NCBI GenBank assembly: GCA_028532905.1
Contig: JAQQAM010000160.1
Location: forward strand, 1-49,474
From: Spirochaetales bacterium
Lineage (GTDB): Bacteria; Spirochaetota; Spirochaetia; DSM-2461
DNA length: 49,474 bases
Reading direction: 5' to 3'
Part shown: piece by piece, positions 1 to 49,474 of the stretch
Layout of the letters: the number at the start of each line of letters is the position of its first letter
Numbering within the stretch: position 1 is the stretch's first letter
Made by a program: the position numbers and the translations under genes
Notes under the pieces: model-generated
The model's database searches: none
The model's input: the letters and a program-made list of their open reading frames with translations, nothing else
What the model was told of the DNA's origin: nothing

Positions 1-99
1 AAAAAAGTGGTAAAGCCATCTCAGCGAAAAGAGATGGCTCAGTTTTATGTGCAGCATCAAGAGATCACTATTGTCAAACCGGAGAGTTTGAAATCCTAG
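1..99 (+). pseudogene. IS3-family transposase fragment (degenerate)
   Basis: The frame is open from the left edge to TAG at 97-99 and reads KKVVKPSQRKEMAQFYVQHQ then EITIV before diverging. This resembles the start of IS3-type OrfB transposases, where a basic PSxRRE segment is followed by a helix ending in SI/TI. The usual continuation (a second HTH-like stretch and the DDE core) is absent and no terminal inverted repeat is visible, so it is read as a relic whose 5' part lies outside the window. Similarity is judged by eye over about 25 residues. Confidence 0.4.
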
Positions 100-269
100 T
101 CGGCACCAGTCGCCGGAACATACAGAAGAACCTGAGACTAATACAGAATTAAATATTGATAAAAAATCGGTTGTTAATTTATGGCAGTGGGTTACACTGA
201 TACTACCACTATCTGAAATGGAATCCTATCAATGGGGATACCAGTATCTGTTTATCCAGGGAGTCAAGA

Positions 270-2525
270 ATGTATAAGTTTCTCATTAAAGCCGGTTTGT
301 TGCTGTTTTCTATTTATTTAAGTTCATGTGCATCATCGGTAGAGTCAGGAGAATCCGGACTTTCAACCGATGGGTTCGCCGGTTCCCATGTGAAAGTCAT
401 GGATGGCATAACAGCATTTTATCCCGGCGGGGACAGTTACCCGTTCCTGCCGTCAACCGATTTCTGGTATACAAAAATCTTTACGGATCAAGACAGGCTG
501 GCAATCTTTGGGCGTGGGGGAAGACTATACCTTTCCGAAGACTCAGGCGAAAGCTGGCAAATATTTTATTTATCCAGACTGGCCCCTAAGAATGGATTTT
601 ATCTTTTAGAGAATCTCAATACAGTATATATGCATGAAGACACAATCCTTGTTTATAATAAAGAGGCCGGGCAATTGTGCCTGAGCAGAGATTGGGGAAA
701 GAGCTGGACTTTTATAGTAGACAACCCGATAGTAAGTGGCGAGCATACCTATATTATGGCTCCTGAACTTCGGGAAAAGGAACTTTACGTATTCCGTATT
801 GAAGATGATATAGTATATGCCTCTCAGGAGTATAAAGGATACTACCGGGTATTTACATTCCCCATTGAGGGATTTACCGACAGCACCCTGATCTCTAGAA
901 AACTGGTCAATTCGGAAACCCTCCCAAGAATTCCCTTCCGCGATGGGTATGTGGGCTATAAAGAAGACAGGGGCATTTTTTTCTGTGACAGGGATTTCAA
1001 TAATATTGAAGAGGCCAAAGGCAATGATGAGCTGCCCAGCCTGGTATTCAACTCTCTGGCTGTGAAAGGGGATGATCTGTGGGTCGGAACATCACGGGGA
1101 CTGGCGGTCTCCCGGGACGGAGGAGAGCATTTCCAGATTGTAGATACGGGGATTGATGAGAGATTTAATACTGTAGCCGTAAGAATCGGAGCAACGGGAC
1201 AGATAGAGATTATTCAGGAGGAAAATCCAAACAGAGAGAAGACAACATTCACGACTGGTTTTCCCAATAATCAGAATCCGGAAAGCTCACTCATAGTGAT
1301 GTTCGGTGTCAGTTATGACGACGGAGCAACATGGTCGTCCTGGTCTTACGCGGGAGAAGAGCCTATCTGGCGATTTGTCAGAAGCAGATCCATTGGCAAC
1401 GGCCTCCGGATGCACTCAGACCCGGAGCGGTTCTTTCCTAATTATAACCGAATGGAAATGAAACCGGTAGATAGAAGACTCACTCCAAACTCAACAGACC
1501 TGGTTACCCTCACAGTGACAAGCGAAGAGATCCCGTCATCAGGGGCAATCCAATGGGACTATCTGTCCTGGGACCCCAAAGTCGGTAGAGAGTATGGATT
1601 CCCTGTACAGAGGCCATTTATATTTGCCAGAGAAGGTCATCTCGTCATCGGTTCGGAAAATGATGGTATGGCCATATCTGATGATGAGGGGCAATCCTGG
1701 CGACAGATCAGATTTGACGGTCTATTGAAGAAAAGACTCTACTACAGCTACTACGCAAGAGAATACACTATCGACTTTGACGGATCAAAATTTCTGATCT
1801 GTAATGGCGACTCCCTTCTCCTGTCAGAAGATGCCGGAAAAAGCTGGAGAGAGATCGATATCGGATACCCGCTGGAAGGCGAATTCCAGTCCTGCCGGAT
1901 TCTGGAAACAAAAATGATTGCCCATGACTGGAAGTCCCAATATGTCTCCGAAGACGGCGGTAAAAGCTGGACACGAACACCCGATGAGGATTTTTTTCTG
2001 TATGATCCGAGCTTTGTGAATAACTATATACCCCATTACCGATTCTCCGATAATACTGACGATGCGATTCTATACAAATTCAACAAACGAATCCCACCCC
2101 TGAAGAAGGAACCGGTACTACCCGACGGCTACAAACTGAAAGAGATCTGGGAATACGAATCAACCATGTATGCCTTGGCTTATATGAATTCAGAAAGTGG
2201 TGAGAAGACCTGTATTCTCAGATCCGAAGACGAGGGGACAAACTGGGATCTGTTCTGGAAAAAAAACGGACATGCCAAAATCATGCGGCTGATTGTACAA
2301 GGGGATGAAATCTATCTGATCCACGGAACACTGGTCTATCTGCTGGATCGCAATTCAGGACGTTTTCTGGGGACTTTGGGCATTATGGATGAGTATGTAC
2401 GTCTTGGGATGGGCAGCATAGTACCGGAACCCGACGGCCTTTTTTTTCCCTACAGCGGGGTTGTATACCGGATTGAAAAACGGCCCGAAAATGGAGAAAC
2501 CATCGAGCTCCAGATATCGAACTGA
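270..2525 (+). CDS. Asp-box (BNR) beta-propeller lipoprotein
   Basis: A 751-residue exported protein. The N-terminus has a hydrophobic signal ending in a lipobox (YLSSC, Cys at about residue 20), so it should be a lipoprotein. At least eight Asp-box motifs (S-x-D-x-G-x-x-W/F) are spread through it: SEDSGESW, SRDWGKSW, SRDGGEHF, SYDDGATW, SDDEGQSW, SEDAGKSW, SEDGGKSW and SEDEGTNW. Such motifs mark sialidase-like or VPS10-like propeller blades. No catalytic sialidase Arg triad could be recognised, so a binding or structural role is as likely as hydrolysis. The start ATG follows GGGAG at a normal distance. It appears monocistronic; the next gene begins 164 bases downstream. Confidence 0.75.
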   Translation: MYKFLIKAGLLLFSIYLSSCASSVESGESGLSTDGFAGSHVKVMDGITAFYPGGDSYPFLPSTDFWYTKIFTDQDRLAIFGRGGRLYLSEDSGESWQIFYLSRLAPKNGFYLLENLNTVYMHEDTILVYNKEAGQLCLSRDWGKSWTFIVDNPIVSGEHTYIMAPELREKELYVFRIEDDIVYASQEYKGYYRVFTFPIEGFTDSTLISRKLVNSETLPRIPFRDGYVGYKEDRGIFFCDRDFNNIEEAKGNDELPSLVFNSLAVKGDDLWVGTSRGLAVSRDGGEHFQIVDTGIDERFNTVAVRIGATGQIEIIQEENPNREKTTFTTGFPNNQNPESSLIVMFGVSYDDGATWSSWSYAGEEPIWRFVRSRSIGNGLRMHSDPERFFPNYNRMEMKPVDRRLTPNSTDLVTLTVTSEEIPSSGAIQWDYLSWDPKVGREYGFPVQRPFIFAREGHLVIGSENDGMAISDDEGQSWRQIRFDGLLKKRLYYSYYAREYTIDFDGSKFLICNGDSLLLSEDAGKSWREIDIGYPLEGEFQSCRILETKMIAHDWKSQYVSEDGGKSWTRTPDEDFFLYDPSFVNNYIPHYRFSDNTDDAILYKFNKRIPPLKKEPVLPDGYKLKEIWEYESTMYALAYMNSESGEKTCILRSEDEGTNWDLFWKKNGHAKIMRLIVQGDEIYLIHGTLVYLLDRNSGRFLGTLGIMDEYVRLGMGSIVPEPDGLFFPYSGVVYRIEKRPENGETIELQISN

Positions 2526-2689
2526 CCTATCGACAGGACAAATATCCCCGGTCTTGGAATGAGTAATATTTTACTATTCAATAAAATCTGAGTGCATCAT
2601 TCATCATAATCTTTTTTTTATTGGTAGATATGTGTTTATTTATGATGTAGGTTGATAGTAGTTTTTTACTGGTTATAAAAGGGGTTCTT

Positions 2690-3606
2690 ATGAAATTTAA
2701 ACTGATTCTCTTGTGTGTGATTTTTCCGATTCTGCTTATAGGTTGCCAATCTAAATCATCGACTGCAACGGTGAATAATTCGGAGACAATCTACTTCATT
2801 GGAAAACCATATGATGATCCAGAAGCAGCTCTTCTTTATTCAGTGAAAACTGATGGATCTGAATTAACGAGAATTGACAATCTGGAAGGTTGGAGAGGCC
2901 GGCTTTCTCCTGATGGTAAAAAATTACTCTGGACACCTGATGATCATAAGATCTCTGTTTATGACTTACAAACAAAGACAGTAACGCTATTGTTGGATGA
3001 GGAGGCATATAATTGGGATTCATGCTGGTCTCCAGATGGTTCTCAGATTGCTTTTGCATCACGGAGAACTGGAAAATTTGATATCTGGGTAATGGATGCG
3101 GATGGTTCAAATTTGCGAAATATCACGAATACCCCGGATGTTGGTGAATGGGATCCTCGTTGGGGACACAATAATAGGATTTACTTTGGGAGAGATATGA
3201 TTGCCGATGTAGGTTGGGAACGGGTTCCGGTATTTTTCATGATCCAATTCAATTATTTTCAATAGATCCTGATGGAATGAATCCTGTTCAGCATACAAAT
3301 GGAGAAGGTTGGAATGCAAATCACTCATTATCCCTTGATGGTAACTACATTCTGAATGGTGACGATAAGGGTGTTTATATAGCTGATATGGATGGTGAAA
3401 TTATAGAGTATGTCTACTTTTTGGATGAGGAGAAATTTTTTGGATTCAGATGACATATACTGTCATCTGATAATAAGAGCATTATTATGTCCGCAATGAT
3501 AGACGAAGAAGAACGGTTTCATTTGTATAGGTATGATATAGATGAAAAAAGATATAGCCGTATAACTGCACAGAATGAAATGGAAGAATGGTTTCCTGAT
3601 TACTAA
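2690..3606 (+). pseudogene. Broken TolB-like (PD40) propeller lipoprotein
   Basis: The first frame (2690-3265) encodes a lipoprotein signal (LLIGC) and WD40-like PD40 repeats such as RLSPDGKKLLW and WSPDGSQIAFASRR, the repeat type of TolB propellers. Near 3205-3230 the homology jumps to another frame, which carries the next repeat (IQLFSIDPDGMN) and runs to an in-frame TGA at 3451-3453. The same frame then continues as propeller-like sequence (SSDNKSIIMSA and on to EEWFPDY) to TAA at 3604-3606. One indel plus one nonsense codon therefore interrupt what would be an approximately 300-residue protein. The gene looks more AT-rich than its neighbours, consistent with decay or recent acquisition. 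Sequencing error at both places is the alternative. Confidence 0.7.
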
Positions 3607-3710
3607 TTATTCCAATGAAGGGAATCCAAGGGAAATATGATCAGAGCCACTCTCCAGCAATCATTCGGGCTGATAGATTTGGATTACTGAACAATAGCTC
3701 TTAATCTATA

Positions 3711-5525
3711 TTAAATTGGAAAGGGCGAAGAGGAACCGTTCCCATCACGAAATTCCTCCTCATCCAGAAATATGAGACCAGCCTTTTCCATCTCTCTTAC
3801 AAGTGAAATGACATTGTGTTGAGCTTCCTCCATCATTCCCAGGCGGTAGGGTCTTCCTGAATCCAGAATGGGTTTTATGTTTTGTATTGTCTCTTTGGAA
3901 AGTTTTGCGAGAATACGCTCTTTTATCTCCTCATTCAAAGGCTTAAGGCCAAGGGCGAGATCTCTAGGGTCTGCCTTTTGGGCGACCATATTCAGAGATT
4001 CTTCTGTCAGTATGACAAGATCCTCCATGACGAACATGTTTTCCTTTAATTGCTGAGCAGTCTCTGGATGTCTGGATTCCAGCTGGTTGATAACAGAGGC
4101 TTCGATGCTACGACGGCTGTGCTGCAGTATCTCCGCTGTTTTAAGAATTCCAGAAGATAAGAAGTTTTTTTGGTTTCCGAAGTTTCTTATCCTTTCATTC
4201 AGATATTCTGATATTAGAATGGGAATTCCTGGTTCCACTAGATCCGTATGGCTGATTCTCTCACAAAGCTCTGCTTGTTCTTCGGAATTGAAGTTCTCAA
4301 GATAGCCAGCGGCCAGGGGGGATGGAAGAAGAGAGAGAAGCAGTGCATTCAGCTGAAAAGGTTCAGTATTAAAAAGGTCGCAAATAAACTCAAGATCACC
4401 TTGATTGATAAAATCGAAATCTGCTGCATCAGGTAATGATGAGGTTTCGTTTAGCAGAATTTGATCGTTTAACAGATCCTGTCCCTGGTTCAGCTCTGCA
4501 ATTCTTCTATCAAGGTTTTGGCTTAGTTCATCAAGCTTTGATGTCAGTAAGTCCAGTTTATGTTCGCTGCTATTCTCATTATTTCCAGATAATAGCTTTA
4601 ATAAATCCGTGTCCTGTACTTCTTCCTTCACAATACTGAATTCCTTAAAGTCTTTCAGTACTTTCAGTTTCTCAATTCTCCTGTCACCCCAGCTGAGAAG
4701 GGCTTTTCCTTCATCCAGACCTTCGACAGATATAATATCTCCTTTTTTCATATTAAGGAGCTCGTCTAAGCTGATTTCTTTACAATCGCATTCGATGCGG
4801 CCGGGAATTTTTACTTTATTGAATTCTGGCTTTCTCAGGTTCTGCATTTCTCTTTCTCTAAGACCGAAGTAATGAATGGGAGAGAGCCTGCTCATAATTG
4901 GTTCCATAAACAGGTAGGGAATACAGAGTTCCATCTTGTGCGATTCTCCAAACATAGTAACTTCCCAAGTCAAGAGAATAACCATTTCCGTGGGAGGGAG
5001 AATTTGAGCGAAAAGGATATTGTGTTCCATGTTTTTAACATAGAAGGGGAAGTGGCCGATTCCTTCCCAGGATTTGTTCAAAGGAATCAGCATTTTAGAA
5101 ACAATATGTTTCATCAATTTTATACTTAAACCACTGAATCCTTTGAAGTTTCCATTATCAGGTATTTGCTGACCATAGCTGCGCACCTGCATGAGATAAC
5201 TCAGGCGATTGCTTAGAGTCAAAAGGGCTGAACTTTTAATCTTTTTGTTTCCAAGGATGGCAAATGATGCCGGTTCTTCCTGTGGGTACAAGGATGTAAA
5301 TTCGCTATAGGTGCATTGATCAACGGAAGACAAATGTATCTCTACTTTTTGTTGAAACATGGCAGAAAGTTTCACTGTGGCAAGTCGGGCATAATTTTCA
5401 TGAATCATTGCCATGGTCCGTATCTGTTCTTTAGAAAATTTATCCGGACGTCGGAAATCCATGAAGACGACTCTTGGATTTCCAGTTCGATTCTTATATT
5501 TGGGAAGATAGTTTGTTTCAGCCAT
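3711..5525 (-). CDS. FliM-FliG fusion flagellar switch protein
   Basis: A 604-residue protein joining two C-ring proteins that are normally separate. Residues ~24-220 match the FliM middle domain (DFRRPDKFSKEQ, MIHENYARL, SSVDQCTYSEF, PPTEMVILLTWEV, CIPYLFMEPI). Residues ~237-305 form a SpoA-like domain. A probable coiled-coil linker (~320-358) leads to FliG middle and C-terminal domains (~375-590; MFVMEDLVILTEES, DLALGLKPLNEE, EEAQHNVISLVREMEKAG). The FliM CheY-P peptide (EIDALL type) and the FliG N-terminal FliF-binding domain are absent. The FliM GGxG loop is degenerate (YLMQVRSYG), as is the partner EHPQ motif of FliG (TEPFQ). The motif aligned with E. coli K264 and R297 is kept (Lys528, Arg561), but R281, D288 and D289 positions are Glu545, Pro552 and Ile553. 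ATG at 5525 is preferred over GTG at 5528 because AGGAG lies six bases upstream. It overlaps fliN by 8 nt. Confidence 0.9.
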   Translation of the reverse strand: MAETNYLPKYKNRTGNPRVVFMDFRRPDKFSKEQIRTMAMIHENYARLATVKLSAMFQQKVEIHLSSVDQCTYSEFTSLYPQEEPASFAILGNKKIKSSALLTLSNRLSYLMQVRSYGQQIPDNGNFKGFSGLSIKLMKHIVSKMLIPLNKSWEGIGHFPFYVKNMEHNILFAQILPPTEMVILLTWEVTMFGESHKMELCIPYLFMEPIMSRLSPIHYFGLREREMQNLRKPEFNKVKIPGRIECDCKEISLDELLNMKKGDIISVEGLDEGKALLSWGDRRIEKLKVLKDFKEFSIVKEEVQDTDLLKLLSGNNENSSEHKLDLLTSKLDELSQNLDRRIAELNQGQDLLNDQILLNETSSLPDAADFDFINQGDLEFICDLFNTEPFQLNALLLSLLPSPLAAGYLENFNSEEQAELCERISHTDLVEPGIPILISEYLNERIRNFGNQKNFLSSGILKTAEILQHSRRSIEASVINQLESRHPETAQQLKENMFVMEDLVILTEESLNMVAQKADPRDLALGLKPLNEEIKERILAKLSKETIQNIKPILDSGRPYRLGMMEEAQHNVISLVREMEKAGLIFLDEEEFRDGNGSSSPFPI

Positions 5526-5760
5526 CACTTTCTCCTGCCACAGCTGTTATTCTGATACCGAAGTTTTCATCAATCACCACGACTTCACCAATGGCAACAG
5601 TCTGGCCTGATGCCTGCAGTTTTACGGGTTCCCCTGCATAAGAATCCAGTTCAACAATGCTGCCCTCTTTCAATGAGGCAAAGTCTTCTAAGGTCATTCC
5701 CGTTTCTCCCAGTACGACTTGTACAGGTACCCTGACTTGTTTTACCGGACTCAGTTTCAT
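5518..5760 (-). CDS. fliN: FliN-like flagellar switch protein (SpoA domain)
   Basis: An 80-residue single SpoA domain. The pattern VPVQVVLGETGMTLEDF, then GSIVELDSYAGEPVKL, then GEVVVIDENFGIRI, is the FliN C-terminal signature. It lacks the N-terminal extension found in most FliN and FliY proteins. FliN normally forms the lower C-ring with FliM and contacts the export ATPase complex through FliH. The gene begins one base inside the stop of the upstream SpoA gene (TAATG arrangement) and overlaps the FliM-FliG gene, so all three should be made together. No other flagellar gene is nearby, so this is separate from a main flagellar operon. Confidence 0.85.
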   Translation of the reverse strand: MKLSPVKQVRVPVQVVLGETGMTLEDFASLKEGSIVELDSYAGEPVKLQASGQTVAIGEVVVIDENFGIRITAVAGESDG

Positions 5761-5999
5761 TATTTCTCTCCTGCCATTTCGGTGATTTTGAAGTAATACT
5801 TTCCCCTCTTCTTAATTAGCTTTCCTCTTGCAATAGTCAGGCCCTGAGCATCCAACTCAAAAATAGAAGTCTTTGTTATTTTTAGGGATCCTTTCTCTTG
5901 TATTTCCATCATTTCCTCGGAACTGATTTCTTGCCTGTCCAATATAAGGGAAGGACGGATCGTGATTTTATCCCCCTGAGGGATGTCTTTAGTTTCCAT
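5760..5999 (-). CDS. Divergent SpoA-domain (FliN-like) protein
   Basis: A 79-residue protein that follows the SpoA fold pattern more loosely than its neighbour: a first strand (RPSLILDRQEIS), a short helix with SSEEMMEIQEKGSLKI, then GLTIARGKLIKKRGKYYFKITEM, matching the G.xIA.GE.....xxxRIT ending of FliN. It is first in the switch operon, with AGGAG five bases before ATG. A heterodimer with the FliN downstream, as for paired SpoA domains in injectisome C-rings, is a reasonable inference but is not shown by sequence. No canonical promoter could be assigned in the 126 bases upstream. Confidence 0.65.
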   Translation of the reverse strand: METKDIPQGDKITIRPSLILDRQEISSEEMMEIQEKGSLKITKTSIFELDAQGLTIARGKLIKKRGKYYFKITEMAGEK

Positions 6000-6125
6000 A
6001 ACTTCTCCTGAAGCTCTTTATGTCTCAATTCTGATATCAAAATGAAGGGTTTGCTTACACTATTCTAAAAAACTTGCGCCTGTTGAGTTGTACTATTTTG
6101 ACTTTGTGGTTCTTATTACCGGAAA

Positions 6126-7001
6126 TTAAATTCTAACTTTTCGTCTGTATTCTCCGGGAGTAACAGACATCGCCCTTTTAAACATACGATTGAAAAAAGA
6201 AATATTATTATAACCCACTGAAAAAGCTATTTCCGTAATGGTCAAACTACTGTTTCTTAGTAGAAGACAGGCTTTTTCTATTCGGACTCTGTTTAAGTAG
6301 GCAAAGATGGTCGTTCCAGTCTTAATCTTGAAGCTTCTTGAAAGGTAGGAGGCATTCAGGGCACAACGTGAAGCCATTTCGTCCAAACTCAACGGATTGT
6401 CAAACTGGATTCGGATATGTTCAATCAAATCTTCAATACTCCAGATTTCATTTTTTTCATCAATTGATTTGGAAAGGTCGATTTCATTTAGAGAAGGAAG
6501 GCTTTTCAGCTGGATGAGCAGACTGAGTAGGAACATTTCCTTATCAAGTAAACCTGAAACAGTTGATGTATCCAGCGTCAATCGTTGAAATAATGACCTG
6601 AGTTTCTTTAAAGAATCATCATTGTGTATTTCATAGAACTGTTCTTTACATCGGCCGGAAGGAGAGAGCTCTATTGATTTCCCGGGAGCCTTCAGGTATA
6701 GGGGATTCAATAACAAGGAAAGCAAGTCATCTTCTGAAAGGCTAAGAGTTAAAAACTTGCCATCAATATGTATGGGTTGGTCGGAAGGGAAAAGAATGAT
6801 AATTGGTGTTGTATTTTTAAACCTTTTCTTTTTTGTTTGTATCCCACTATAGGCAGAAATGAGACAGAAATGCACTTCATCAGATACCAGTTCTTTATGA
6901 ATGGATTGGAGAGAGGCGGTTCTTTTTGGCGTGTTCAGATCCGTACCTGATGATCCTGGCATAAAACAATTGTATATTAATAAAAAGGAGGATGCTTCCA
7001 C
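6126..7001 (-). CDS. AraC-family transcriptional regulator
   Basis: A 291-residue protein. The last ~100 residues carry the double HTH of AraC/XylS regulators: LSLDEMASRCALNASYLSRS for the first HTH, and ITEIAFSVGYNNISFFNRMF followed by TPGEYR for the second. The N-terminal ~180 residues are not recognised; no cupin motif is evident. The start is uncertain: GTG at 7001 has no clear ribosome site and an internal ATG (MPGSSG, about residue 14) is possible. It lies upstream of and co-oriented with the switch operon, 126 bases away, and downstream of the terminator of the pyrimidine operon. It could control either; the sequence does not decide. Confidence 0.75.
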   Translation of the reverse strand: MEASSFLLIYNCFMPGSSGTDLNTPKRTASLQSIHKELVSDEVHFCLISAYSGIQTKKKRFKNTTPIIILFPSDQPIHIDGKFLTLSLSEDDLLSLLLNPLYLKAPGKSIELSPSGRCKEQFYEIHNDDSLKKLRSLFQRLTLDTSTVSGLLDKEMFLLSLLIQLKSLPSLNEIDLSKSIDEKNEIWSIEDLIEHIRIQFDNPLSLDEMASRCALNASYLSRSFKIKTGTTIFAYLNRVRIEKACLLLRNSSLTITEIAFSVGYNNISFFNRMFKRAMSVTPGEYRRKVRI

Positions 7002-7105
7002 TTTTTTTACACATAAATGATTTATATTGTTTTTCCCAGAATGATTGTGAATCTGTTTTGAAGGGGATTTATGAGCCTTCCGGTGAGTACTATCTTTAGG
7101 GGAAA

Positions 7106-7134
7106 CCGGCCTGTCATTAAAATAGACAGGCCGG
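7106..7134 (-). terminator. Rho-independent terminator candidate of the pyrimidine operon
   Basis: A perfect 10-bp inverted repeat (CCGGCCTGTC / GACAGGCCGG) with a 9-nt loop lies 27 bases past the stop at 7161 of the last catabolic gene. The trailing U-tract on the minus strand is short (TTT). On the plus strand the stem is followed by GGGAAAAAC. Confidence 0.6.
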
Positions 7135-7160
7135 GAAAAACACTGGAATGTTTCAGAGGA

Positions 7161-8429
7161 TTATACTGATTCTTTATCTGTTTTCAGTACAGCATTCAGA
7201 AGTACTGTCGCCCCGGAGGTACAGTGTTCAGGAGTGGAATACTCAGGCTCACAATGGGAGAGCCCATCCCTTGACTGTACAAAAATCATCGTACTGGGGA
7301 GCATATATGCAGCAAACTGTGCATCATGTCCTGCACCTGAGTGGAGAACCATATGGGAAACACCCATCTCTTCTGCAGCATCTTTGACATAGCCGAAGAG
7401 GGTTTTGTCCCAGTAAACAGTATCTCTGTTCCACATTTTCTCAACTTCACATTTACACCCGGCCCACTCTTTCTCAGCACAGCTTTTTACAATACTCAGC
7501 ACCTGGGCCAGAACATCGGGATTTTCATGACGTACATCTATACAGAAGTCAACATAATCCGGAACACAAGTATGTACATTGGGATGGCATACGATTTCTC
7601 CTGTTGTATAGACCAGTTCAGGATAACCGAGTTTGTCAATTTCCTGATGAAGATGGCAAATCGTCTGAGATGCAGCAAAAAGGGCATCCTGCCGCTTTGG
7701 CATGGGGAAGGTTCCGGCATGAACCGTCTGACCGTAAAATCGGAAACGGTAGTTAAACATTCCAAGAACACAATCGACTACTCCTACATCCTTGGTGGCA
7801 TCTTCCAGAATGGGGCCCTGTTCAATATGGATTTCAAACATGCTCTTGTATTTATCCGGACTCAGACGGTATTTTTTGTCTCCTTTGTATCCGGAACGGT
7901 CCAGTGCGGCGCCAAAAGAATCCGATCCGTCCAGAACGCTTTTTGAAACCATCATATCCTCAAACTTGAATTTCCCTTTAATCGCTTCCGGCAGATAATC
8001 CCAGCAGACAATTCCGGAAACCATCATAGCAGGTGGATAAAGAGACCCCTCTTCATTGGTCCATATCATGGCAGTAAGAGGATGTTTGTGTTCGATTCCT
8101 TCTGAAGCGACTGTTTCAAGAACTTCCATTGCCGAAAGAACGCCGAGAATACCATCATAATTTCCTCCGTTCTTTACACTGTCTGTATGACTTCCCATTA
8201 CAATTCGTTTCGCATCAGGATCTGTTCCCGGAAGAGTCGCATACATATTGGCAACATCATCCACTTCAATCACAGCACCTATGGCTTCCATTCTTTGAAC
8301 AAACTCTTTCCGGGCCATAATATCTTCAGGACTCAGAGTATAGCGGGTTATTCCGCCATGACCGGCATCTCCGAACTGACTGAAGGTTTTTATCTTTTCC
8401 GTCATTCTCTCTAAACTGCATTTATACAT
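7161..8429 (-). CDS. N-carbamoyl-beta-alanine amidohydrolase (M20 family)
   Basis: A 422-residue metallohydrolase of the allantoate amidohydrolase / beta-ureidopropionase group. Metal-site motifs of the family are visible: GSHTDSVKNGGNYDG, then WTNEEGSLYPP, then EIHIEQGPILE, and a late HSGAGHDAQF. In the reductive pyrimidine pathway it would cleave N-carbamoyl-beta-alanine to beta-alanine, CO2 and ammonia in the cytoplasm. It is the last gene of the five-gene operon. ATG at 8429 is chosen because AAGGAG precedes it; that ribosome site sits in the end of the aminotransferase gene. Sequence alone cannot exclude allantoate or another N-carbamoyl amino acid as substrate; assignment rests on the neighbouring preA and dihydropyrimidinase. 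Confidence 0.85.
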   Translation of the reverse strand: MYKCSLERMTEKIKTFSQFGDAGHGGITRYTLSPEDIMARKEFVQRMEAIGAVIEVDDVANMYATLPGTDPDAKRIVMGSHTDSVKNGGNYDGILGVLSAMEVLETVASEGIEHKHPLTAMIWTNEEGSLYPPAMMVSGIVCWDYLPEAIKGKFKFEDMMVSKSVLDGSDSFGAALDRSGYKGDKKYRLSPDKYKSMFEIHIEQGPILEDATKDVGVVDCVLGMFNYRFRFYGQTVHAGTFPMPKRQDALFAASQTICHLHQEIDKLGYPELVYTTGEIVCHPNVHTCVPDYVDFCIDVRHENPDVLAQVLSIVKSCAEKEWAGCKCEVEKMWNRDTVYWDKTLFGYVKDAAEEMGVSHMVLHSGAGHDAQFAAYMLPSTMIFVQSRDGLSHCEPEYSTPEHCTSGATVLLNAVLKTDKESV

Positions 8430-8434
8430 AATAA

Positions 8435-9763
8435 TTACTCCTTAACCAGTGTGTCTGTATATTCCAGGGCTTTACTGATGGCAGTGACCGAACGGTCGAT
8501 CTCTTCTCTGGTGATAATCAGGGGAGGTGCCATAAACAGGAAGTCCCACTTGCAGAAGCTGTACACTCCGTTTTCATACATAATCCGGGTCAGTTCTCCC
8601 GAGACATTGCGCTTGCGGTCGGCAAATCCCGCCAGCTCTGCCTTCGTTTCCCTGTTTTCGGTCAGCTCGATACAAGCCCAGAGTCCTTTAATTCTGACAT
8701 CTCCCACAGAGGGATGTTTCTCCTTGAGCTTCAGAAGTTCCCCTTTCAGGTACTCTCCCTGGGCAGCTGAGGCTTCTATCAGATTCAGTCTCTTGTATTC
8801 TTCAATATTGGCAATAGCAGTAGCACAGGCCAGAGTATGGCCTCCGTAGGTAAGTCCCCCCATAAAGGGTTTGTTCCAGAAGAAATCCCATAACTTCTTT
8901 GACCAGATCATACAGCCGAGCTGTACATAACCCGATGTGATTCCTTTGGCTGTGGTGATGATATCGGGGATAACATCAAAATGTTCAATGGCGAACCATT
9001 TACCCGAACGTCCCCATCCTCCCATAGTTTCATCAATAACCATAAGAATACCGTGTTGATCACAAAGCTCCCGGACTCCCTGCATGAAGGATTTTGAGGG
9101 AATGATGATGCCGTTGGTTCCGACAATGGGTTCCATGAAAACAGCAGCGATTGTATGGGGACCATCCAGCATTATCTGTGTTCTCAGTGCTTCCAGAGCT
9201 CTGAAATTAGCCTCTTCCTCAGTGGTGGAACCAAAGGGACAGCGGTAGGGATAAGGTCCGAAGAATTTAACTGCCCCGGAAATACCGGGTTCTCCGGCCC
9301 ATCGGCGGGGATCCCCTGTCAATGTAATGGCTCCTGCAGTTGCTCCATGGTAGGATCTCCAGCAGGAGTAGATCTTATGCCGTCCGGTATATGCTCTGAC
9401 AGCTTTAATGGCGTTTTCAATGGCTTCAGCACCGCCGTTTGTGTAGAAAACATAGTCCAGATCTCCGGGAGTCACTTCGCTAATCATCTGGCCGAGTCTG
9501 GCTTTTGCTTCTGTACCGAACCCTGTCCCAACATAACAAACCTTATCGATCTGGGTCTTCATTGCCTCTTTTACATGTGCATTGTTATGTCCCAGATTTA
9601 TATTAAGTAATCCTGAACAGAAATCCACATACTCATTTCCTTCCGTATCGTACATCATCACACCATCGGCGCGATCAATTATCATGGGGTGAACATCCTT
9701 TTGTGCTTTCCAGCTGTATACTGTGTGTTCACGATCCAGTTTTTTTATTTCTTCTGTTGTCAT
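8435..9763 (-). CDS. Class III aminotransferase (probable beta-alanine transaminase)
   Basis: A 442-residue PLP fold-type I enzyme. Visible elements: the cofactor region TNGGAEAIENAIK, the SYHGATAGA segment, EPIVGTNGIIIP, the aspartate motif VIDETMGGWGRSG and the Schiff-base lysine in TTAKGITSGY. In context it would transfer the amino group of beta-alanine to a keto acid, giving malonate semialdehyde. The start at 9763 (MTTEEIKK) is preferred to upstream ATGs at 9775 and 9793 because GAGGA lies at the right distance and the longer forms would overlap the alcohol dehydrogenase. It lies between the dehydrogenase (8-nt gap) and the amidohydrolase (5-nt gap). Other omega-amino substrates remain possible. 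Confidence 0.8.
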   Translation of the reverse strand: MTTEEIKKLDREHTVYSWKAQKDVHPMIIDRADGVMMYDTEGNEYVDFCSGLLNINLGHNNAHVKEAMKTQIDKVCYVGTGFGTEAKARLGQMISEVTPGDLDYVFYTNGGAEAIENAIKAVRAYTGRHKIYSCWRSYHGATAGAITLTGDPRRWAGEPGISGAVKFFGPYPYRCPFGSTTEEEANFRALEALRTQIMLDGPHTIAAVFMEPIVGTNGIIIPSKSFMQGVRELCDQHGILMVIDETMGGWGRSGKWFAIEHFDVIPDIITTAKGITSGYVQLGCMIWSKKLWDFFWNKPFMGGLTYGGHTLACATAIANIEEYKRLNLIEASAAQGEYLKGELLKLKEKHPSVGDVRIKGLWACIELTENRETKAELAGFADRKRNVSGELTRIMYENGVYSFCKWDFLFMAPPLIITREEIDRSVTAISKALEYTDTLVKE

Positions 9764-9771
9764 TTTTTTCC

Positions 9772-10875
9772 TCATTTCACAAGACTGTTGCATAAGATGT
9801 TTTGGAGTTCTTCTTCTGAAGGACAGGGATCTGTATTTGCAATATTGCCTGCTTTGATGGCAATGGATGCAAATTTATCCGCTTCTTCCTTAGTCAGCTC
9901 AAAATGATCCAGCAGGGAATCAATTAGACGACTGAGTGCATCAATGCTCTCGAATCCCATGGCTGAAAGGATCTTTTTGACTTCCAGTGGTCTGGAAGCT
10001 GCTATGTATTTAAAATATTCACCCAGGAGGTAGCCGTTGGCTACACCGTGATCCAGTCCCTTAAAGTAGGTCAGGGAATAGCCCATAGCATGAACTGCTG
10101 TTGTTCCTGACTGGGAAATTACAATCCCTGCCAGAGTAGAGGCATAAAGGAGTGCTTCTCTGTCTTCAGAACAGGGAGTCTCTCCGGATGCCATTTTCGG
10201 CAGGATACTTCCAATTATGGTAAGGGATTCCAGAGCCAGCGCCTGTGCCGGCGGAATGGCTCTTACCGCAAGGTATCCCTCTGCCGAATGACTTAATGCG
10301 TCAATTACTGTTGCAGCTGTGATAGGAAAGGGAAGATCCTCTGTATACTTCCCATCCAGAAAGGCAACAGCCGGATAAACCTGCTCCGAATTCAAGAAAC
10401 TTTTAGTCTGAAGTTTATTATTGGTAAGGATGGAATAAGGTGTAACCTCACTTCCGGTTCCCGCAGTCGTAGGAACGGCGACAAGGGGAAGAACCTTGCT
10501 GAAAAATCTCTGTCCCAGAAGTTCATCGTCACTTACCTCATCTGCTGCCAGAACAGCTACCGCCTTGGCAGCATCCATAGGAGAGCCGCCCCCTATGGCA
10601 ACTACAAAATCTGCTTCTGCCCTAACAGCCGCACCGGCAGCCTCCCGGACATCTTCAAGAGAGGGATTCGGCTTAACCTTGTTATAGTATTCCCAGGCGA
10701 TGCCCTGACTCTCAAGAGCTGCAGTCATATCAGCGAGAGCGCCGATTTTTTTTGCTGAACTCTTCCCGCTCATTATGAAGGCCTTTTTTCCCAGGGGGCT
10801 AATCAGACCGGCGTTTTCCTTCACACAGTTCTTACCGGACACAATTCGTGTGGGCATATAATAGGAGAATTTCAT
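9772..10875 (-). CDS. Iron-type alcohol dehydrogenase (candidate 3-hydroxypropionate dehydrogenase)
   Basis: A 367-residue group III (iron-dependent) alcohol dehydrogenase. The nucleotide-binding GGGSPMDAAKA and PTTAGTGSEVTPY motifs are present, as are metal ligands of the family in DALSHSAEGY (Asp, His), TTAVHAMGY (His) and GLDHGVANG (His). Placed between the dihydropyrimidinase and the aminotransferase, it probably handles malonate semialdehyde made from beta-alanine, reducing it to 3-hydroxypropionate. That would regenerate NAD(P)+ and fit a fermentative organism. Substrate assignment is inference from context. The ATG has AGAGG upstream; the stop precedes the aminotransferase start by 8 nt. 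Confidence 0.8.
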   Translation of the reverse strand: MKFSYYMPTRIVSGKNCVKENAGLISPLGKKAFIMSGKSSAKKIGALADMTAALESQGIAWEYYNKVKPNPSLEDVREAAGAAVRAEADFVVAIGGGSPMDAAKAVAVLAADEVSDDELLGQRFFSKVLPLVAVPTTAGTGSEVTPYSILTNNKLQTKSFLNSEQVYPAVAFLDGKYTEDLPFPITAATVIDALSHSAEGYLAVRAIPPAQALALESLTIIGSILPKMASGETPCSEDREALLYASTLAGIVISQSGTTAVHAMGYSLTYFKGLDHGVANGYLLGEYFKYIAASRPLEVKKILSAMGFESIDALSRLIDSLLDHFELTKEEADKFASIAIKAGNIANTDPCPSEEELQNILCNSLVK

Positions 10876-10887
10876 TTTTACCTCTGT

Positions 10888-12297
10888 TTATATAATTTCG
10901 TTATCAGATTCTCTGGATACGAATGAACCGTATCCGGCCTCGCCCAGCCACTCACCGTCCTTAACCAGAGTTTTACCGCGAACCATAACCTGCCTGGGCC
11001 ATCCTTTGACGTTCATCCCCTCGTAGCAGTTATAATCGACATTCATATGATGACTCTCTGCACTGATAGTGTGTTCTGCTTCAGGGTCAAAAAGAACAAG
11101 ATCTGCATGGGCACCAACTGAAACGGAACCTTTCTGAGGATACATTCCGAATATTCGGGCTGCATTTGTGGAAGTAAGCTCAACAAAGCGGTTGGGTGTG
11201 ATTTTCCCGCTGTTCACTCCCAGGTGCCACATAACAGGAAAACGGTCTTCAATACCGGGCACACCATTGGGGACTTTAACCCAGGACTCTTTTCCAAGTT
11301 CCTTGCCCGGAAGACGCCCCTCCTTTCCCCCTTCAAACCAGAAGGGGCAATGGTCGGTGGCAACGGTTTGTACAGTACCGTCCCTGAGCGCCTTCCATAC
11401 AGCGGCCTTATCCGCCTCTCCCTTTGGGGGAGGAGAACAGATGTATTTGGCTCCTTCAAAATCTTCTGTATCAATCCAGTCATCGGTAATATGGGTGTAC
11501 TGCACACAGGTTTCTCCCATTACCGGAAGGCCTTTGGCCCGGCCCTTTCTGACCGCTTCCAATCCTTCTTCACAGGCAATATGCACAATATAAAGTGGTG
11601 CTTTTGTCATCTCGACAAATGAAACAGCCCGGGCAGTTGCTTCAGCTTCAATGGCGGCAGAGTGCGCAATATTATGGTAACCCATTGCATTCTTTCCCTC
11701 TGCCAGAAGCTCTTCTGTGATAAGGGCAATGGCATCCCCGTTTTCCGCATGTACCATAGTGGTCATCCCGCTCTCGGCACTCTTTTTCAGAGCTTTGAGG
11801 AAAGTCGTATCATCAACCTGAAAAGCACCCTTATAGGCCATGAAAATTTTCAGACTGGAAACCCCTTCTTTCAGAAGTTCCGGTATTTCGTCAATTGAGC
11901 TGTCTACCGGGTCTGTCAGAGCAACATGAAAACCATAATCCACAGCAGCTTTCCCCTCAGCCTTCTTTTTCCACTCCTGTATCGCATCAACCATGGTTTT
12001 TCCCTTCTGCTGTATGGCAAAATCAATATGGCAGGTGGTTCCTCCAAATGCGGCAGCTTTGTGTCCGGTAAAAAAATCATCAGAAGAGGATGTACCGCCG
12101 AAGGGCATATCCAGGTGTGTATGAGGATCAATTCCGCCGGGCATTATAAGAAGGCCGGAAGCATCAATCACTTCATCGACATCCACATCGTCCATATCCC
12201 TGGACATGGATGTGATTATGCCTTCTTCAATTAGCAGATCTGATTTAAATGTTTCTCCAGCCGTGACAACGGTACCGTTTTTGATAAGTGTTTTCAT
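10888..12297 (-). CDS. hydA: Dihydropyrimidinase (D-hydantoinase family)
   Basis: A 469-residue cyclic amidohydrolase of normal length. The binuclear metal site is recognisable: GGIDPHTHLDMPFGG (HxH), SLKIFMAYKG (the lysine that is carboxylated), MVHAENGD and YIVHIACEEG (histidines), and VATDHCPF (aspartate). It opens the ring of 5,6-dihydrouracil or dihydrothymine to the N-carbamoyl beta-amino acid. It lies 35 bases after preA and 12 before the dehydrogenase, with GGAG eight bases before ATG. A hydantoinase activity on other cyclic imides cannot be excluded from sequence. Confidence 0.9.
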   Translation of the reverse strand: MKTLIKNGTVVTAGETFKSDLLIEEGIITSMSRDMDDVDVDEVIDASGLLIMPGGIDPHTHLDMPFGGTSSSDDFFTGHKAAAFGGTTCHIDFAIQQKGKTMVDAIQEWKKKAEGKAAVDYGFHVALTDPVDSSIDEIPELLKEGVSSLKIFMAYKGAFQVDDTTFLKALKKSAESGMTTMVHAENGDAIALITEELLAEGKNAMGYHNIAHSAAIEAEATARAVSFVEMTKAPLYIVHIACEEGLEAVRKGRAKGLPVMGETCVQYTHITDDWIDTEDFEGAKYICSPPPKGEADKAAVWKALRDGTVQTVATDHCPFWFEGGKEGRLPGKELGKESWVKVPNGVPGIEDRFPVMWHLGVNSGKITPNRFVELTSTNAARIFGMYPQKGSVSVGAHADLVLFDPEAEHTISAESHHMNVDYNCYEGMNVKGWPRQVMVRGKTLVKDGEWLGEAGYGSFVSRESDNEII

Positions 12298-12332
12298 CTT
12301 TTTTTCTCCATTTGAAATTTACAGTTGTAATA

Positions 12333-13526
12333 TCAGGCAGAATGAACCTGTACAGGAAAGAACAAAGCCGATTCAGGGCATACAAATGTACAAAGAGCAC
12401 AGCCGTCACAACTGTCTATTTCTATGCTGGCCTTCTTCTCCAGAAGATGAATAGCCTGGTATCCTCCGTCCCGGCAGGCCACAACACATTTCCCACAACC
12501 AGTACAGGCCTCAGTATCAATTTCAGGAACCAGATCTGACTTTTTATTAAGAGACTCATGGGTTGTCAGCTTTCTCACTGCAGCTCCTCTGAAATCATCC
12601 AGAGAATTGAAACCCATCTCCTTCATATATTCTTTTGTGCCGGAAATCATTTTTTTTATAATTGAAAAACCGGAAACCATCACTTCTGTACAAACCTGAA
12701 CATGATTGGCTCCCAGGGAGATATACTCCATGGCATCTGACCAGTTCGATACACCTCCCATAGCTGAAAGAGGCAGGTCTGTCTCTCTGGCAAGCTGGGA
12801 AATAACTCTCAATCCGATGGGTTTTACAGCAGGTCCCGAATAACCGCCCAATGTTGAAAATCCCTGTACAACGGGATAGGGGGTAAGGGTTTTCAGATCA
12901 ACTCCGGAAAGTGACTCAACTGTGTTGATCGCAGCAAGTGCATCAGCTCCGCCTTCCTTTGCAGCCTCGGCAATTTCTACTACTGAGGTCACATTGGGGG
13001 TCAGTTTTACAATGACCGGAATAGAAACAGAATCGCTCACCCACCGGGTGATCAGTTTTGTTATGTTTTTATTCTGTCCGATAGCCGCGCCAACACCCTT
13101 TTCGGGCATTCCGTGGGGGCAGGAGAAATTCAGCTCCAGTGCTTGTGCACCGGTTTTTTCTGCCCAGATGGCGAGATCAGCCCAGGATTTCTCATTGCTG
13201 TCTCCCATTATCGAGACAACAATCATCTTGTCCGGCCATTTCTCTCTCAGTTGTCTGATTCCTTTTTCCCAGTAATCCAGATTCTGCTTGCTGACCAGTT
13301 CAAAGTTTTCGAACCCGATAACTCTTTCCCCTTCTTTCAGAGCGTGGAAGCGGGGTTTGGCATCTTCAATTTCCATATAGTCAGGTTTTATAGTTTTTGT
13401 GACAACTCCGGCCCAACCGGCTTTGAATGCCCGGTCTATCATTTCAATGCTGGCTGTAGGGGGGGCGGAGGCCAGCAGAAAGGGGTTTTCCAGAGGAATT
13501 CCGCAAAAACTGCTTTTTAAATCCAT
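12333..13526 (-). CDS. preA: Dihydropyrimidine dehydrogenase PreA-like subunit
   Basis: A 397-residue protein with an FMN-binding dihydroorotate dehydrogenase-type barrel (LENPFLLASAPPTAS, ELNFSCPHGMPEKGVG, PVIVKLTPNV) followed by two 4Fe-4S motifs near the C-terminus (CTGCGKCVVAC and CDGCALCTFVC). This is the PreA arrangement, which reduces uracil or thymine. The NAD/FAD subunit PreT that usually pairs with it is not encoded here, so electrons may come from ferredoxin or from a PreT elsewhere. The start at 13526 (MDLKSSF) is chosen over 13577 because AGGAG lies seven bases before it. It is the first gene of the operon, with a -24/-12 promoter candidate ~70 bases upstream. Confidence 0.85.
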   Translation of the reverse strand: MDLKSSFCGIPLENPFLLASAPPTASIEMIDRAFKAGWAGVVTKTIKPDYMEIEDAKPRFHALKEGERVIGFENFELVSKQNLDYWEKGIRQLREKWPDKMIVVSIMGDSNEKSWADLAIWAEKTGAQALELNFSCPHGMPEKGVGAAIGQNKNITKLITRWVSDSVSIPVIVKLTPNVTSVVEIAEAAKEGGADALAAINTVESLSGVDLKTLTPYPVVQGFSTLGGYSGPAVKPIGLRVISQLARETDLPLSAMGGVSNWSDAMEYISLGANHVQVCTEVMVSGFSIIKKMISGTKEYMKEMGFNSLDDFRGAAVRKLTTHESLNKKSDLVPEIDTEACTGCGKCVVACRDGGYQAIHLLEKKASIEIDSCDGCALCTFVCPESALFFPVQVHSA

Positions 13527-13605
13527 AGTATTTCTCCTAATGACTACCTTCTGATCCGAAAAATTAGTATCTGACAATTATTCGGGAAAGGGTCACTAGC
13601 CTCTT

Positions 13606-13621
13606 TGCACAGACTATGCCA
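13606..13621 (-). promoter_or_regulatory. Sigma-54 (-24/-12) promoter candidate for the preA operon
   Basis: Reading the minus strand, TGGCAT-A-GTCT-GTGCA has the invariant GG and GC dinucleotides exactly 12 positions apart, as in the consensus TGGCACGnnnnTTGCW. Two of the less conserved positions differ. A start near 13595 would give a leader of about 70 nt before the preA ATG. Confidence 0.5.
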
Positions 13622-14012
13622 ATTATCATGAAAGTGTGTGTTTCATCATTTTTTTTATACTAATACGTTCACATTTCTTCTCTTCCTGAGCCTTATTTTT
13701 ATCATTTTCTGTTCGTTCCGATTCTCATATCCCTCAAAAATGAGAGGTTTTCTCCCTGAACAAACCGGCACATAAGCAAATCGCCTCCATTTTTCATACA
13801 TTTTTGTGTTTTTCGATTTTCTTTGTACTCAAAAGTAAAAATACATTTTCCAGATTTATGAATTGCCCTTTCCTTTCCTCTTTACAGGACTGAATTTGAT
13901 GTTACTGAAGAAAAACAGAGGGGAGCATAGACCACATAATTGTTATTAAATGGTCAGACAAGTTCATGATTTCAAAGAGTTCCTACACTGATATCTGAGA
14001 TCTACAGCCTCT

Positions 14013-14029
14013 TAATAAGCTAGTTATTA
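14013..14029. promoter_or_regulatory. Inverted repeat, possible activator site
   Basis: TAATAA-gctag-TTATTA, a perfect 6-bp inverted repeat with a 5-bp centre, flanked by CC on the left and GG on the right with a small offset. It lies about 110 bp upstream of the -24 element of the transporter operon, a distance typical of enhancer sites for sigma-54 activators. Function is inferred from position only. Confidence 0.3.
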
Positions 14030-14123
14030 GGCTCAAAAACTAAATACCAGACATTTTTTTAATTTCCTTTCCTTTATAAGGGGAAAAATAATTATCTCAT
14101 TTACCATGGGACAGAATAAAAGA

Positions 14124-14139
14124 TGGCACAGATATTGCA
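14124..14139 (+). promoter_or_regulatory. Sigma-54 (-24/-12) promoter candidate for the ABC transporter operon
   Basis: TGGCAC-A-GATA-TTGCA matches the sigma-54 consensus TGGCACGnnnnTTGCW at all but one of the defined positions, with GG and GC correctly spaced. A start at about 14150 would leave a ~79-nt leader before the ATG at 14229. Confidence 0.7.
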
Positions 14140-14228
14140 TTGTTAATTTCATCAAAAAAATGATTTGTAAAACTGATATTCCGGTATGAAGAACAGAAAT
14201 CCGGTGATGAAGTGAAAGGATGATAGTA

Positions 14229-15008
14229 ATGCAGACAGCTGAAACAGAGATCAGAATCAAGGGACTGTGTGTTACCTTCCCCGATAAGGACGGAGGAGAG
14301 GATATCCATGCCCTTACTGATGTGAATCTCGATATTAAACAGGGAGAGTTTATCTCTCTTCTGGGCCCTTCCGGATGCGGAAAAACAACTCTTCTAAGAT
14401 CAATAGCAGATCTTCAGAGGCCTACTTCGGGAATCATATCCGTAAAGGGTAGAAGTCCTCATGAAATAAGATTAAGTCAGAAGTACGGTATTGTGTTTCA
14501 GAGTCCTGTCCTTTATGACTGGAGAACCGTAAGACGGAATATCTGCATGCCCATGGAAGTCATAGGTCTTCCCAAAAAGGAAAGAACCCGCCGTGTGGAT
14601 GCTATGCTTGAGCTTGTGGGTCTTACCAAGTTCGGAAAAAAATACCCTCACCAGCTTTCAGGTGGAATGCAACAGAGAGTAGGAATTGCCAGGGCGCTGG
14701 CGCTGGATCCCGAAATTTTACTGATGGACGAACCCTTCTCGGCACTGGATGAATTTACCAAAGAGAAGCTCCATATGGATCTCCTGGATATCTGGAAAAA
14801 AACGAATAAGACCATCCTTTTTGTTACCCACAATATTCAGGAATCTGTTTTTCTATCAGACAGAATTGTTGTTCTCTCTCCCCATCCCGGCAGAGTGTCG
14901 GCTGTAGTCGATGCAGATATTCCCCGCCCCAGAAATCTTGACTGCAAAGGGACCGCCGAGTTCAGCGCTCTTGTCAACAAAGTCAGAAACAGCTTCGAAG
15001 GGGTTTAG
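14229..15008 (+). CDS. ABC transporter ATPase (NMT1/Tau-Ssu-like importer)
   Basis: A 259-residue ATPase with Walker A (GPSGCGKTT), Q-loop (VFQSPVLYDWRTV), signature (LSGGMQQR), Walker B (ILLMDEPF) and H-loop (FVTHNIQES). The ALDEFTKEKLH and LSPHPGRV segments are typical of taurine, sulfonate, nitrate and pyrimidine-precursor importers. ATG at 14229 is preferred to 14220 because AAGG then sits at normal spacing. It is first of four genes (ATPase, two permeases, binding protein). Being divergent from the pyrimidine catabolic operon, it most likely energises uptake of uracil, thymine or a related pyrimidine. Confidence 0.9.
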   Translation: MQTAETEIRIKGLCVTFPDKDGGEDIHALTDVNLDIKQGEFISLLGPSGCGKTTLLRSIADLQRPTSGIISVKGRSPHEIRLSQKYGIVFQSPVLYDWRTVRRNICMPMEVIGLPKKERTRRVDAMLELVGLTKFGKKYPHQLSGGMQQRVGIARALALDPEILLMDEPFSALDEFTKEKLHMDLLDIWKKTNKTILFVTHNIQESVFLSDRIVVLSPHPGRVSAVVDADIPRPRNLDCKGTAEFSALVNKVRNSFEGV

Positions 15009-15010
15009 CA

Positions 15011-15832
15011 ATGACAAGAGCCAATAAAGAAAAACTGACAGATATAATGGTTATTCTCGTCTGGGTCGCCGGACTGATTATCCTCTGGGAAATCGGTGCT
15101 ACTATTATAGCCCAGACAAAGAGGACTCCTGCCAATGTTTTGCCCCATCTTTCGCAGATCATTGAATCCGTCTTCAGCGATAAAATGGTGAGTAATAAAC
15201 AGACGGCCTGGCAGATTGTTATAAGCAATGCAGGTATAACCCTCTGGAGAGCCGGTCTTGGATTTCTGATAGGAGTGCTGACAGGGTTCCTTCTGGCATT
15301 GTTTATGCGCTACTTCAAGGCAGTGGAAAAGACTGCTTTTCCCTATCTTATGATGATTCAGATGATACCCATTCTCGGAATGGCTCCCATCGTTCTGGCT
15401 ATAACCAAAGACATCAACAAAAGCCGAATCATGATAGCTGCCATACTGACCTTCTATCCGGTGGCTACCAATACACTGGCGGGACTGAAGTCTGTAGAGA
15501 AGGAAAAACTGGACCTGATGCACTCTCTGGCAGCCAGTAACTGGCATATTTACACCAAACTTCTTCTTCCCTCCTGTGTTCCGTACCTTTTTACAGGATT
15601 GAAAATTGCAGCACCCATGGCTATTACAGCATCCATACTGGTGGATACCCTTCAGGGGAGCGGCGGATTGGGAACAATGCTTTCCCAGTCTCTGAAGCAT
15701 GCCATCAGCATCTATGTTTTCTGGCAGATTGTTTTTGTAAGCGCCTTCATCGGAATACTGAGCTACAAGCTTATGTCGGTAATAGAAAAACTCTACTCAC
15801 CCCATGAAAAGGCAAAGGCGGCAAAATCATGA
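15011..15832 (+). CDS. ABC transporter permease 1
   Basis: A 273-residue inner-membrane permease of the BPD_transp_1 family, with about six hydrophobic segments starting at DIMVILVWVAGLIILWEIG. The coupling-loop (EAA-like) region reads HSLAASNWHIYTKLLLPSCV, followed by the family ending GSGGLGTML. It begins two bases after the ATPase stop and overlaps permease 2 by 4 nt (ATGA). The two permeases are similar in length and share the HSLAA...TKL...VPY(L/I)FT coupling segment, so they form a heterodimer rather than the homodimer usual in this family. Confidence 0.88.
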   Translation: MTRANKEKLTDIMVILVWVAGLIILWEIGATIIAQTKRTPANVLPHLSQIIESVFSDKMVSNKQTAWQIVISNAGITLWRAGLGFLIGVLTGFLLALFMRYFKAVEKTAFPYLMMIQMIPILGMAPIVLAITKDINKSRIMIAAILTFYPVATNTLAGLKSVEKEKLDLMHSLAASNWHIYTKLLLPSCVPYLFTGLKIAAPMAITASILVDTLQGSGGLGTMLSQSLKHAISIYVFWQIVFVSAFIGILSYKLMSVIEKLYSPHEKAKAAKS

Positions 15833-16632
15833 AAAACATATCTATGGACAGGGAGAAAATCTCCACCATTCTTTATCCCCTAATGTTCGGAGTATTTGTC
15901 ATTGCCATGTGGCAGAGTGAGGCACTTCACTTTCTCATGGGTGCGGATACTTTTACCCTCCCATTACCCACCAGAATTTTCACAATCCTCACAGAAAATC
16001 TGCCCAAGGTTCTGTTGAATACAAAAGCCACTCTGATGGTTGCCGTGGGAGGCCTCGTTCTGGGCTCTTTACTGGGTTACCTTCTGGCCATAATCGCCTC
16101 CACATTCCCCAAATGGGGAATGGGCGGGCTGTCTGTTGTCTCTGCCTTTAATGCGGTACCCATCATCGCAATTGCGCCGATTCTCAACAATCTGACTAAA
16201 GACTTCAGCCGGGATCCCAACATCAGAAGCATGCTGGCTAAAACTCTGGTTGTTATGATTACCTGCACTGTTTCCATGAGTGTAAATGCCTATAGAGGAT
16301 TTACGGAACTCAAACCTTTTTCAGAAGACCTGATGCATTCCCTGGCGGCTAACAAGTGGACCATTTTCACAAAACTGAAGGTTCCCAACAGTGTTCCTTA
16401 CATCTTTACTGCCTTAAGGGTTTCCGTACCTGCCAGTATTATCTCTGCCATGGTAAGTGAGTATTTTGCAGAGTATATCATCGGGGTCGGGAGAATGATC
16501 CGGGAGAACATAGTACTTGCCCAGTATGCAACCGCCTGGGCCTACATAGCAGCTGCCTTTGTGATTGGTATCACAATGTATGTGCTGTTGCTGATATTTG
16601 AAGGAATTTGCATGAAGGGACGCCGGGCCTGA
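15829..16632 (+). CDS. ABC transporter permease 2
   Basis: A 267-residue permease paralogous to the preceding one. Membrane segments are visible from IMWQSEAL-like sequence onward, and the coupling loop reads HSLAANKWTIFTKLKVPNSV then PYIFTALRVSVPASI. It overlaps permease 1 by 4 nt, implying translational coupling, and is followed after 48 bases by the binding-protein gene. Divergent paired permeases are known in riboflavin/pyrimidine-precursor (RibXY/ThiX-like) importers, which fits the proposed pyrimidine substrate. Confidence 0.88.
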   Translation: MKNISMDREKISTILYPLMFGVFVIAMWQSEALHFLMGADTFTLPLPTRIFTILTENLPKVLLNTKATLMVAVGGLVLGSLLGYLLAIIASTFPKWGMGGLSVVSAFNAVPIIAIAPILNNLTKDFSRDPNIRSMLAKTLVVMITCTVSMSVNAYRGFTELKPFSEDLMHSLAANKWTIFTKLKVPNSVPYIFTALRVSVPASIISAMVSEYFAEYIIGVGRMIRENIVLAQYATAWAYIAAAFVIGITMYVLLLIFEGICMKGRRA

Positions 16633-16680
16633 CAAGACCGGAAACTTCATTAAATTAGATAATCATTACAGGAGAAAGAA

Positions 16681-17769
16681 ATGAAAGTGATTAAGAAAAT
16701 GAGTATGACAATGGCCCTGATTGCTGCATCAGCTACAGCAGCATTTGCCAGTGGACAGCAGGCAGAAGAGATCAGCTACTACGAACCCGGTGCCTCAATT
16801 GAAAGTATCGTTGTAGACGCAGCCGGAAAAGGGCAGGTTGGTAACTGGGGTCTTGGAAATGAATATGAGGTTCAGGCCCTCCTGACTAAATACGGTCAGC
16901 CTACAACCTATCTGAGTCAGGCATTCGACATGGACGGTTTTGATGATGACTCCATCCTTCTGGCCTCCGCTATGACCTACAATGAACTGGGTCTGGTAAA
17001 AAACAGCTATGACGGCGGATACAGCTACGGAGAAGGCGTTTCCTACATTGATATGAATGATGAAGGAGTGGCCATGCTGGAGGATAACCTCTTTACAACA
17101 GCAGCGTTTGCTGCAGAAAACCCCGAAACTGTAAAAGCTTTTATCTATGCTTCCATGAAAGGATGGGCCTATGCCTGTGAGAATCCTGAGGAAGCCGCTG
17201 AAATTGTGTTTAACTACGGTTCCTCTGTATCACCCGAGCACCAGGCTTACATGGCTGAGCAGGTTAAGAAACTTGTTGAAACAGATACAATGGGCAATAT
17301 GGTAAGGGACTACGGAAAAATGGATGAAGCCGCTATGGCACAGACTCTGGAACTGGCTAAAACCTATATCAAACTGGAAGATTCTGTAGCCGCTTCTGCT
17401 CTTGAAGCCATGAGCCTGGAAGATGTAATGGATGCCTCCTACTGGGAAATGGCGATGGGTTCCAGCGGAGCTTTCAGTCCTGAAAAATCTGAAGTAAGCA
17501 TACAGCTTAAATGGCTGCCCCAGTCACAGTTCATGGGATACTATGTGGCTCTGGATAAAGGTTTCTATGAAGAGGTGGGACTTTCTGTGAACATCATTCC
17601 CGGTGGTGGAGATATCGGAGAAACAACTGCTGTTTATACCGGACAGGTTGACTTCGGAGTGACTTGGGTATCCAACCTGATCGCTGCCAATGCCGGTGGA
17701 ATGGGACTTCTTGAAGTTGCCCAGGTATACCAGAGATCCGGACTGGTTCTGGTTTACAAAACGAACTAA
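16681..17769 (+). CDS. NMT1/THI5-type substrate-binding protein, circularly permuted
   Basis: A 362-residue periplasmic protein with a type I signal peptide (cleavage after AFA, mature SGQQAEE). The order of its parts is swapped. Residues ~37-260 match what is normally the second and larger part of NMT1-like proteins (IESI, VGNWGLGNEYEVQALLTKYG, QAFDMDGF, SAMTYNEL, YIDMNDEGVAMLED, MKGWAYACENPEEA). Residues 271-362 match the usual N-terminal lobe (IQLKWLPQSQFMGYYVALDK, PGGGDIGET, VDFGVTWVSNLIAA, VAQVYQRSGLVLV), after which the protein stops where IESI would normally follow. The ribosome site AGGAG precedes ATG at 16681, so the order is genuine in this sequence. It should bind the pyrimidine-like substrate for the adjacent ABC permeases. 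Confidence 0.88.
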   Translation: MKVIKKMSMTMALIAASATAAFASGQQAEEISYYEPGASIESIVVDAAGKGQVGNWGLGNEYEVQALLTKYGQPTTYLSQAFDMDGFDDDSILLASAMTYNELGLVKNSYDGGYSYGEGVSYIDMNDEGVAMLEDNLFTTAAFAAENPETVKAFIYASMKGWAYACENPEEAAEIVFNYGSSVSPEHQAYMAEQVKKLVETDTMGNMVRDYGKMDEAAMAQTLELAKTYIKLEDSVAASALEAMSLEDVMDASYWEMAMGSSGAFSPEKSEVSIQLKWLPQSQFMGYYVALDKGFYEEVGLSVNIIPGGGDIGETTAVYTGQVDFGVTWVSNLIAANAGGMGLLEVAQVYQRSGLVLVYKTN

Positions 17770-18082
17770 GACCAACTGGTCTCAGCCCCGATATTTTATA
17801 GCCAACCCGGATGACACAGCGATTCATCCGGGTTGTGTTGTTATCAGAAAAGTTAACCCAGTAATCGCAATAGTCGTTCCTGTCGTATTAAAATCAGGAC
17901 AGTTCATTTCCTGGATTTTAATTTTTTGTGGATGGACATATCCCATTTGGCACAAGTGAATCTTTTATCAAAGCTTTCTCGCAGCGGATGAGGGGATAGT
18001 CATTGTAAATCACTTGATTATTGTCCCTGGATAGGCGAAACTTTCCCCTCGTTTATTGAATCTATATTTCAGGAGAAAGATT
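17770..18082 (+). other. Intergenic region before the acetate-type permease
   Basis: Apart from the terminator hairpin, no gene or convincing promoter is seen. TGGCAC at 17948-17953 lacks a matching -12 element. AGGAGA at 18071-18076 is the ribosome site for the next gene. Confidence 0.5.
17804..17834 (+). terminator. Terminator hairpin after the ABC operon
   Basis: A perfect 11-bp stem (AACCCGGATGA / TCATCCGGGTT) with a 9-nt loop lies 34 bases after the binding-protein stop. The tail (GTGTTGTTATC) is only moderately T-rich. Confidence 0.7.
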
Positions 18083-18652
18083 TTGGACACAGTGTCTATC
18101 AAGGACAACAGCGCGAACCCTGCACCCCTGGGGCTGCTGGGATTCGGGCTTACAACAGTACTCTTAAACATTCATAATGCCGGTATTTACGAGCTGAACA
18201 GTATGATCATGGGTATGGGTATATTCTATGGAGGAATTGCTCAGCTTATAGCGGGAATTCAGGAATCAAAAAAAGGAAATACCTTTGGAGCCACGGCCTT
18301 TACATCCTACGGTGCCTTCTGGCTGAGCCTGGTGGCCATCTGGCTGCTTCCCAGTCTGGGAATTGCTCAGGCCGCCACACCCGGAGCCATGGGATTCTAC
18401 CTCCTCCTCTGGGGGATTCTGACATTCGGTCTCTTTGTGGCCGTTCTCAAGGGCAAGCTGATCGGGAAACTGGTATTCGGTTCCCTCACTCTGCTCTTCC
18501 TGCTTCTGGCTATTTCCGACTTCACAGGAAGTCATCTGATCCACACCATTGCAGGAATTGAAGGGATAATCTGCGGGTCTCTGGCCATCTATGAGGGACT
18601 GGGAATCATTATCAACGAAAAGTACAATAAAGAAGTTCTGCCCATGGGCTGA
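18083..18652 (+). CDS. satP: Acetate/succinate-type permease (GPR1/FUN34/YaaH family)
   Basis: A 189-residue, six-segment membrane protein of the AceTr family. The family signature NPAPLGLLGFGLTTVLLN is near the N-terminus, and MGIFYGGIAQLIAG and the ATAFTSYGAFWLS segment follow. E. coli SatP (188 residues) is similar in length. The start is set at TTG 18083 because AGGAGA lies just upstream; the open frame extends to another TTG at 18056, but that one would put the ribosome site inside the gene. It follows the pyrimidine transport operon and may move acetate or another short carboxylate end product. A link to 3-hydroxypropionate is speculation. Confidence 0.85.
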   Translation: MDTVSIKDNSANPAPLGLLGFGLTTVLLNIHNAGIYELNSMIMGMGIFYGGIAQLIAGIQESKKGNTFGATAFTSYGAFWLSLVAIWLLPSLGIAQAATPGAMGFYLLLWGILTFGLFVAVLKGKLIGKLVFGSLTLLFLLLAISDFTGSHLIHTIAGIEGIICGSLAIYEGLGIIINEKYNKEVLPMG

Positions 18653-18671
18653 TCTTTCCTGTAGAAATTAT

Positions 18672-18723
18672 GTTGGATTCAGATCTGTTCTTATCAGACT
18701 TATCAGACTTATCTGAATCCAAC
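18672..18723. repeat. Perfect 13-bp hairpin with a triple 9-mer in loop and arm
   Basis: GTTGGATTCAGAT (18672-18684) and ATCTGAATCCAAC (18711-18723) are perfect inverted repeats. The 26-nt loop runs into the right arm with three tandem copies of CTTATCAGA-like 9-mers (third copy CTTATCTGA). It lies 19 bases after the permease stop. It may end transcription, but no T-tract follows. Confidence 0.6.
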
Positions 18724-18838
18724 CGGACTAGAACTTGATCATATTACTCTCAAAGATTAATACAGCAGTATTTTGGTTCCGCCATAATTGAATAATGTTA
18801 TCACAGCTCTTAAATAAGAACTCATTATTTAGAATCCA

Positions 18839-19116
18839 TTAGTCGTTAATAATGATAGACCGAACATTGAAGAAGTTCTTTAAAATATCCTGATCACCAT
18901 CCAGGAGAATCCTGTCTTTTAAAGAATCCACCGGTAATAACCGGGTGAAAAAACGCCAGGCCGTATCCTCTGAAAGAGATACTACATTGGGGTTTTTCTG
19001 AGATGATTCATCTATCAGCCATTTCGAGTTCTGTCGGGACAATTGCCATTGACCGTCAGAGTTTCATAGCTGATCTTTTGATGGATTTTCTGGAAGAGCC
19101 ATAATCCTTTAATTAT
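18839..19116 (-). pseudogene. C-terminal remnant of a mycothiol-type maleylpyruvate isomerase family protein
   Basis: The minus strand encodes EDTAWRFFTRLLPVDSL, then DRILLDGDQDIL and FFNVRSIIIND to the stop at 18839, which resembles the C-terminal subdomain of mDMPI/DinB-like proteins (TAWRLFxxxLxxxxA..GD..L...RSVIV). Upstream, SDGQWQL continues the family pattern, but the frame is closed by TGA. The preceding homologous-looking SYETLTV lies in another frame (about 19060-19075). The whole N-terminal four-helix domain is missing. The family match is by eye. Confidence 0.45.
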
Positions 19117-19149
19117 ACTATGTTAGATATATTCCTCAGGAGACAAATA

Positions 19150-19524
19150 ATGATTAAAAGCGCTGCCCTCAAGATTGATGAAAAACTGATGAAGGATGAG
19201 ACCATCTCATCAAAGCTGAAGGATGATTATGTGAGGGTTCATGATCTTTTGAACAAGAATGTTAAGACCTATGATCTTTATCTGAAAGAGGATGACTTTA
19301 AGTCTGCCGAAGCTGATCTGAGAAAGTGGCTGAAGACCCTGCAGAAGCAGGGTGCGGGACCCGAAAAGCTCAACAGTTTCCTTAAATGCGGCATGGCTCA
19401 TCTCTGTTTTGATTATATAGATGTGAAAAAAGATGGTGAAGGACTTGATGAGGATGCAAAGGTCACCCGTGCCATCCAGTCATTCAAGAAAAGACGCTTC
19501 AATAAAATGTTTATCAAAAGCTGA
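19150..19524 (+). CDS. Conserved-looking small cytoplasmic protein, function unknown
   Basis: A 124-residue, lysine-rich, probably all-helical protein with no signal, membrane segment or motif that I recognise. Start at 19150 (MIKSAALKIDEKL) has AGGAG eight bases upstream; the frame is open back to 19120 but no ribosome site supports that. It is monocistronic. Segments such as DDYVRVHDLLNKNV and AEADLRKWLKTLQKQG suggest a helical bundle. Confidence 0.6.
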   Translation: MIKSAALKIDEKLMKDETISSKLKDDYVRVHDLLNKNVKTYDLYLKEDDFKSAEADLRKWLKTLQKQGAGPEKLNSFLKCGMAHLCFDYIDVKKDGEGLDEDAKVTRAIQSFKKRRFNKMFIKS

Positions 19525-19552
19525 AATAGAGTAACAAGTGGAACATCTTCAA

Positions 19553-19610
19553 CAGTTTTCCTGCCCATAGATCCGTTTTCAGACTGTTGGAATCGCTGTA
19601 AGGAAAACTG
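19553..19610. repeat. 10-bp inverted repeat
   Basis: CAGTTTTCCT (19553-19562) and AGGAAAACTG (19601-19610) are perfect inverted repeats 38 nt apart, between the unknown small protein and the GGDEF gene. The long loop makes it a weak terminator; it may mark a former insertion. Confidence 0.4.
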
Positions 19611-19736
19611 CTGTGCGGATGATAACCTTTCGGACTCGGTGGGGTATTCTTTCTCTTTTGATGAAACGACTTCTCCGGAAAAAGTGAAGGTGCCTTGTAT
19701 ATCAGCATAAAATAAGTTACATAATAATCACTGTGT

Positions 19737-21491
19737 ATGAATAAACGACTATTCCTTTATATGCTTGCCATTCTTCTTTTTCCGGCTTGTCTACCGGCTG
19801 GAGGACGTTCCGACAGCATTCTCACTGTTGAAAAAGGAGAGATCGATTTATCCTCCTTTTCCTGTTTTAATACCAGTTCGCCAATTCGACTGGATGGTCA
19901 GTGGGATTTTCGATGGAATGAGCTTCTAGAACCAGGAGATCCGGAATGGCTTGAGACACCGGAAAAGTATTATCCAGTCCCTCTTTTCTGGACCTCCTAT
20001 AAGGGGCAAGATTATGAAAGAGTAGGTCAGGGTACATACCGATTGTTAATCAGAACCTCCCAAGAGTGCCAGTATTATGGCATAAAGCTCCCGGAAATAT
20101 TCTCGGAGTACAGATTGTGGATAAACAGCGATCTTGTAGATGAACGGTGGGCAGGTGAAGGAGAGAAGGTTCTTTTTTTGAAGCCATGGACCTTTGTTGT
20201 TCACTCCGAGTCAGAGGTTTTGGATGTCATCCTGCAGGTCAGAAACTTAAATCATAGTAACGCCGGTATCGGACAGAGTATTTTAATTGGTTCTGAACAG
20301 GAAATCAGAAGAAACAATCTCTTTTATATCTCCCTGGATGTTATTCTCATAGGAATTTGTCTATTTGCAGGGATATATCATTCCATTATCTATATTTTCC
20401 GCAGGGAAGAAAAAGAGCTTCTCTATTTCGGATTATTTTGTTTTACAATCTCCCTGCGAACGTTTACGACCGGGAGTACCCTGATTTCTCAGGTCTTTCC
20501 TTCTATTCCATTTCTCATCGGGTCTCGGATTGCTACACTTTTCATTCCTTTGTCTGTTTTTTTCTTTCTTGCTTTTTCATATTATTTTTTCAGAGAATAT
20601 GTTCCTGTAGTGCTATTTAAAATACTGCAGGCCATAAATCTTTCATATTTGATTCTGGTCCTGGTTACAGACTCATTGGTGTATTCAAAGATTTATTCCT
20701 GGTATCTGCTTGTGATCATCGCATCATGTGCCCTGGTCATCGGAATCAATGTCTATGCTATTATCAAAAAAAAAGCATACTCTCTGATATTCTTTTCAGG
20801 CTGGCTCATCCTTATGGCTGGGATTGCCAATGACATGATGCATTATCTTCAGATCATTATTACCGGATATTTCCTCTCGGCCTTTTTTGCCGGTTTTATA
20901 CTACTTGAATCCCTTATTCTTGCAATTAAGTTTTCTCAGGAACACCGGATGGTTTACGAGCTTTCCGAGCGGCTTGAAAAGGCAATCAATACAGCCAATC
21001 AGGACCCCCTGACCGGTTTATTTAACAGGCGATACCTGGAAATGGTCGGTAACAGAGAACAAGGGTTGTACCGCAGATATGGAACCTGTTTCTCATTGGT
21101 TATACTGGATATTGACCGTTTCAAGGGAATCAATGATTCCTTCGGTCACGATGTTGGAGACATTGTGATTATGAAACTGGCAGATGTTATTTCCAGGCAG
21201 GTTCGAGACACAGATATACCCGCCCGCTATGGAGGGGATGAGTTTGTTGTTCTCCTTCCACAGTCTCGGGGGCAGGATGCCCTTCATGTTGCTGAAAAGA
21301 TCCGTAAGGCTGTCGAAGAAACGGTTGTCTCCGTAGAGGATGATCAGGACATTCGATTCACCATAAGCCTGGGTGTCGCCTCTTCATGCAGTAAGGAAGA
21401 CTCTTATGAGTCCATCCTGAGGCGAGCGGATGAACGGCTCTATGAATCGAAGGACAAAGGGCGGAACAAGGTTTCTTTTTGTGTCGATTGA
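19737..21491 (+). CDS. 7TM-type diguanylate cyclase (GGDEF)
   Basis: A 584-residue membrane protein. After a signal (LFPAC may be a lipobox) comes a ~170-residue extracytoplasmic jelly-roll-like domain (LDGQWDFRWNELLEPG) of the 7TMR-DISM type. About seven membrane segments follow (~195-400), then a short coiled segment and a GGDEF domain. The active site GGDEF is at ~499-503, with substrate residues in DIDRFKGINDSFGHDVGD. The inhibitory I-site RxxD (RDTD) lies exactly five residues upstream, so product inhibition by c-di-GMP is expected. It should make c-di-GMP in response to an external ligand. No good ribosome site precedes the ATG at 19737. Confidence 0.88.
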   Translation: MNKRLFLYMLAILLFPACLPAGGRSDSILTVEKGEIDLSSFSCFNTSSPIRLDGQWDFRWNELLEPGDPEWLETPEKYYPVPLFWTSYKGQDYERVGQGTYRLLIRTSQECQYYGIKLPEIFSEYRLWINSDLVDERWAGEGEKVLFLKPWTFVVHSESEVLDVILQVRNLNHSNAGIGQSILIGSEQEIRRNNLFYISLDVILIGICLFAGIYHSIIYIFRREEKELLYFGLFCFTISLRTFTTGSTLISQVFPSIPFLIGSRIATLFIPLSVFFFLAFSYYFFREYVPVVLFKILQAINLSYLILVLVTDSLVYSKIYSWYLLVIIASCALVIGINVYAIIKKKAYSLIFFSGWLILMAGIANDMMHYLQIIITGYFLSAFFAGFILLESLILAIKFSQEHRMVYELSERLEKAINTANQDPLTGLFNRRYLEMVGNREQGLYRRYGTCFSLVILDIDRFKGINDSFGHDVGDIVIMKLADVISRQVRDTDIPARYGGDEFVVLLPQSRGQDALHVAEKIRKAVEETVVSVEDDQDIRFTISLGVASSCSKEDSYESILRRADERLYESKDKGRNKVSFCVD

Positions 21492-21566
21492 GACTGGTTA
21501 ACATTGTAAGCTGAATAGGATCTGTCAGTAAGATTGTTTATGATCAGTTCCTGTTTTAGGGAAATC

Positions 21567-21881
21567 TTACTTGCTATAAACATGGTTTAAAGAAGTGTTC
21601 TCAATATACGCAAGGGCTTCATTGAAGGTGCAATAATCACCGTCTGAGAAACATATTTCAACCAGGAGACCCTCTGCCGGAGAAAGAACTTCAAAGCTGA
21701 TCTTCTCTACTTCTCCCTCAAAAAGAACAGCACCCTTTTGTACTGTCTCTCCCTGTTTCGCCACCTGGTGAAGAATGGCCGCTTTGAACTCCATATCCAG
21801 TTTTGTTTTCCGGCAGTCGCAATCTGTTTCGGGCGGATCTATATAGCGGGGCAGGAATACAGGTATTCTATGATTACTCAT
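21567..21881 (-). CDS. Lipoyl/biotinyl-like domain protein
   Basis: A ~104-residue protein with a single biotinyl/lipoyl-like fold: GETVQKGAVLFEGEVEKISFE, then VLSPAEGLLVEI and EALAYIE. The EK in GEVEKISFEV aligns with the DK turn that carries the modified lysine in lipoyl domains, so lipoylation is possible. An N-terminal CDC motif is unusual. The ATG at 21881 overlaps the stop of the broken DUF5714 gene by 8 nt (an alternative ATG is at 21896). It is the end of that small operon. Confidence 0.65.
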   Translation of the reverse strand: MSNHRIPVFLPRYIDPPETDCDCRKTKLDMEFKAAILHQVAKQGETVQKGAVLFEGEVEKISFEVLSPAEGLLVEICFSDGDYCTFNEALAYIENTSLNHVYSK

Positions 21882-22466
21882 CCTGATTCTCAACATAATA
21901 AGGACAGGCGGCTCTCAGACATTCTTTGTTCCGTTCATGATCCCCGCACCGTATTTTTCCGGAACCTGGTATTTCCAGTCCCAGTTTTTCTTTGATAAAG
22001 GGGAGGGTCTGTTCAATTGTCAGATAACTGACTCTTTTGCAGCAGCGCGGCCCCCCTGATTCAGAGATCGTCCCCAGACAGATGCTGGTCAGTTTATTGG
22101 CCAGTCCCCAGGTTTTTACGGACATGGGTGTTGAATCCGTAAAGATCGACAGGAACAATCCCCCTCCAATTCCGGCACCGCAGGCTCCGTAATAACCGCA
22201 GAAGCCTGGCAGGAGATTTCTTCCCCTCGATTCTGCCAGTTGTAAGTTCTCTCCAGGATCTCCCTCGAATCGTTTCGCTGTGTTCTGAAAACCGTCAGTA
22301 GTACGGCGGGAACCAGAACATGATGCTCCGGGCAATGCATGGGGAAGTTCGGGTTGTCCCAGATCTTTTGTATCAGTTTCACAGGATCAGTCTGTTTCTC
22401 ATCGTATGCATTCAAACAGAACTCTCTTATTTTAGAGAATATTTTTTCATCAAGAGTGTAGGCCAT
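21874..22466 (-). pseudogene. DUF5714 protein gene interrupted by a frameshift
   Basis: The first frame (from ATG 22466) gives MAYTLDEKIFSKIREF to HCPEHHVLVPAVLL and REILERTYN, then leaves the family. A second frame resumes at LAESRGRNLLPGFCGYYGAC and continues through GGPRCCKRVSYLTIEQ to CLRAACPYYV. Joined near 22238 they give a full DUF5714 protein with its conserved HCPEHH, GFCGxxGACG, GGPRCCKR and final Cys-rich motifs. One missing base at about 22238-22239 accounts for the break. No slippery heptamer is present, so programmed frameshifting is unlikely. DUF5714 has no established function; the cysteines suggest metal binding. Confidence 0.7.
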
Positions 22467-22584
22467 TCGTATTCCTTTGTTGTCATATATTAAACATGGA
22501 AGAAATGATCCCCGTATTGTAATTCCTTTTATATTATTGTGTTCTCTTCATTGCCGGGTGATCTCCGCCGGATGAAAGTTGTCT

Positions 22585-24543
22585 TCAGTCTGTTAATATC
22601 CGGCTTAAAAGCCTCTGCAGCTCATTCCTTTTAAAGGGCTTCTGGATATAGCCGGAAAGACCGGCATCCTTCATTTCTTTCAGGTTCTCATCCTTTGTAA
22701 AACCCGAGGAGATGATCACTTTGCAGTCCGGGTCTGTCTCTTTCATGGCAAAGAAGGCATCAGAACCGTTCATGCCGGGCATCAGCATATCCATGATGAC
22801 CAGATCAATCTCCGAATGCCTTTTCCCAAAGAGCTTCACAGCTTCCAGACCGTTTTGCGCCACCATCACAGAGAATCCCATTTCACTAAGAGTATCCCGG
22901 GCGGTTGTACGGACCAGCTCTTCATCATCCACCAGAAGGATCAGCCCGTGTCCGGAGAAATCCGGTTCTTCTGTCCGGGTTGATGCTGCAGGGGTAACAT
23001 CCGAGCAGGGAAGGTAAATATGAAAGACCGTTCCCACTCCCAGTTCACTGTAAATATTGATGGCTCCATGATGATTCTGAACTGTGGCATAGACTGTTGA
23101 AAGTCCCAGCCCTGTCCCCTTACCCTGTTCTTTGGTTGTGAAAAAGGGATCAAAAATCCTGGAGATGTTTTCAGGGGGAATTCCTGTGCCAGAATCTCTT
23201 ATTTCAATCTCTATATAATTTCCGGGAGTAATATCAAAAGGAACAGTCTGGCAGTATTTGGCATTCAGATAAATATTCCTGGTACTAATCTGAAGCTTTC
23301 CTCCTTCGGGCATGGCATGGGAGGCATTGATTCCCAGATTCAGCAGGGAATTCTGTAACTCGGCATTATCGCCCAAAACTGTGGTTTGTTCCGCTTCCTC
23401 GGTAACAGAGATGGTTACCCGTTTATCTATGGTTCTCTGCAGGAGTGCCACAACGTCTTTAATAACGATGTGGATGGAAAGAGGTAGGGAGCGAATTTCC
23501 GTTTTTCGTCCGAAAGTCAGAAGCTTTCTGGTTAATTCTGCCGCCTGATGGGACGCTTCCAGAATCATTTCCACATACTTATGACCTATGGGATCAAGTT
23601 GTCTTTCCGGGGTCTGAAGCAGCTGGGAAGCCCCGATAATCCCGCTGAGCATATTGTTGAAATCGTGAGCGACCCCTCCGGCTAATTGTCCGATGGCGTC
23701 CATTTTCTGTGATTGTTTCAGCAGTGCATCCATTTTTCTGAGCCTGGTAATGTCAATAAGAGTCACAATTACCTGAAATACAGCGCCCTGATCATCAAAT
23801 TCAGGTTCTGCATTGACAAGAGTCCAGAGTATGTCGTTCTGTCCCATATGCCGAATGCCCACAACTTGATTCCGGACAGCTTCTTTCTGTACCAGCACCC
23901 TGGAAATGGGGTACTCGGAGTAAGGCATGGAAGATCCATCGTCTCTTACAAAGGATCGGATATGCTCCAGTGATCTTCCCTTGAGACTGTTTTCTCCGCC
24001 TCCCATTAATGTGACAGCCATGGGATTTGTGTCCGTTATGATTCCTTCCTTGTCGTGGAGAATTATGGCGGTCTGGATTTTATCTATAAGAGACTTATAT
24101 TTATCTTCACTCTTGCGCAGGGTTTCGAGGGTTTTTGTATGAGCATCTATCTGCTCCTGAAGGTCTCTGTTGGTATTCTCCAGATTCCTGTTTGCCAGAC
24201 TCAATTCGGCGGTTCTGGTATCCACTAGCTGTTGAAGGTTGGTCTCCTGATCAATTTTCTCCAGCAGTGTTGCCAGGATTTGTACGGCATTATGAATTAG
24301 ATTTATTTTGATGGGATCAGGATCGGCATCGGCACTGCAGGCAAAATAACCATACTTTTTCTTTCTGGTACAGACTTCCATTTCTAGAGAACTGTCATTG
24401 TGTTTCTGCGGAAACCACTGAAAGGAGACCGGTTTGAAAATGTCGTTCATTCCCTCTGTAAATAATCGGATGACACCTTCTCTGTCATTTAATTGAGATA
24501 GTGTGGTCGTCAGTAGAAATAACTCCTGGGTATACTCCGGCAT
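22585..24543 (-). CDS. Soluble hybrid histidine kinase (PAS-HisKA-HATPase-REC)
   Basis: A 652-residue cytoplasmic kinase. A GAF-like N-terminal ~110 residues and a coiled coil (~115-155) lead to a PAS domain (~160-280). The H-box GQLAGGVAHDFNNML has His at ~293. HATPase motifs are EIRDSGTGIPPENI and GTGLGLSTVY, and the C-terminal receiver has Asp at ~585 (VIMDMLMPGMNG) and the QKPF lysine. There is no membrane segment. It starts 8 nt after the MEDS-domain gene, so the two form one unit. It is a close paralogue of the kinase at 26506-28746 from H-box to receiver. Confidence 0.92.
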   Translation of the reverse strand: MPEYTQELFLLTTTLSQLNDREGVIRLFTEGMNDIFKPVSFQWFPQKHNDSSLEMEVCTRKKKYGYFACSADADPDPIKINLIHNAVQILATLLEKIDQETNLQQLVDTRTAELSLANRNLENTNRDLQEQIDAHTKTLETLRKSEDKYKSLIDKIQTAIILHDKEGIITDTNPMAVTLMGGGENSLKGRSLEHIRSFVRDDGSSMPYSEYPISRVLVQKEAVRNQVVGIRHMGQNDILWTLVNAEPEFDDQGAVFQVIVTLIDITRLRKMDALLKQSQKMDAIGQLAGGVAHDFNNMLSGIIGASQLLQTPERQLDPIGHKYVEMILEASHQAAELTRKLLTFGRKTEIRSLPLSIHIVIKDVVALLQRTIDKRVTISVTEEAEQTTVLGDNAELQNSLLNLGINASHAMPEGGKLQISTRNIYLNAKYCQTVPFDITPGNYIEIEIRDSGTGIPPENISRIFDPFFTTKEQGKGTGLGLSTVYATVQNHHGAINIYSELGVGTVFHIYLPCSDVTPAASTRTEEPDFSGHGLILLVDDEELVRTTARDTLSEMGFSVMVAQNGLEAVKLFGKRHSEIDLVIMDMLMPGMNGSDAFFAMKETDPDCKVIISSGFTKDENLKEMKDAGLSGYIQKPFKRNELQRLLSRILTD

Positions 24544-24551
24544 TGCAGTTT

Positions 24552-25208
24552 CTATTCAGGGGCATTCAAAAACTGGGGGGCGTTTTCTGAAAGCCAGATA
24601 TCCGGTTCCATGTAAAATGGATTCACTGTGACAACCCCTCCGTTGATGGAGTAGGGATGGGTTCTGAGAACATTCATCAGCATCTCACCGGAAATCCTGG
24701 ATGTATTGTAGAGGCAGAGGCTGACAACAGTTTTGTCTTTGACAAAATAGTTCAACCTTGATTCATAGGCAAATAAGTGTTCCACTCCTGATATGGTCTG
24801 CAGAGCCCAGGCCATTTCTGCAACGGCTCTCAGATTCCGGGGGCCATTCGCCTGAGTGTAGTCAAAATAGCCGTTAATGGCTTCATCCATCAACCAGGGA
24901 TCAAACACGCCTGTGGGATAGTAGAGTTCGCTGGCTTCCTTGACATCAAGTGAACCAGGATTGCTGCTGCTTTCCTGACAATGAGGGCAGTTTGTATGAA
25001 GTATATTCCAGAAGTGGTCTTCCGTCTGTTCGCTGTGGATATAGATTTCCATATCTTCATCAGCAAGACCCTGGCATAAATATCCGGATATGATTTCATC
25101 TCTTTCTTCCTCCGTTTCGTAGAGGCCGCAGATATGAGTCCCCCAGTTACAGGAGTAGTTTCCGATTCCCAGAATCATTTTATTCATTTCTGATGTTTGA
25201 ATATGCAT
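24552..25208 (-). CDS. MEDS-domain (DcmR-type) sensor protein
   Basis: A 218-residue protein whose fold pattern matches the MEDS domain described for DcmR and methanogen sensors: WGTHICGLYETEEERDEIISGYLCQGL at the N-terminus with the H-x-C motif, AVAEMAWALQ and FAYESRLNYF in the middle, and VVSLCLYNTSRIS near the end. MEDS domains are thought to sense C1-type or hydrocarbon-derived ligands. It lacks any DNA-binding domain and is co-transcribed with the hybrid kinase, so it likely feeds a signal to it by contact. GGGGGAAAG precedes ATG at 25208. Confidence 0.75.
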   Translation of the reverse strand: MHIQTSEMNKMILGIGNYSCNWGTHICGLYETEEERDEIISGYLCQGLADEDMEIYIHSEQTEDHFWNILHTNCPHCQESSSNPGSLDVKEASELYYPTGVFDPWLMDEAINGYFDYTQANGPRNLRAVAEMAWALQTISGVEHLFAYESRLNYFVKDKTVVSLCLYNTSRISGEMLMNVLRTHPYSINGGVVTVNPFYMEPDIWLSENAPQFLNAPE

Positions 25209-25316
25209 ACTTTCCCCCTGGCCCGGGTATATTAGAACTCAGGCTCTATCTTCAATAATAAACATAATCTCTTCTGCATTCTAGGGAAATTTATGGTTCC
25301 AAAACAGGATGTCGGG

Positions 25317-25322
25317 TATAAT
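25317..25322 (+). promoter_or_regulatory. -10 element candidate for the binding protein/kinase operon
   Basis: A perfect TATAAT 36 bases before the ATG at 25358. No good -35 lies at 16-18 bp, so an activator or another sigma contact may be needed. Confidence 0.4.
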
Positions 25323-25357
25323 AAAATTAGATTATCTTTTGAAAAAGTGGCAGGAAA

Positions 25358-26503
25358 ATGAATACAGATATTTCACAGAGTTTAATAAAAACCAGGATAT
25401 TTCCATTCATTGCGCTCTCTATTTTTTTGACAGTTGGATTTTCTTCTCTTCTGTATGCAACTGATTCTGCTGTGGCTTCAGAGACTGCCCCGAGTGTTGT
25501 CTTTCTTAATCCAGGAGAACCAGTTGACCGGGGCAAGGGGATGTTCTGGCCCCTAACAGCCCGCTTAATGGGGGTTGCTGCCGAAACATTTGGTTTACAA
25601 CTGGAAGTGCTTTATGCGGAGCGGGATCATTTGCTGATGCTTAAGCAGGCTGAAGAACTTGCCGGCCGGAGAACCCTGCCTGATTATATTATAATGGTTA
25701 ACGAAAAACAGACCGCCCCGGAGATGCTGAAAATGTTTGAGGGAAGGTCTGCAAAAATCCTTTTGATTCATAATGACCTGACCCATGAACAACGTCGGGA
25801 GATCGGCAATGAACGGGAACGGATGAAACACTGGATAGGCACTGTTACAACGGATGAGGAGCAGGGAACGTCCCGTATGATGGAAGAGCTTTACCGGCAG
25901 CTTGGCTCCCGGGAACCACGGGTTGTCGGGATTACCGGAGCGAAGAGTACTCCCGTATCTATGGAGCGTGCCCAGGGTGTCAGTGACTTCATGACCCGGA
26001 GCGGGCGGGGCAGGCAGCTTCAGTTGGTTTTCAGCAATTGGGGAACCCCGGATGCCGAAAGTAAAGCGGAGGTTCTTCTTTCAAGGTATCCAGAGACTAA
26101 TATTCTCTGGGCTGCAAACTTTTCGATGGCTCTCGGTGCGCTTCGTGCTGTTCAAAAACTGAATGCTCCGGTTTTGGTCGGCAGTACCGCCGTGGCTCCT
26201 TACACCATGTCGAACCTGGCAAAAGAAGAAATGGCTGTTAGTCTGGGCAGTCATTTCTTTATAGGTGCCTGGGCTATGGTTCTCCTGAATGATTACCATC
26301 ACGGCCTTGATTTTTCCTCACGGGGGGGAACAAGACAGAGGTTGGACTATCTTACAATTATCAATTCAGAGAATGCATCTGATTACTACAGGATTGTCTA
26401 TGAAGAGGCTGATTCTCTTGACTTCAGTATATTCTCAAAATATTTGAACCCCTCACCGGGAAATTATGACTTTTCGCTTGAGCCCCTCATGAGTTCCAAA
26501 TAA
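25358..26503 (+). CDS. Periplasmic sugar-binding-like sensor protein
   Basis: A 381-residue protein with an N-terminal signal or anchor segment (IALSIFLTVGFSSLLYA) and a type I periplasmic-binding fold of the LacI/RbsB class: VVFLNPGEPVDRGKGMFWPL at the start, an EEQGTSRMMEEL helix, VVGITGAKSTPVSMERAQG, LLSRYPETNILWAANF and VGSTAVAPY. There is no ABC permease nearby. The gene is followed after 2 nt by a membrane hybrid kinase, so it is best read as the ligand-presenting partner of that kinase rather than a transport component. Confidence 0.78.
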   Translation: MNTDISQSLIKTRIFPFIALSIFLTVGFSSLLYATDSAVASETAPSVVFLNPGEPVDRGKGMFWPLTARLMGVAAETFGLQLEVLYAERDHLLMLKQAEELAGRRTLPDYIIMVNEKQTAPEMLKMFEGRSAKILLIHNDLTHEQRREIGNERERMKHWIGTVTTDEEQGTSRMMEELYRQLGSREPRVVGITGAKSTPVSMERAQGVSDFMTRSGRGRQLQLVFSNWGTPDAESKAEVLLSRYPETNILWAANFSMALGALRAVQKLNAPVLVGSTAVAPYTMSNLAKEEMAVSLGSHFFIGAWAMVLLNDYHHGLDFSSRGGTRQRLDYLTIINSENASDYYRIVYEEADSLDFSIFSKYLNPSPGNYDFSLEPLMSSK

Positions 26504-26505
26504 TT

Positions 26506-28746
26506 ATGCCGTTTTCATTTCGGCTGGTTCCAACAACAGCTAGTCTGCATATAAAGCTAATGCTGGCTCTAACTGTACCTGTTACACTGGCCATCGTCAT
26601 AATGGCTTCGGTGTTAATAGAGCATGAACGGGAAACCCGCTACAAGGAACTGGAGGAGCGAGCGGATCGTACAGCTCTTCTGATCAGTCATTCTATGGCT
26701 TATCCTGTCTGGAATGTAGATCTGGCAGCTGTCGATGAGCAGCTTGATGCCCTGGCTTCTGATCCGAAAGTTGTGCAGTGCATCATTACTGCCATTGGGT
26801 ACGGTACATTGAGCGAGAGAGGAGAGCTGCAGGGAAATCTGGAAAATCCGATTATACGGGTTCAGGATATATTTTTTTCTACAAGTGAAACGGGGACTCA
26901 GAAAATAGGAGAAGTCCGGATTGTTATGACCCGGGAGTTTGTCGAAGAGACTCTCTCTACAACCCTTTGTGTATTCTGGGTGCTGATTGTTGTGATTTTA
27001 TCAGTAATCTATATAACAACCTATCTCCTCCTGCGACGAGTTGTGAAAATTCCGGTTAACCGTCTGGAAGTTATGGTTGATCAGATAGCCCGGGGGGATA
27101 TGGATGCTCGCTGTTCTCTCAATACAAAAGATGAACTGGGTAAACTGGCCGGGCGGGTCAATATGATGGCAGATCGCCTGCAGGAGTCCAGTCAAAAGCT
27201 GCGAGAGAGTGAAAAAAGGTTGCAGCTGGTTCTTGACGGCAGTCAGCTGGGCTATTGGGACTGGAATATACAGACCGGTGAAGTTATCCGTAATTCCCGT
27301 TGGGCGGAGATGCTGGGATACACTCTGGAAGAGGTGGAGTTTTCGGTTAATCAGTGGACAGATCTTCATCACCCTGAAGACCGGAATCTTGCATGGAAGG
27401 CAATTACGGATCACCTGGAGGGACGTACTACTGAATATGAAGTTGAGTACCGTATGCGTACCAGGGACGGAAATTACCGATGGATTCTCGATCAGGCTAA
27501 AATTGTAAGTTTTGATGCACAGGGGAAACCCTTAAGGATGTGTGGAACTCATAGAGATATCACAGAGCGCAAACAGGCCGAGCTTGAGAAAGAAAGGCTG
27601 CAGAACCAACTGTCCCAATCCCGTAAAATGGAGGCCATAGGCCAGCTGGCCGGAGGAATGGCTCATGATTTCAATAATATTCTAAGTGTTATACTGAATG
27701 CTTCTCAACTCTTGATGATCCCAAGCAACAAACTGAACGAAAATTGTCTTAAATATGTTGATATGATACACCAGTCTTCTATTCGTGCTTCCGATCTTAT
27801 TGGAAAACTGCTGGCTTTCAGCCGGAAAGGTGAAGCCGTGAATACAGTTCTTGATTTGCATCAGATTTTATCAGATGTCACGGATATCCTCAAAGGAACG
27901 ATTGATAAAAAAATCAATATTTCCTTAGTGGATAATGCCAGTCATCATAACTTTGCAGGAGATTTTTCGTCCATTGAAAATGCATTACTCAATCTGGGGA
28001 TTAATGCAAGTCATGCCATGCCGGACGGTGGAAAACTGGAGTTCAGAACTTGTAACACAGTACTTGAGAAGGATTTTTGCGATTTCAGTTCCTTTGATGT
28101 AACGGCCGGAGAATATATTAGGATTGATGTAGAAGATTCAGGGTCTGGTATCCCGGAAGAAAATCTGGATAAAATCTTTGAACCCTTTTTCACGACTAAG
28201 AAAACCGGCCAGGGGACGGGTTTGGGTTTATCTGCAGTCTATGGAACCATTCGCGAACACCAGGGGATGATCACGGTCGAAAGTGAAATAGGTTCGGGGA
28301 CGACTTTTTCAATTTTTCTTCCCTGTGTGAATAAGATGGCTAATAAAACCAATGAGAGCAAATCTGTGGAGAGTGGATCGGGTACTATCCTACTGGTTGA
28401 TGATGAAAAGCTGAACAGGATGGTTAATAAAGATATTCTGGAGTCCCTGGGGTATGAAGTCCTCCTGGCTGAAAACGGGCTGGAGGCAATTAATGTATTT
28501 AAAGATAAGAAATCAGAAATTGATATTGTCCTCATGGATATGATAATGCCTGAGATGGATGGTTCAGAAGCCTTCCATGAGATGAATCATATTGATGAAA
28601 GCTGCAAAGTCATTATAGCCTCTGGTTATACCAATGATCAGAATATCGATGATTTGCTCAGAGCCGGTCTGGCAGGTTTTATACAAAAGCCCTACACTGT
28701 TTCAGAAATCAGTAAACTCCTGACACAAATCCAAAACCGTAAATGA
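26506..28746 (+). CDS. Membrane hybrid histidine kinase (HAMP-PAS-HisKA-HATPase-REC)
   Basis: A 746-residue kinase. Membrane segments lie at ~20-42 and ~157-180 and frame a ~115-residue periplasmic region. They are followed by HAMP (~180-235), a PAS_3-type PAS ([27 protein letters not shown]), an H-box with His at ~387 ([11 protein letters not shown]), HATPase ([25 protein letters not shown]) and a receiver with Asp at ~678 and QKPY. It starts 2 nt after the periplasmic binding protein. From H-box to receiver it is clearly paralogous to 22585-24543, which lies in a divergent unit across a 150-bp gap. Confidence 0.92.
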
Positions 28747-28858
28747 TGTTTGAGGGATCACAGATTAATTTTGAATGCTCCATGAATATGTTTTAATATT
28801 AAACAATGGGGTGTTTTTGAAAAACATCATTCTGAATCGTTATTAAAGGAGTTTATTT

Positions 28859-29200
28859 ATGTATGATTCGGCAAATCCTCTTCTGGTCGTATTCTGGTTA
28901 ATCGTCTCTGTAGTTCTGCTTGTGGCTAACTGGAAAATCTTCACAAAGGCAGGTAAACCCGGCTGGGCTATTCTGATCCCAATCTACAATGTTATCGTCA
29001 TGCTGCAGATCGTAAAAAAACCTCTGTGGTGGATCATTATGCTCTTGATTCCCGGTGTGAATGTGGTGTTTGTTATCCTGATTATCTACAATCTCTGTCT
29101 GAGCTTCGGTCAGCCTGCCTGGCATGTCATTCCCGCCCTCTTAGTCAGCTTTGTTTACTATCCTTACCTTGCCTTTTCCAGTGCATCCTACAAAGGATGA
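28859..29200 (+). CDS. DUF5684-type small membrane protein
   Basis: A 113-residue protein with about four hydrophobic segments. The pattern WKIFTKAGKPGWAILIPIYN, then KKPLWWIIMLLIPGVN, then FGQPAWHVIPALL and YPYLAFSSASY is that of the DUF5684 family, of unknown function. An AAGGAG site precedes ATG. The next gene follows after 10 nt and is probably co-expressed. Confidence 0.75.
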   Translation: MYDSANPLLVVFWLIVSVVLLVANWKIFTKAGKPGWAILIPIYNVIVMLQIVKKPLWWIIMLLIPGVNVVFVILIIYNLCLSFGQPAWHVIPALLVSFVYYPYLAFSSASYKG

Positions 29201-29210
29201 GGTCTGATCC

Positions 29211-29939
29211 ATGAAACTGGGAATCCTCCCGGGGCTCCTGCTGCTGTTCAGTTCGGTGCTTCATGCCCAGTGGGAGGAGTTTCCTGTTCTTCCCGGGGAA
29301 TCCCTCTGGGCGTCTTCTGTATTGAGTGAGACTCTGGGAGGAACAGTCTATGAGTATCCTCCGGAAAATCTGTTTGACGGGGATAAGGCGACTCCATGGG
29401 TGGAAGGTGTTTCCGGTGACGGAGCAGGAGAAAGCCTGACAATTCTCGCCAACAGGGCTGTTACGGGGTTCTCTCTTGTTAACGGCTTTGCCAAATCCGC
29501 TTCTCTTTATGACAAGAACAACAGAATAAAGAGTCTGGAACTCTCTCTCCTGGCAGGATTCACAGCACCGGGAATGATCAGCGAAACCGATGCTGAACTG
29601 TATCTGCTGAAAGAAATCAGACTAAAAGACCCTCTGCTCGTTCATGACGGGATGGAAAGACAGTCTTTTGATATCCCCTTAACAGAAGAGGAACAGTTCG
29701 ATCTGTTTAAAACAGTTTTGATAGAGTTTGCTGCCGATCATCCTTTTTTTCTGAAGATGATGCTTCAGGAAACAGGTCTTTCAGACAATACCCTCTTTAC
29801 CGATGATATGAGCCTTCGTCTGCTGATGGAGGTGTATGGCTTTTTTGCCCTGAGAGTCACAATACGGGATGTATACAAAGGCAGCCGGTATGATGATACC
29901 TGTATCTCGGAAATCTCTCTGGAGCTTGAAGAATTCTAA
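29211..29939 (+). CDS. Exported discoidin-like (NADase-type glycan-binding) protein
   Basis: A 242-residue protein with a signal peptide (ending HAQ) and a domain with YPPENLFDGDKATPWVEGV, then GESLTILANRAVTGFSLVNG, AKSASLYDKNNRIKSLELS. This is the discoidin-fold pattern annotated as NADase-type glycan-binding domain, here without any catalytic domain. A role in binding surface glycans or lipids is inferred. It is downstream of the DUF5684 gene in the same unit. Confidence 0.65.
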   Translation: MKLGILPGLLLLFSSVLHAQWEEFPVLPGESLWASSVLSETLGGTVYEYPPENLFDGDKATPWVEGVSGDGAGESLTILANRAVTGFSLVNGFAKSASLYDKNNRIKSLELSLLAGFTAPGMISETDAELYLLKEIRLKDPLLVHDGMERQSFDIPLTEEEQFDLFKTVLIEFAADHPFFLKMMLQETGLSDNTLFTDDMSLRLLMEVYGFFALRVTIRDVYKGSRYDDTCISEISLELEEF

Positions 29940-29986
29940 GAAAGATTTCTGGCATTCAGGAAAGTGAAATGAGGGAGGTAGGGATC

Positions 29987-30643
29987 ATGATTCAATTCTC
30001 AAGTTATAATCAAAGGACATTTTCAATCCGGTTAAAAGCGATTCTGGAACTGGCTGTTTTGGCTGTCGTCCTTCCGGTTTTGATTCTGTCCTGTGGGAAA
30101 GTAAAGGAAGCGGCATCCGTTGCCAAAGCCGTTAAGGAAATGGCAGATGTGGGAGAGGAGATGCTGGAGGAGGGTAGCTCATCCATAGACTGGGAGAACT
30201 ACGACCTCAAGGAAGCGGATGTACGGAAGTTCTACAGGGGAGTTCTGGCACTTCAGGAAAAGTATCCCGATATCGACTTCGAAATTGCCATGATGGCCAC
30301 AATGGAAACCATGAGTGAAGGCATCAATATCGAGAAGGCTGTAGAAAAAGAGACTGATATGACCTACTCAGAATACAGCGGTCTGTCGGTGGCCATCACT
30401 CTGGCTCTTGCCGAAGCGGAAAGCATCCGTTTTACGACAGATGTTGTGTCGTCCATAGAAGAGGCCCTGAATGAAGCGGAGAGTCTGGACCAGGACATGC
30501 TCACTGAAGAGCAGAAAACCGCCTTAGATGATCAGCGTACAGCTCTGGCAGAGGCAAAAGCCGAAATGGAGACTCCTGAGTTTAAGAAACGAACGGAAAA
30601 AGCCAATATGGTAATGGGCATTCGTGAGGAAATGGGATTTTAA
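29987..30643 (+). CDS. Lipoprotein of unknown function, helical
   Basis: A ~218-residue protein with a hydrophobic segment ending in a lipobox (LILSC) about 30 residues in. The rest is acidic and helical (AKAVKEMADVGEEMLEEGSS, LDDQRTALAEAKAEMETPEF). No family is recognised. Start at 29987 (MIQFSS) is supported by GGGAGG eight bases upstream; an ATG at 29969 is an alternative. The 3' end overlaps the next gene by 20 nt. Confidence 0.6.
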   Translation: MIQFSSYNQRTFSIRLKAILELAVLAVVLPVLILSCGKVKEAASVAKAVKEMADVGEEMLEEGSSSIDWENYDLKEADVRKFYRGVLALQEKYPDIDFEIAMMATMETMSEGINIEKAVEKETDMTYSEYSGLSVAITLALAEAESIRFTTDVVSSIEEALNEAESLDQDMLTEEQKTALDDQRTALAEAKAEMETPEFKKRTEKANMVMGIREEMGF

Positions 30644-31418
30644 CACAGCCTGCCGGGCTGCACTTTTTCTATTCCTCCTCACTGTGACGGCCGGCGGTAC
30701 CGTATCCTGCCGCCGGATCGGATATTCCCGGGCCATTCACAGCTCTCTAAAAGCCGGTCCGGGGTATCTGTGGGATGACGCCGTCCATATTCCTGTCACC
30801 TATCGTCTGTACCGTGTTCCCTTGGGGCTCCGCCGCTTCCCCGATGGAGGGCAGAGTCATGTTGTGCATGAAGCCACCTATATTCTGCGGATCGATTCTG
30901 ACAGGATTCCCGTTGTCATGGGCTTCGTTGATCATGTGATTCCAGATACTGCTGTGGCCGGAGTAAAAGTCTCAGACCAGGAGGAGGGGCTTGTGTTCCG
31001 ATTCCCGCAGATTGGATCTTCTCTCAGCGATCTGGTCAGGATCAGTGCTGCCGGTGTTCGTTATGAAGGGCTGTCTTCAGCCGGTTCTGAATCCTGGAGG
31101 GAGCCGGTCTGGGACATCAACAGGACCTCCCGGACACTGCGGAAAATACCTGCTTCCCTTATGGGGCTGCCTTCTCCATTGGACTTCGGAAGCTGTACCC
31201 CCCGTCGTCTTATGAAGGATATTATTATGCTGCAGGGGGACTTTGCCTATCGCCGGGAAGCAATCATGCGCCTGAATCCAGATGCCCGTGAGGCAGAAAA
31301 AATCCTTAGGCGCATGGATCGCCATCTGGAACAACTGGATGGATATAAGAGAGCCGAATATCAGATGATTTCCCGGGAGACCCGGGATGTTCTTATAGAA
31401 ATCGTCAATGTGAAATGA
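30624..31418 (+). CDS. Exported lipoprotein-like protein of unknown function
   Basis: A 264-residue protein with a signal segment (ALFLFLLTVTAGGTVSC) that fits a lipobox. The body contains VTYRLYRVPLGLRRFPDGGQ and ATYILRIDSDRIPVVMGF, suggesting a beta-rich domain, and a basic helical C-terminus. No family is recognised. It starts 20 nt inside the preceding lipoprotein gene, so translation is probably coupled and the two products may act together. Confidence 0.6.
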   Translation: MRKWDFNTACRAALFLFLLTVTAGGTVSCRRIGYSRAIHSSLKAGPGYLWDDAVHIPVTYRLYRVPLGLRRFPDGGQSHVVHEATYILRIDSDRIPVVMGFVDHVIPDTAVAGVKVSDQEEGLVFRFPQIGSSLSDLVRISAAGVRYEGLSSAGSESWREPVWDINRTSRTLRKIPASLMGLPSPLDFGSCTPRRLMKDIIMLQGDFAYRREAIMRLNPDAREAEKILRRMDRHLEQLDGYKRAEYQMISRETRDVLIEIVNVK

Positions 31419-31476
31419 TTTGTTAATATCACTGATGCTGTTACTGGCAGCAGAGTGAATCCATCCGGCTGACAAA

Positions 31477-33615
31477 TCACTCTGCTGTATCGGTTGTCTC
31501 AAGCAGTTCTTTGATTTTCTGACTCAGAACGTTGAGTGTAAAAGGTTTCTGAATATAACTGCCCTTCAGGTTCTCTATGTCCAGTTGAGGCAGAGTATCG
31601 TCCAGATATCCGGACATGAAGAGTACTCTTATATGGGGTAGAATTGAGCGGATCTCACAGCATAATTCGATACCGTTTACTTCAGGCATGATGATATCCG
31701 TGAGTAACAGATCTATCTGTTTACTTTCACGGCATAGGGTGAGAGCCCGGGAGGGGCTGTTTGCCGTCAGAACGGTAAAGCCGAGACTGATCAGCATGGC
31801 TTCAGTCATTTTCAGTACGAGGTCGTTATCCTCACAAAGGAGTATCGTTTTCTCTTTTTGACCGGACAGATCAATCTGATTAGCAGTACTTGCCGCTGTG
31901 CATTTTTGTGTTTTCAAGGGGAGGTATACTGTGAACATCGATCCTTTTCCGGGAGTGCTGTTCAGTACAATTGTACCGCCGTGTTGATTCACGATGCCCA
32001 GAACTGTGGCCAGTCCCAGTCCGGTTCCCAGTTCCCCCTTGGTTGAGAAAAAGGGTTCAAAGATATTTTCCTGGATTCTCTTGTCTATTCCCGATCCGTT
32101 GTCTTCTATGGATAATAGGACGTATTCCCCTTCAGGCAGATAATTCAGCTCTGCACCGGCTGCTCTCGACAGAACCGCTGTCTCAGTTTTAACAGAGATT
32201 TTTCCATCAGGGATTCCTGTCATCGAATCCTGCGCATTGACTATAAGGTTGAGAATAACCTGTTCTATCTGGCCTTTATCAGCCAGGATCTCTGTGGAAG
32301 CCTTAGTCAGACTGATATTCAGGCTGATATCTTCCCGAATAGTTCTGGCCAGTAATTTTTCAAATTTCAGCAGGATATCGTTTAAACTGATGTAATTGTA
32401 TTCCAACTCCTGCTTTCTGCTGAATGCAAGCAATTGCCTTATTATATCCTTGGCGCTGAGGCTGGCCTGCAGAATGGAATCCACCTTCTTTAATGGTTCT
32501 TCATCGTTTTCCAGATCCATCAGGAGGAGTTCACTGTACCCAATGATTGGTGTAAGAAGATTGTTCAGATCATGAGCGATCCCTCCGGCCAGCCGCCCGA
32601 TTGATTCCATTTTTGATCTCTGATTCTGAAACTGTTCCAGTTTATGCTTTTCAATTTCAAGAGCTTTGATATTTCTCAGATCTTTGATAAACACATAAAA
32701 AGAGTCTTCATCCGCACTGTAGGATGCATTTACTTCGACTTCAAAAATATCACCATTCTTTTTTCTATGAATTGATTCGAACCGTTCACGACCCTGAGCT
32801 TTTATTTTATCAATATGCCGGGCTGTATCCTCACCGTCTTCATTGACTTCCAGGTCGGCTATGGACATTTGAAGGATTTCCTTTTTTGTATATCCGGTCA
32901 GATCACAGTAGGCCTGGTTCACATCCAGGAACCGGCCGGTTGTATCCACAATCCAGAATCCGTCAAAGGAGCTATCGATGGTTTGCCGGAATTTTAACTG
33001 CTCTCTGCTTTTTTCCTCCATTTCTCTTTCCAGTTGAAAACTTTTTTCACTGAGGCGTGAATAGGCATCCTGCATGAGAGTAGAAGAGTTGATTTCCTGG
33101 TTAAGGGACTGGGTAAGAAAGCTGACGATCGTCGATATTTCATTTCGTACTGAGTGGGTGTATTCAACAAGAACGCCTTTCATTACCAGAACCCCGATGA
33201 TCTTGTTCTTGTAGTTCAGAGGAAAATACCAGTCTTTGCTTTGTTCACACTCATCTGTTGATGATCCGGAATCCATTTTCTGTTGGTCTTGATTCTCCCT
33301 TTCCAGAAGATTACCGGATTCAATTACACTCAGAACATCAGGGTCCAGAATCCTTTTCTCCAGTCTGGGAGATGTGGCAATATCGCAGAAGTACCATTCG
33401 TCTGCCAGATAGTAGTAAAGCTGAACATTTGTGCCGCCGAGAAAATTCATGATTGTCAAAACAGAATTGACAGCAAGGTTTTCCAAACCCTGTATCTCGG
33501 CCAGGTTTAACAGGACTTCAGCCACCATCTGGTAATGGGATTTCTGGAATGCCAGCTTCTCTAATCTTTCAAGCAGAGCGTTGGTCTCATCGTTTGTGTT
33601 CTGTTTGTCACTCAT
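31477..33615 (-). CDS. Hybrid histidine kinase coupled to a corrinoid methyltransferase operon
   Basis: A 712-residue cytoplasmic kinase. A GAF-like N-terminal domain (~20-185) and coiled coil precede a PAS (~210-330; SSFDGFWIVDTTGRFLDVNQ). The H-box GGIAHDLNNLLTP has His at ~348. HATPase has SIEDNGSGIDKRI and GTGLGLATVLG, and the receiver has Asp at ~640 (LLLTDIIMPEVNG) and QKPF. Its ATG overlaps the DUF1638 stop by 4 nt (ATGA), making it the fourth gene of a coupled operon with corrinoid protein, UroD-like methyltransferase and DUF1638. That strongly suggests it reads or controls C1 metabolism. Confidence 0.92.
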   Translation of the reverse strand: MSDKQNTNDETNALLERLEKLAFQKSHYQMVAEVLLNLAEIQGLENLAVNSVLTIMNFLGGTNVQLYYYLADEWYFCDIATSPRLEKRILDPDVLSVIESGNLLERENQDQQKMDSGSSTDECEQSKDWYFPLNYKNKIIGVLVMKGVLVEYTHSVRNEISTIVSFLTQSLNQEINSSTLMQDAYSRLSEKSFQLEREMEEKSREQLKFRQTIDSSFDGFWIVDTTGRFLDVNQAYCDLTGYTKKEILQMSIADLEVNEDGEDTARHIDKIKAQGRERFESIHRKKNGDIFEVEVNASYSADEDSFYVFIKDLRNIKALEIEKHKLEQFQNQRSKMESIGRLAGGIAHDLNNLLTPIIGYSELLLMDLENDEEPLKKVDSILQASLSAKDIIRQLLAFSRKQELEYNYISLNDILLKFEKLLARTIREDISLNISLTKASTEILADKGQIEQVILNLIVNAQDSMTGIPDGKISVKTETAVLSRAAGAELNYLPEGEYVLLSIEDNGSGIDKRIQENIFEPFFSTKGELGTGLGLATVLGIVNQHGGTIVLNSTPGKGSMFTVYLPLKTQKCTAASTANQIDLSGQKEKTILLCEDNDLVLKMTEAMLISLGFTVLTANSPSRALTLCRESKQIDLLLTDIIMPEVNGIELCCEIRSILPHIRVLFMSGYLDDTLPQLDIENLKGSYIQKPFTLNVLSQKIKELLETTDTAE

Positions 33616-34187
33616 CTTGGTACATCCGCTTCTTTCATACAGGTAAGTATCTTTTCTTCCAGAATCCTGAGATCAGTATCCAGCCAGCGGAGAGGGAGGC
33701 CTATCTGTCTGGAAACGGCTTCCGCTTCTATACGGAAATCCCCTGAACAGGGAGTATTTATTGCCAGAAAATACTTGTGGGAATCACGGAATATCTCTTT
33801 CATGCCTTCGGGATTTTCTCCGAAAGCCTGACGGGTGACATAATCCCACCTTCTAGCCCAGTCTTCCATAAGGAAAAAAGCACCCTGTGCCAGTTCATTT
33901 TGGAACCGTTCATGTCCGAGAAGCAGTTCTATACAGTTCTGCCCCTCGGTTCGAATTCCCCCATTGTCCCTGTAGAATGAATCGATTTGGGGGTGACAGG
34001 TTCCATAAACAATTATTTTTGGATCTGTGGGGCTCATACCGGCCAGCTTTTTCTGAATTCCTGATTTCAACTTACCAAAGTCCACATGAAGGGAAGAACA
34101 CAGGTAAGCGGGCGTTATGTCCCAGTTATTATTTTTGATTAACAGATTGATTTCATTTTTGAGAATTCCGCAAGAAAGTAATTCCAT
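33612..34187 (-). CDS. DUF1638 protein
   Basis: A 191-residue protein matching DUF1638: an N-terminal LLSCGILKNEI, then IIVYGTCHPQID near residue 60, then GQNCIELLLGHERFQ and a late LRWLDTDLRIL. The family has conserved Cys and His residues (here in SCGI, GTCHP and QNC), is of unknown function and is often found beside corrinoid methyltransferase genes. It overlaps the upstream methyltransferase by one base (TAATG) and the downstream kinase by four. Confidence 0.75.
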   Translation of the reverse strand: MELLSCGILKNEINLLIKNNNWDITPAYLCSSLHVDFGKLKSGIQKKLAGMSPTDPKIIVYGTCHPQIDSFYRDNGGIRTEGQNCIELLLGHERFQNELAQGAFFLMEDWARRWDYVTRQAFGENPEGMKEIFRDSHKYFLAINTPCSGDFRIEAEAVSRQIGLPLRWLDTDLRILEEKILTCMKEADVPR

Positions 34188-35218
34188 TAGTACTGTCCTG
34201 CCTGTTTGGCCACATTTATCATGCTGCGGATTGTATGTTCGGGAATTCCATAGGGCATGACGAGAGTTCCGAAAATAAACCCTCCCCCCTCTTTTCCTTC
34301 AGAAATGATCCGCTCCACTTCGTTTTTCACTTCCTCTTCGTTAAATCTGAGCAGCTTTATATCATTGATGGGAGCAGCCACCAGACCTTTTCCATTTACG
34401 ATTTGTTTTGCTTCCCGAATATCATCCATTGGATTTATGTAAAAGGCTCCGAATCCGCTATGTTCTACTAGGGCGGGAAGCATGGGGTTGATCTCTCCGC
34501 CTCCATTAAAATAGACCATTCCTGCAGTCCCAGTTGTTTGTACGTCCTTATGAATCCAGGGAAGAGCTTTCTTTTTAAACTCATCTGCTGTAATAAATGC
34601 AGCGGAAGCCAGAGGGTTGTTATAGATAATCATATCCACACCTGCTTCAAGGAGAGCCTGGCATCTTAAATTCACGAATTGTGAGCATTTTTCATACAGC
34701 AGATTCACAGCTTCTCCGGCTTGGGGAGTGAACAACAGCTCCATCCATTTTTCTATTCCCATAAGAATAGCGGGCATGGAATAAGATCCGACAACAGCAG
34801 ACAGGATGGGGTATTCTTTGCCCAACTCTGTTTTCAGTATATCTATCGTTTTGAGTAATTCCTGATGGGACTTTGTGTTAAATATACGGGAGTCTATTTT
34901 GAGCTTATGGATATCCTCAATAGATTTAATTATCAGATGGCCTACATTCGGCGGTCCGTCATCCGGAAATATGGATTTTTTTGATCCGAGCATCTCCGCA
35001 TCGGATGCTGTGTAATGAAAAGCCCAGGCCACATCATGTCCATATTTTTCAATAAGCCGTATTTGACCGTATGCGACATTTTCCCCTTTAGAATAATAGT
35101 CTTTAATGGACATACCCATTTCTTTCGCACCCTGCTCCAGCAGATTACACACAACAGGGACTCTGTCAGGGAGTTGTCCGGACATCAAGTCTCCAAATCT
35201 CTGTCTGGCGCTAGACAT
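34187..35218 (-). CDS. UroD/MtaA-fold methyltransferase-like protein lacking zinc ligands
   Basis: A 343-residue protein of the uroporphyrinogen decarboxylase/cobamide methyltransferase fold: RFGDLMSGQLPDRVPVV at the start, VVGSYSMPAILMG in the middle and MVYFNGGGEINPMLPAL later. In MtaA/MtbA enzymes the last segment reads HICGN and supplies His and Cys zinc ligands, with a third Cys near the C-terminus. Here those positions are FNG (~237-239) and GTL (~317-319), so the zinc-thiolate site appears absent. It overlaps the corrinoid protein gene by 8 nt and DUF1638 by 1 nt. A methyl transfer to something other than a thiol, or a regulatory role, is inferred. Confidence 0.8.
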   Translation of the reverse strand: MSSARQRFGDLMSGQLPDRVPVVCNLLEQGAKEMGMSIKDYYSKGENVAYGQIRLIEKYGHDVAWAFHYTASDAEMLGSKKSIFPDDGPPNVGHLIIKSIEDIHKLKIDSRIFNTKSHQELLKTIDILKTELGKEYPILSAVVGSYSMPAILMGIEKWMELLFTPQAGEAVNLLYEKCSQFVNLRCQALLEAGVDMIIYNNPLASAAFITADEFKKKALPWIHKDVQTTGTAGMVYFNGGGEINPMLPALVEHSGFGAFYINPMDDIREAKQIVNGKGLVAAPINDIKLLRFNEEEVKNEVERIISEGKEGGGFIFGTLVMPYGIPEHTIRSMINVAKQAGQY

Positions 35219-35888
35219 TTGCCTTCTCCTTCATCAGACGGTCAACCACCTTAACCGCCTCTATCGCATCAGGAGACCAGCCGTCAGCGCCGGTCTGTTT
35301 ATACAGCTGGTCATCAAAGCGGAAGGGGGCTCCGCCAACGATGACTTTTATTTTATCCCTTAATCCCCTCCGTTCCAGTTCGGAGCACACACCTCTGGCT
35401 CCTTCTTCTCCAATGGCAGTGTGTATCATCATAGAAGAAACGCCAATGATCCGGGCATTGTTTTTTACCGCAGTATCAACGAATGTTTCGGGGCTTACAT
35501 TGACTCCGATATCAATGACCCTGTAGAGGTTGGAGTTCAGAACACAGCCGACGATTTTTTTCCCCAGACCATGAAAATCCCCAAAAGCCGTCCCCAATAT
35601 TACAACACCCTTGTTCATGATTTTCCGATCAACCTGCTCAAGAAGCCAGTCTGTCATCTCTGAAGATATCTTGGAACAAATGTAATGCTGGGCTAAGGTG
35701 GCTTTTTTTTCCTGTACCATGTCATGCTCCAGCTTCAATATACTGGGGCTGATAACATCTATGAGAAGTTCCTCAGCAGTCAGAGATCCGTCATCTAAAG
35801 CAGACTGGATGATCCCCATGGCGGCATCTCTGTCTGTATCGTACATAGCCGCAAAATATCTGTTATAGTAATCTGCTTTAGTATCCAT
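35211..35888 (-). CDS. Corrinoid (B12-binding) protein, MtbC/MttC-like
   Basis: A 225-residue two-domain cobamide protein. The N-terminal helical cap (~5-88; LIDVISPSILKLEHDMVQEKK) precedes a Rossmann-type B12-binding domain carrying the base-off motif D-x-H-x-x-G as DFHGLG (Asp104, His106, Gly109). Further elements are VIDIGVNVSPETFV, IIGVSSMM and VIVGGAPF. It would carry the methyl group for the adjacent methyltransferase. It is first in a four-gene coupled operon; a TATAAT box lies about 20 bases upstream of the ATG. Confidence 0.88.
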   Translation of the reverse strand: MDTKADYYNRYFAAMYDTDRDAAMGIIQSALDDGSLTAEELLIDVISPSILKLEHDMVQEKKATLAQHYICSKISSEMTDWLLEQVDRKIMNKGVVILGTAFGDFHGLGKKIVGCVLNSNLYRVIDIGVNVSPETFVDTAVKNNARIIGVSSMMIHTAIGEEGARGVCSELERRGLRDKIKVIVGGAPFRFDDQLYKQTGADGWSPDAIEAVKVVDRLMKEKANV

Positions 35889-35908
35889 CTGTTTTCCCTT
35901 TACTGTAA

Positions 35909-35936
35909 ATTATAGGGACTCTCTTTTCAATTTCCA
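35909..35936 (-). promoter_or_regulatory. Sigma-70-type promoter candidate of the corrinoid operon
   Basis: On the minus strand, TGGAAA (35936-35931) and a perfect TATAAT (35914-35909) are separated by 16 bp. The start would fall near 35902, giving a leader of only ~14 nt before ATG 35888, with AAGGG as ribosome site. Confidence 0.45.
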
Positions 35937-36015
35937 TCGAATACTGAGATTACAGAGAACAGACCCCTTCCCAGTTCTTGAAATTTAAAAAATTGATGAT
36001 TGTTTAAATCCGGGC

Positions 36016-36043
36016 TTGACAATCCGGAAAAATAGTTTATTTT
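36016..36043 (+). promoter_or_regulatory. Sigma-70-type promoter for the RRM operon
   Basis: TTGACA (36016-36021) and TATTTT (36038-36043) are 16 bp apart. Transcription would start near 36050, leaving a leader of ~180 nt ahead of the first ATG. Confidence 0.6.
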
Positions 36044-36049
36044 GTGTGT

Positions 36050-36230
36050 TAATTGTGAGGTGTTGTAACATCGTCACAAGCACAGACTAAGGACCCTTTA
36101 AGCTAACAAACGTCTGTAATCATCTTCATGTTACGTTGTCAGGTATCGGAGTTGGTTTCAGGAATGCTTAACAGGGAGACATCCCTCCTTTTCCCGCCCG
36201 TCTCCGAACCTCTCAGCAAAAGAGGACGCT
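36050..36230 (+). promoter_or_regulatory. Structured 5' leader with a sequestered ribosome binding site
   Basis: A ~180-nt leader with three potential hairpins. The first, at the likely 5' end (36053-36079), pairs TTGTGAGGTGTT with AACATC-g-TCACAA: about 11 bp with one bulge. The second pairs GGAGAC (36175-36180) with GTCTCC (36200-36205). The third pairs CCTCT (36209-36213) with AGAGG (36221-36225), and AGAGG is the ribosome site for the ATG at 36231. The rest of the 342-base gap between the divergent operons holds only their promoters. No known riboswitch class was recognised. Confidence 0.5.
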
Positions 36231-36437
36231 ATGAGCAAAAAATTATGGTTTCTTACGCAGAACGATGAGATTGTCGAAGTATTCGATGATCGGGACATCG
36301 CCGTAGAAGAAAGGATTTATCTCAAAGAGGAAAATCCTCTGGATGATATTTTCCTGCACAGTGTGGGACTGAATGTCATTGCCAATTATCCTGATGAATT
36401 TGATTTTGCAAGAGAAAGGGGGGCTCTCAATGTATAA
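36231..36437 (+). CDS. Small acidic protein upstream of the RRM gene
   Basis: A 68-residue acidic protein (LWFLTQNDEIVEVFDDRD, ERIYLKEENPLDDIF). No known family. The ribosome site AGAGG is placed in a hairpin. It overlaps the RRM gene by 8 nt, so its translation probably drives that of the RRM protein. It may bind the RRM protein or be a leader-type coupling gene. Confidence 0.6.
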   Translation: MSKKLWFLTQNDEIVEVFDDRDIAVEERIYLKEENPLDDIFLHSVGLNVIANYPDEFDFARERGALNV

Positions 36438-36696
36438 AAAGTACAATCGTATTCTGGTTACCGGCCTGAGTCAGGATATTTCCACTCAGGACTTAAGCGA
36501 AGCTCTGGAGCATATCGGGCATGTTATATCGGTGAATCTTGAAGAGTCCGTCCACAAGGCGGTTATTGAATTTGAATCTTCAGAAGATGCCGCGCTGGCT
36601 TTGAAAGTTCTTCGTGGATTTGAGTTTTTCGGTCTGGATCTGCATGCTGAGATTGTGGGTCCGCATCCCGGAAAGAAATATAAAAAAGCATCATAA
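36430..36696 (+). CDS. RRM-type RNA-binding protein
   Basis: An 88-residue single RNA recognition motif. RNP2 is RILVTGL near residue 8 and RNP1-like KAVIEFESSEDA is near residue 43, with beta-alpha-beta spacing preserved. The aromatic residues typical of RNP1 and RNP2 are mostly replaced (only one Phe in RNP1), so the binding mode may differ. The C-terminus is basic (GKKYKKAS). Bacterial single-RRM proteins are often cold-induced RNA chaperones; the structured leader upstream fits such control. The start is ATG 36430, inside the upstream gene. Confidence 0.75.
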   Translation: MYKKYNRILVTGLSQDISTQDLSEALEHIGHVISVNLEESVHKAVIEFESSEDAALALKVLRGFEFFGLDLHAEIVGPHPGKKYKKAS

Positions 36697-36706
36697 ACAG
36701 TCTCTG

Positions 36707-36740
36707 ATCCCGGGTGGATGCTGTTTTCATCCGGGATTTT
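36707..36740 (+). terminator. Rho-independent terminator of the RRM operon
   Basis: ATCCCGGGTG (36707-36716) pairs with CATCCGGGAT (36728-36737), 10 bp with one G-U, followed by TTT. It lies 10 bases past the RRM stop. Confidence 0.7.
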
Positions 36741-36818
36741 CAAAGCAGCTGTAGACTGCAATAATATTCCCGGGTTTTGATTCGGAACAAATAATACAAA
36801 ATACAAAGGAACCTATTA

Positions 36819-37706
36819 ATGGATGACTTTCTCAGGAATAATCAGGAATTACTCATTTATCTCCTTATCAGCCTGGCGGTAATCTCTGCTCTGATAATTG
36901 TGATTCAGGTTTTTATAAAGGTCTCCTTGCGGAAACGGACAGAGCTGATTGAGAAAATCAAGGAAACCAATGCTGTAGAGACAGAAACACCCCTGAAAAA
37001 GTCTTCCAGAGCATTTAAAAGAGAAGCAAAAAAGCACTTGCGGGAAAGGTTTTCCATTTTCAAACGGGTTGCCATCTCGGTTTCTGTTATTTCCGTATTA
37101 CTTATCAGCTCCATACCCTTTATTGACAGGCTTCCCCAGGCCATTATCTCCATTCTTGTGGGTTCCGCTGCAATCATTACGGGAATGGCCGCCAAGCCGT
37201 TTATTGAGAATTTCCTGTCGGGGATCGCTATCACAGTTTCAAAAATGCTTAAAATCGGAGACACAATCATCATCAATGATAACTATGGCACCATTGAAGA
37301 TATTTCTCCGACCCATACGGTTATAAAAATCTGGAACTGGAGGCGGTATGTCATTCCCAACAGCGCCATGATTAATACGGATTTTGTAAATTTAACCCTG
37401 AATGATAAATGGCTCTGGTCTCATGTTGAGTTTTTTGTTTCCTATGAATCCAATATCAGAGAAATCCGGGAAATTGCCCTCGCCACTGTTCTGGAATGCG
37501 ATCACTATAATGATGTGGAGCCCCCTTCTTTCTGGGTTATGAAGACAGAGAAGGACAGCATCAAATGCTGGGTGGCTTCCTGGGCCACTTCACCGGCAGG
37601 AGCCTGGGAGCTGGAAGCTGAGATCAGAACCAATCTGATCATGAAATTTCAGGAAAAAGGGATCCAGAGTCATATCAACTATCATAACTTAAACGAGAAA
37701 GCCTGA
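36819..37706 (+). CDS. MscS-family mechanosensitive channel 1
   Basis: A 295-residue channel-like protein with an N-terminal membrane segment (IYLLISLAVISALIIVIQVF), a basic cytoplasmic stretch and two further segments. The pore-lining and beta-domain region reads ISILVGSAAIITGMAAKPFIENFLSG, then KIGDTIIINDNYGTIEDI and RRYVIPNSAM. The central pattern (GxAAxxxxxNxxSG, GDxI, GxVxxI, VIPN) is the MscS core. It probably releases solutes on hypo-osmotic shock. It converges on corA with a 34-base gap. Confidence 0.82.
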   Translation: MDDFLRNNQELLIYLLISLAVISALIIVIQVFIKVSLRKRTELIEKIKETNAVETETPLKKSSRAFKREAKKHLRERFSIFKRVAISVSVISVLLISSIPFIDRLPQAIISILVGSAAIITGMAAKPFIENFLSGIAITVSKMLKIGDTIIINDNYGTIEDISPTHTVIKIWNWRRYVIPNSAMINTDFVNLTLNDKWLWSHVEFFVSYESNIREIREIALATVLECDHYNDVEPPSFWVMKTEKDSIKCWVASWATSPAGAWELEAEIRTNLIMKFQEKGIQSHINYHNLNEKA

Positions 37707-37740
37707 TTGTCCGGGCTCCCCGCATGGGAATATAATTTTA

Positions 37741-38808
37741 TCACATCCATTTTTTCCGTTTGAATATCCAGATCATTACAGCTGTAATGACGAAAAGGGA
37801 TATCCATAACAACAGGTAGCCATACCTGAAATGCAGCTCAGGAATGAAATCAAAATTGGTACCGTAAATTCCGGTAATCAGTGTGAGGGGCAGAAAAATG
37901 ACAGAAAAAACAGTCAGGAATTTAATTGTCTCATTCAGCTTGTCATTGATCAGACCGTTGTATCTGGACAGAAACTCGTTACACATCTCCTTGTATAAAT
38001 CAATGGTCTCAATAAGCTGAACCATATTGGATATGAGATCGGAGAAATAAGACCTGTACTTATCTTCAATAAGGGGCTGGGATTCTTTGGTAATAATTCG
38101 TACCGCTTCTCTGGCTGGTCGTATGGCTCTTCCAAGATACAGAAGTTCTTTCTTGCATAAATGGATCTCATTCAAAACGGTTTCGTTGACATCAGAGCTA
38201 AGGGTGTCATCAATGCTCTCGATCCTTTCTGCCAGCTTCTGCATGATATCGATATAGTTGTCCGTTATGGTATCCAGAAGAGAATAGGTCAGAAATACCG
38301 CATTCTCCTGTCTGATCCGGCCTGCACTTTCAATGAGTCTTTTTCGTACAGGATCAAAAACATCTCCCGGGCGTTCCTGAAAGGTCAGGAGCCTGGAGCC
38401 GTCGGCAATCAGGGATATCTGTTCAGAGGCAACCCTCTCTTTCTCTTCCTCATAATGGAGCATTTTCAAAGATATGAAAAATCCCTCCGGGAGTTCTTCG
38501 GCCTTGGGTCTTAATGTGGTGTTGAGAATATCCGCCATTATAAGGGAAGGGATGGCATACATTTTTTTAAGGTTGTTCAGATAGTCAATGTTTCCAAGTC
38601 CATTGAAGTTTATCCATCTGACAAAGCCGGAGGAGCTATCAGGCTCATGATCCGGTAAATTGTCCTGAAGATTGATTTTTTCAAAAGTTTCACTGTTATA
38701 TCTGATTTCTGCAGCCTCAGTATTTACAGGCTCATCTTTTCCGACGAATACCAGCTCACCCGGGCGCTTTCCCAGCATTTCTGATCTCTTTTTAAAAAAC
38801 CTGGCCAT
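37741..38808 (-). CDS. corA: CorA-family divalent cation transporter with a GTN motif
   Basis: A 355-residue protein of usual CorA length: a cytoplasmic alpha/beta domain (FVRWINFNGLGNIDYL), a long helical region (SLLDTITDNYIDIMQKLAERIE) and two C-terminal membrane helices. The signature between the helices is YGTNFDFIPEL (GTN at 316-318), whereas nearly all CorA proteins have YGMNF. The basic tail KRKKW is present. The start at 38808 (MARFFKK) is supported by GGAG; the frame stays open to 39060 but that would overlap the divergent DUF432 gene. Mg2+ is the default substrate; the motif change leaves selectivity open. Confidence 0.85.
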   Translation of the reverse strand: MARFFKKRSEMLGKRPGELVFVGKDEPVNTEAAEIRYNSETFEKINLQDNLPDHEPDSSSGFVRWINFNGLGNIDYLNNLKKMYAIPSLIMADILNTTLRPKAEELPEGFFISLKMLHYEEEKERVASEQISLIADGSRLLTFQERPGDVFDPVRKRLIESAGRIRQENAVFLTYSLLDTITDNYIDIMQKLAERIESIDDTLSSDVNETVLNEIHLCKKELLYLGRAIRPAREAVRIITKESQPLIEDKYRSYFSDLISNMVQLIETIDLYKEMCNEFLSRYNGLINDKLNETIKFLTVFSVIFLPLTLITGIYGTNFDFIPELHFRYGYLLLWISLFVITAVMIWIFKRKKWM

Positions 38809-38887
38809 CTTAAACTCCGTTAATTTTTGCTTCTTTGTATAGAATACAAGTATAATACAATTATCCTTGGAATAATGAGGGACATTT

Positions 38888-39631
38888 ATGAAACACAGTT
38901 CCATTCCCTGGGGGCAGCTGAACCCGGGAGAAGAGACACTTGTTATTGAGCTGCCCTTTGAGCAGTCATTGCATATACAAAAAAAAGATGAAGAGCTGAA
39001 TATCACCAAAACGGTATTACAGGATAGTGAAACGCACCGGTTCATCACCGGGAAGAGCAATCATGCCTACCTGTATCCCAGTCTTCCGGATCTGCCCATC
39101 ACAATCAAACCCCAGCAGGCAACAACGATACTTCCTGGAAAAAAGATGGAAGTGTTTATCGAGGTCCCCTTATCGGTCTCCCTCTATTACGGCAGTCATA
39201 CAAAGAAGGAACTCATTTATGAAACTCCTCTCCACCCCCTCTCCCGCAGTTTCTTCGGCAGTCCGGATAACGGAGAGCTCTCCTATTTTCTGGAAAGCCC
39301 TCTTTATTGTAAATACGAAATTTATGAGAACTCCTCTTCCAGTGTGTACTGCCCGGTATCCATCACAAATAAATCCGTACAGAAACTGGATATTGAACGG
39401 ATGATATTGAGAGTTCCCCTCCTGTCCATTTATGAATCAGGAGCTTACCTGGTCAGCAGTCCGGTCACTATTTCATTCCGGGGACAGGATGATATCAGTC
39501 AGATAAACTATCTGAACTACAGCAATGACAGGAAACAGAATATGACCCTGTTGGCCTCTCCCCGTCAGAAAGTGGATAAAAGCCTTTTAAAGCGGAGTTT
39601 CTATTTTCTGAAAACCTTATATACAGGATAA
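38888..39631 (+). CDS. DUF432 protein
   Basis: A 247-residue soluble protein with the DUF432 pattern: AYLYPSLPDLPITIKP, then ILPGKKMEVFIEVPLSVSL, LHPLSRSFFGSPDNGELSY and LSIYESGAYL. The family is of unknown function and often lies next to MscS-like channels, as here: the MscS gene begins 4 nt downstream. A modulatory role on the channel is an inference from that linkage. Confidence 0.75.
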   Translation: MKHSSIPWGQLNPGEETLVIELPFEQSLHIQKKDEELNITKTVLQDSETHRFITGKSNHAYLYPSLPDLPITIKPQQATTILPGKKMEVFIEVPLSVSLYYGSHTKKELIYETPLHPLSRSFFGSPDNGELSYFLESPLYCKYEIYENSSSSVYCPVSITNKSVQKLDIERMILRVPLLSIYESGAYLVSSPVTISFRGQDDISQINYLNYSNDRKQNMTLLASPRQKVDKSLLKRSFYFLKTLYTG

Positions 39632-39635
39632 AAAA

Positions 39636-40481
39636 ATGCCGAATTTAAGTTTTAAACCCGTTCTGGATATCATGGAAAAATTCCCTTATGAAAAATTATT
39701 TGAAATTCTGCTGATCCTCGCCATTGGCTGGATCATCCTGAGGATTATTCGAATCCTGGTATTAAGAGTTGCCATGAAAAACTCGGCCATTCAAAACCGG
39801 ATGCTCATAGGGAAGATGATCAACTATACCGGTTTTGGTATCCTTTTTGTTGTTGTTCTGGCGGAACTGGGCATCAAATTAAGTGCCCTGCTGGGTGCTG
39901 CGGGAATTGTGGGTATTGCCGTAGGTGTGGCCTCCCAGAAAAGCCTGGGAAATATCATTAGCGGTTTCTTCATGGTGGCGGAAAAGAGCTTTGAAATAGG
40001 GGATGTTATTAAGGTGGGGGATAAAACAGGAGTTGTGTATTCTGTGGAACTGCTGTCCATCATGCTGAAGACCTTTGACAACCTGATGATCCGTATTCCC
40101 CATGAAACTCTCATTTCATCGGATGTGATCAATATTACACGGTTTCCGATCCGGCGGATGGATCTGTTTATCTCTGTCTCTTACAACGAAGATCTGGATA
40201 CAGTTATGCATGAGCTGGAAGAAACGTATCGAAAGAACATTTACTGCCTTGATGAGCCCAAACCCTTCCTTCTAGTTAAAGACTTTCAGGATTCGGGTGT
40301 CTTGATCCAGTTCGGTGTCTGGTTTGAGAAAAATGATTATGTGATGATCCGGAATACCATTATGTCCGATGTATTGAAAGCCTTTAAAAGGGCGGGAATC
40401 TCAATACCCTATCCCCATGTCAGGATTGTTACAGACCCTCAGGGCCAATCGCCTGATAATTTATCCGGGGAAAAGGTATGA
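39636..40481 (+). CDS. MscS-family mechanosensitive channel 2
   Basis: A 281-residue channel of near-standard MscS length with three N-terminal membrane segments. The pore helix reads LLGAAGIVGIAVGVASQKSLGNIISGF and the beta domain KSFEIGDVIKVGDKTGVVYSVEL and RIPHETLISS. It is closer to the E. coli MscS core than channel 1. It forms a two-gene unit with DUF432. No terminator is evident after it; the 180 bases downstream contain a repeat described separately. Confidence 0.88.
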   Translation: MPNLSFKPVLDIMEKFPYEKLFEILLILAIGWIILRIIRILVLRVAMKNSAIQNRMLIGKMINYTGFGILFVVVLAELGIKLSALLGAAGIVGIAVGVASQKSLGNIISGFFMVAEKSFEIGDVIKVGDKTGVVYSVELLSIMLKTFDNLMIRIPHETLISSDVINITRFPIRRMDLFISVSYNEDLDTVMHELEETYRKNIYCLDEPKPFLLVKDFQDSGVLIQFGVWFEKNDYVMIRNTIMSDVLKAFKRAGISIPYPHVRIVTDPQGQSPDNLSGEKV

Positions 40482-40560
40482 GTCCGGAAGTATTTATTCC
40501 GAAAAAAATAGGGCTTGAAATGCTTTTTCTATAACCTCAGTTACTATTCAAATCATAAGA

Positions 40561-40612
40561 TTCAACCTTTTTGATTGATCTAAACGATCATTTTCAACCT
40601 TTTCGGCTGATC
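40561..40612. repeat. Short direct repeat flanking a palindrome
   Basis: TTCAACCTTTTTGATTGATC (40561-40580) and TTCAACCTTTTCGGCTGATC (40593-40612) share the first 11 and last 5 bases, 32 bp apart. Between them lies TGATC-taaac-GATCA (40576-40590). It is 52 bases upstream of the next gene and could be an operator. Confidence 0.35.
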
Positions 40613-40664
40613 CTGTTTTTATGCTTTTTCACGAGTATGAATGAAAAAACATAATGAGGTGAAC

Positions 40665-41828
40665 ATGAAAAAAACAGTTGGATCTATTCAAATTGCTTTA
40701 CTGATTGCAATGCTGTTCTTTTGGGGTTGTAACAATCCGCAAGGGGCATTGACTGATGCTGATAACCAGGATCAAACAGACAGTGAAGATAAGACTCCCC
40801 AGAATCCGGAACCCGTAGAACCCGATACTATTGAGCCTGATACTTTTGAATGGAGTGGTACTCAGGGAAAAGTGGTCATTAATGGGGTTAAGGTTCTCTT
40901 CCGAAGAACTCCTCAGGCTATGGAATCAGCCTATTTCGCCGGTGAAACGTATCCTGCAGGGCTGAAAACAGCAACCAATGGTGTCGGGAAAGAGCAGTAT
41001 CGGGAATTACTGGATATTCCGGCTCCCCTTTGGGCAGGAGAGACTGAGGTGAGTTATGAGCTGTGGAATGCAGTTGTCCTCTGGGCCGTAGAAAACGGAT
41101 ATTCTTTTGCCTACGCCGGTCAGCAGGGGGGAAATGGGAATGATGATACCCTGGTTGGTAATGATCAGCATCCGGCAACAATGATGAGCTGGAGAGATGC
41201 AGTATTATTCTCCAATGCGGTCACCGAGTGGTACAATGCTTTTGCTGATGAATCGCTGACTCCTGTATATTACGAAGATGCCGCCTATACAACTCTGGTT
41301 AAAACGGCCACTGCATCAGATGTGTATAACGATATGCCGGGTAGCACCGATAACCCTTATGTTAAAGAAGACGCCAATGGTTTCAGACTCCCGACTATTT
41401 CTGAGTGGGAGAGTCTGGCCCGCTATGTAGGAGAGACTGATCCCGGATATGGAATTGATCCGTCCGGCAGCGGGCTCTACTGGCTGCCCGGTTTTCATGC
41501 AAGCGGTTCACCTGTTGAGACCGATGATGCTGCAGAGACCGGCCAGTATGCCTGGTATGTTTTAAATGCGGGAGATGAAACTCATCCGGTCAGGAAAAAG
41601 AAGCCGAATGCCGCCGGTTTGTATGACATGTCCGGCAATGTGTGGGAAATGACTTTTGAACAGATGCCCAGCCAGCCCCAGTTACCCCATGCGAGGCAGA
41701 TTCTGGGAGGAGCCTGGTACTCAAGATATCAGGATGGAGACGAAATCCGGACGGGGTACAAAGGATCAGGTGTTTACAGCTATGGTCCTGACAGAGAAGT
41801 TGGGATTCGTCTTTTTAGAAGCTTGTGA
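40665..41828 (+). CDS. SUMF1/FGE-fold lipoprotein without catalytic cysteines
   Basis: A 387-residue lipoprotein (lipobox FFWGC) with a Pro/Glu/Asp-rich spacer and a formylglycine-generating-enzyme fold: ETEVSYELWNAVV, MMSWRDAVLFSNAV, FRLPTISEWESLARY, AAGLYDMSGNVWEMTF and QILGGAWYS to GIRLFRSL. The catalytic cysteine pair of FGE, which should follow GG(S/A)W, is missing (YSRYQDGDEIRTGYKG), so sulfatase activation is unlikely. Surface SUMF1-fold proteins without cysteines are common in spirochaetes and may bind ligands. The start at 40665 is favoured by GAGGTG; ATG 40641 is possible. Confidence 0.82.
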   Translation: MKKTVGSIQIALLIAMLFFWGCNNPQGALTDADNQDQTDSEDKTPQNPEPVEPDTIEPDTFEWSGTQGKVVINGVKVLFRRTPQAMESAYFAGETYPAGLKTATNGVGKEQYRELLDIPAPLWAGETEVSYELWNAVVLWAVENGYSFAYAGQQGGNGNDDTLVGNDQHPATMMSWRDAVLFSNAVTEWYNAFADESLTPVYYEDAAYTTLVKTATASDVYNDMPGSTDNPYVKEDANGFRLPTISEWESLARYVGETDPGYGIDPSGSGLYWLPGFHASGSPVETDDAAETGQYAWYVLNAGDETHPVRKKKPNAAGLYDMSGNVWEMTFEQMPSQPQLPHARQILGGAWYSRYQDGDEIRTGYKGSGVYSYGPDREVGIRLFRSL

Positions 41829-41971
41829 TCTGGCGAATTTCGATTTTAACAAGTCGTTGACCCCGAAGTAACAGCTCGGTTTTCTATGCCTATTCCCATT
41901 GTAAAGCAGTTGAAAGATAAATGGTTCTTTGATTGAGAAATACTAGTCTTGTTTAGAATAGGTGAATCGAG

Positions 41972-41999
41972 AAGCTCCCTGAACCGGGAGCTTTCTTTT
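41972..41999 (+). terminator. Rho-independent terminator
   Basis: AAGCTCCC (41972-41979) and GGGAGCTT (41986-41993) form a perfect 8-bp stem with a 6-nt loop, followed by TCTTTT. It separates the SUMF1-fold gene from the MarR operon. Confidence 0.8.
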
Positions 42000-42007
42000 A
42001 AAGAAAT

Positions 42008-42051
42008 AGTTGACAATTCAACTTTTTGATTTTATGGTTGAATATTCAACT
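42008..42051 (+). promoter_or_regulatory. Promoter with two MarR operators
   Basis: TTGACA (42010-42015) and TATGGT (42033-42038) are 17 bp apart. Two near-identical palindromes overlap them: AGTTGA-caat-TCAACT (42008-42023) covers the -35 and GGTTGA-atat-TCAACT (42036-42051) covers the -10/start region. Their centres are 28 bp apart. The placement predicts tight autorepression by the MarR protein encoded directly downstream. Confidence 0.7.
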
Positions 42052-42063
42052 ATGTGAGGTCCA

Positions 42064-42525
42064 ATGAAAAATCTAAGCAGTGATATTTTCCGTGAAATCG
42101 GAGCTCTTTCGAGAATGATACAGACCATGAGTGATACTGCGTTTAAAACCTGCAATCTTCAGAAAGGGCAGTTTGTGTTTATAACAAGGATTTGTGAACA
42201 GCCGGGGATGAGTCATGCTCAGCTGACACAACTGCTGCATATTGATAAGGGAACAACCACCAAGGCGATACAGAAGCTGGTAAAGGCAGGTTATGTTGAG
42301 AAGAGGCAGGATCAAAAGGACAGCCGTATGCAGAGGCTCTATCCTACAAAAGCAGCCAAAGAAATCTACAAAGATCTGATCGACAAGGAAGAATCCTTTA
42401 TTGCCGTTTCTTTCCGCGGCTTTTCAAAAACCGAGATTCAGCAGGTTACAGCACTGATTAAGAGAATGCAGACCAATATCGAAAAGGAGTGGTCTCTGGA
42501 AAAGAGCAGGGGAGGAAGTCTATGA
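42064..42525 (+). CDS. MarR-family transcriptional regulator
   Basis: A 153-residue winged-helix repressor. The HTH reads MSHAQLTQLLHIDKGTTTKAIQKLV and the wing GYVEKRQDQKDSRMQRLYPT, which is the MarR DxRxxxxxLT pattern. It probably binds the paired GTTGA/TCAAC palindromes that lie over its own promoter. The GNAT gene overlaps its stop by 4 nt (ATGA), so both are under the same control. The ligand is unknown. Confidence 0.88.
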   Translation: MKNLSSDIFREIGALSRMIQTMSDTAFKTCNLQKGQFVFITRICEQPGMSHAQLTQLLHIDKGTTTKAIQKLVKAGYVEKRQDQKDSRMQRLYPTKAAKEIYKDLIDKEESFIAVSFRGFSKTEIQQVTALIKRMQTNIEKEWSLEKSRGGSL

Positions 42526-43046
42526 TCCGGAAAGCACAGATAGATGATATATGGGGAATCCTCGATATTGTGGAACGATCTGTTCCATTGATGCAGGACG
42601 TCGGTAATGACCAGTGGAACAGCAGTTATCCGTCCCGGGAAGATTTCCTGAAGGACATTGCAGCGGGTGAATTATTTGTAGAGACAGGCAGTGACAGATC
42701 AGTTTTATCAGTCATCTGTCTTAACCAGGTGGAACCGGCAGAGTATGAACAGGTGCAATGGAGCCGGAGCAGGCCGTCTCTTGTGATTCACAGAATGGCT
42801 GTAGATCCCCGGTATCGTGGAAAGGGATTGGCAGGTAAACTGTTTGATTTTGCAGAAAGGAGAGCCCGGGATCTGCAGTTTGATTCCATCCGGTCAGATA
42901 CATGCTGCCGTAATCCGGGAATGAATTCTCTTTTTCAAAAAAAGGGTTTCAAAAAAACCGGGACAATACGATTTGCCGGATCTGAAAATGACTTCTACTG
43001 CTATGAAAAAAAACTTTCAGAAAGAGCCACACAGCAGGAAAATTGA
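42522..43046 (+). CDS. GNAT-family N-acetyltransferase
   Basis: A 174-residue acetyltransferase. The acetyl-CoA site is VIHRMAVDPRYRGKGLAGKLFD (R-x-x-G-x-G/A), and the fold continues with DSIRSDTCCRNPGMNSLFQKKGF. Start at 42522 (MIRKAQ) has GGAGG six bases upstream and overlaps marR by 4 nt. Substrate unknown; co-expression with a MarR protein suggests inactivation of a toxic small molecule or modification of a metabolite. Confidence 0.82.
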   Translation: MIRKAQIDDIWGILDIVERSVPLMQDVGNDQWNSSYPSREDFLKDIAAGELFVETGSDRSVLSVICLNQVEPAEYEQVQWSRSRPSLVIHRMAVDPRYRGKGLAGKLFDFAERRARDLQFDSIRSDTCCRNPGMNSLFQKKGFKKTGTIRFAGSENDFYCYEKKLSERATQQEN

Positions 43047-43166
43047 TTTCCATTCAAACTGGATCGTACCGGTACTCCCGGTCTTCAACGGTAAAAAGGT
43101 CTTTTGTTTTCATCTGTTCCTAAATTTTCTATAATGGCTTTATATCAGCTTAAAGGTGAAACCAAA

Positions 43167-44159
43167 ATGAACTATTCAGCTTCAGAAAACAGATACAATG
43201 ATATGTCCTACCCGAGGTGCGGGCATTCGGGATTGCAACTTCCTGCTGTCTCATTGGGGCTCTGGCATAATTTTGGAGAGACAGCCCTGTACAGCAACGG
43301 AAGGGAAATGGTTCTAAGGGCATTTGACCTGGGGATTACCCATTTTGATCTTGCCAATAACTATGGCCCCCCTCCGGGCAGCGCCGAGTCCACCTTTGGC
43401 AAAATACTCCGGGATGATTTGATACACTACAGGGACGAGCTGATTGTTTCCACCAAAGCCGGGTATGATATGTGGCCCGGTCCTTACGGTAATTTCGGCT
43501 CCCGCAAGTACCTCATAGCCAGTCTGGATCAGAGTCTGGCGCGAATGGGCCTGGATTATGTCGATATATTTTACCATCACAGACCGGATCCGGATACTCC
43601 TCTGGAAGAGACCATGACGGCACTGGATCATATTGTCCGGTCCGGAAAAGCCCTCTATGTTGGAATTTCGAATTACTACAGCCCTGAGGATGCCCGTAAA
43701 GCCTTCAGAGTCCTGAAAGACCTGGGAACCCCCTGCCTTATTCATCAACTCAAATTGAATATGCTGGACAGGCGTGCAGAAGAGGGAGTCCTGGATGTCC
43801 ATGAGGATGAGGGAGTCGGGTGTATTACCTTCTCTCCCCTGGAAAAGGGGATTCTCACAGACCGGTACCTTAACGGTATCCCTTCTGATTCCCGTGCTGC
43901 CGTTGACGGCCGCTTTCTGAAGCCCGAGGATTTGAATAAACCCCTGCTGGAAAAGGTGCATCATCTGAATCAGATTGCCGTGAACCGGGGGCAGTCTCTG
44001 GCACAGATGGCTCTGGCCTGGAATCTGAATCATAAGTCGGTCTGTTCTGTTTTGATCGGTGCAAGCCGGGTCAGTCAGATAGAAGAGTGTGTTAAGGCTC
44101 AGAATCATTTAGATTTTACAGAAGAGGAACTGAAGGCAATTGATTCCCTGACTTTATAG
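43167..44159 (+). CDS. Aldo/keto reductase (YghZ/Kv-beta-like)
   Basis: A 330-residue NADPH-dependent reductase. The catalytic tetrad is visible: Asp and Tyr in HFDLANNYGPPPGSAE, Lys in IVSTKAGYDM and His in DIFYHHRPDP. The N-terminal motif MSYPRCGHSGLQLPAVSLGLW and the GPPPGSAE segment are typical of the YghZ (L-glyceraldehyde 3-phosphate reductase) subgroup. The C-terminal cofactor motif is SVLIGASRVSQIEECV. Start at 43167 is supported by AGGTG; the longer frame to 43104 lacks this. It is probably monocistronic and acts in aldehyde detoxification or reduction. Confidence 0.88.
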   Translation: MNYSASENRYNDMSYPRCGHSGLQLPAVSLGLWHNFGETALYSNGREMVLRAFDLGITHFDLANNYGPPPGSAESTFGKILRDDLIHYRDELIVSTKAGYDMWPGPYGNFGSRKYLIASLDQSLARMGLDYVDIFYHHRPDPDTPLEETMTALDHIVRSGKALYVGISNYYSPEDARKAFRVLKDLGTPCLIHQLKLNMLDRRAEEGVLDVHEDEGVGCITFSPLEKGILTDRYLNGIPSDSRAAVDGRFLKPEDLNKPLLEKVHHLNQIAVNRGQSLAQMALAWNLNHKSVCSVLIGASRVSQIEECVKAQNHLDFTEEELKAIDSLTL

Positions 44160-44308
44160 TTTCTGAAGTCCTGGATTTCCCCTTGCATTTCTTCCACTAA
44201 TGACTACTCTATGGGTATCGGACAGGGAGTTTTCCCTCTCTGTGAAATACCATGCTAACAGGAGGCGGCAACGGGCAGAGATTTGTGCCTGAAGCCGGTA
44301 ACTATACA

Positions 44309-44977
44309 ATGCCATTCGGAACACACCTAATTAATTCCAGATCCCTTATGGAAATTAAAAGATATCAGAATAAATACTGCTTTAAGAAACGATCGGTAGC
44401 CGAGCATATGTGGTCGGTCGCTAAAATTGCGGAAGGCCTGGCCATCTGGGAAAGTAAGAAATTCGGCAATGATGTGGATATGGCCAAAGTGCTGCAAAAG
44501 GCTATCAATCACGATATGATCGAGCAGTGTACCGGAGATATTCTGGGGCCTACTAAAAAGAAGACCGCCGCTATGAAAGACGCCATTGAAGAGATTGAAG
44601 AGCTGGCCTTCAGAGAGGAGATTGAAAAGGAGCTCCCCCGCTCCTGGCGCAATCAGTTCCGGTCTTATATTCTCAATCCTAAAACAGACGATGTTGAAGG
44701 CAAGATCATCAGAGCCGCAGATATCATTGATACGGTCATTGAGTCTATTGAAGAGATTAAGCTGGGGAACGGGATTTTCAGAGATGTGCTGATAGACAGC
44801 TCCAGTTACCTGATCAAGATGGATCTGATGAGTGTGAAATATTTTATCAAATATGCCATTACGGATTTTGATATAGATATTGAGGAGTATTTCGGTAAAG
44901 AGCTTTTTGATTACAGAGAGACTCTGGAATTTGATCCGGCGGTATTTGAGGTTTGCCGGGATATTCGGGATCTGTAG
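44309..44977 (+). CDS. HD-domain phosphohydrolase (YfbR-like)
   Basis: A 222-residue HD hydrolase. Metal and substrate motifs follow YfbR: RSVAEHMWSVAKIAEGLA (first His), INHDMIEQCTGDILGPTKK (HD pair and the E.xTGDI..P.K motif) and IIRAADIIDTVIE (final Asp). YfbR removes phosphate from deoxyribonucleoside 5'-monophosphates. The start is uncertain: ATG 44309 gives the family's usual distance to the first His but has a weak ribosome site; the frame stays open to ATG 44252, with AGGAGG inside that extension. Confidence 0.78.
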   Translation: MPFGTHLINSRSLMEIKRYQNKYCFKKRSVAEHMWSVAKIAEGLAIWESKKFGNDVDMAKVLQKAINHDMIEQCTGDILGPTKKKTAAMKDAIEEIEELAFREEIEKELPRSWRNQFRSYILNPKTDDVEGKIIRAADIIDTVIESIEEIKLGNGIFRDVLIDSSSYLIKMDLMSVKYFIKYAITDFDIDIEEYFGKELFDYRETLEFDPAVFEVCRDIRDL

Positions 44978-44996
44978 TGACCGGAATCAGCAGGAA

Positions 44997-46397
44997 CTAC
45001 TCTTTCTTTTTATAATCAGGATAGTATTTTTCAAGACAGTCCGGACAGACTCCATGGGATAATTGGGCTTCCGTGTGTTCGGCAATATAGTGTTCCACCT
45101 GATTCCAGTAGCCTTTGTCATTTCTGATACTCTTGCAGTGAGAGCAGATGGGAATAATGCCGCTGAGGGTGTTTATTTCATCCAGGGCGGACTGGAGTCT
45201 GGCATTCTGCTCTTCGATCAGTTTTACCTTGTCATGGAGATCTGCAGTCTTTTCCTGAACCCGCTCCGCCAGTTCCTCATTTATTTCTTTCAGATGTTTC
45301 TGACGCCGCCAGTTCTGAATGAGCCTGATTCCTGAGACACTCAAACCCAGAAGGCTGAGTATTGTCACGGTCCAGATGAACTCAGAGGCCCGCTTCAGCC
45401 AGCTCTCCGGTTTGTTGATGATGATCGATCCGTCCGGCAGTTTGCCTGTATCAATATCAAAACGCTTCAATTCGTTATAGTCGAACATCATTTGATTGGG
45501 AGACTCTTCAATTATTTTCAGATGGGATGCAGGTGTTCCGTTCAGGATTTTCATGGCCATCCCGGCGGCAGCTTTCCCCTGGTACAGTCCGCTGGTGAGC
45601 AGGCCTCCGACTATTCCATTGCCGAAATAGAAGTCCCAGGCTCCGTAGATGGGAACCCGGGAATGTCTGTAAACCATCCTGATTCCGTCATAATAGGAAA
45701 TGAAGTTTCCGTCCAAGTCCCTGTTGAAGGTCAGAATGATTATGACATCATTGTCTCCCAGGGCTGAAATCTTATGGGGAACATCATCCAGACGGAAATC
45801 CTGATAGAACTCAAAGCTGTAGCGGTCGCTGTAATCCGTAAGGACGTCTTCCAGTTCCTTTTTAACCATCTTTCCGGTTGCTGTCCGGTCAATTATGTAG
45901 ATGATATTGTTCCGTTCCGGATGAAGTGTTCCGATTAAATCCAGATTGGCTTTGTAATCTATGGACTCGATGATTCCGGTGATCTCCCGGCGTCCTGATA
46001 TCATGTCAGGAGTAAAATTATTTACTCCGCAGAAGATGACCGGAATATCGGGATACAGCTCATCTCCATACTCCATTATAAATCGGAGGGCATTATTGTC
46101 CGAACAGATGATCAGTTCAAAATCTATACTGGACAAACTCGTTTTCTGTTTTTCAAAATCAACGAGAAACTGATAATATTCTTCTCCCGAATTCCTTTTT
46201 GTATCCAGATATTCATAGTGAATTTCTACATGTTCATCTTTTAATACGGAATTGATCCCTTCCGATATACTGTCGGTCCACTCGAGCCCCTGATGATAGG
46301 AATGGAGTACCAGGATGTTTCTTTTTCCTGTGAGCGCCGAGACGGACAAGGGGAAAAAGAGTCCCAGAGCAATGATCAGGAGAGCCGGTTTTTTCAT
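44997..46397 (-). CDS. Membrane-anchored ABC_sub_bind sensor with C-terminal Cys4 motif
   Basis: A 466-residue protein. A signal peptide (ending SVSA) precedes a ~300-residue periplasmic domain of the ABC_sub_bind type (NILVLHSYHQGLEWTDSI, SDNNALRFIMEYGD, IPVIFCGVNN, YGAWDFYFGNGIVGG). One membrane helix follows at ~345-365 (FIWTVTILSLLGLSVSGI), then a coiled coil (~375-410), then CSHC-(~36)-CPDC in a GYWNQVEHYI context. That last module is often seen at the C-terminus of PAS or response-regulator proteins. There is no kinase or cyclase domain. ATG 46397 is chosen since AGGAG is too close to 46400. Confidence 0.75.
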   Translation of the reverse strand: MKKPALLIIALGLFFPLSVSALTGKRNILVLHSYHQGLEWTDSISEGINSVLKDEHVEIHYEYLDTKRNSGEEYYQFLVDFEKQKTSLSSIDFELIICSDNNALRFIMEYGDELYPDIPVIFCGVNNFTPDMISGRREITGIIESIDYKANLDLIGTLHPERNNIIYIIDRTATGKMVKKELEDVLTDYSDRYSFEFYQDFRLDDVPHKISALGDNDVIIILTFNRDLDGNFISYYDGIRMVYRHSRVPIYGAWDFYFGNGIVGGLLTSGLYQGKAAAGMAMKILNGTPASHLKIIEESPNQMMFDYNELKRFDIDTGKLPDGSIIINKPESWLKRASEFIWTVTILSLLGLSVSGIRLIQNWRRQKHLKEINEELAERVQEKTADLHDKVKLIEEQNARLQSALDEINTLSGIIPICSHCKSIRNDKGYWNQVEHYIAEHTEAQLSHGVCPDCLEKYYPDYKKKE

Positions 46398-46582
46398 CAT
46401 TCTCCTATCTTAAAGGAGCCGTTGTATCTGTCAACATCCCTTAGGGTGGATTTTCATTTCTTTCTTTATGATATGAAACAAATTATTACATTGTTTTCTC
46501 AATACACCCTTCCGTAAACCAGTGTAATTATTGTTAAATGGTGCCGCGGGTTATTCCGCTTTGTATCCGTTTGGGAGTAAAT

Positions 46583-47266
46583 ATGATTCGTAAAAGCCTG
46601 TTTTGTATCGTTTTTTTGATACTGCCTTTCTTTGTCTGGGCAGATAACCCCCTGCGTCTTTCTGTAGTGGGCAGTATAACGGCACCCTTCTACACAGGGG
46701 CCGGATTTGATGCTGCTCTGGACGGGATACGGGAAACCGAGGCTGTTGATGAGGTCATCCCCAATCCGATTATCGGGTTTACACTGGGGTCCGGTTTGGA
46801 ATACTCCTTCAATAATTTTTTTGCTTTGCAGGGAGAGATCCTTCTGGCAGGAGCCGGAGGGGGATATGTCCTTGTGGACAATGGTGTACGGGAAGCGCAT
46901 CTGATCAGTGAAATCAATCTTGATATTCCTTTGATGCTGAAGCTGAATAAAGAACTTGAAAAAGGGCGGTCTGTCTATGTGATGGCAGGACCCCAGGTCT
47001 CTTTACTCCTGTATGAATCGGAATTTGTTCAGGACGGCCATGCCTATGATAAACACAAGAACAGCAGAGATCATTTCAATCCTGCGGGTATTGGAATCCT
47101 GACAGCCCTGGGCTGGAGAGCTCCCCTGGATAATGTAGAGACCTTTCTGGAACTCCGTTATGGCAGGGAGTTCTCCCGCTCCCTGAAAAACTCAGGGGCA
47201 AATTATCAGAATGTTATAGGAATGGCCGCGGGTCTGCAGTTCCGCAGGAAGGGGGAGCAGTCATGA
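46583..47266 (+). CDS. Outer-membrane beta-barrel protein
   Basis: A 227-residue protein with a signal peptide (FVWA) and alternating beta-strand pattern with glycine/aromatic strand ends (GFTLGSGLEYSFNNFFALQGE, ISEINLDIPLMLKLNK, SVYVMAGPQVSLLLYE). It ends in a strand finishing AAGLQFRRKGEQS. It resembles PorT/OMP_b-brl barrels. Start at 46583 has GGGAG. Its stop overlaps the start of the DUF3943 gene by 4 nt (ATGA), so the two are coupled. Confidence 0.7.
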   Translation: MIRKSLFCIVFLILPFFVWADNPLRLSVVGSITAPFYTGAGFDAALDGIRETEAVDEVIPNPIIGFTLGSGLEYSFNNFFALQGEILLAGAGGGYVLVDNGVREAHLISEINLDIPLMLKLNKELEKGRSVYVMAGPQVSLLLYESEFVQDGHAYDKHKNSRDHFNPAGIGILTALGWRAPLDNVETFLELRYGREFSRSLKNSGANYQNVIGMAAGLQFRRKGEQS

Positions 47267-48681
47267 AAAAGATCTACCTCTTCCTGTTTCTTCTGGTTCT
47301 CCTGACTCCTGTTTTCAGTGCTGACAGGGATGAAAAGGATTGGACTGATGAGTATTCGCCCCTGTTTTTGTACGGACTGGGACTGACGGAAGCTCAGATC
47401 AGCAATATTGCCCTGTGGGGATTTAACCGCTATGTGACTCAAGCGGATTACGGAATGATCTCCTTTGATTCCATGCGGACAAATTTGACGAATCCCTGGG
47501 TCTGGGATCAGGATGAGTTTGCCGTCAATCATATGGGGCATCCCTACCAGGGGGCACTCTACTACGGAGCCGCCCGGTCTTCGGGGAACGGGTTCTGGTC
47601 CTCTTTGTCGATTACGGCCCTGGGCAGTGTTTCCTGGGAGCTGCTGATGGAAACCGAAACTCCCTCAATAAACGACCTGATCGTCACCACCATGGGAGGA
47701 GTCTCCTTCGGAGAGATGCTCTTCAGGCTCTCGGATGTTGTTCTCTATGGAGAAGAGGGAACCATAGACAATCCGGGAGTCTTCCGGTGGATCGGCGCCA
47801 CTGCCCTGAGCCCCATGACCAGTCTCAACCACGGCCTGTTACCCGGCAGACCGCCGGAAGCCAGGGATGTGTCCGGTTTTTCATCCCTGACCCTGGGGTA
47901 TTCCTTTGCGGATGTTAGCTTTCTGCCCCGTCCGGATTCAATTCTAAAAGCCAACGGCTTCTCTCTGACCTATAATCTTCTGTTGGATTACGGCTCTCCC
48001 TTTATTAAAAAGGGACAGGGGGCTCCATTTGATTGGTTCAGTTTAAGAACAGGTGCCGGCTTGAATTTTAATAACGAACTTTTTCTGACCCTGTTTACCG
48101 CAGGTCATCTGGGAGGATGGACTCTGTACGGCAAAAAGGACCATGTGCGTAATCAGCTGGGGTTCTACCTGCACTATGATTTTATCTATAACAGAATCAT
48201 AAACCTGGGGGCCAACTCCATCGGTCCCGGCTGGATACGGACGTCTCAAAGGGGAAAGTGGACTCTGGATACCAGAGTGTATCTGAACCTGGTCGCCATG
48301 GGAGCCAGTGATCTGATTTATCTGAAATATAATGATATTGTGAATGAGCCCCCTGATTATGAAAGGCGGAACTATAGTTTAAGCTCCGGCGTCAATCTTA
48401 AAGCGGGGCTGTATGCAAACCGGGACAGGAAGACCTGGCTGGATTTGGTCTACAATGGTTATAATCTGTATATCATTGACGCCTCAGTCCCCGATTCGGG
48501 AGCCGGCGGGAAGGAAATCATCGGCAGCCTGGATCTGGCTCTCCGTCAGAAAATGGGAAAGAATCTTTACCTGGGGCTTCAGGGAACCATATACCATAAA
48601 GAAAGCTTTTATCATGAACCCCTTCTGGACATTGATGAGCTCCTGTGGAAGACGGGTATATCAACGGGATTCCGGTTCTAG
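47263..48681 (+). CDS. DUF3943 outer-membrane protein
   Basis: A 472-residue exported protein (signal ending VFSA) with the DUF3943 core: DEFAVNHMGHPYQGALYYGAARSSG and a second segment ATALSPMTSLNHGLLPGRPP. The C-terminal half shows many amphipathic strands (GFYLHYDFIYNRII, TRVYLNLVAMGAS, YLGLQGTIYHKES) and ends in an aromatic strand (GISTGFRF), as expected for a barrel terminus. Function unknown. The operon with the preceding barrel suggests a joint envelope role. Confidence 0.8.
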   Translation: MKKIYLFLFLLVLLTPVFSADRDEKDWTDEYSPLFLYGLGLTEAQISNIALWGFNRYVTQADYGMISFDSMRTNLTNPWVWDQDEFAVNHMGHPYQGALYYGAARSSGNGFWSSLSITALGSVSWELLMETETPSINDLIVTTMGGVSFGEMLFRLSDVVLYGEEGTIDNPGVFRWIGATALSPMTSLNHGLLPGRPPEARDVSGFSSLTLGYSFADVSFLPRPDSILKANGFSLTYNLLLDYGSPFIKKGQGAPFDWFSLRTGAGLNFNNELFLTLFTAGHLGGWTLYGKKDHVRNQLGFYLHYDFIYNRIINLGANSIGPGWIRTSQRGKWTLDTRVYLNLVAMGASDLIYLKYNDIVNEPPDYERRNYSLSSGVNLKAGLYANRDRKTWLDLVYNGYNLYIIDASVPDSGAGGKEIIGSLDLALRQKMGKNLYLGLQGTIYHKESFYHEPLLDIDELLWKTGISTGFRF

Positions 48682-48683
48682 AC

Positions 48684-49474
48684 CTATTTCTCAACCCTGT
48701 TCCGCCCCTTCTCTTTAGCCACATACAACAGATGATCGGCTCTGCCGATCATTCTGGCGGAATCCTCACCTATGTTTTCCACAACTCCGCCGCTGATGGT
48801 TATTTTTCTGTTCTCATCAAATTCCCATTGAATGCCTGCCAGTATGATCCGTATCCTTTCTGAAAGCTCATAGGCGGATCTGAGGTCTGTCTCAGGCAGA
48901 ACCAGGAGGAATTCTTCACCCCCGTAACGGCCCACAGCATCTGTTTCTCTAAGGTTCTTTTTAATGATGTCAGCTGTTCTGGCCAGTACCAGGTCACCAA
49001 TCTGATGCCCGTAATTGTCGTTCACACTCTTAAAGAAATCAATGTCATACAGGATGATGGACAGCTTGCTGTCATAGCGTCTGCTCCGCTTGACCTCTTC
49101 CTCCAGATGATCGGTAATATACTTCTTGTTGAAAACCCTGGTTAATCCGTCCCGGGCCGAGATATACTGAAGAGCTTCCAGGGCCTTATCTGCAATCTCC
49201 TCTTTCTCCTGCAGGCGGTCAATCATAATATTGAAGTAATTGGTCAGGTCTCCTATTTCTGTTCCTATCTCGGAATCCAGTTTTTCAACACCTTCTATTC
49301 TTGTGTCTTCTATGATCTGCCTCATGGAATTGGACAGCTCCATAATATTGGAAGAGGTTCCGTGCTCACTGATATTCAGCCCCACTGTCTCATGCTCTTT
49401 TGAGACACGGACAGGGACTATTTTTCTAATGAGGCACAGGATTATCATAGACAGTCCAAATCCCCAGACAAAGC
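48684..49474 (-). CDS. Membrane diguanylate cyclase (GGDEF), 5' end outside window
   Basis: The frame is open to the right edge, so the N-terminus is missing. The visible part begins with a hydrophobic helix (FVWGFGLSMIILCLI), then a HAMP-like segment (LDSEIGTEIGDLTNYFNIMIDRL), a coiled coil and a complete GGDEF domain. The catalytic motif is GGEEF in GRYGGEEFLLVLPE, with substrate residues in DIDFFKSVNDNYGHQIGD. The I-site RETD sits five residues upstream, so feedback inhibition is expected. It converges on the DUF3943 gene with a 2-nt gap. The truncated product shown runs to 263 residues. Confidence 0.88.
   Translation of the reverse strand, partial: FVWGFGLSMIILCLIRKIVPVRVSKEHETVGLNISEHGTSSNIMELSNSMRQIIEDTRIEGVEKLDSEIGTEIGDLTNYFNIMIDRLQEKEEIADKALEALQYISARDGLTRVFNKKYITDHLEEEVKRSRRYDSKLSIILYDIDFFKSVNDNYGHQIGDLVLARTADIIKKNLRETDAVGRYGGEEFLLVLPETDLRSAYELSERIRIILAGIQWEFDENRKITISGGVVENIGEDSARMIGRADHLLYVAKEKGRNRVEK

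Follow-up and report, generated by a model that had tools for sequence, protein, structure and literature searches.

A conserved natural FliM–FliG fusion in a regulator-linked gene cassette of Spirochaetota

Introduction

At the heart of bacterial motility lies the highly conserved FliG/FliM/FliN switch, whose components are normally encoded by separate genes. Other species tolerate the loss of single charges in FliG, and FliN-type proteins dock FliH. The pairing of FliG R281 with E98 of MotA matters for torque, while that of D289 with MotA R90 serves stator placement (PMC4030992). In other bacteria, FliM and FliN are exchanged with a pool in the cytoplasm (PMC4030992). Several related systems have been described. 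Borrelia has an accessory FliG1 that is dispensable for flagellar synthesis (PMC7225975), and Campylobacter has duplicated and specialised C-ring parts (FliM, FliN and FliY; PMC6946799). The EpsE clutch and the YcgR brake slow the motor conditionally at FliG (PMC3000366, PMC10140304), and FliF has been joined covalently to FliG by engineering (PMC6079021, PMC11481574).

Here we analyse a locus in which FliM and FliG are parts of a single chain. It lies in a stretch of 49,474 nucleotides from a Spirochaetales bacterium (assembly GCA_028532905.1, contig JAQQAM010000160.1), referred to below as the window. An earlier note, made from the letters of this stretch alone, had drawn attention to the locus.

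Results

The fusion gene occupies 3711..5525 on the minus strand. It starts with ATG at 5525 and encodes 604 amino acids without internal stops. The earlier note had read the product as a FliM middle domain, a SpoA domain, a coiled linker and the FliG middle and C-terminal domains; the open frame and Pfam confirm this, with a weak SpoA part. Residues 23–214 are the FliM middle domain (PF02154, E 5.8e-38, 131.2 bits against a cut-off of 27). The SpoA/FliM_C region (about 236–300) is degenerate, and its Pfam match, at residues 236–271, is shortened and under the cut-off (E 0.0014). A linker with a long helix (about 320–359) leads to FliG_M (381–452, E 1.7e-9, 38.2 bits) and FliG_C (481–587, E 2.1e-21, 76.6 bits). 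Both FliG domains score above the Pfam cut-off and fall within residues 375–590, where the note had placed them. The window fusion does not reach the cut-off of the NCBIfam FliM equivalog (162.8 against 219.6), which the two scanned relatives do pass. Its FliG half aligns by profile to 1LKV without gaps, and Foldseek matches the chain to solved structures of FliM and FliG. The AF2 model of the window fusion (pLDDT 69.7, pTM 0.47) predicts a 40-residue helix at 320–359; all AF2 models are of single chains and of moderate quality (pTM 0.45–0.47).

The same architecture, for which the note had proposed a profile search in other spirochaetes, was found at no fewer than 27 distinct loci in at least 26 Spirochaetota genomes after duplicates were removed. 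The search covered 80 relatives, samples of the phylum (393 genomes) and of the class (395 genomes), and a GTDB contig set (best 80 matches); outside Spirochaetota, fusions were sought solely among the best 80 matches of the GTDB contig scan. Carriers belong to at least 13 family codes (f1, f5, f6, f29, f31, f32, f34, f36, f48, f52, f77, f78 and f81), two of these 13 outside the class of the window. The distribution, which the earlier note had missed, is wide but patchy. The fusion is present in 23 of the 395 genomes of the class sample. Six genomes of the window's own genus were sampled; two have it and four lack it. Carriers with names are metagenome assemblies, and no cultured, named species was identified among the carriers found.

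The source assembly is a draft of 296 contigs, and a merger of separate fliM and fliG genes by assembly or annotation could in principle produce such a chain. The other assemblies speak against this. The fusion recurs in them at 26 further loci, a linker motif resembling Q[DE]xLxDQ is kept in most copies, and the host genome's own FliM and FliG are encoded elsewhere. Because the homologues at these further loci are full-length, similar in size and set in an identical gene order, the fusion is neither an assembly error nor a product of chance, and we regard an artefact as practically ruled out.

The two genes upstream encode small SpoA proteins. The first product (5518..5760, minus strand, 80 amino acids) is FliN-like, with one SpoA domain (FliMN_C, E 1.5e-22, 79.8 bits against 23.8) and an NCBIfam fliN score of 82.2 bits, just under the cut-off of 84.05. 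The second (5760..5999, minus strand, 79 amino acids) is a divergent SpoA protein (FliMN_C, E 1.4e-5, above the cut-off) with a homologue at all 27 loci. The FliN gene overlaps the start of the fusion gene by a few bases, the second SpoA gene overlaps the FliN gene, and an AGGAG-like ribosome site stands upstream of each overlapping gene. The order SpoA–FliN–fusion is kept throughout (27/27 loci). The compact three-gene operon of the earlier note thus stands as far as these overlapping genes are concerned, but the unit is larger than first described because an AraC-family gene, missed at that stage, belongs to the conserved neighbourhood. This gene (6126..7001, minus strand) encodes a transcriptional regulator of 291 amino acids with a divergent N-terminal domain (HTH_18, E 1.7e-23). 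An AraC gene adjoins the cassette at each of the 23 loci with enough flank, upstream at 18 and downstream at five; the remaining four loci are contig ends and lie outside this count. With only about 76 AraC-type domains in the 5-Mb host genome, linkage at every scorable locus is far beyond chance. Control of the cassette by the AraC protein is suggested by adjacency, which gives no proof of regulation.

One genome (G501) carries two different complete cassettes (L240 and L241), with the AraC gene downstream of one and upstream of the other. Further along the window, at 7161-12297 on the minus strand, genes resembling a hydantoin/pyrimidine degradation cluster were recognised by eye (hydrolase, aminotransferase, alcohol dehydrogenase and a dihydropyrimidinase-like protein). 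A role in anti-phage defence was rejected, as PADLOC gave no match. Plasmid carriage was rejected as well; matches in the plasmid search were to separate FliM or FliG and never covered 80% of the query.

The FliG halves of 23 fusions group in a single clade when outgroups are included in the tree (support 98/98). Canonical spirochaete FliG is the sister group of this clade, and the second-FliG paralogues lie apart from it. The tree of the FliM halves, used without rows L026 and L038, whose sequences were apparently taken from the wrong strand, is poorly resolved and does not reject a single origin (AU p 0.24). The final trees exclude four rows that are among the longest, or truncated, and the window's own copy is one of these. 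An independent origin was considered for the slowly evolving fusion at L086 and rejected: its FliG half is nested in the fusion clade and its FliM half gives the AU value just quoted.

Selection on the cassette was estimated from pairs of related genomes; because dS is near saturation, the dN/dS ratios are rough. Between G012 and G007 the fusions are 72.8% identical (dN/dS 0.12) and the AraC proteins have a dN/dS of 0.14, while the normal FliM and FliG are 98.5–98.8% identical with a dN/dS of 0.012. The cassette FliN is its best conserved member (dN/dS 0.037). The fusion gives 0.12–0.29 in the two measurable pairs, and its FliG_C domain 0.17 in one pair. These ratios indicate that the cassette is under purifying selection, about tenfold weaker than that on normal FliM and FliG. 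For a decaying or selfish paralogue with no present function one would expect fast change and patchiness, and both are seen: amino acids change about ten times faster than in normal FliM and FliG, and four genomes of the same genus do without the cassette. Against decay, all 27 loci have retained open frames (541–647 amino acids) in constant order with FliN and SpoA, and the dN/dS values of both pairs are those of a constrained gene. We consider this explanation improbable. Between the fusions at L242 and L243 (G138 and G331), synonymous divergence is 0.21 in the SpoA region and 0.5–0.9 in the FliM and FliG_M domains, which suggests recombination.

The fusion was said in the earlier note to lack both the CheY-P peptide of FliM and the N-terminal domain of FliG, and motif alignment and Pfam scans bear this out. 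FliG_N is absent from all six fusions scanned with Pfam, and none precedes FliG_M in the window copy; weak FliG_N matches in fusions fall on FliG_M itself. The CheY-P peptide (LSQDEIDxLL) is present in nine of nine canonical FliMs and absent from the window copy and from 26 of the 27 fusions. The sole exception, L086 (2868-4724, plus strand), retains a similar N-terminus, LTKEDVDGLL. Its FliM half is 62–69% identical to ten of the 12 aligned canonical FliMs and 51–55% identical to the other two; judged by these sequences, L086 is possibly an intermediate form.

The stator-facing charges of FliG_C are also broken, a loss missed by the earlier note. With E. coli numbering, all 20 canonical spirochaete FliGs keep K/R264, R281, acids at 288 and 289, and R297. 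The window fusion has K, E, P, I and R at these positions, and none of the 26 fusions that have a FliG_C region keeps all five charges. R281 survives in one of the 26 (E in 12, D in three, A in six), and both acids 288/289 likewise in one. K/R264 is kept in 25 and R/K297 in 24, so some stator contact is possible. FliG_C is barely recognisable in the fusion of G149, and in that of G077 it has been deleted outright, with 14 bp to the next gene.

The contact motifs between FliM and FliG_M are mostly kept. The EHPQ motif has E or D in 26/26 fusions and Q in 24/26, MFXF is kept in most, and the FliM contact loop has one invariant glycine. The FliG-contact motif GGXG is found in about half of the relatives and is degenerate in the others. 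The window copy has lost it (SYGQQIP) and has EPFQ for EHPQ; its FliM–FliG contact may therefore be altered.

The host genome has a separate normal FliM (C270), a normal FliG (C28) and a FliN/FliY-type protein (C270), which settles the earlier note's question of whether such a set exists. It also encodes a second FliG (L051:2749-3939, plus strand, C274), which is complete (396 amino acids, with FliG_N) and divergent, and whose group is a fast-evolving clade apart from canonical FliG and from the fusions. Smaller proteins with FliG_C-like parts were noticed too. One of 137 amino acids (L052:10830-11243, minus strand, host contig C98) combines a FliG_C-like domain (38.4 bits), in which an SKR motif is kept, with a weak MazE/AbrB-like N-terminus that scores under the cut-off; G071 has a FliG_C match of similar size (C1:2963857-2964207). 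Another, of 247 amino acids (L087:6977-7720, plus strand), has a lone FliG_C-like C-terminus and is found downstream of a fusion cassette, at a distance of about 3.5 kb.

Exactly one FliF/YscJ is present in every one of the 24 genomes tested, which include 16 fusion carriers, and the host genome has one FlhA. A second flagellum, a secretion system or an injectisome with an SctQ-type ring was therefore rejected (one FliF/YscJ in 16/16 fusion genomes). The flagellar MotA of the host has the usual R..D/E charge motif. Members of the MotA/ExbB family number two in the fusion genomes G020, G029 and G238, and also two in G003 and G005, which have no fusion; the host genome and G012 add one short or weak match, and G002 holds a third protein of unassigned type. 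No dedicated extra MotA-family stator is thus consistently found in the fusion genomes checked relative to the non-fusion ones, and with counts alike a dedicated second stator was rejected. With one FliF, one FlhA, normal FliM and FliG and no consistent extra stator, the cassette is accessory to one motor and not a second flagellum, or it acts outside that motor.

The cassette could supply an alternative rotor ring that produces torque but does not respond to CheY-P. Placed at one cell pole, for instance, such a ring would give the asymmetric, CheY-independent reversal known in spirochaetes. In its favour, one cassette provides FliG_MC, FliM, FliN and an additional SpoA protein, most fusions have kept K264 and R297, and FliG_C is under purifying selection. 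A CheY-independent mechanism has been suggested for spirochaete reversal, and the position of Borrelia FliG1 is asymmetric (PMC7225975). The broken R281 and acidic pair in nearly every fusion argue against such a ring, as do the member entirely without FliG_C, the want of a FliG_N for binding FliF or of a second FliF, and the absence of a consistent extra stator. We judge it unlikely. The same evidence bears on the earlier note, which had allowed for an alternative FliF-independent ring or for mixing into the normal motor: the former is weakened, and mixing into, or acting on, the one existing motor is the better fit.

Action outside the rotor wall, as a soluble or export-linked scaffold such as a second FliH–FliI docking platform, would agree with the strong conservation of the cassette FliN and with the lack of a FliF-anchoring domain. 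A FliM middle domain and a FliG_M with mostly kept E..Q contacts would, however, be superfluous in a scaffold, and we judge this explanation as unlikely as the alternative rotor ring.

Discussion

Our tentative reading is that the cassette encodes a regulated C-ring variant that enters or caps the single C-ring and acts as a brake, clutch or direction lock. The AraC protein would switch the cassette on, and the fusion product would join or cap the existing C-ring. Entry could proceed through the FliM middle domain, the mostly kept FliM–FliG_M contact motifs and the base formed by the cassette FliN and SpoA proteins. The 40-residue helix, estimated at about 60 Å, could return the chain from the FliM_C base to the level of FliG. 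Without FliG_N the fusion should be unable to anchor to FliF itself, without the CheY peptide it should be unable to hear CheY-P, and with a FliG_C stripped of MotA-facing charges poor torque uptake is expected. Motors that contain the fusion would, judging from these lost motifs, have lowered torque and be deaf to CheY-P. On the periplasmic flagellar motor, such a product would be expected to work as a brake, clutch or direction lock under regulation. A more specific and somewhat more doubtful proposal is that the cassette re-equips the single periplasmic motor with a fusion that is deaf to CheY and takes up no torque, which would make it a natural brake or direction lock and an undescribed mode of control.

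Rotation in spirochaetes is under an unexplained CheY-independent control (PMC7225975), for which the fusion is a concrete candidate. Being a conserved natural protein, it also gives structural studies a FliM–FliG pair that is joined covalently. The earlier note knew of no natural FliM–FliG fusion; we likewise found no description of one in the open-access literature, most subscription papers being beyond our reach.

The closest known systems are the C-ring proteins of spirochaetes themselves. The cassette resembles them in domains, fold and the company of FliN, and its FliG half is the sister group of their canonical FliG. It differs in joining FliM and FliG in a single chain, in lacking FliG_N, the CheY peptide and intact torque charges, and, unlike ordinary C-ring genes, in having its own AraC gene and a position outside the flagellar operon. 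Borrelia FliG1 and the second FliG of the host are, like the fusion, accessory FliGs beside an essential one; unlike the fusion, the host's second FliG keeps FliG_N, and its group is a separate clade. Campylobacter shares with the cassette the duplication and specialisation of C-ring parts, but these are separate proteins without a FliG fusion and are components of the core motor. The slowing exerted by EpsE and YcgR is the effect proposed here for the fusion; their folds are unrelated to it, and they are not C-ring paralogues. The engineered FliF–FliG fusions likewise link neighbouring rotor proteins covalently, but they are laboratory-made and concern another pair of partners. The families of the parts are known, whereas their arrangement is new: a regulator-linked fusion lacking the torque charges.
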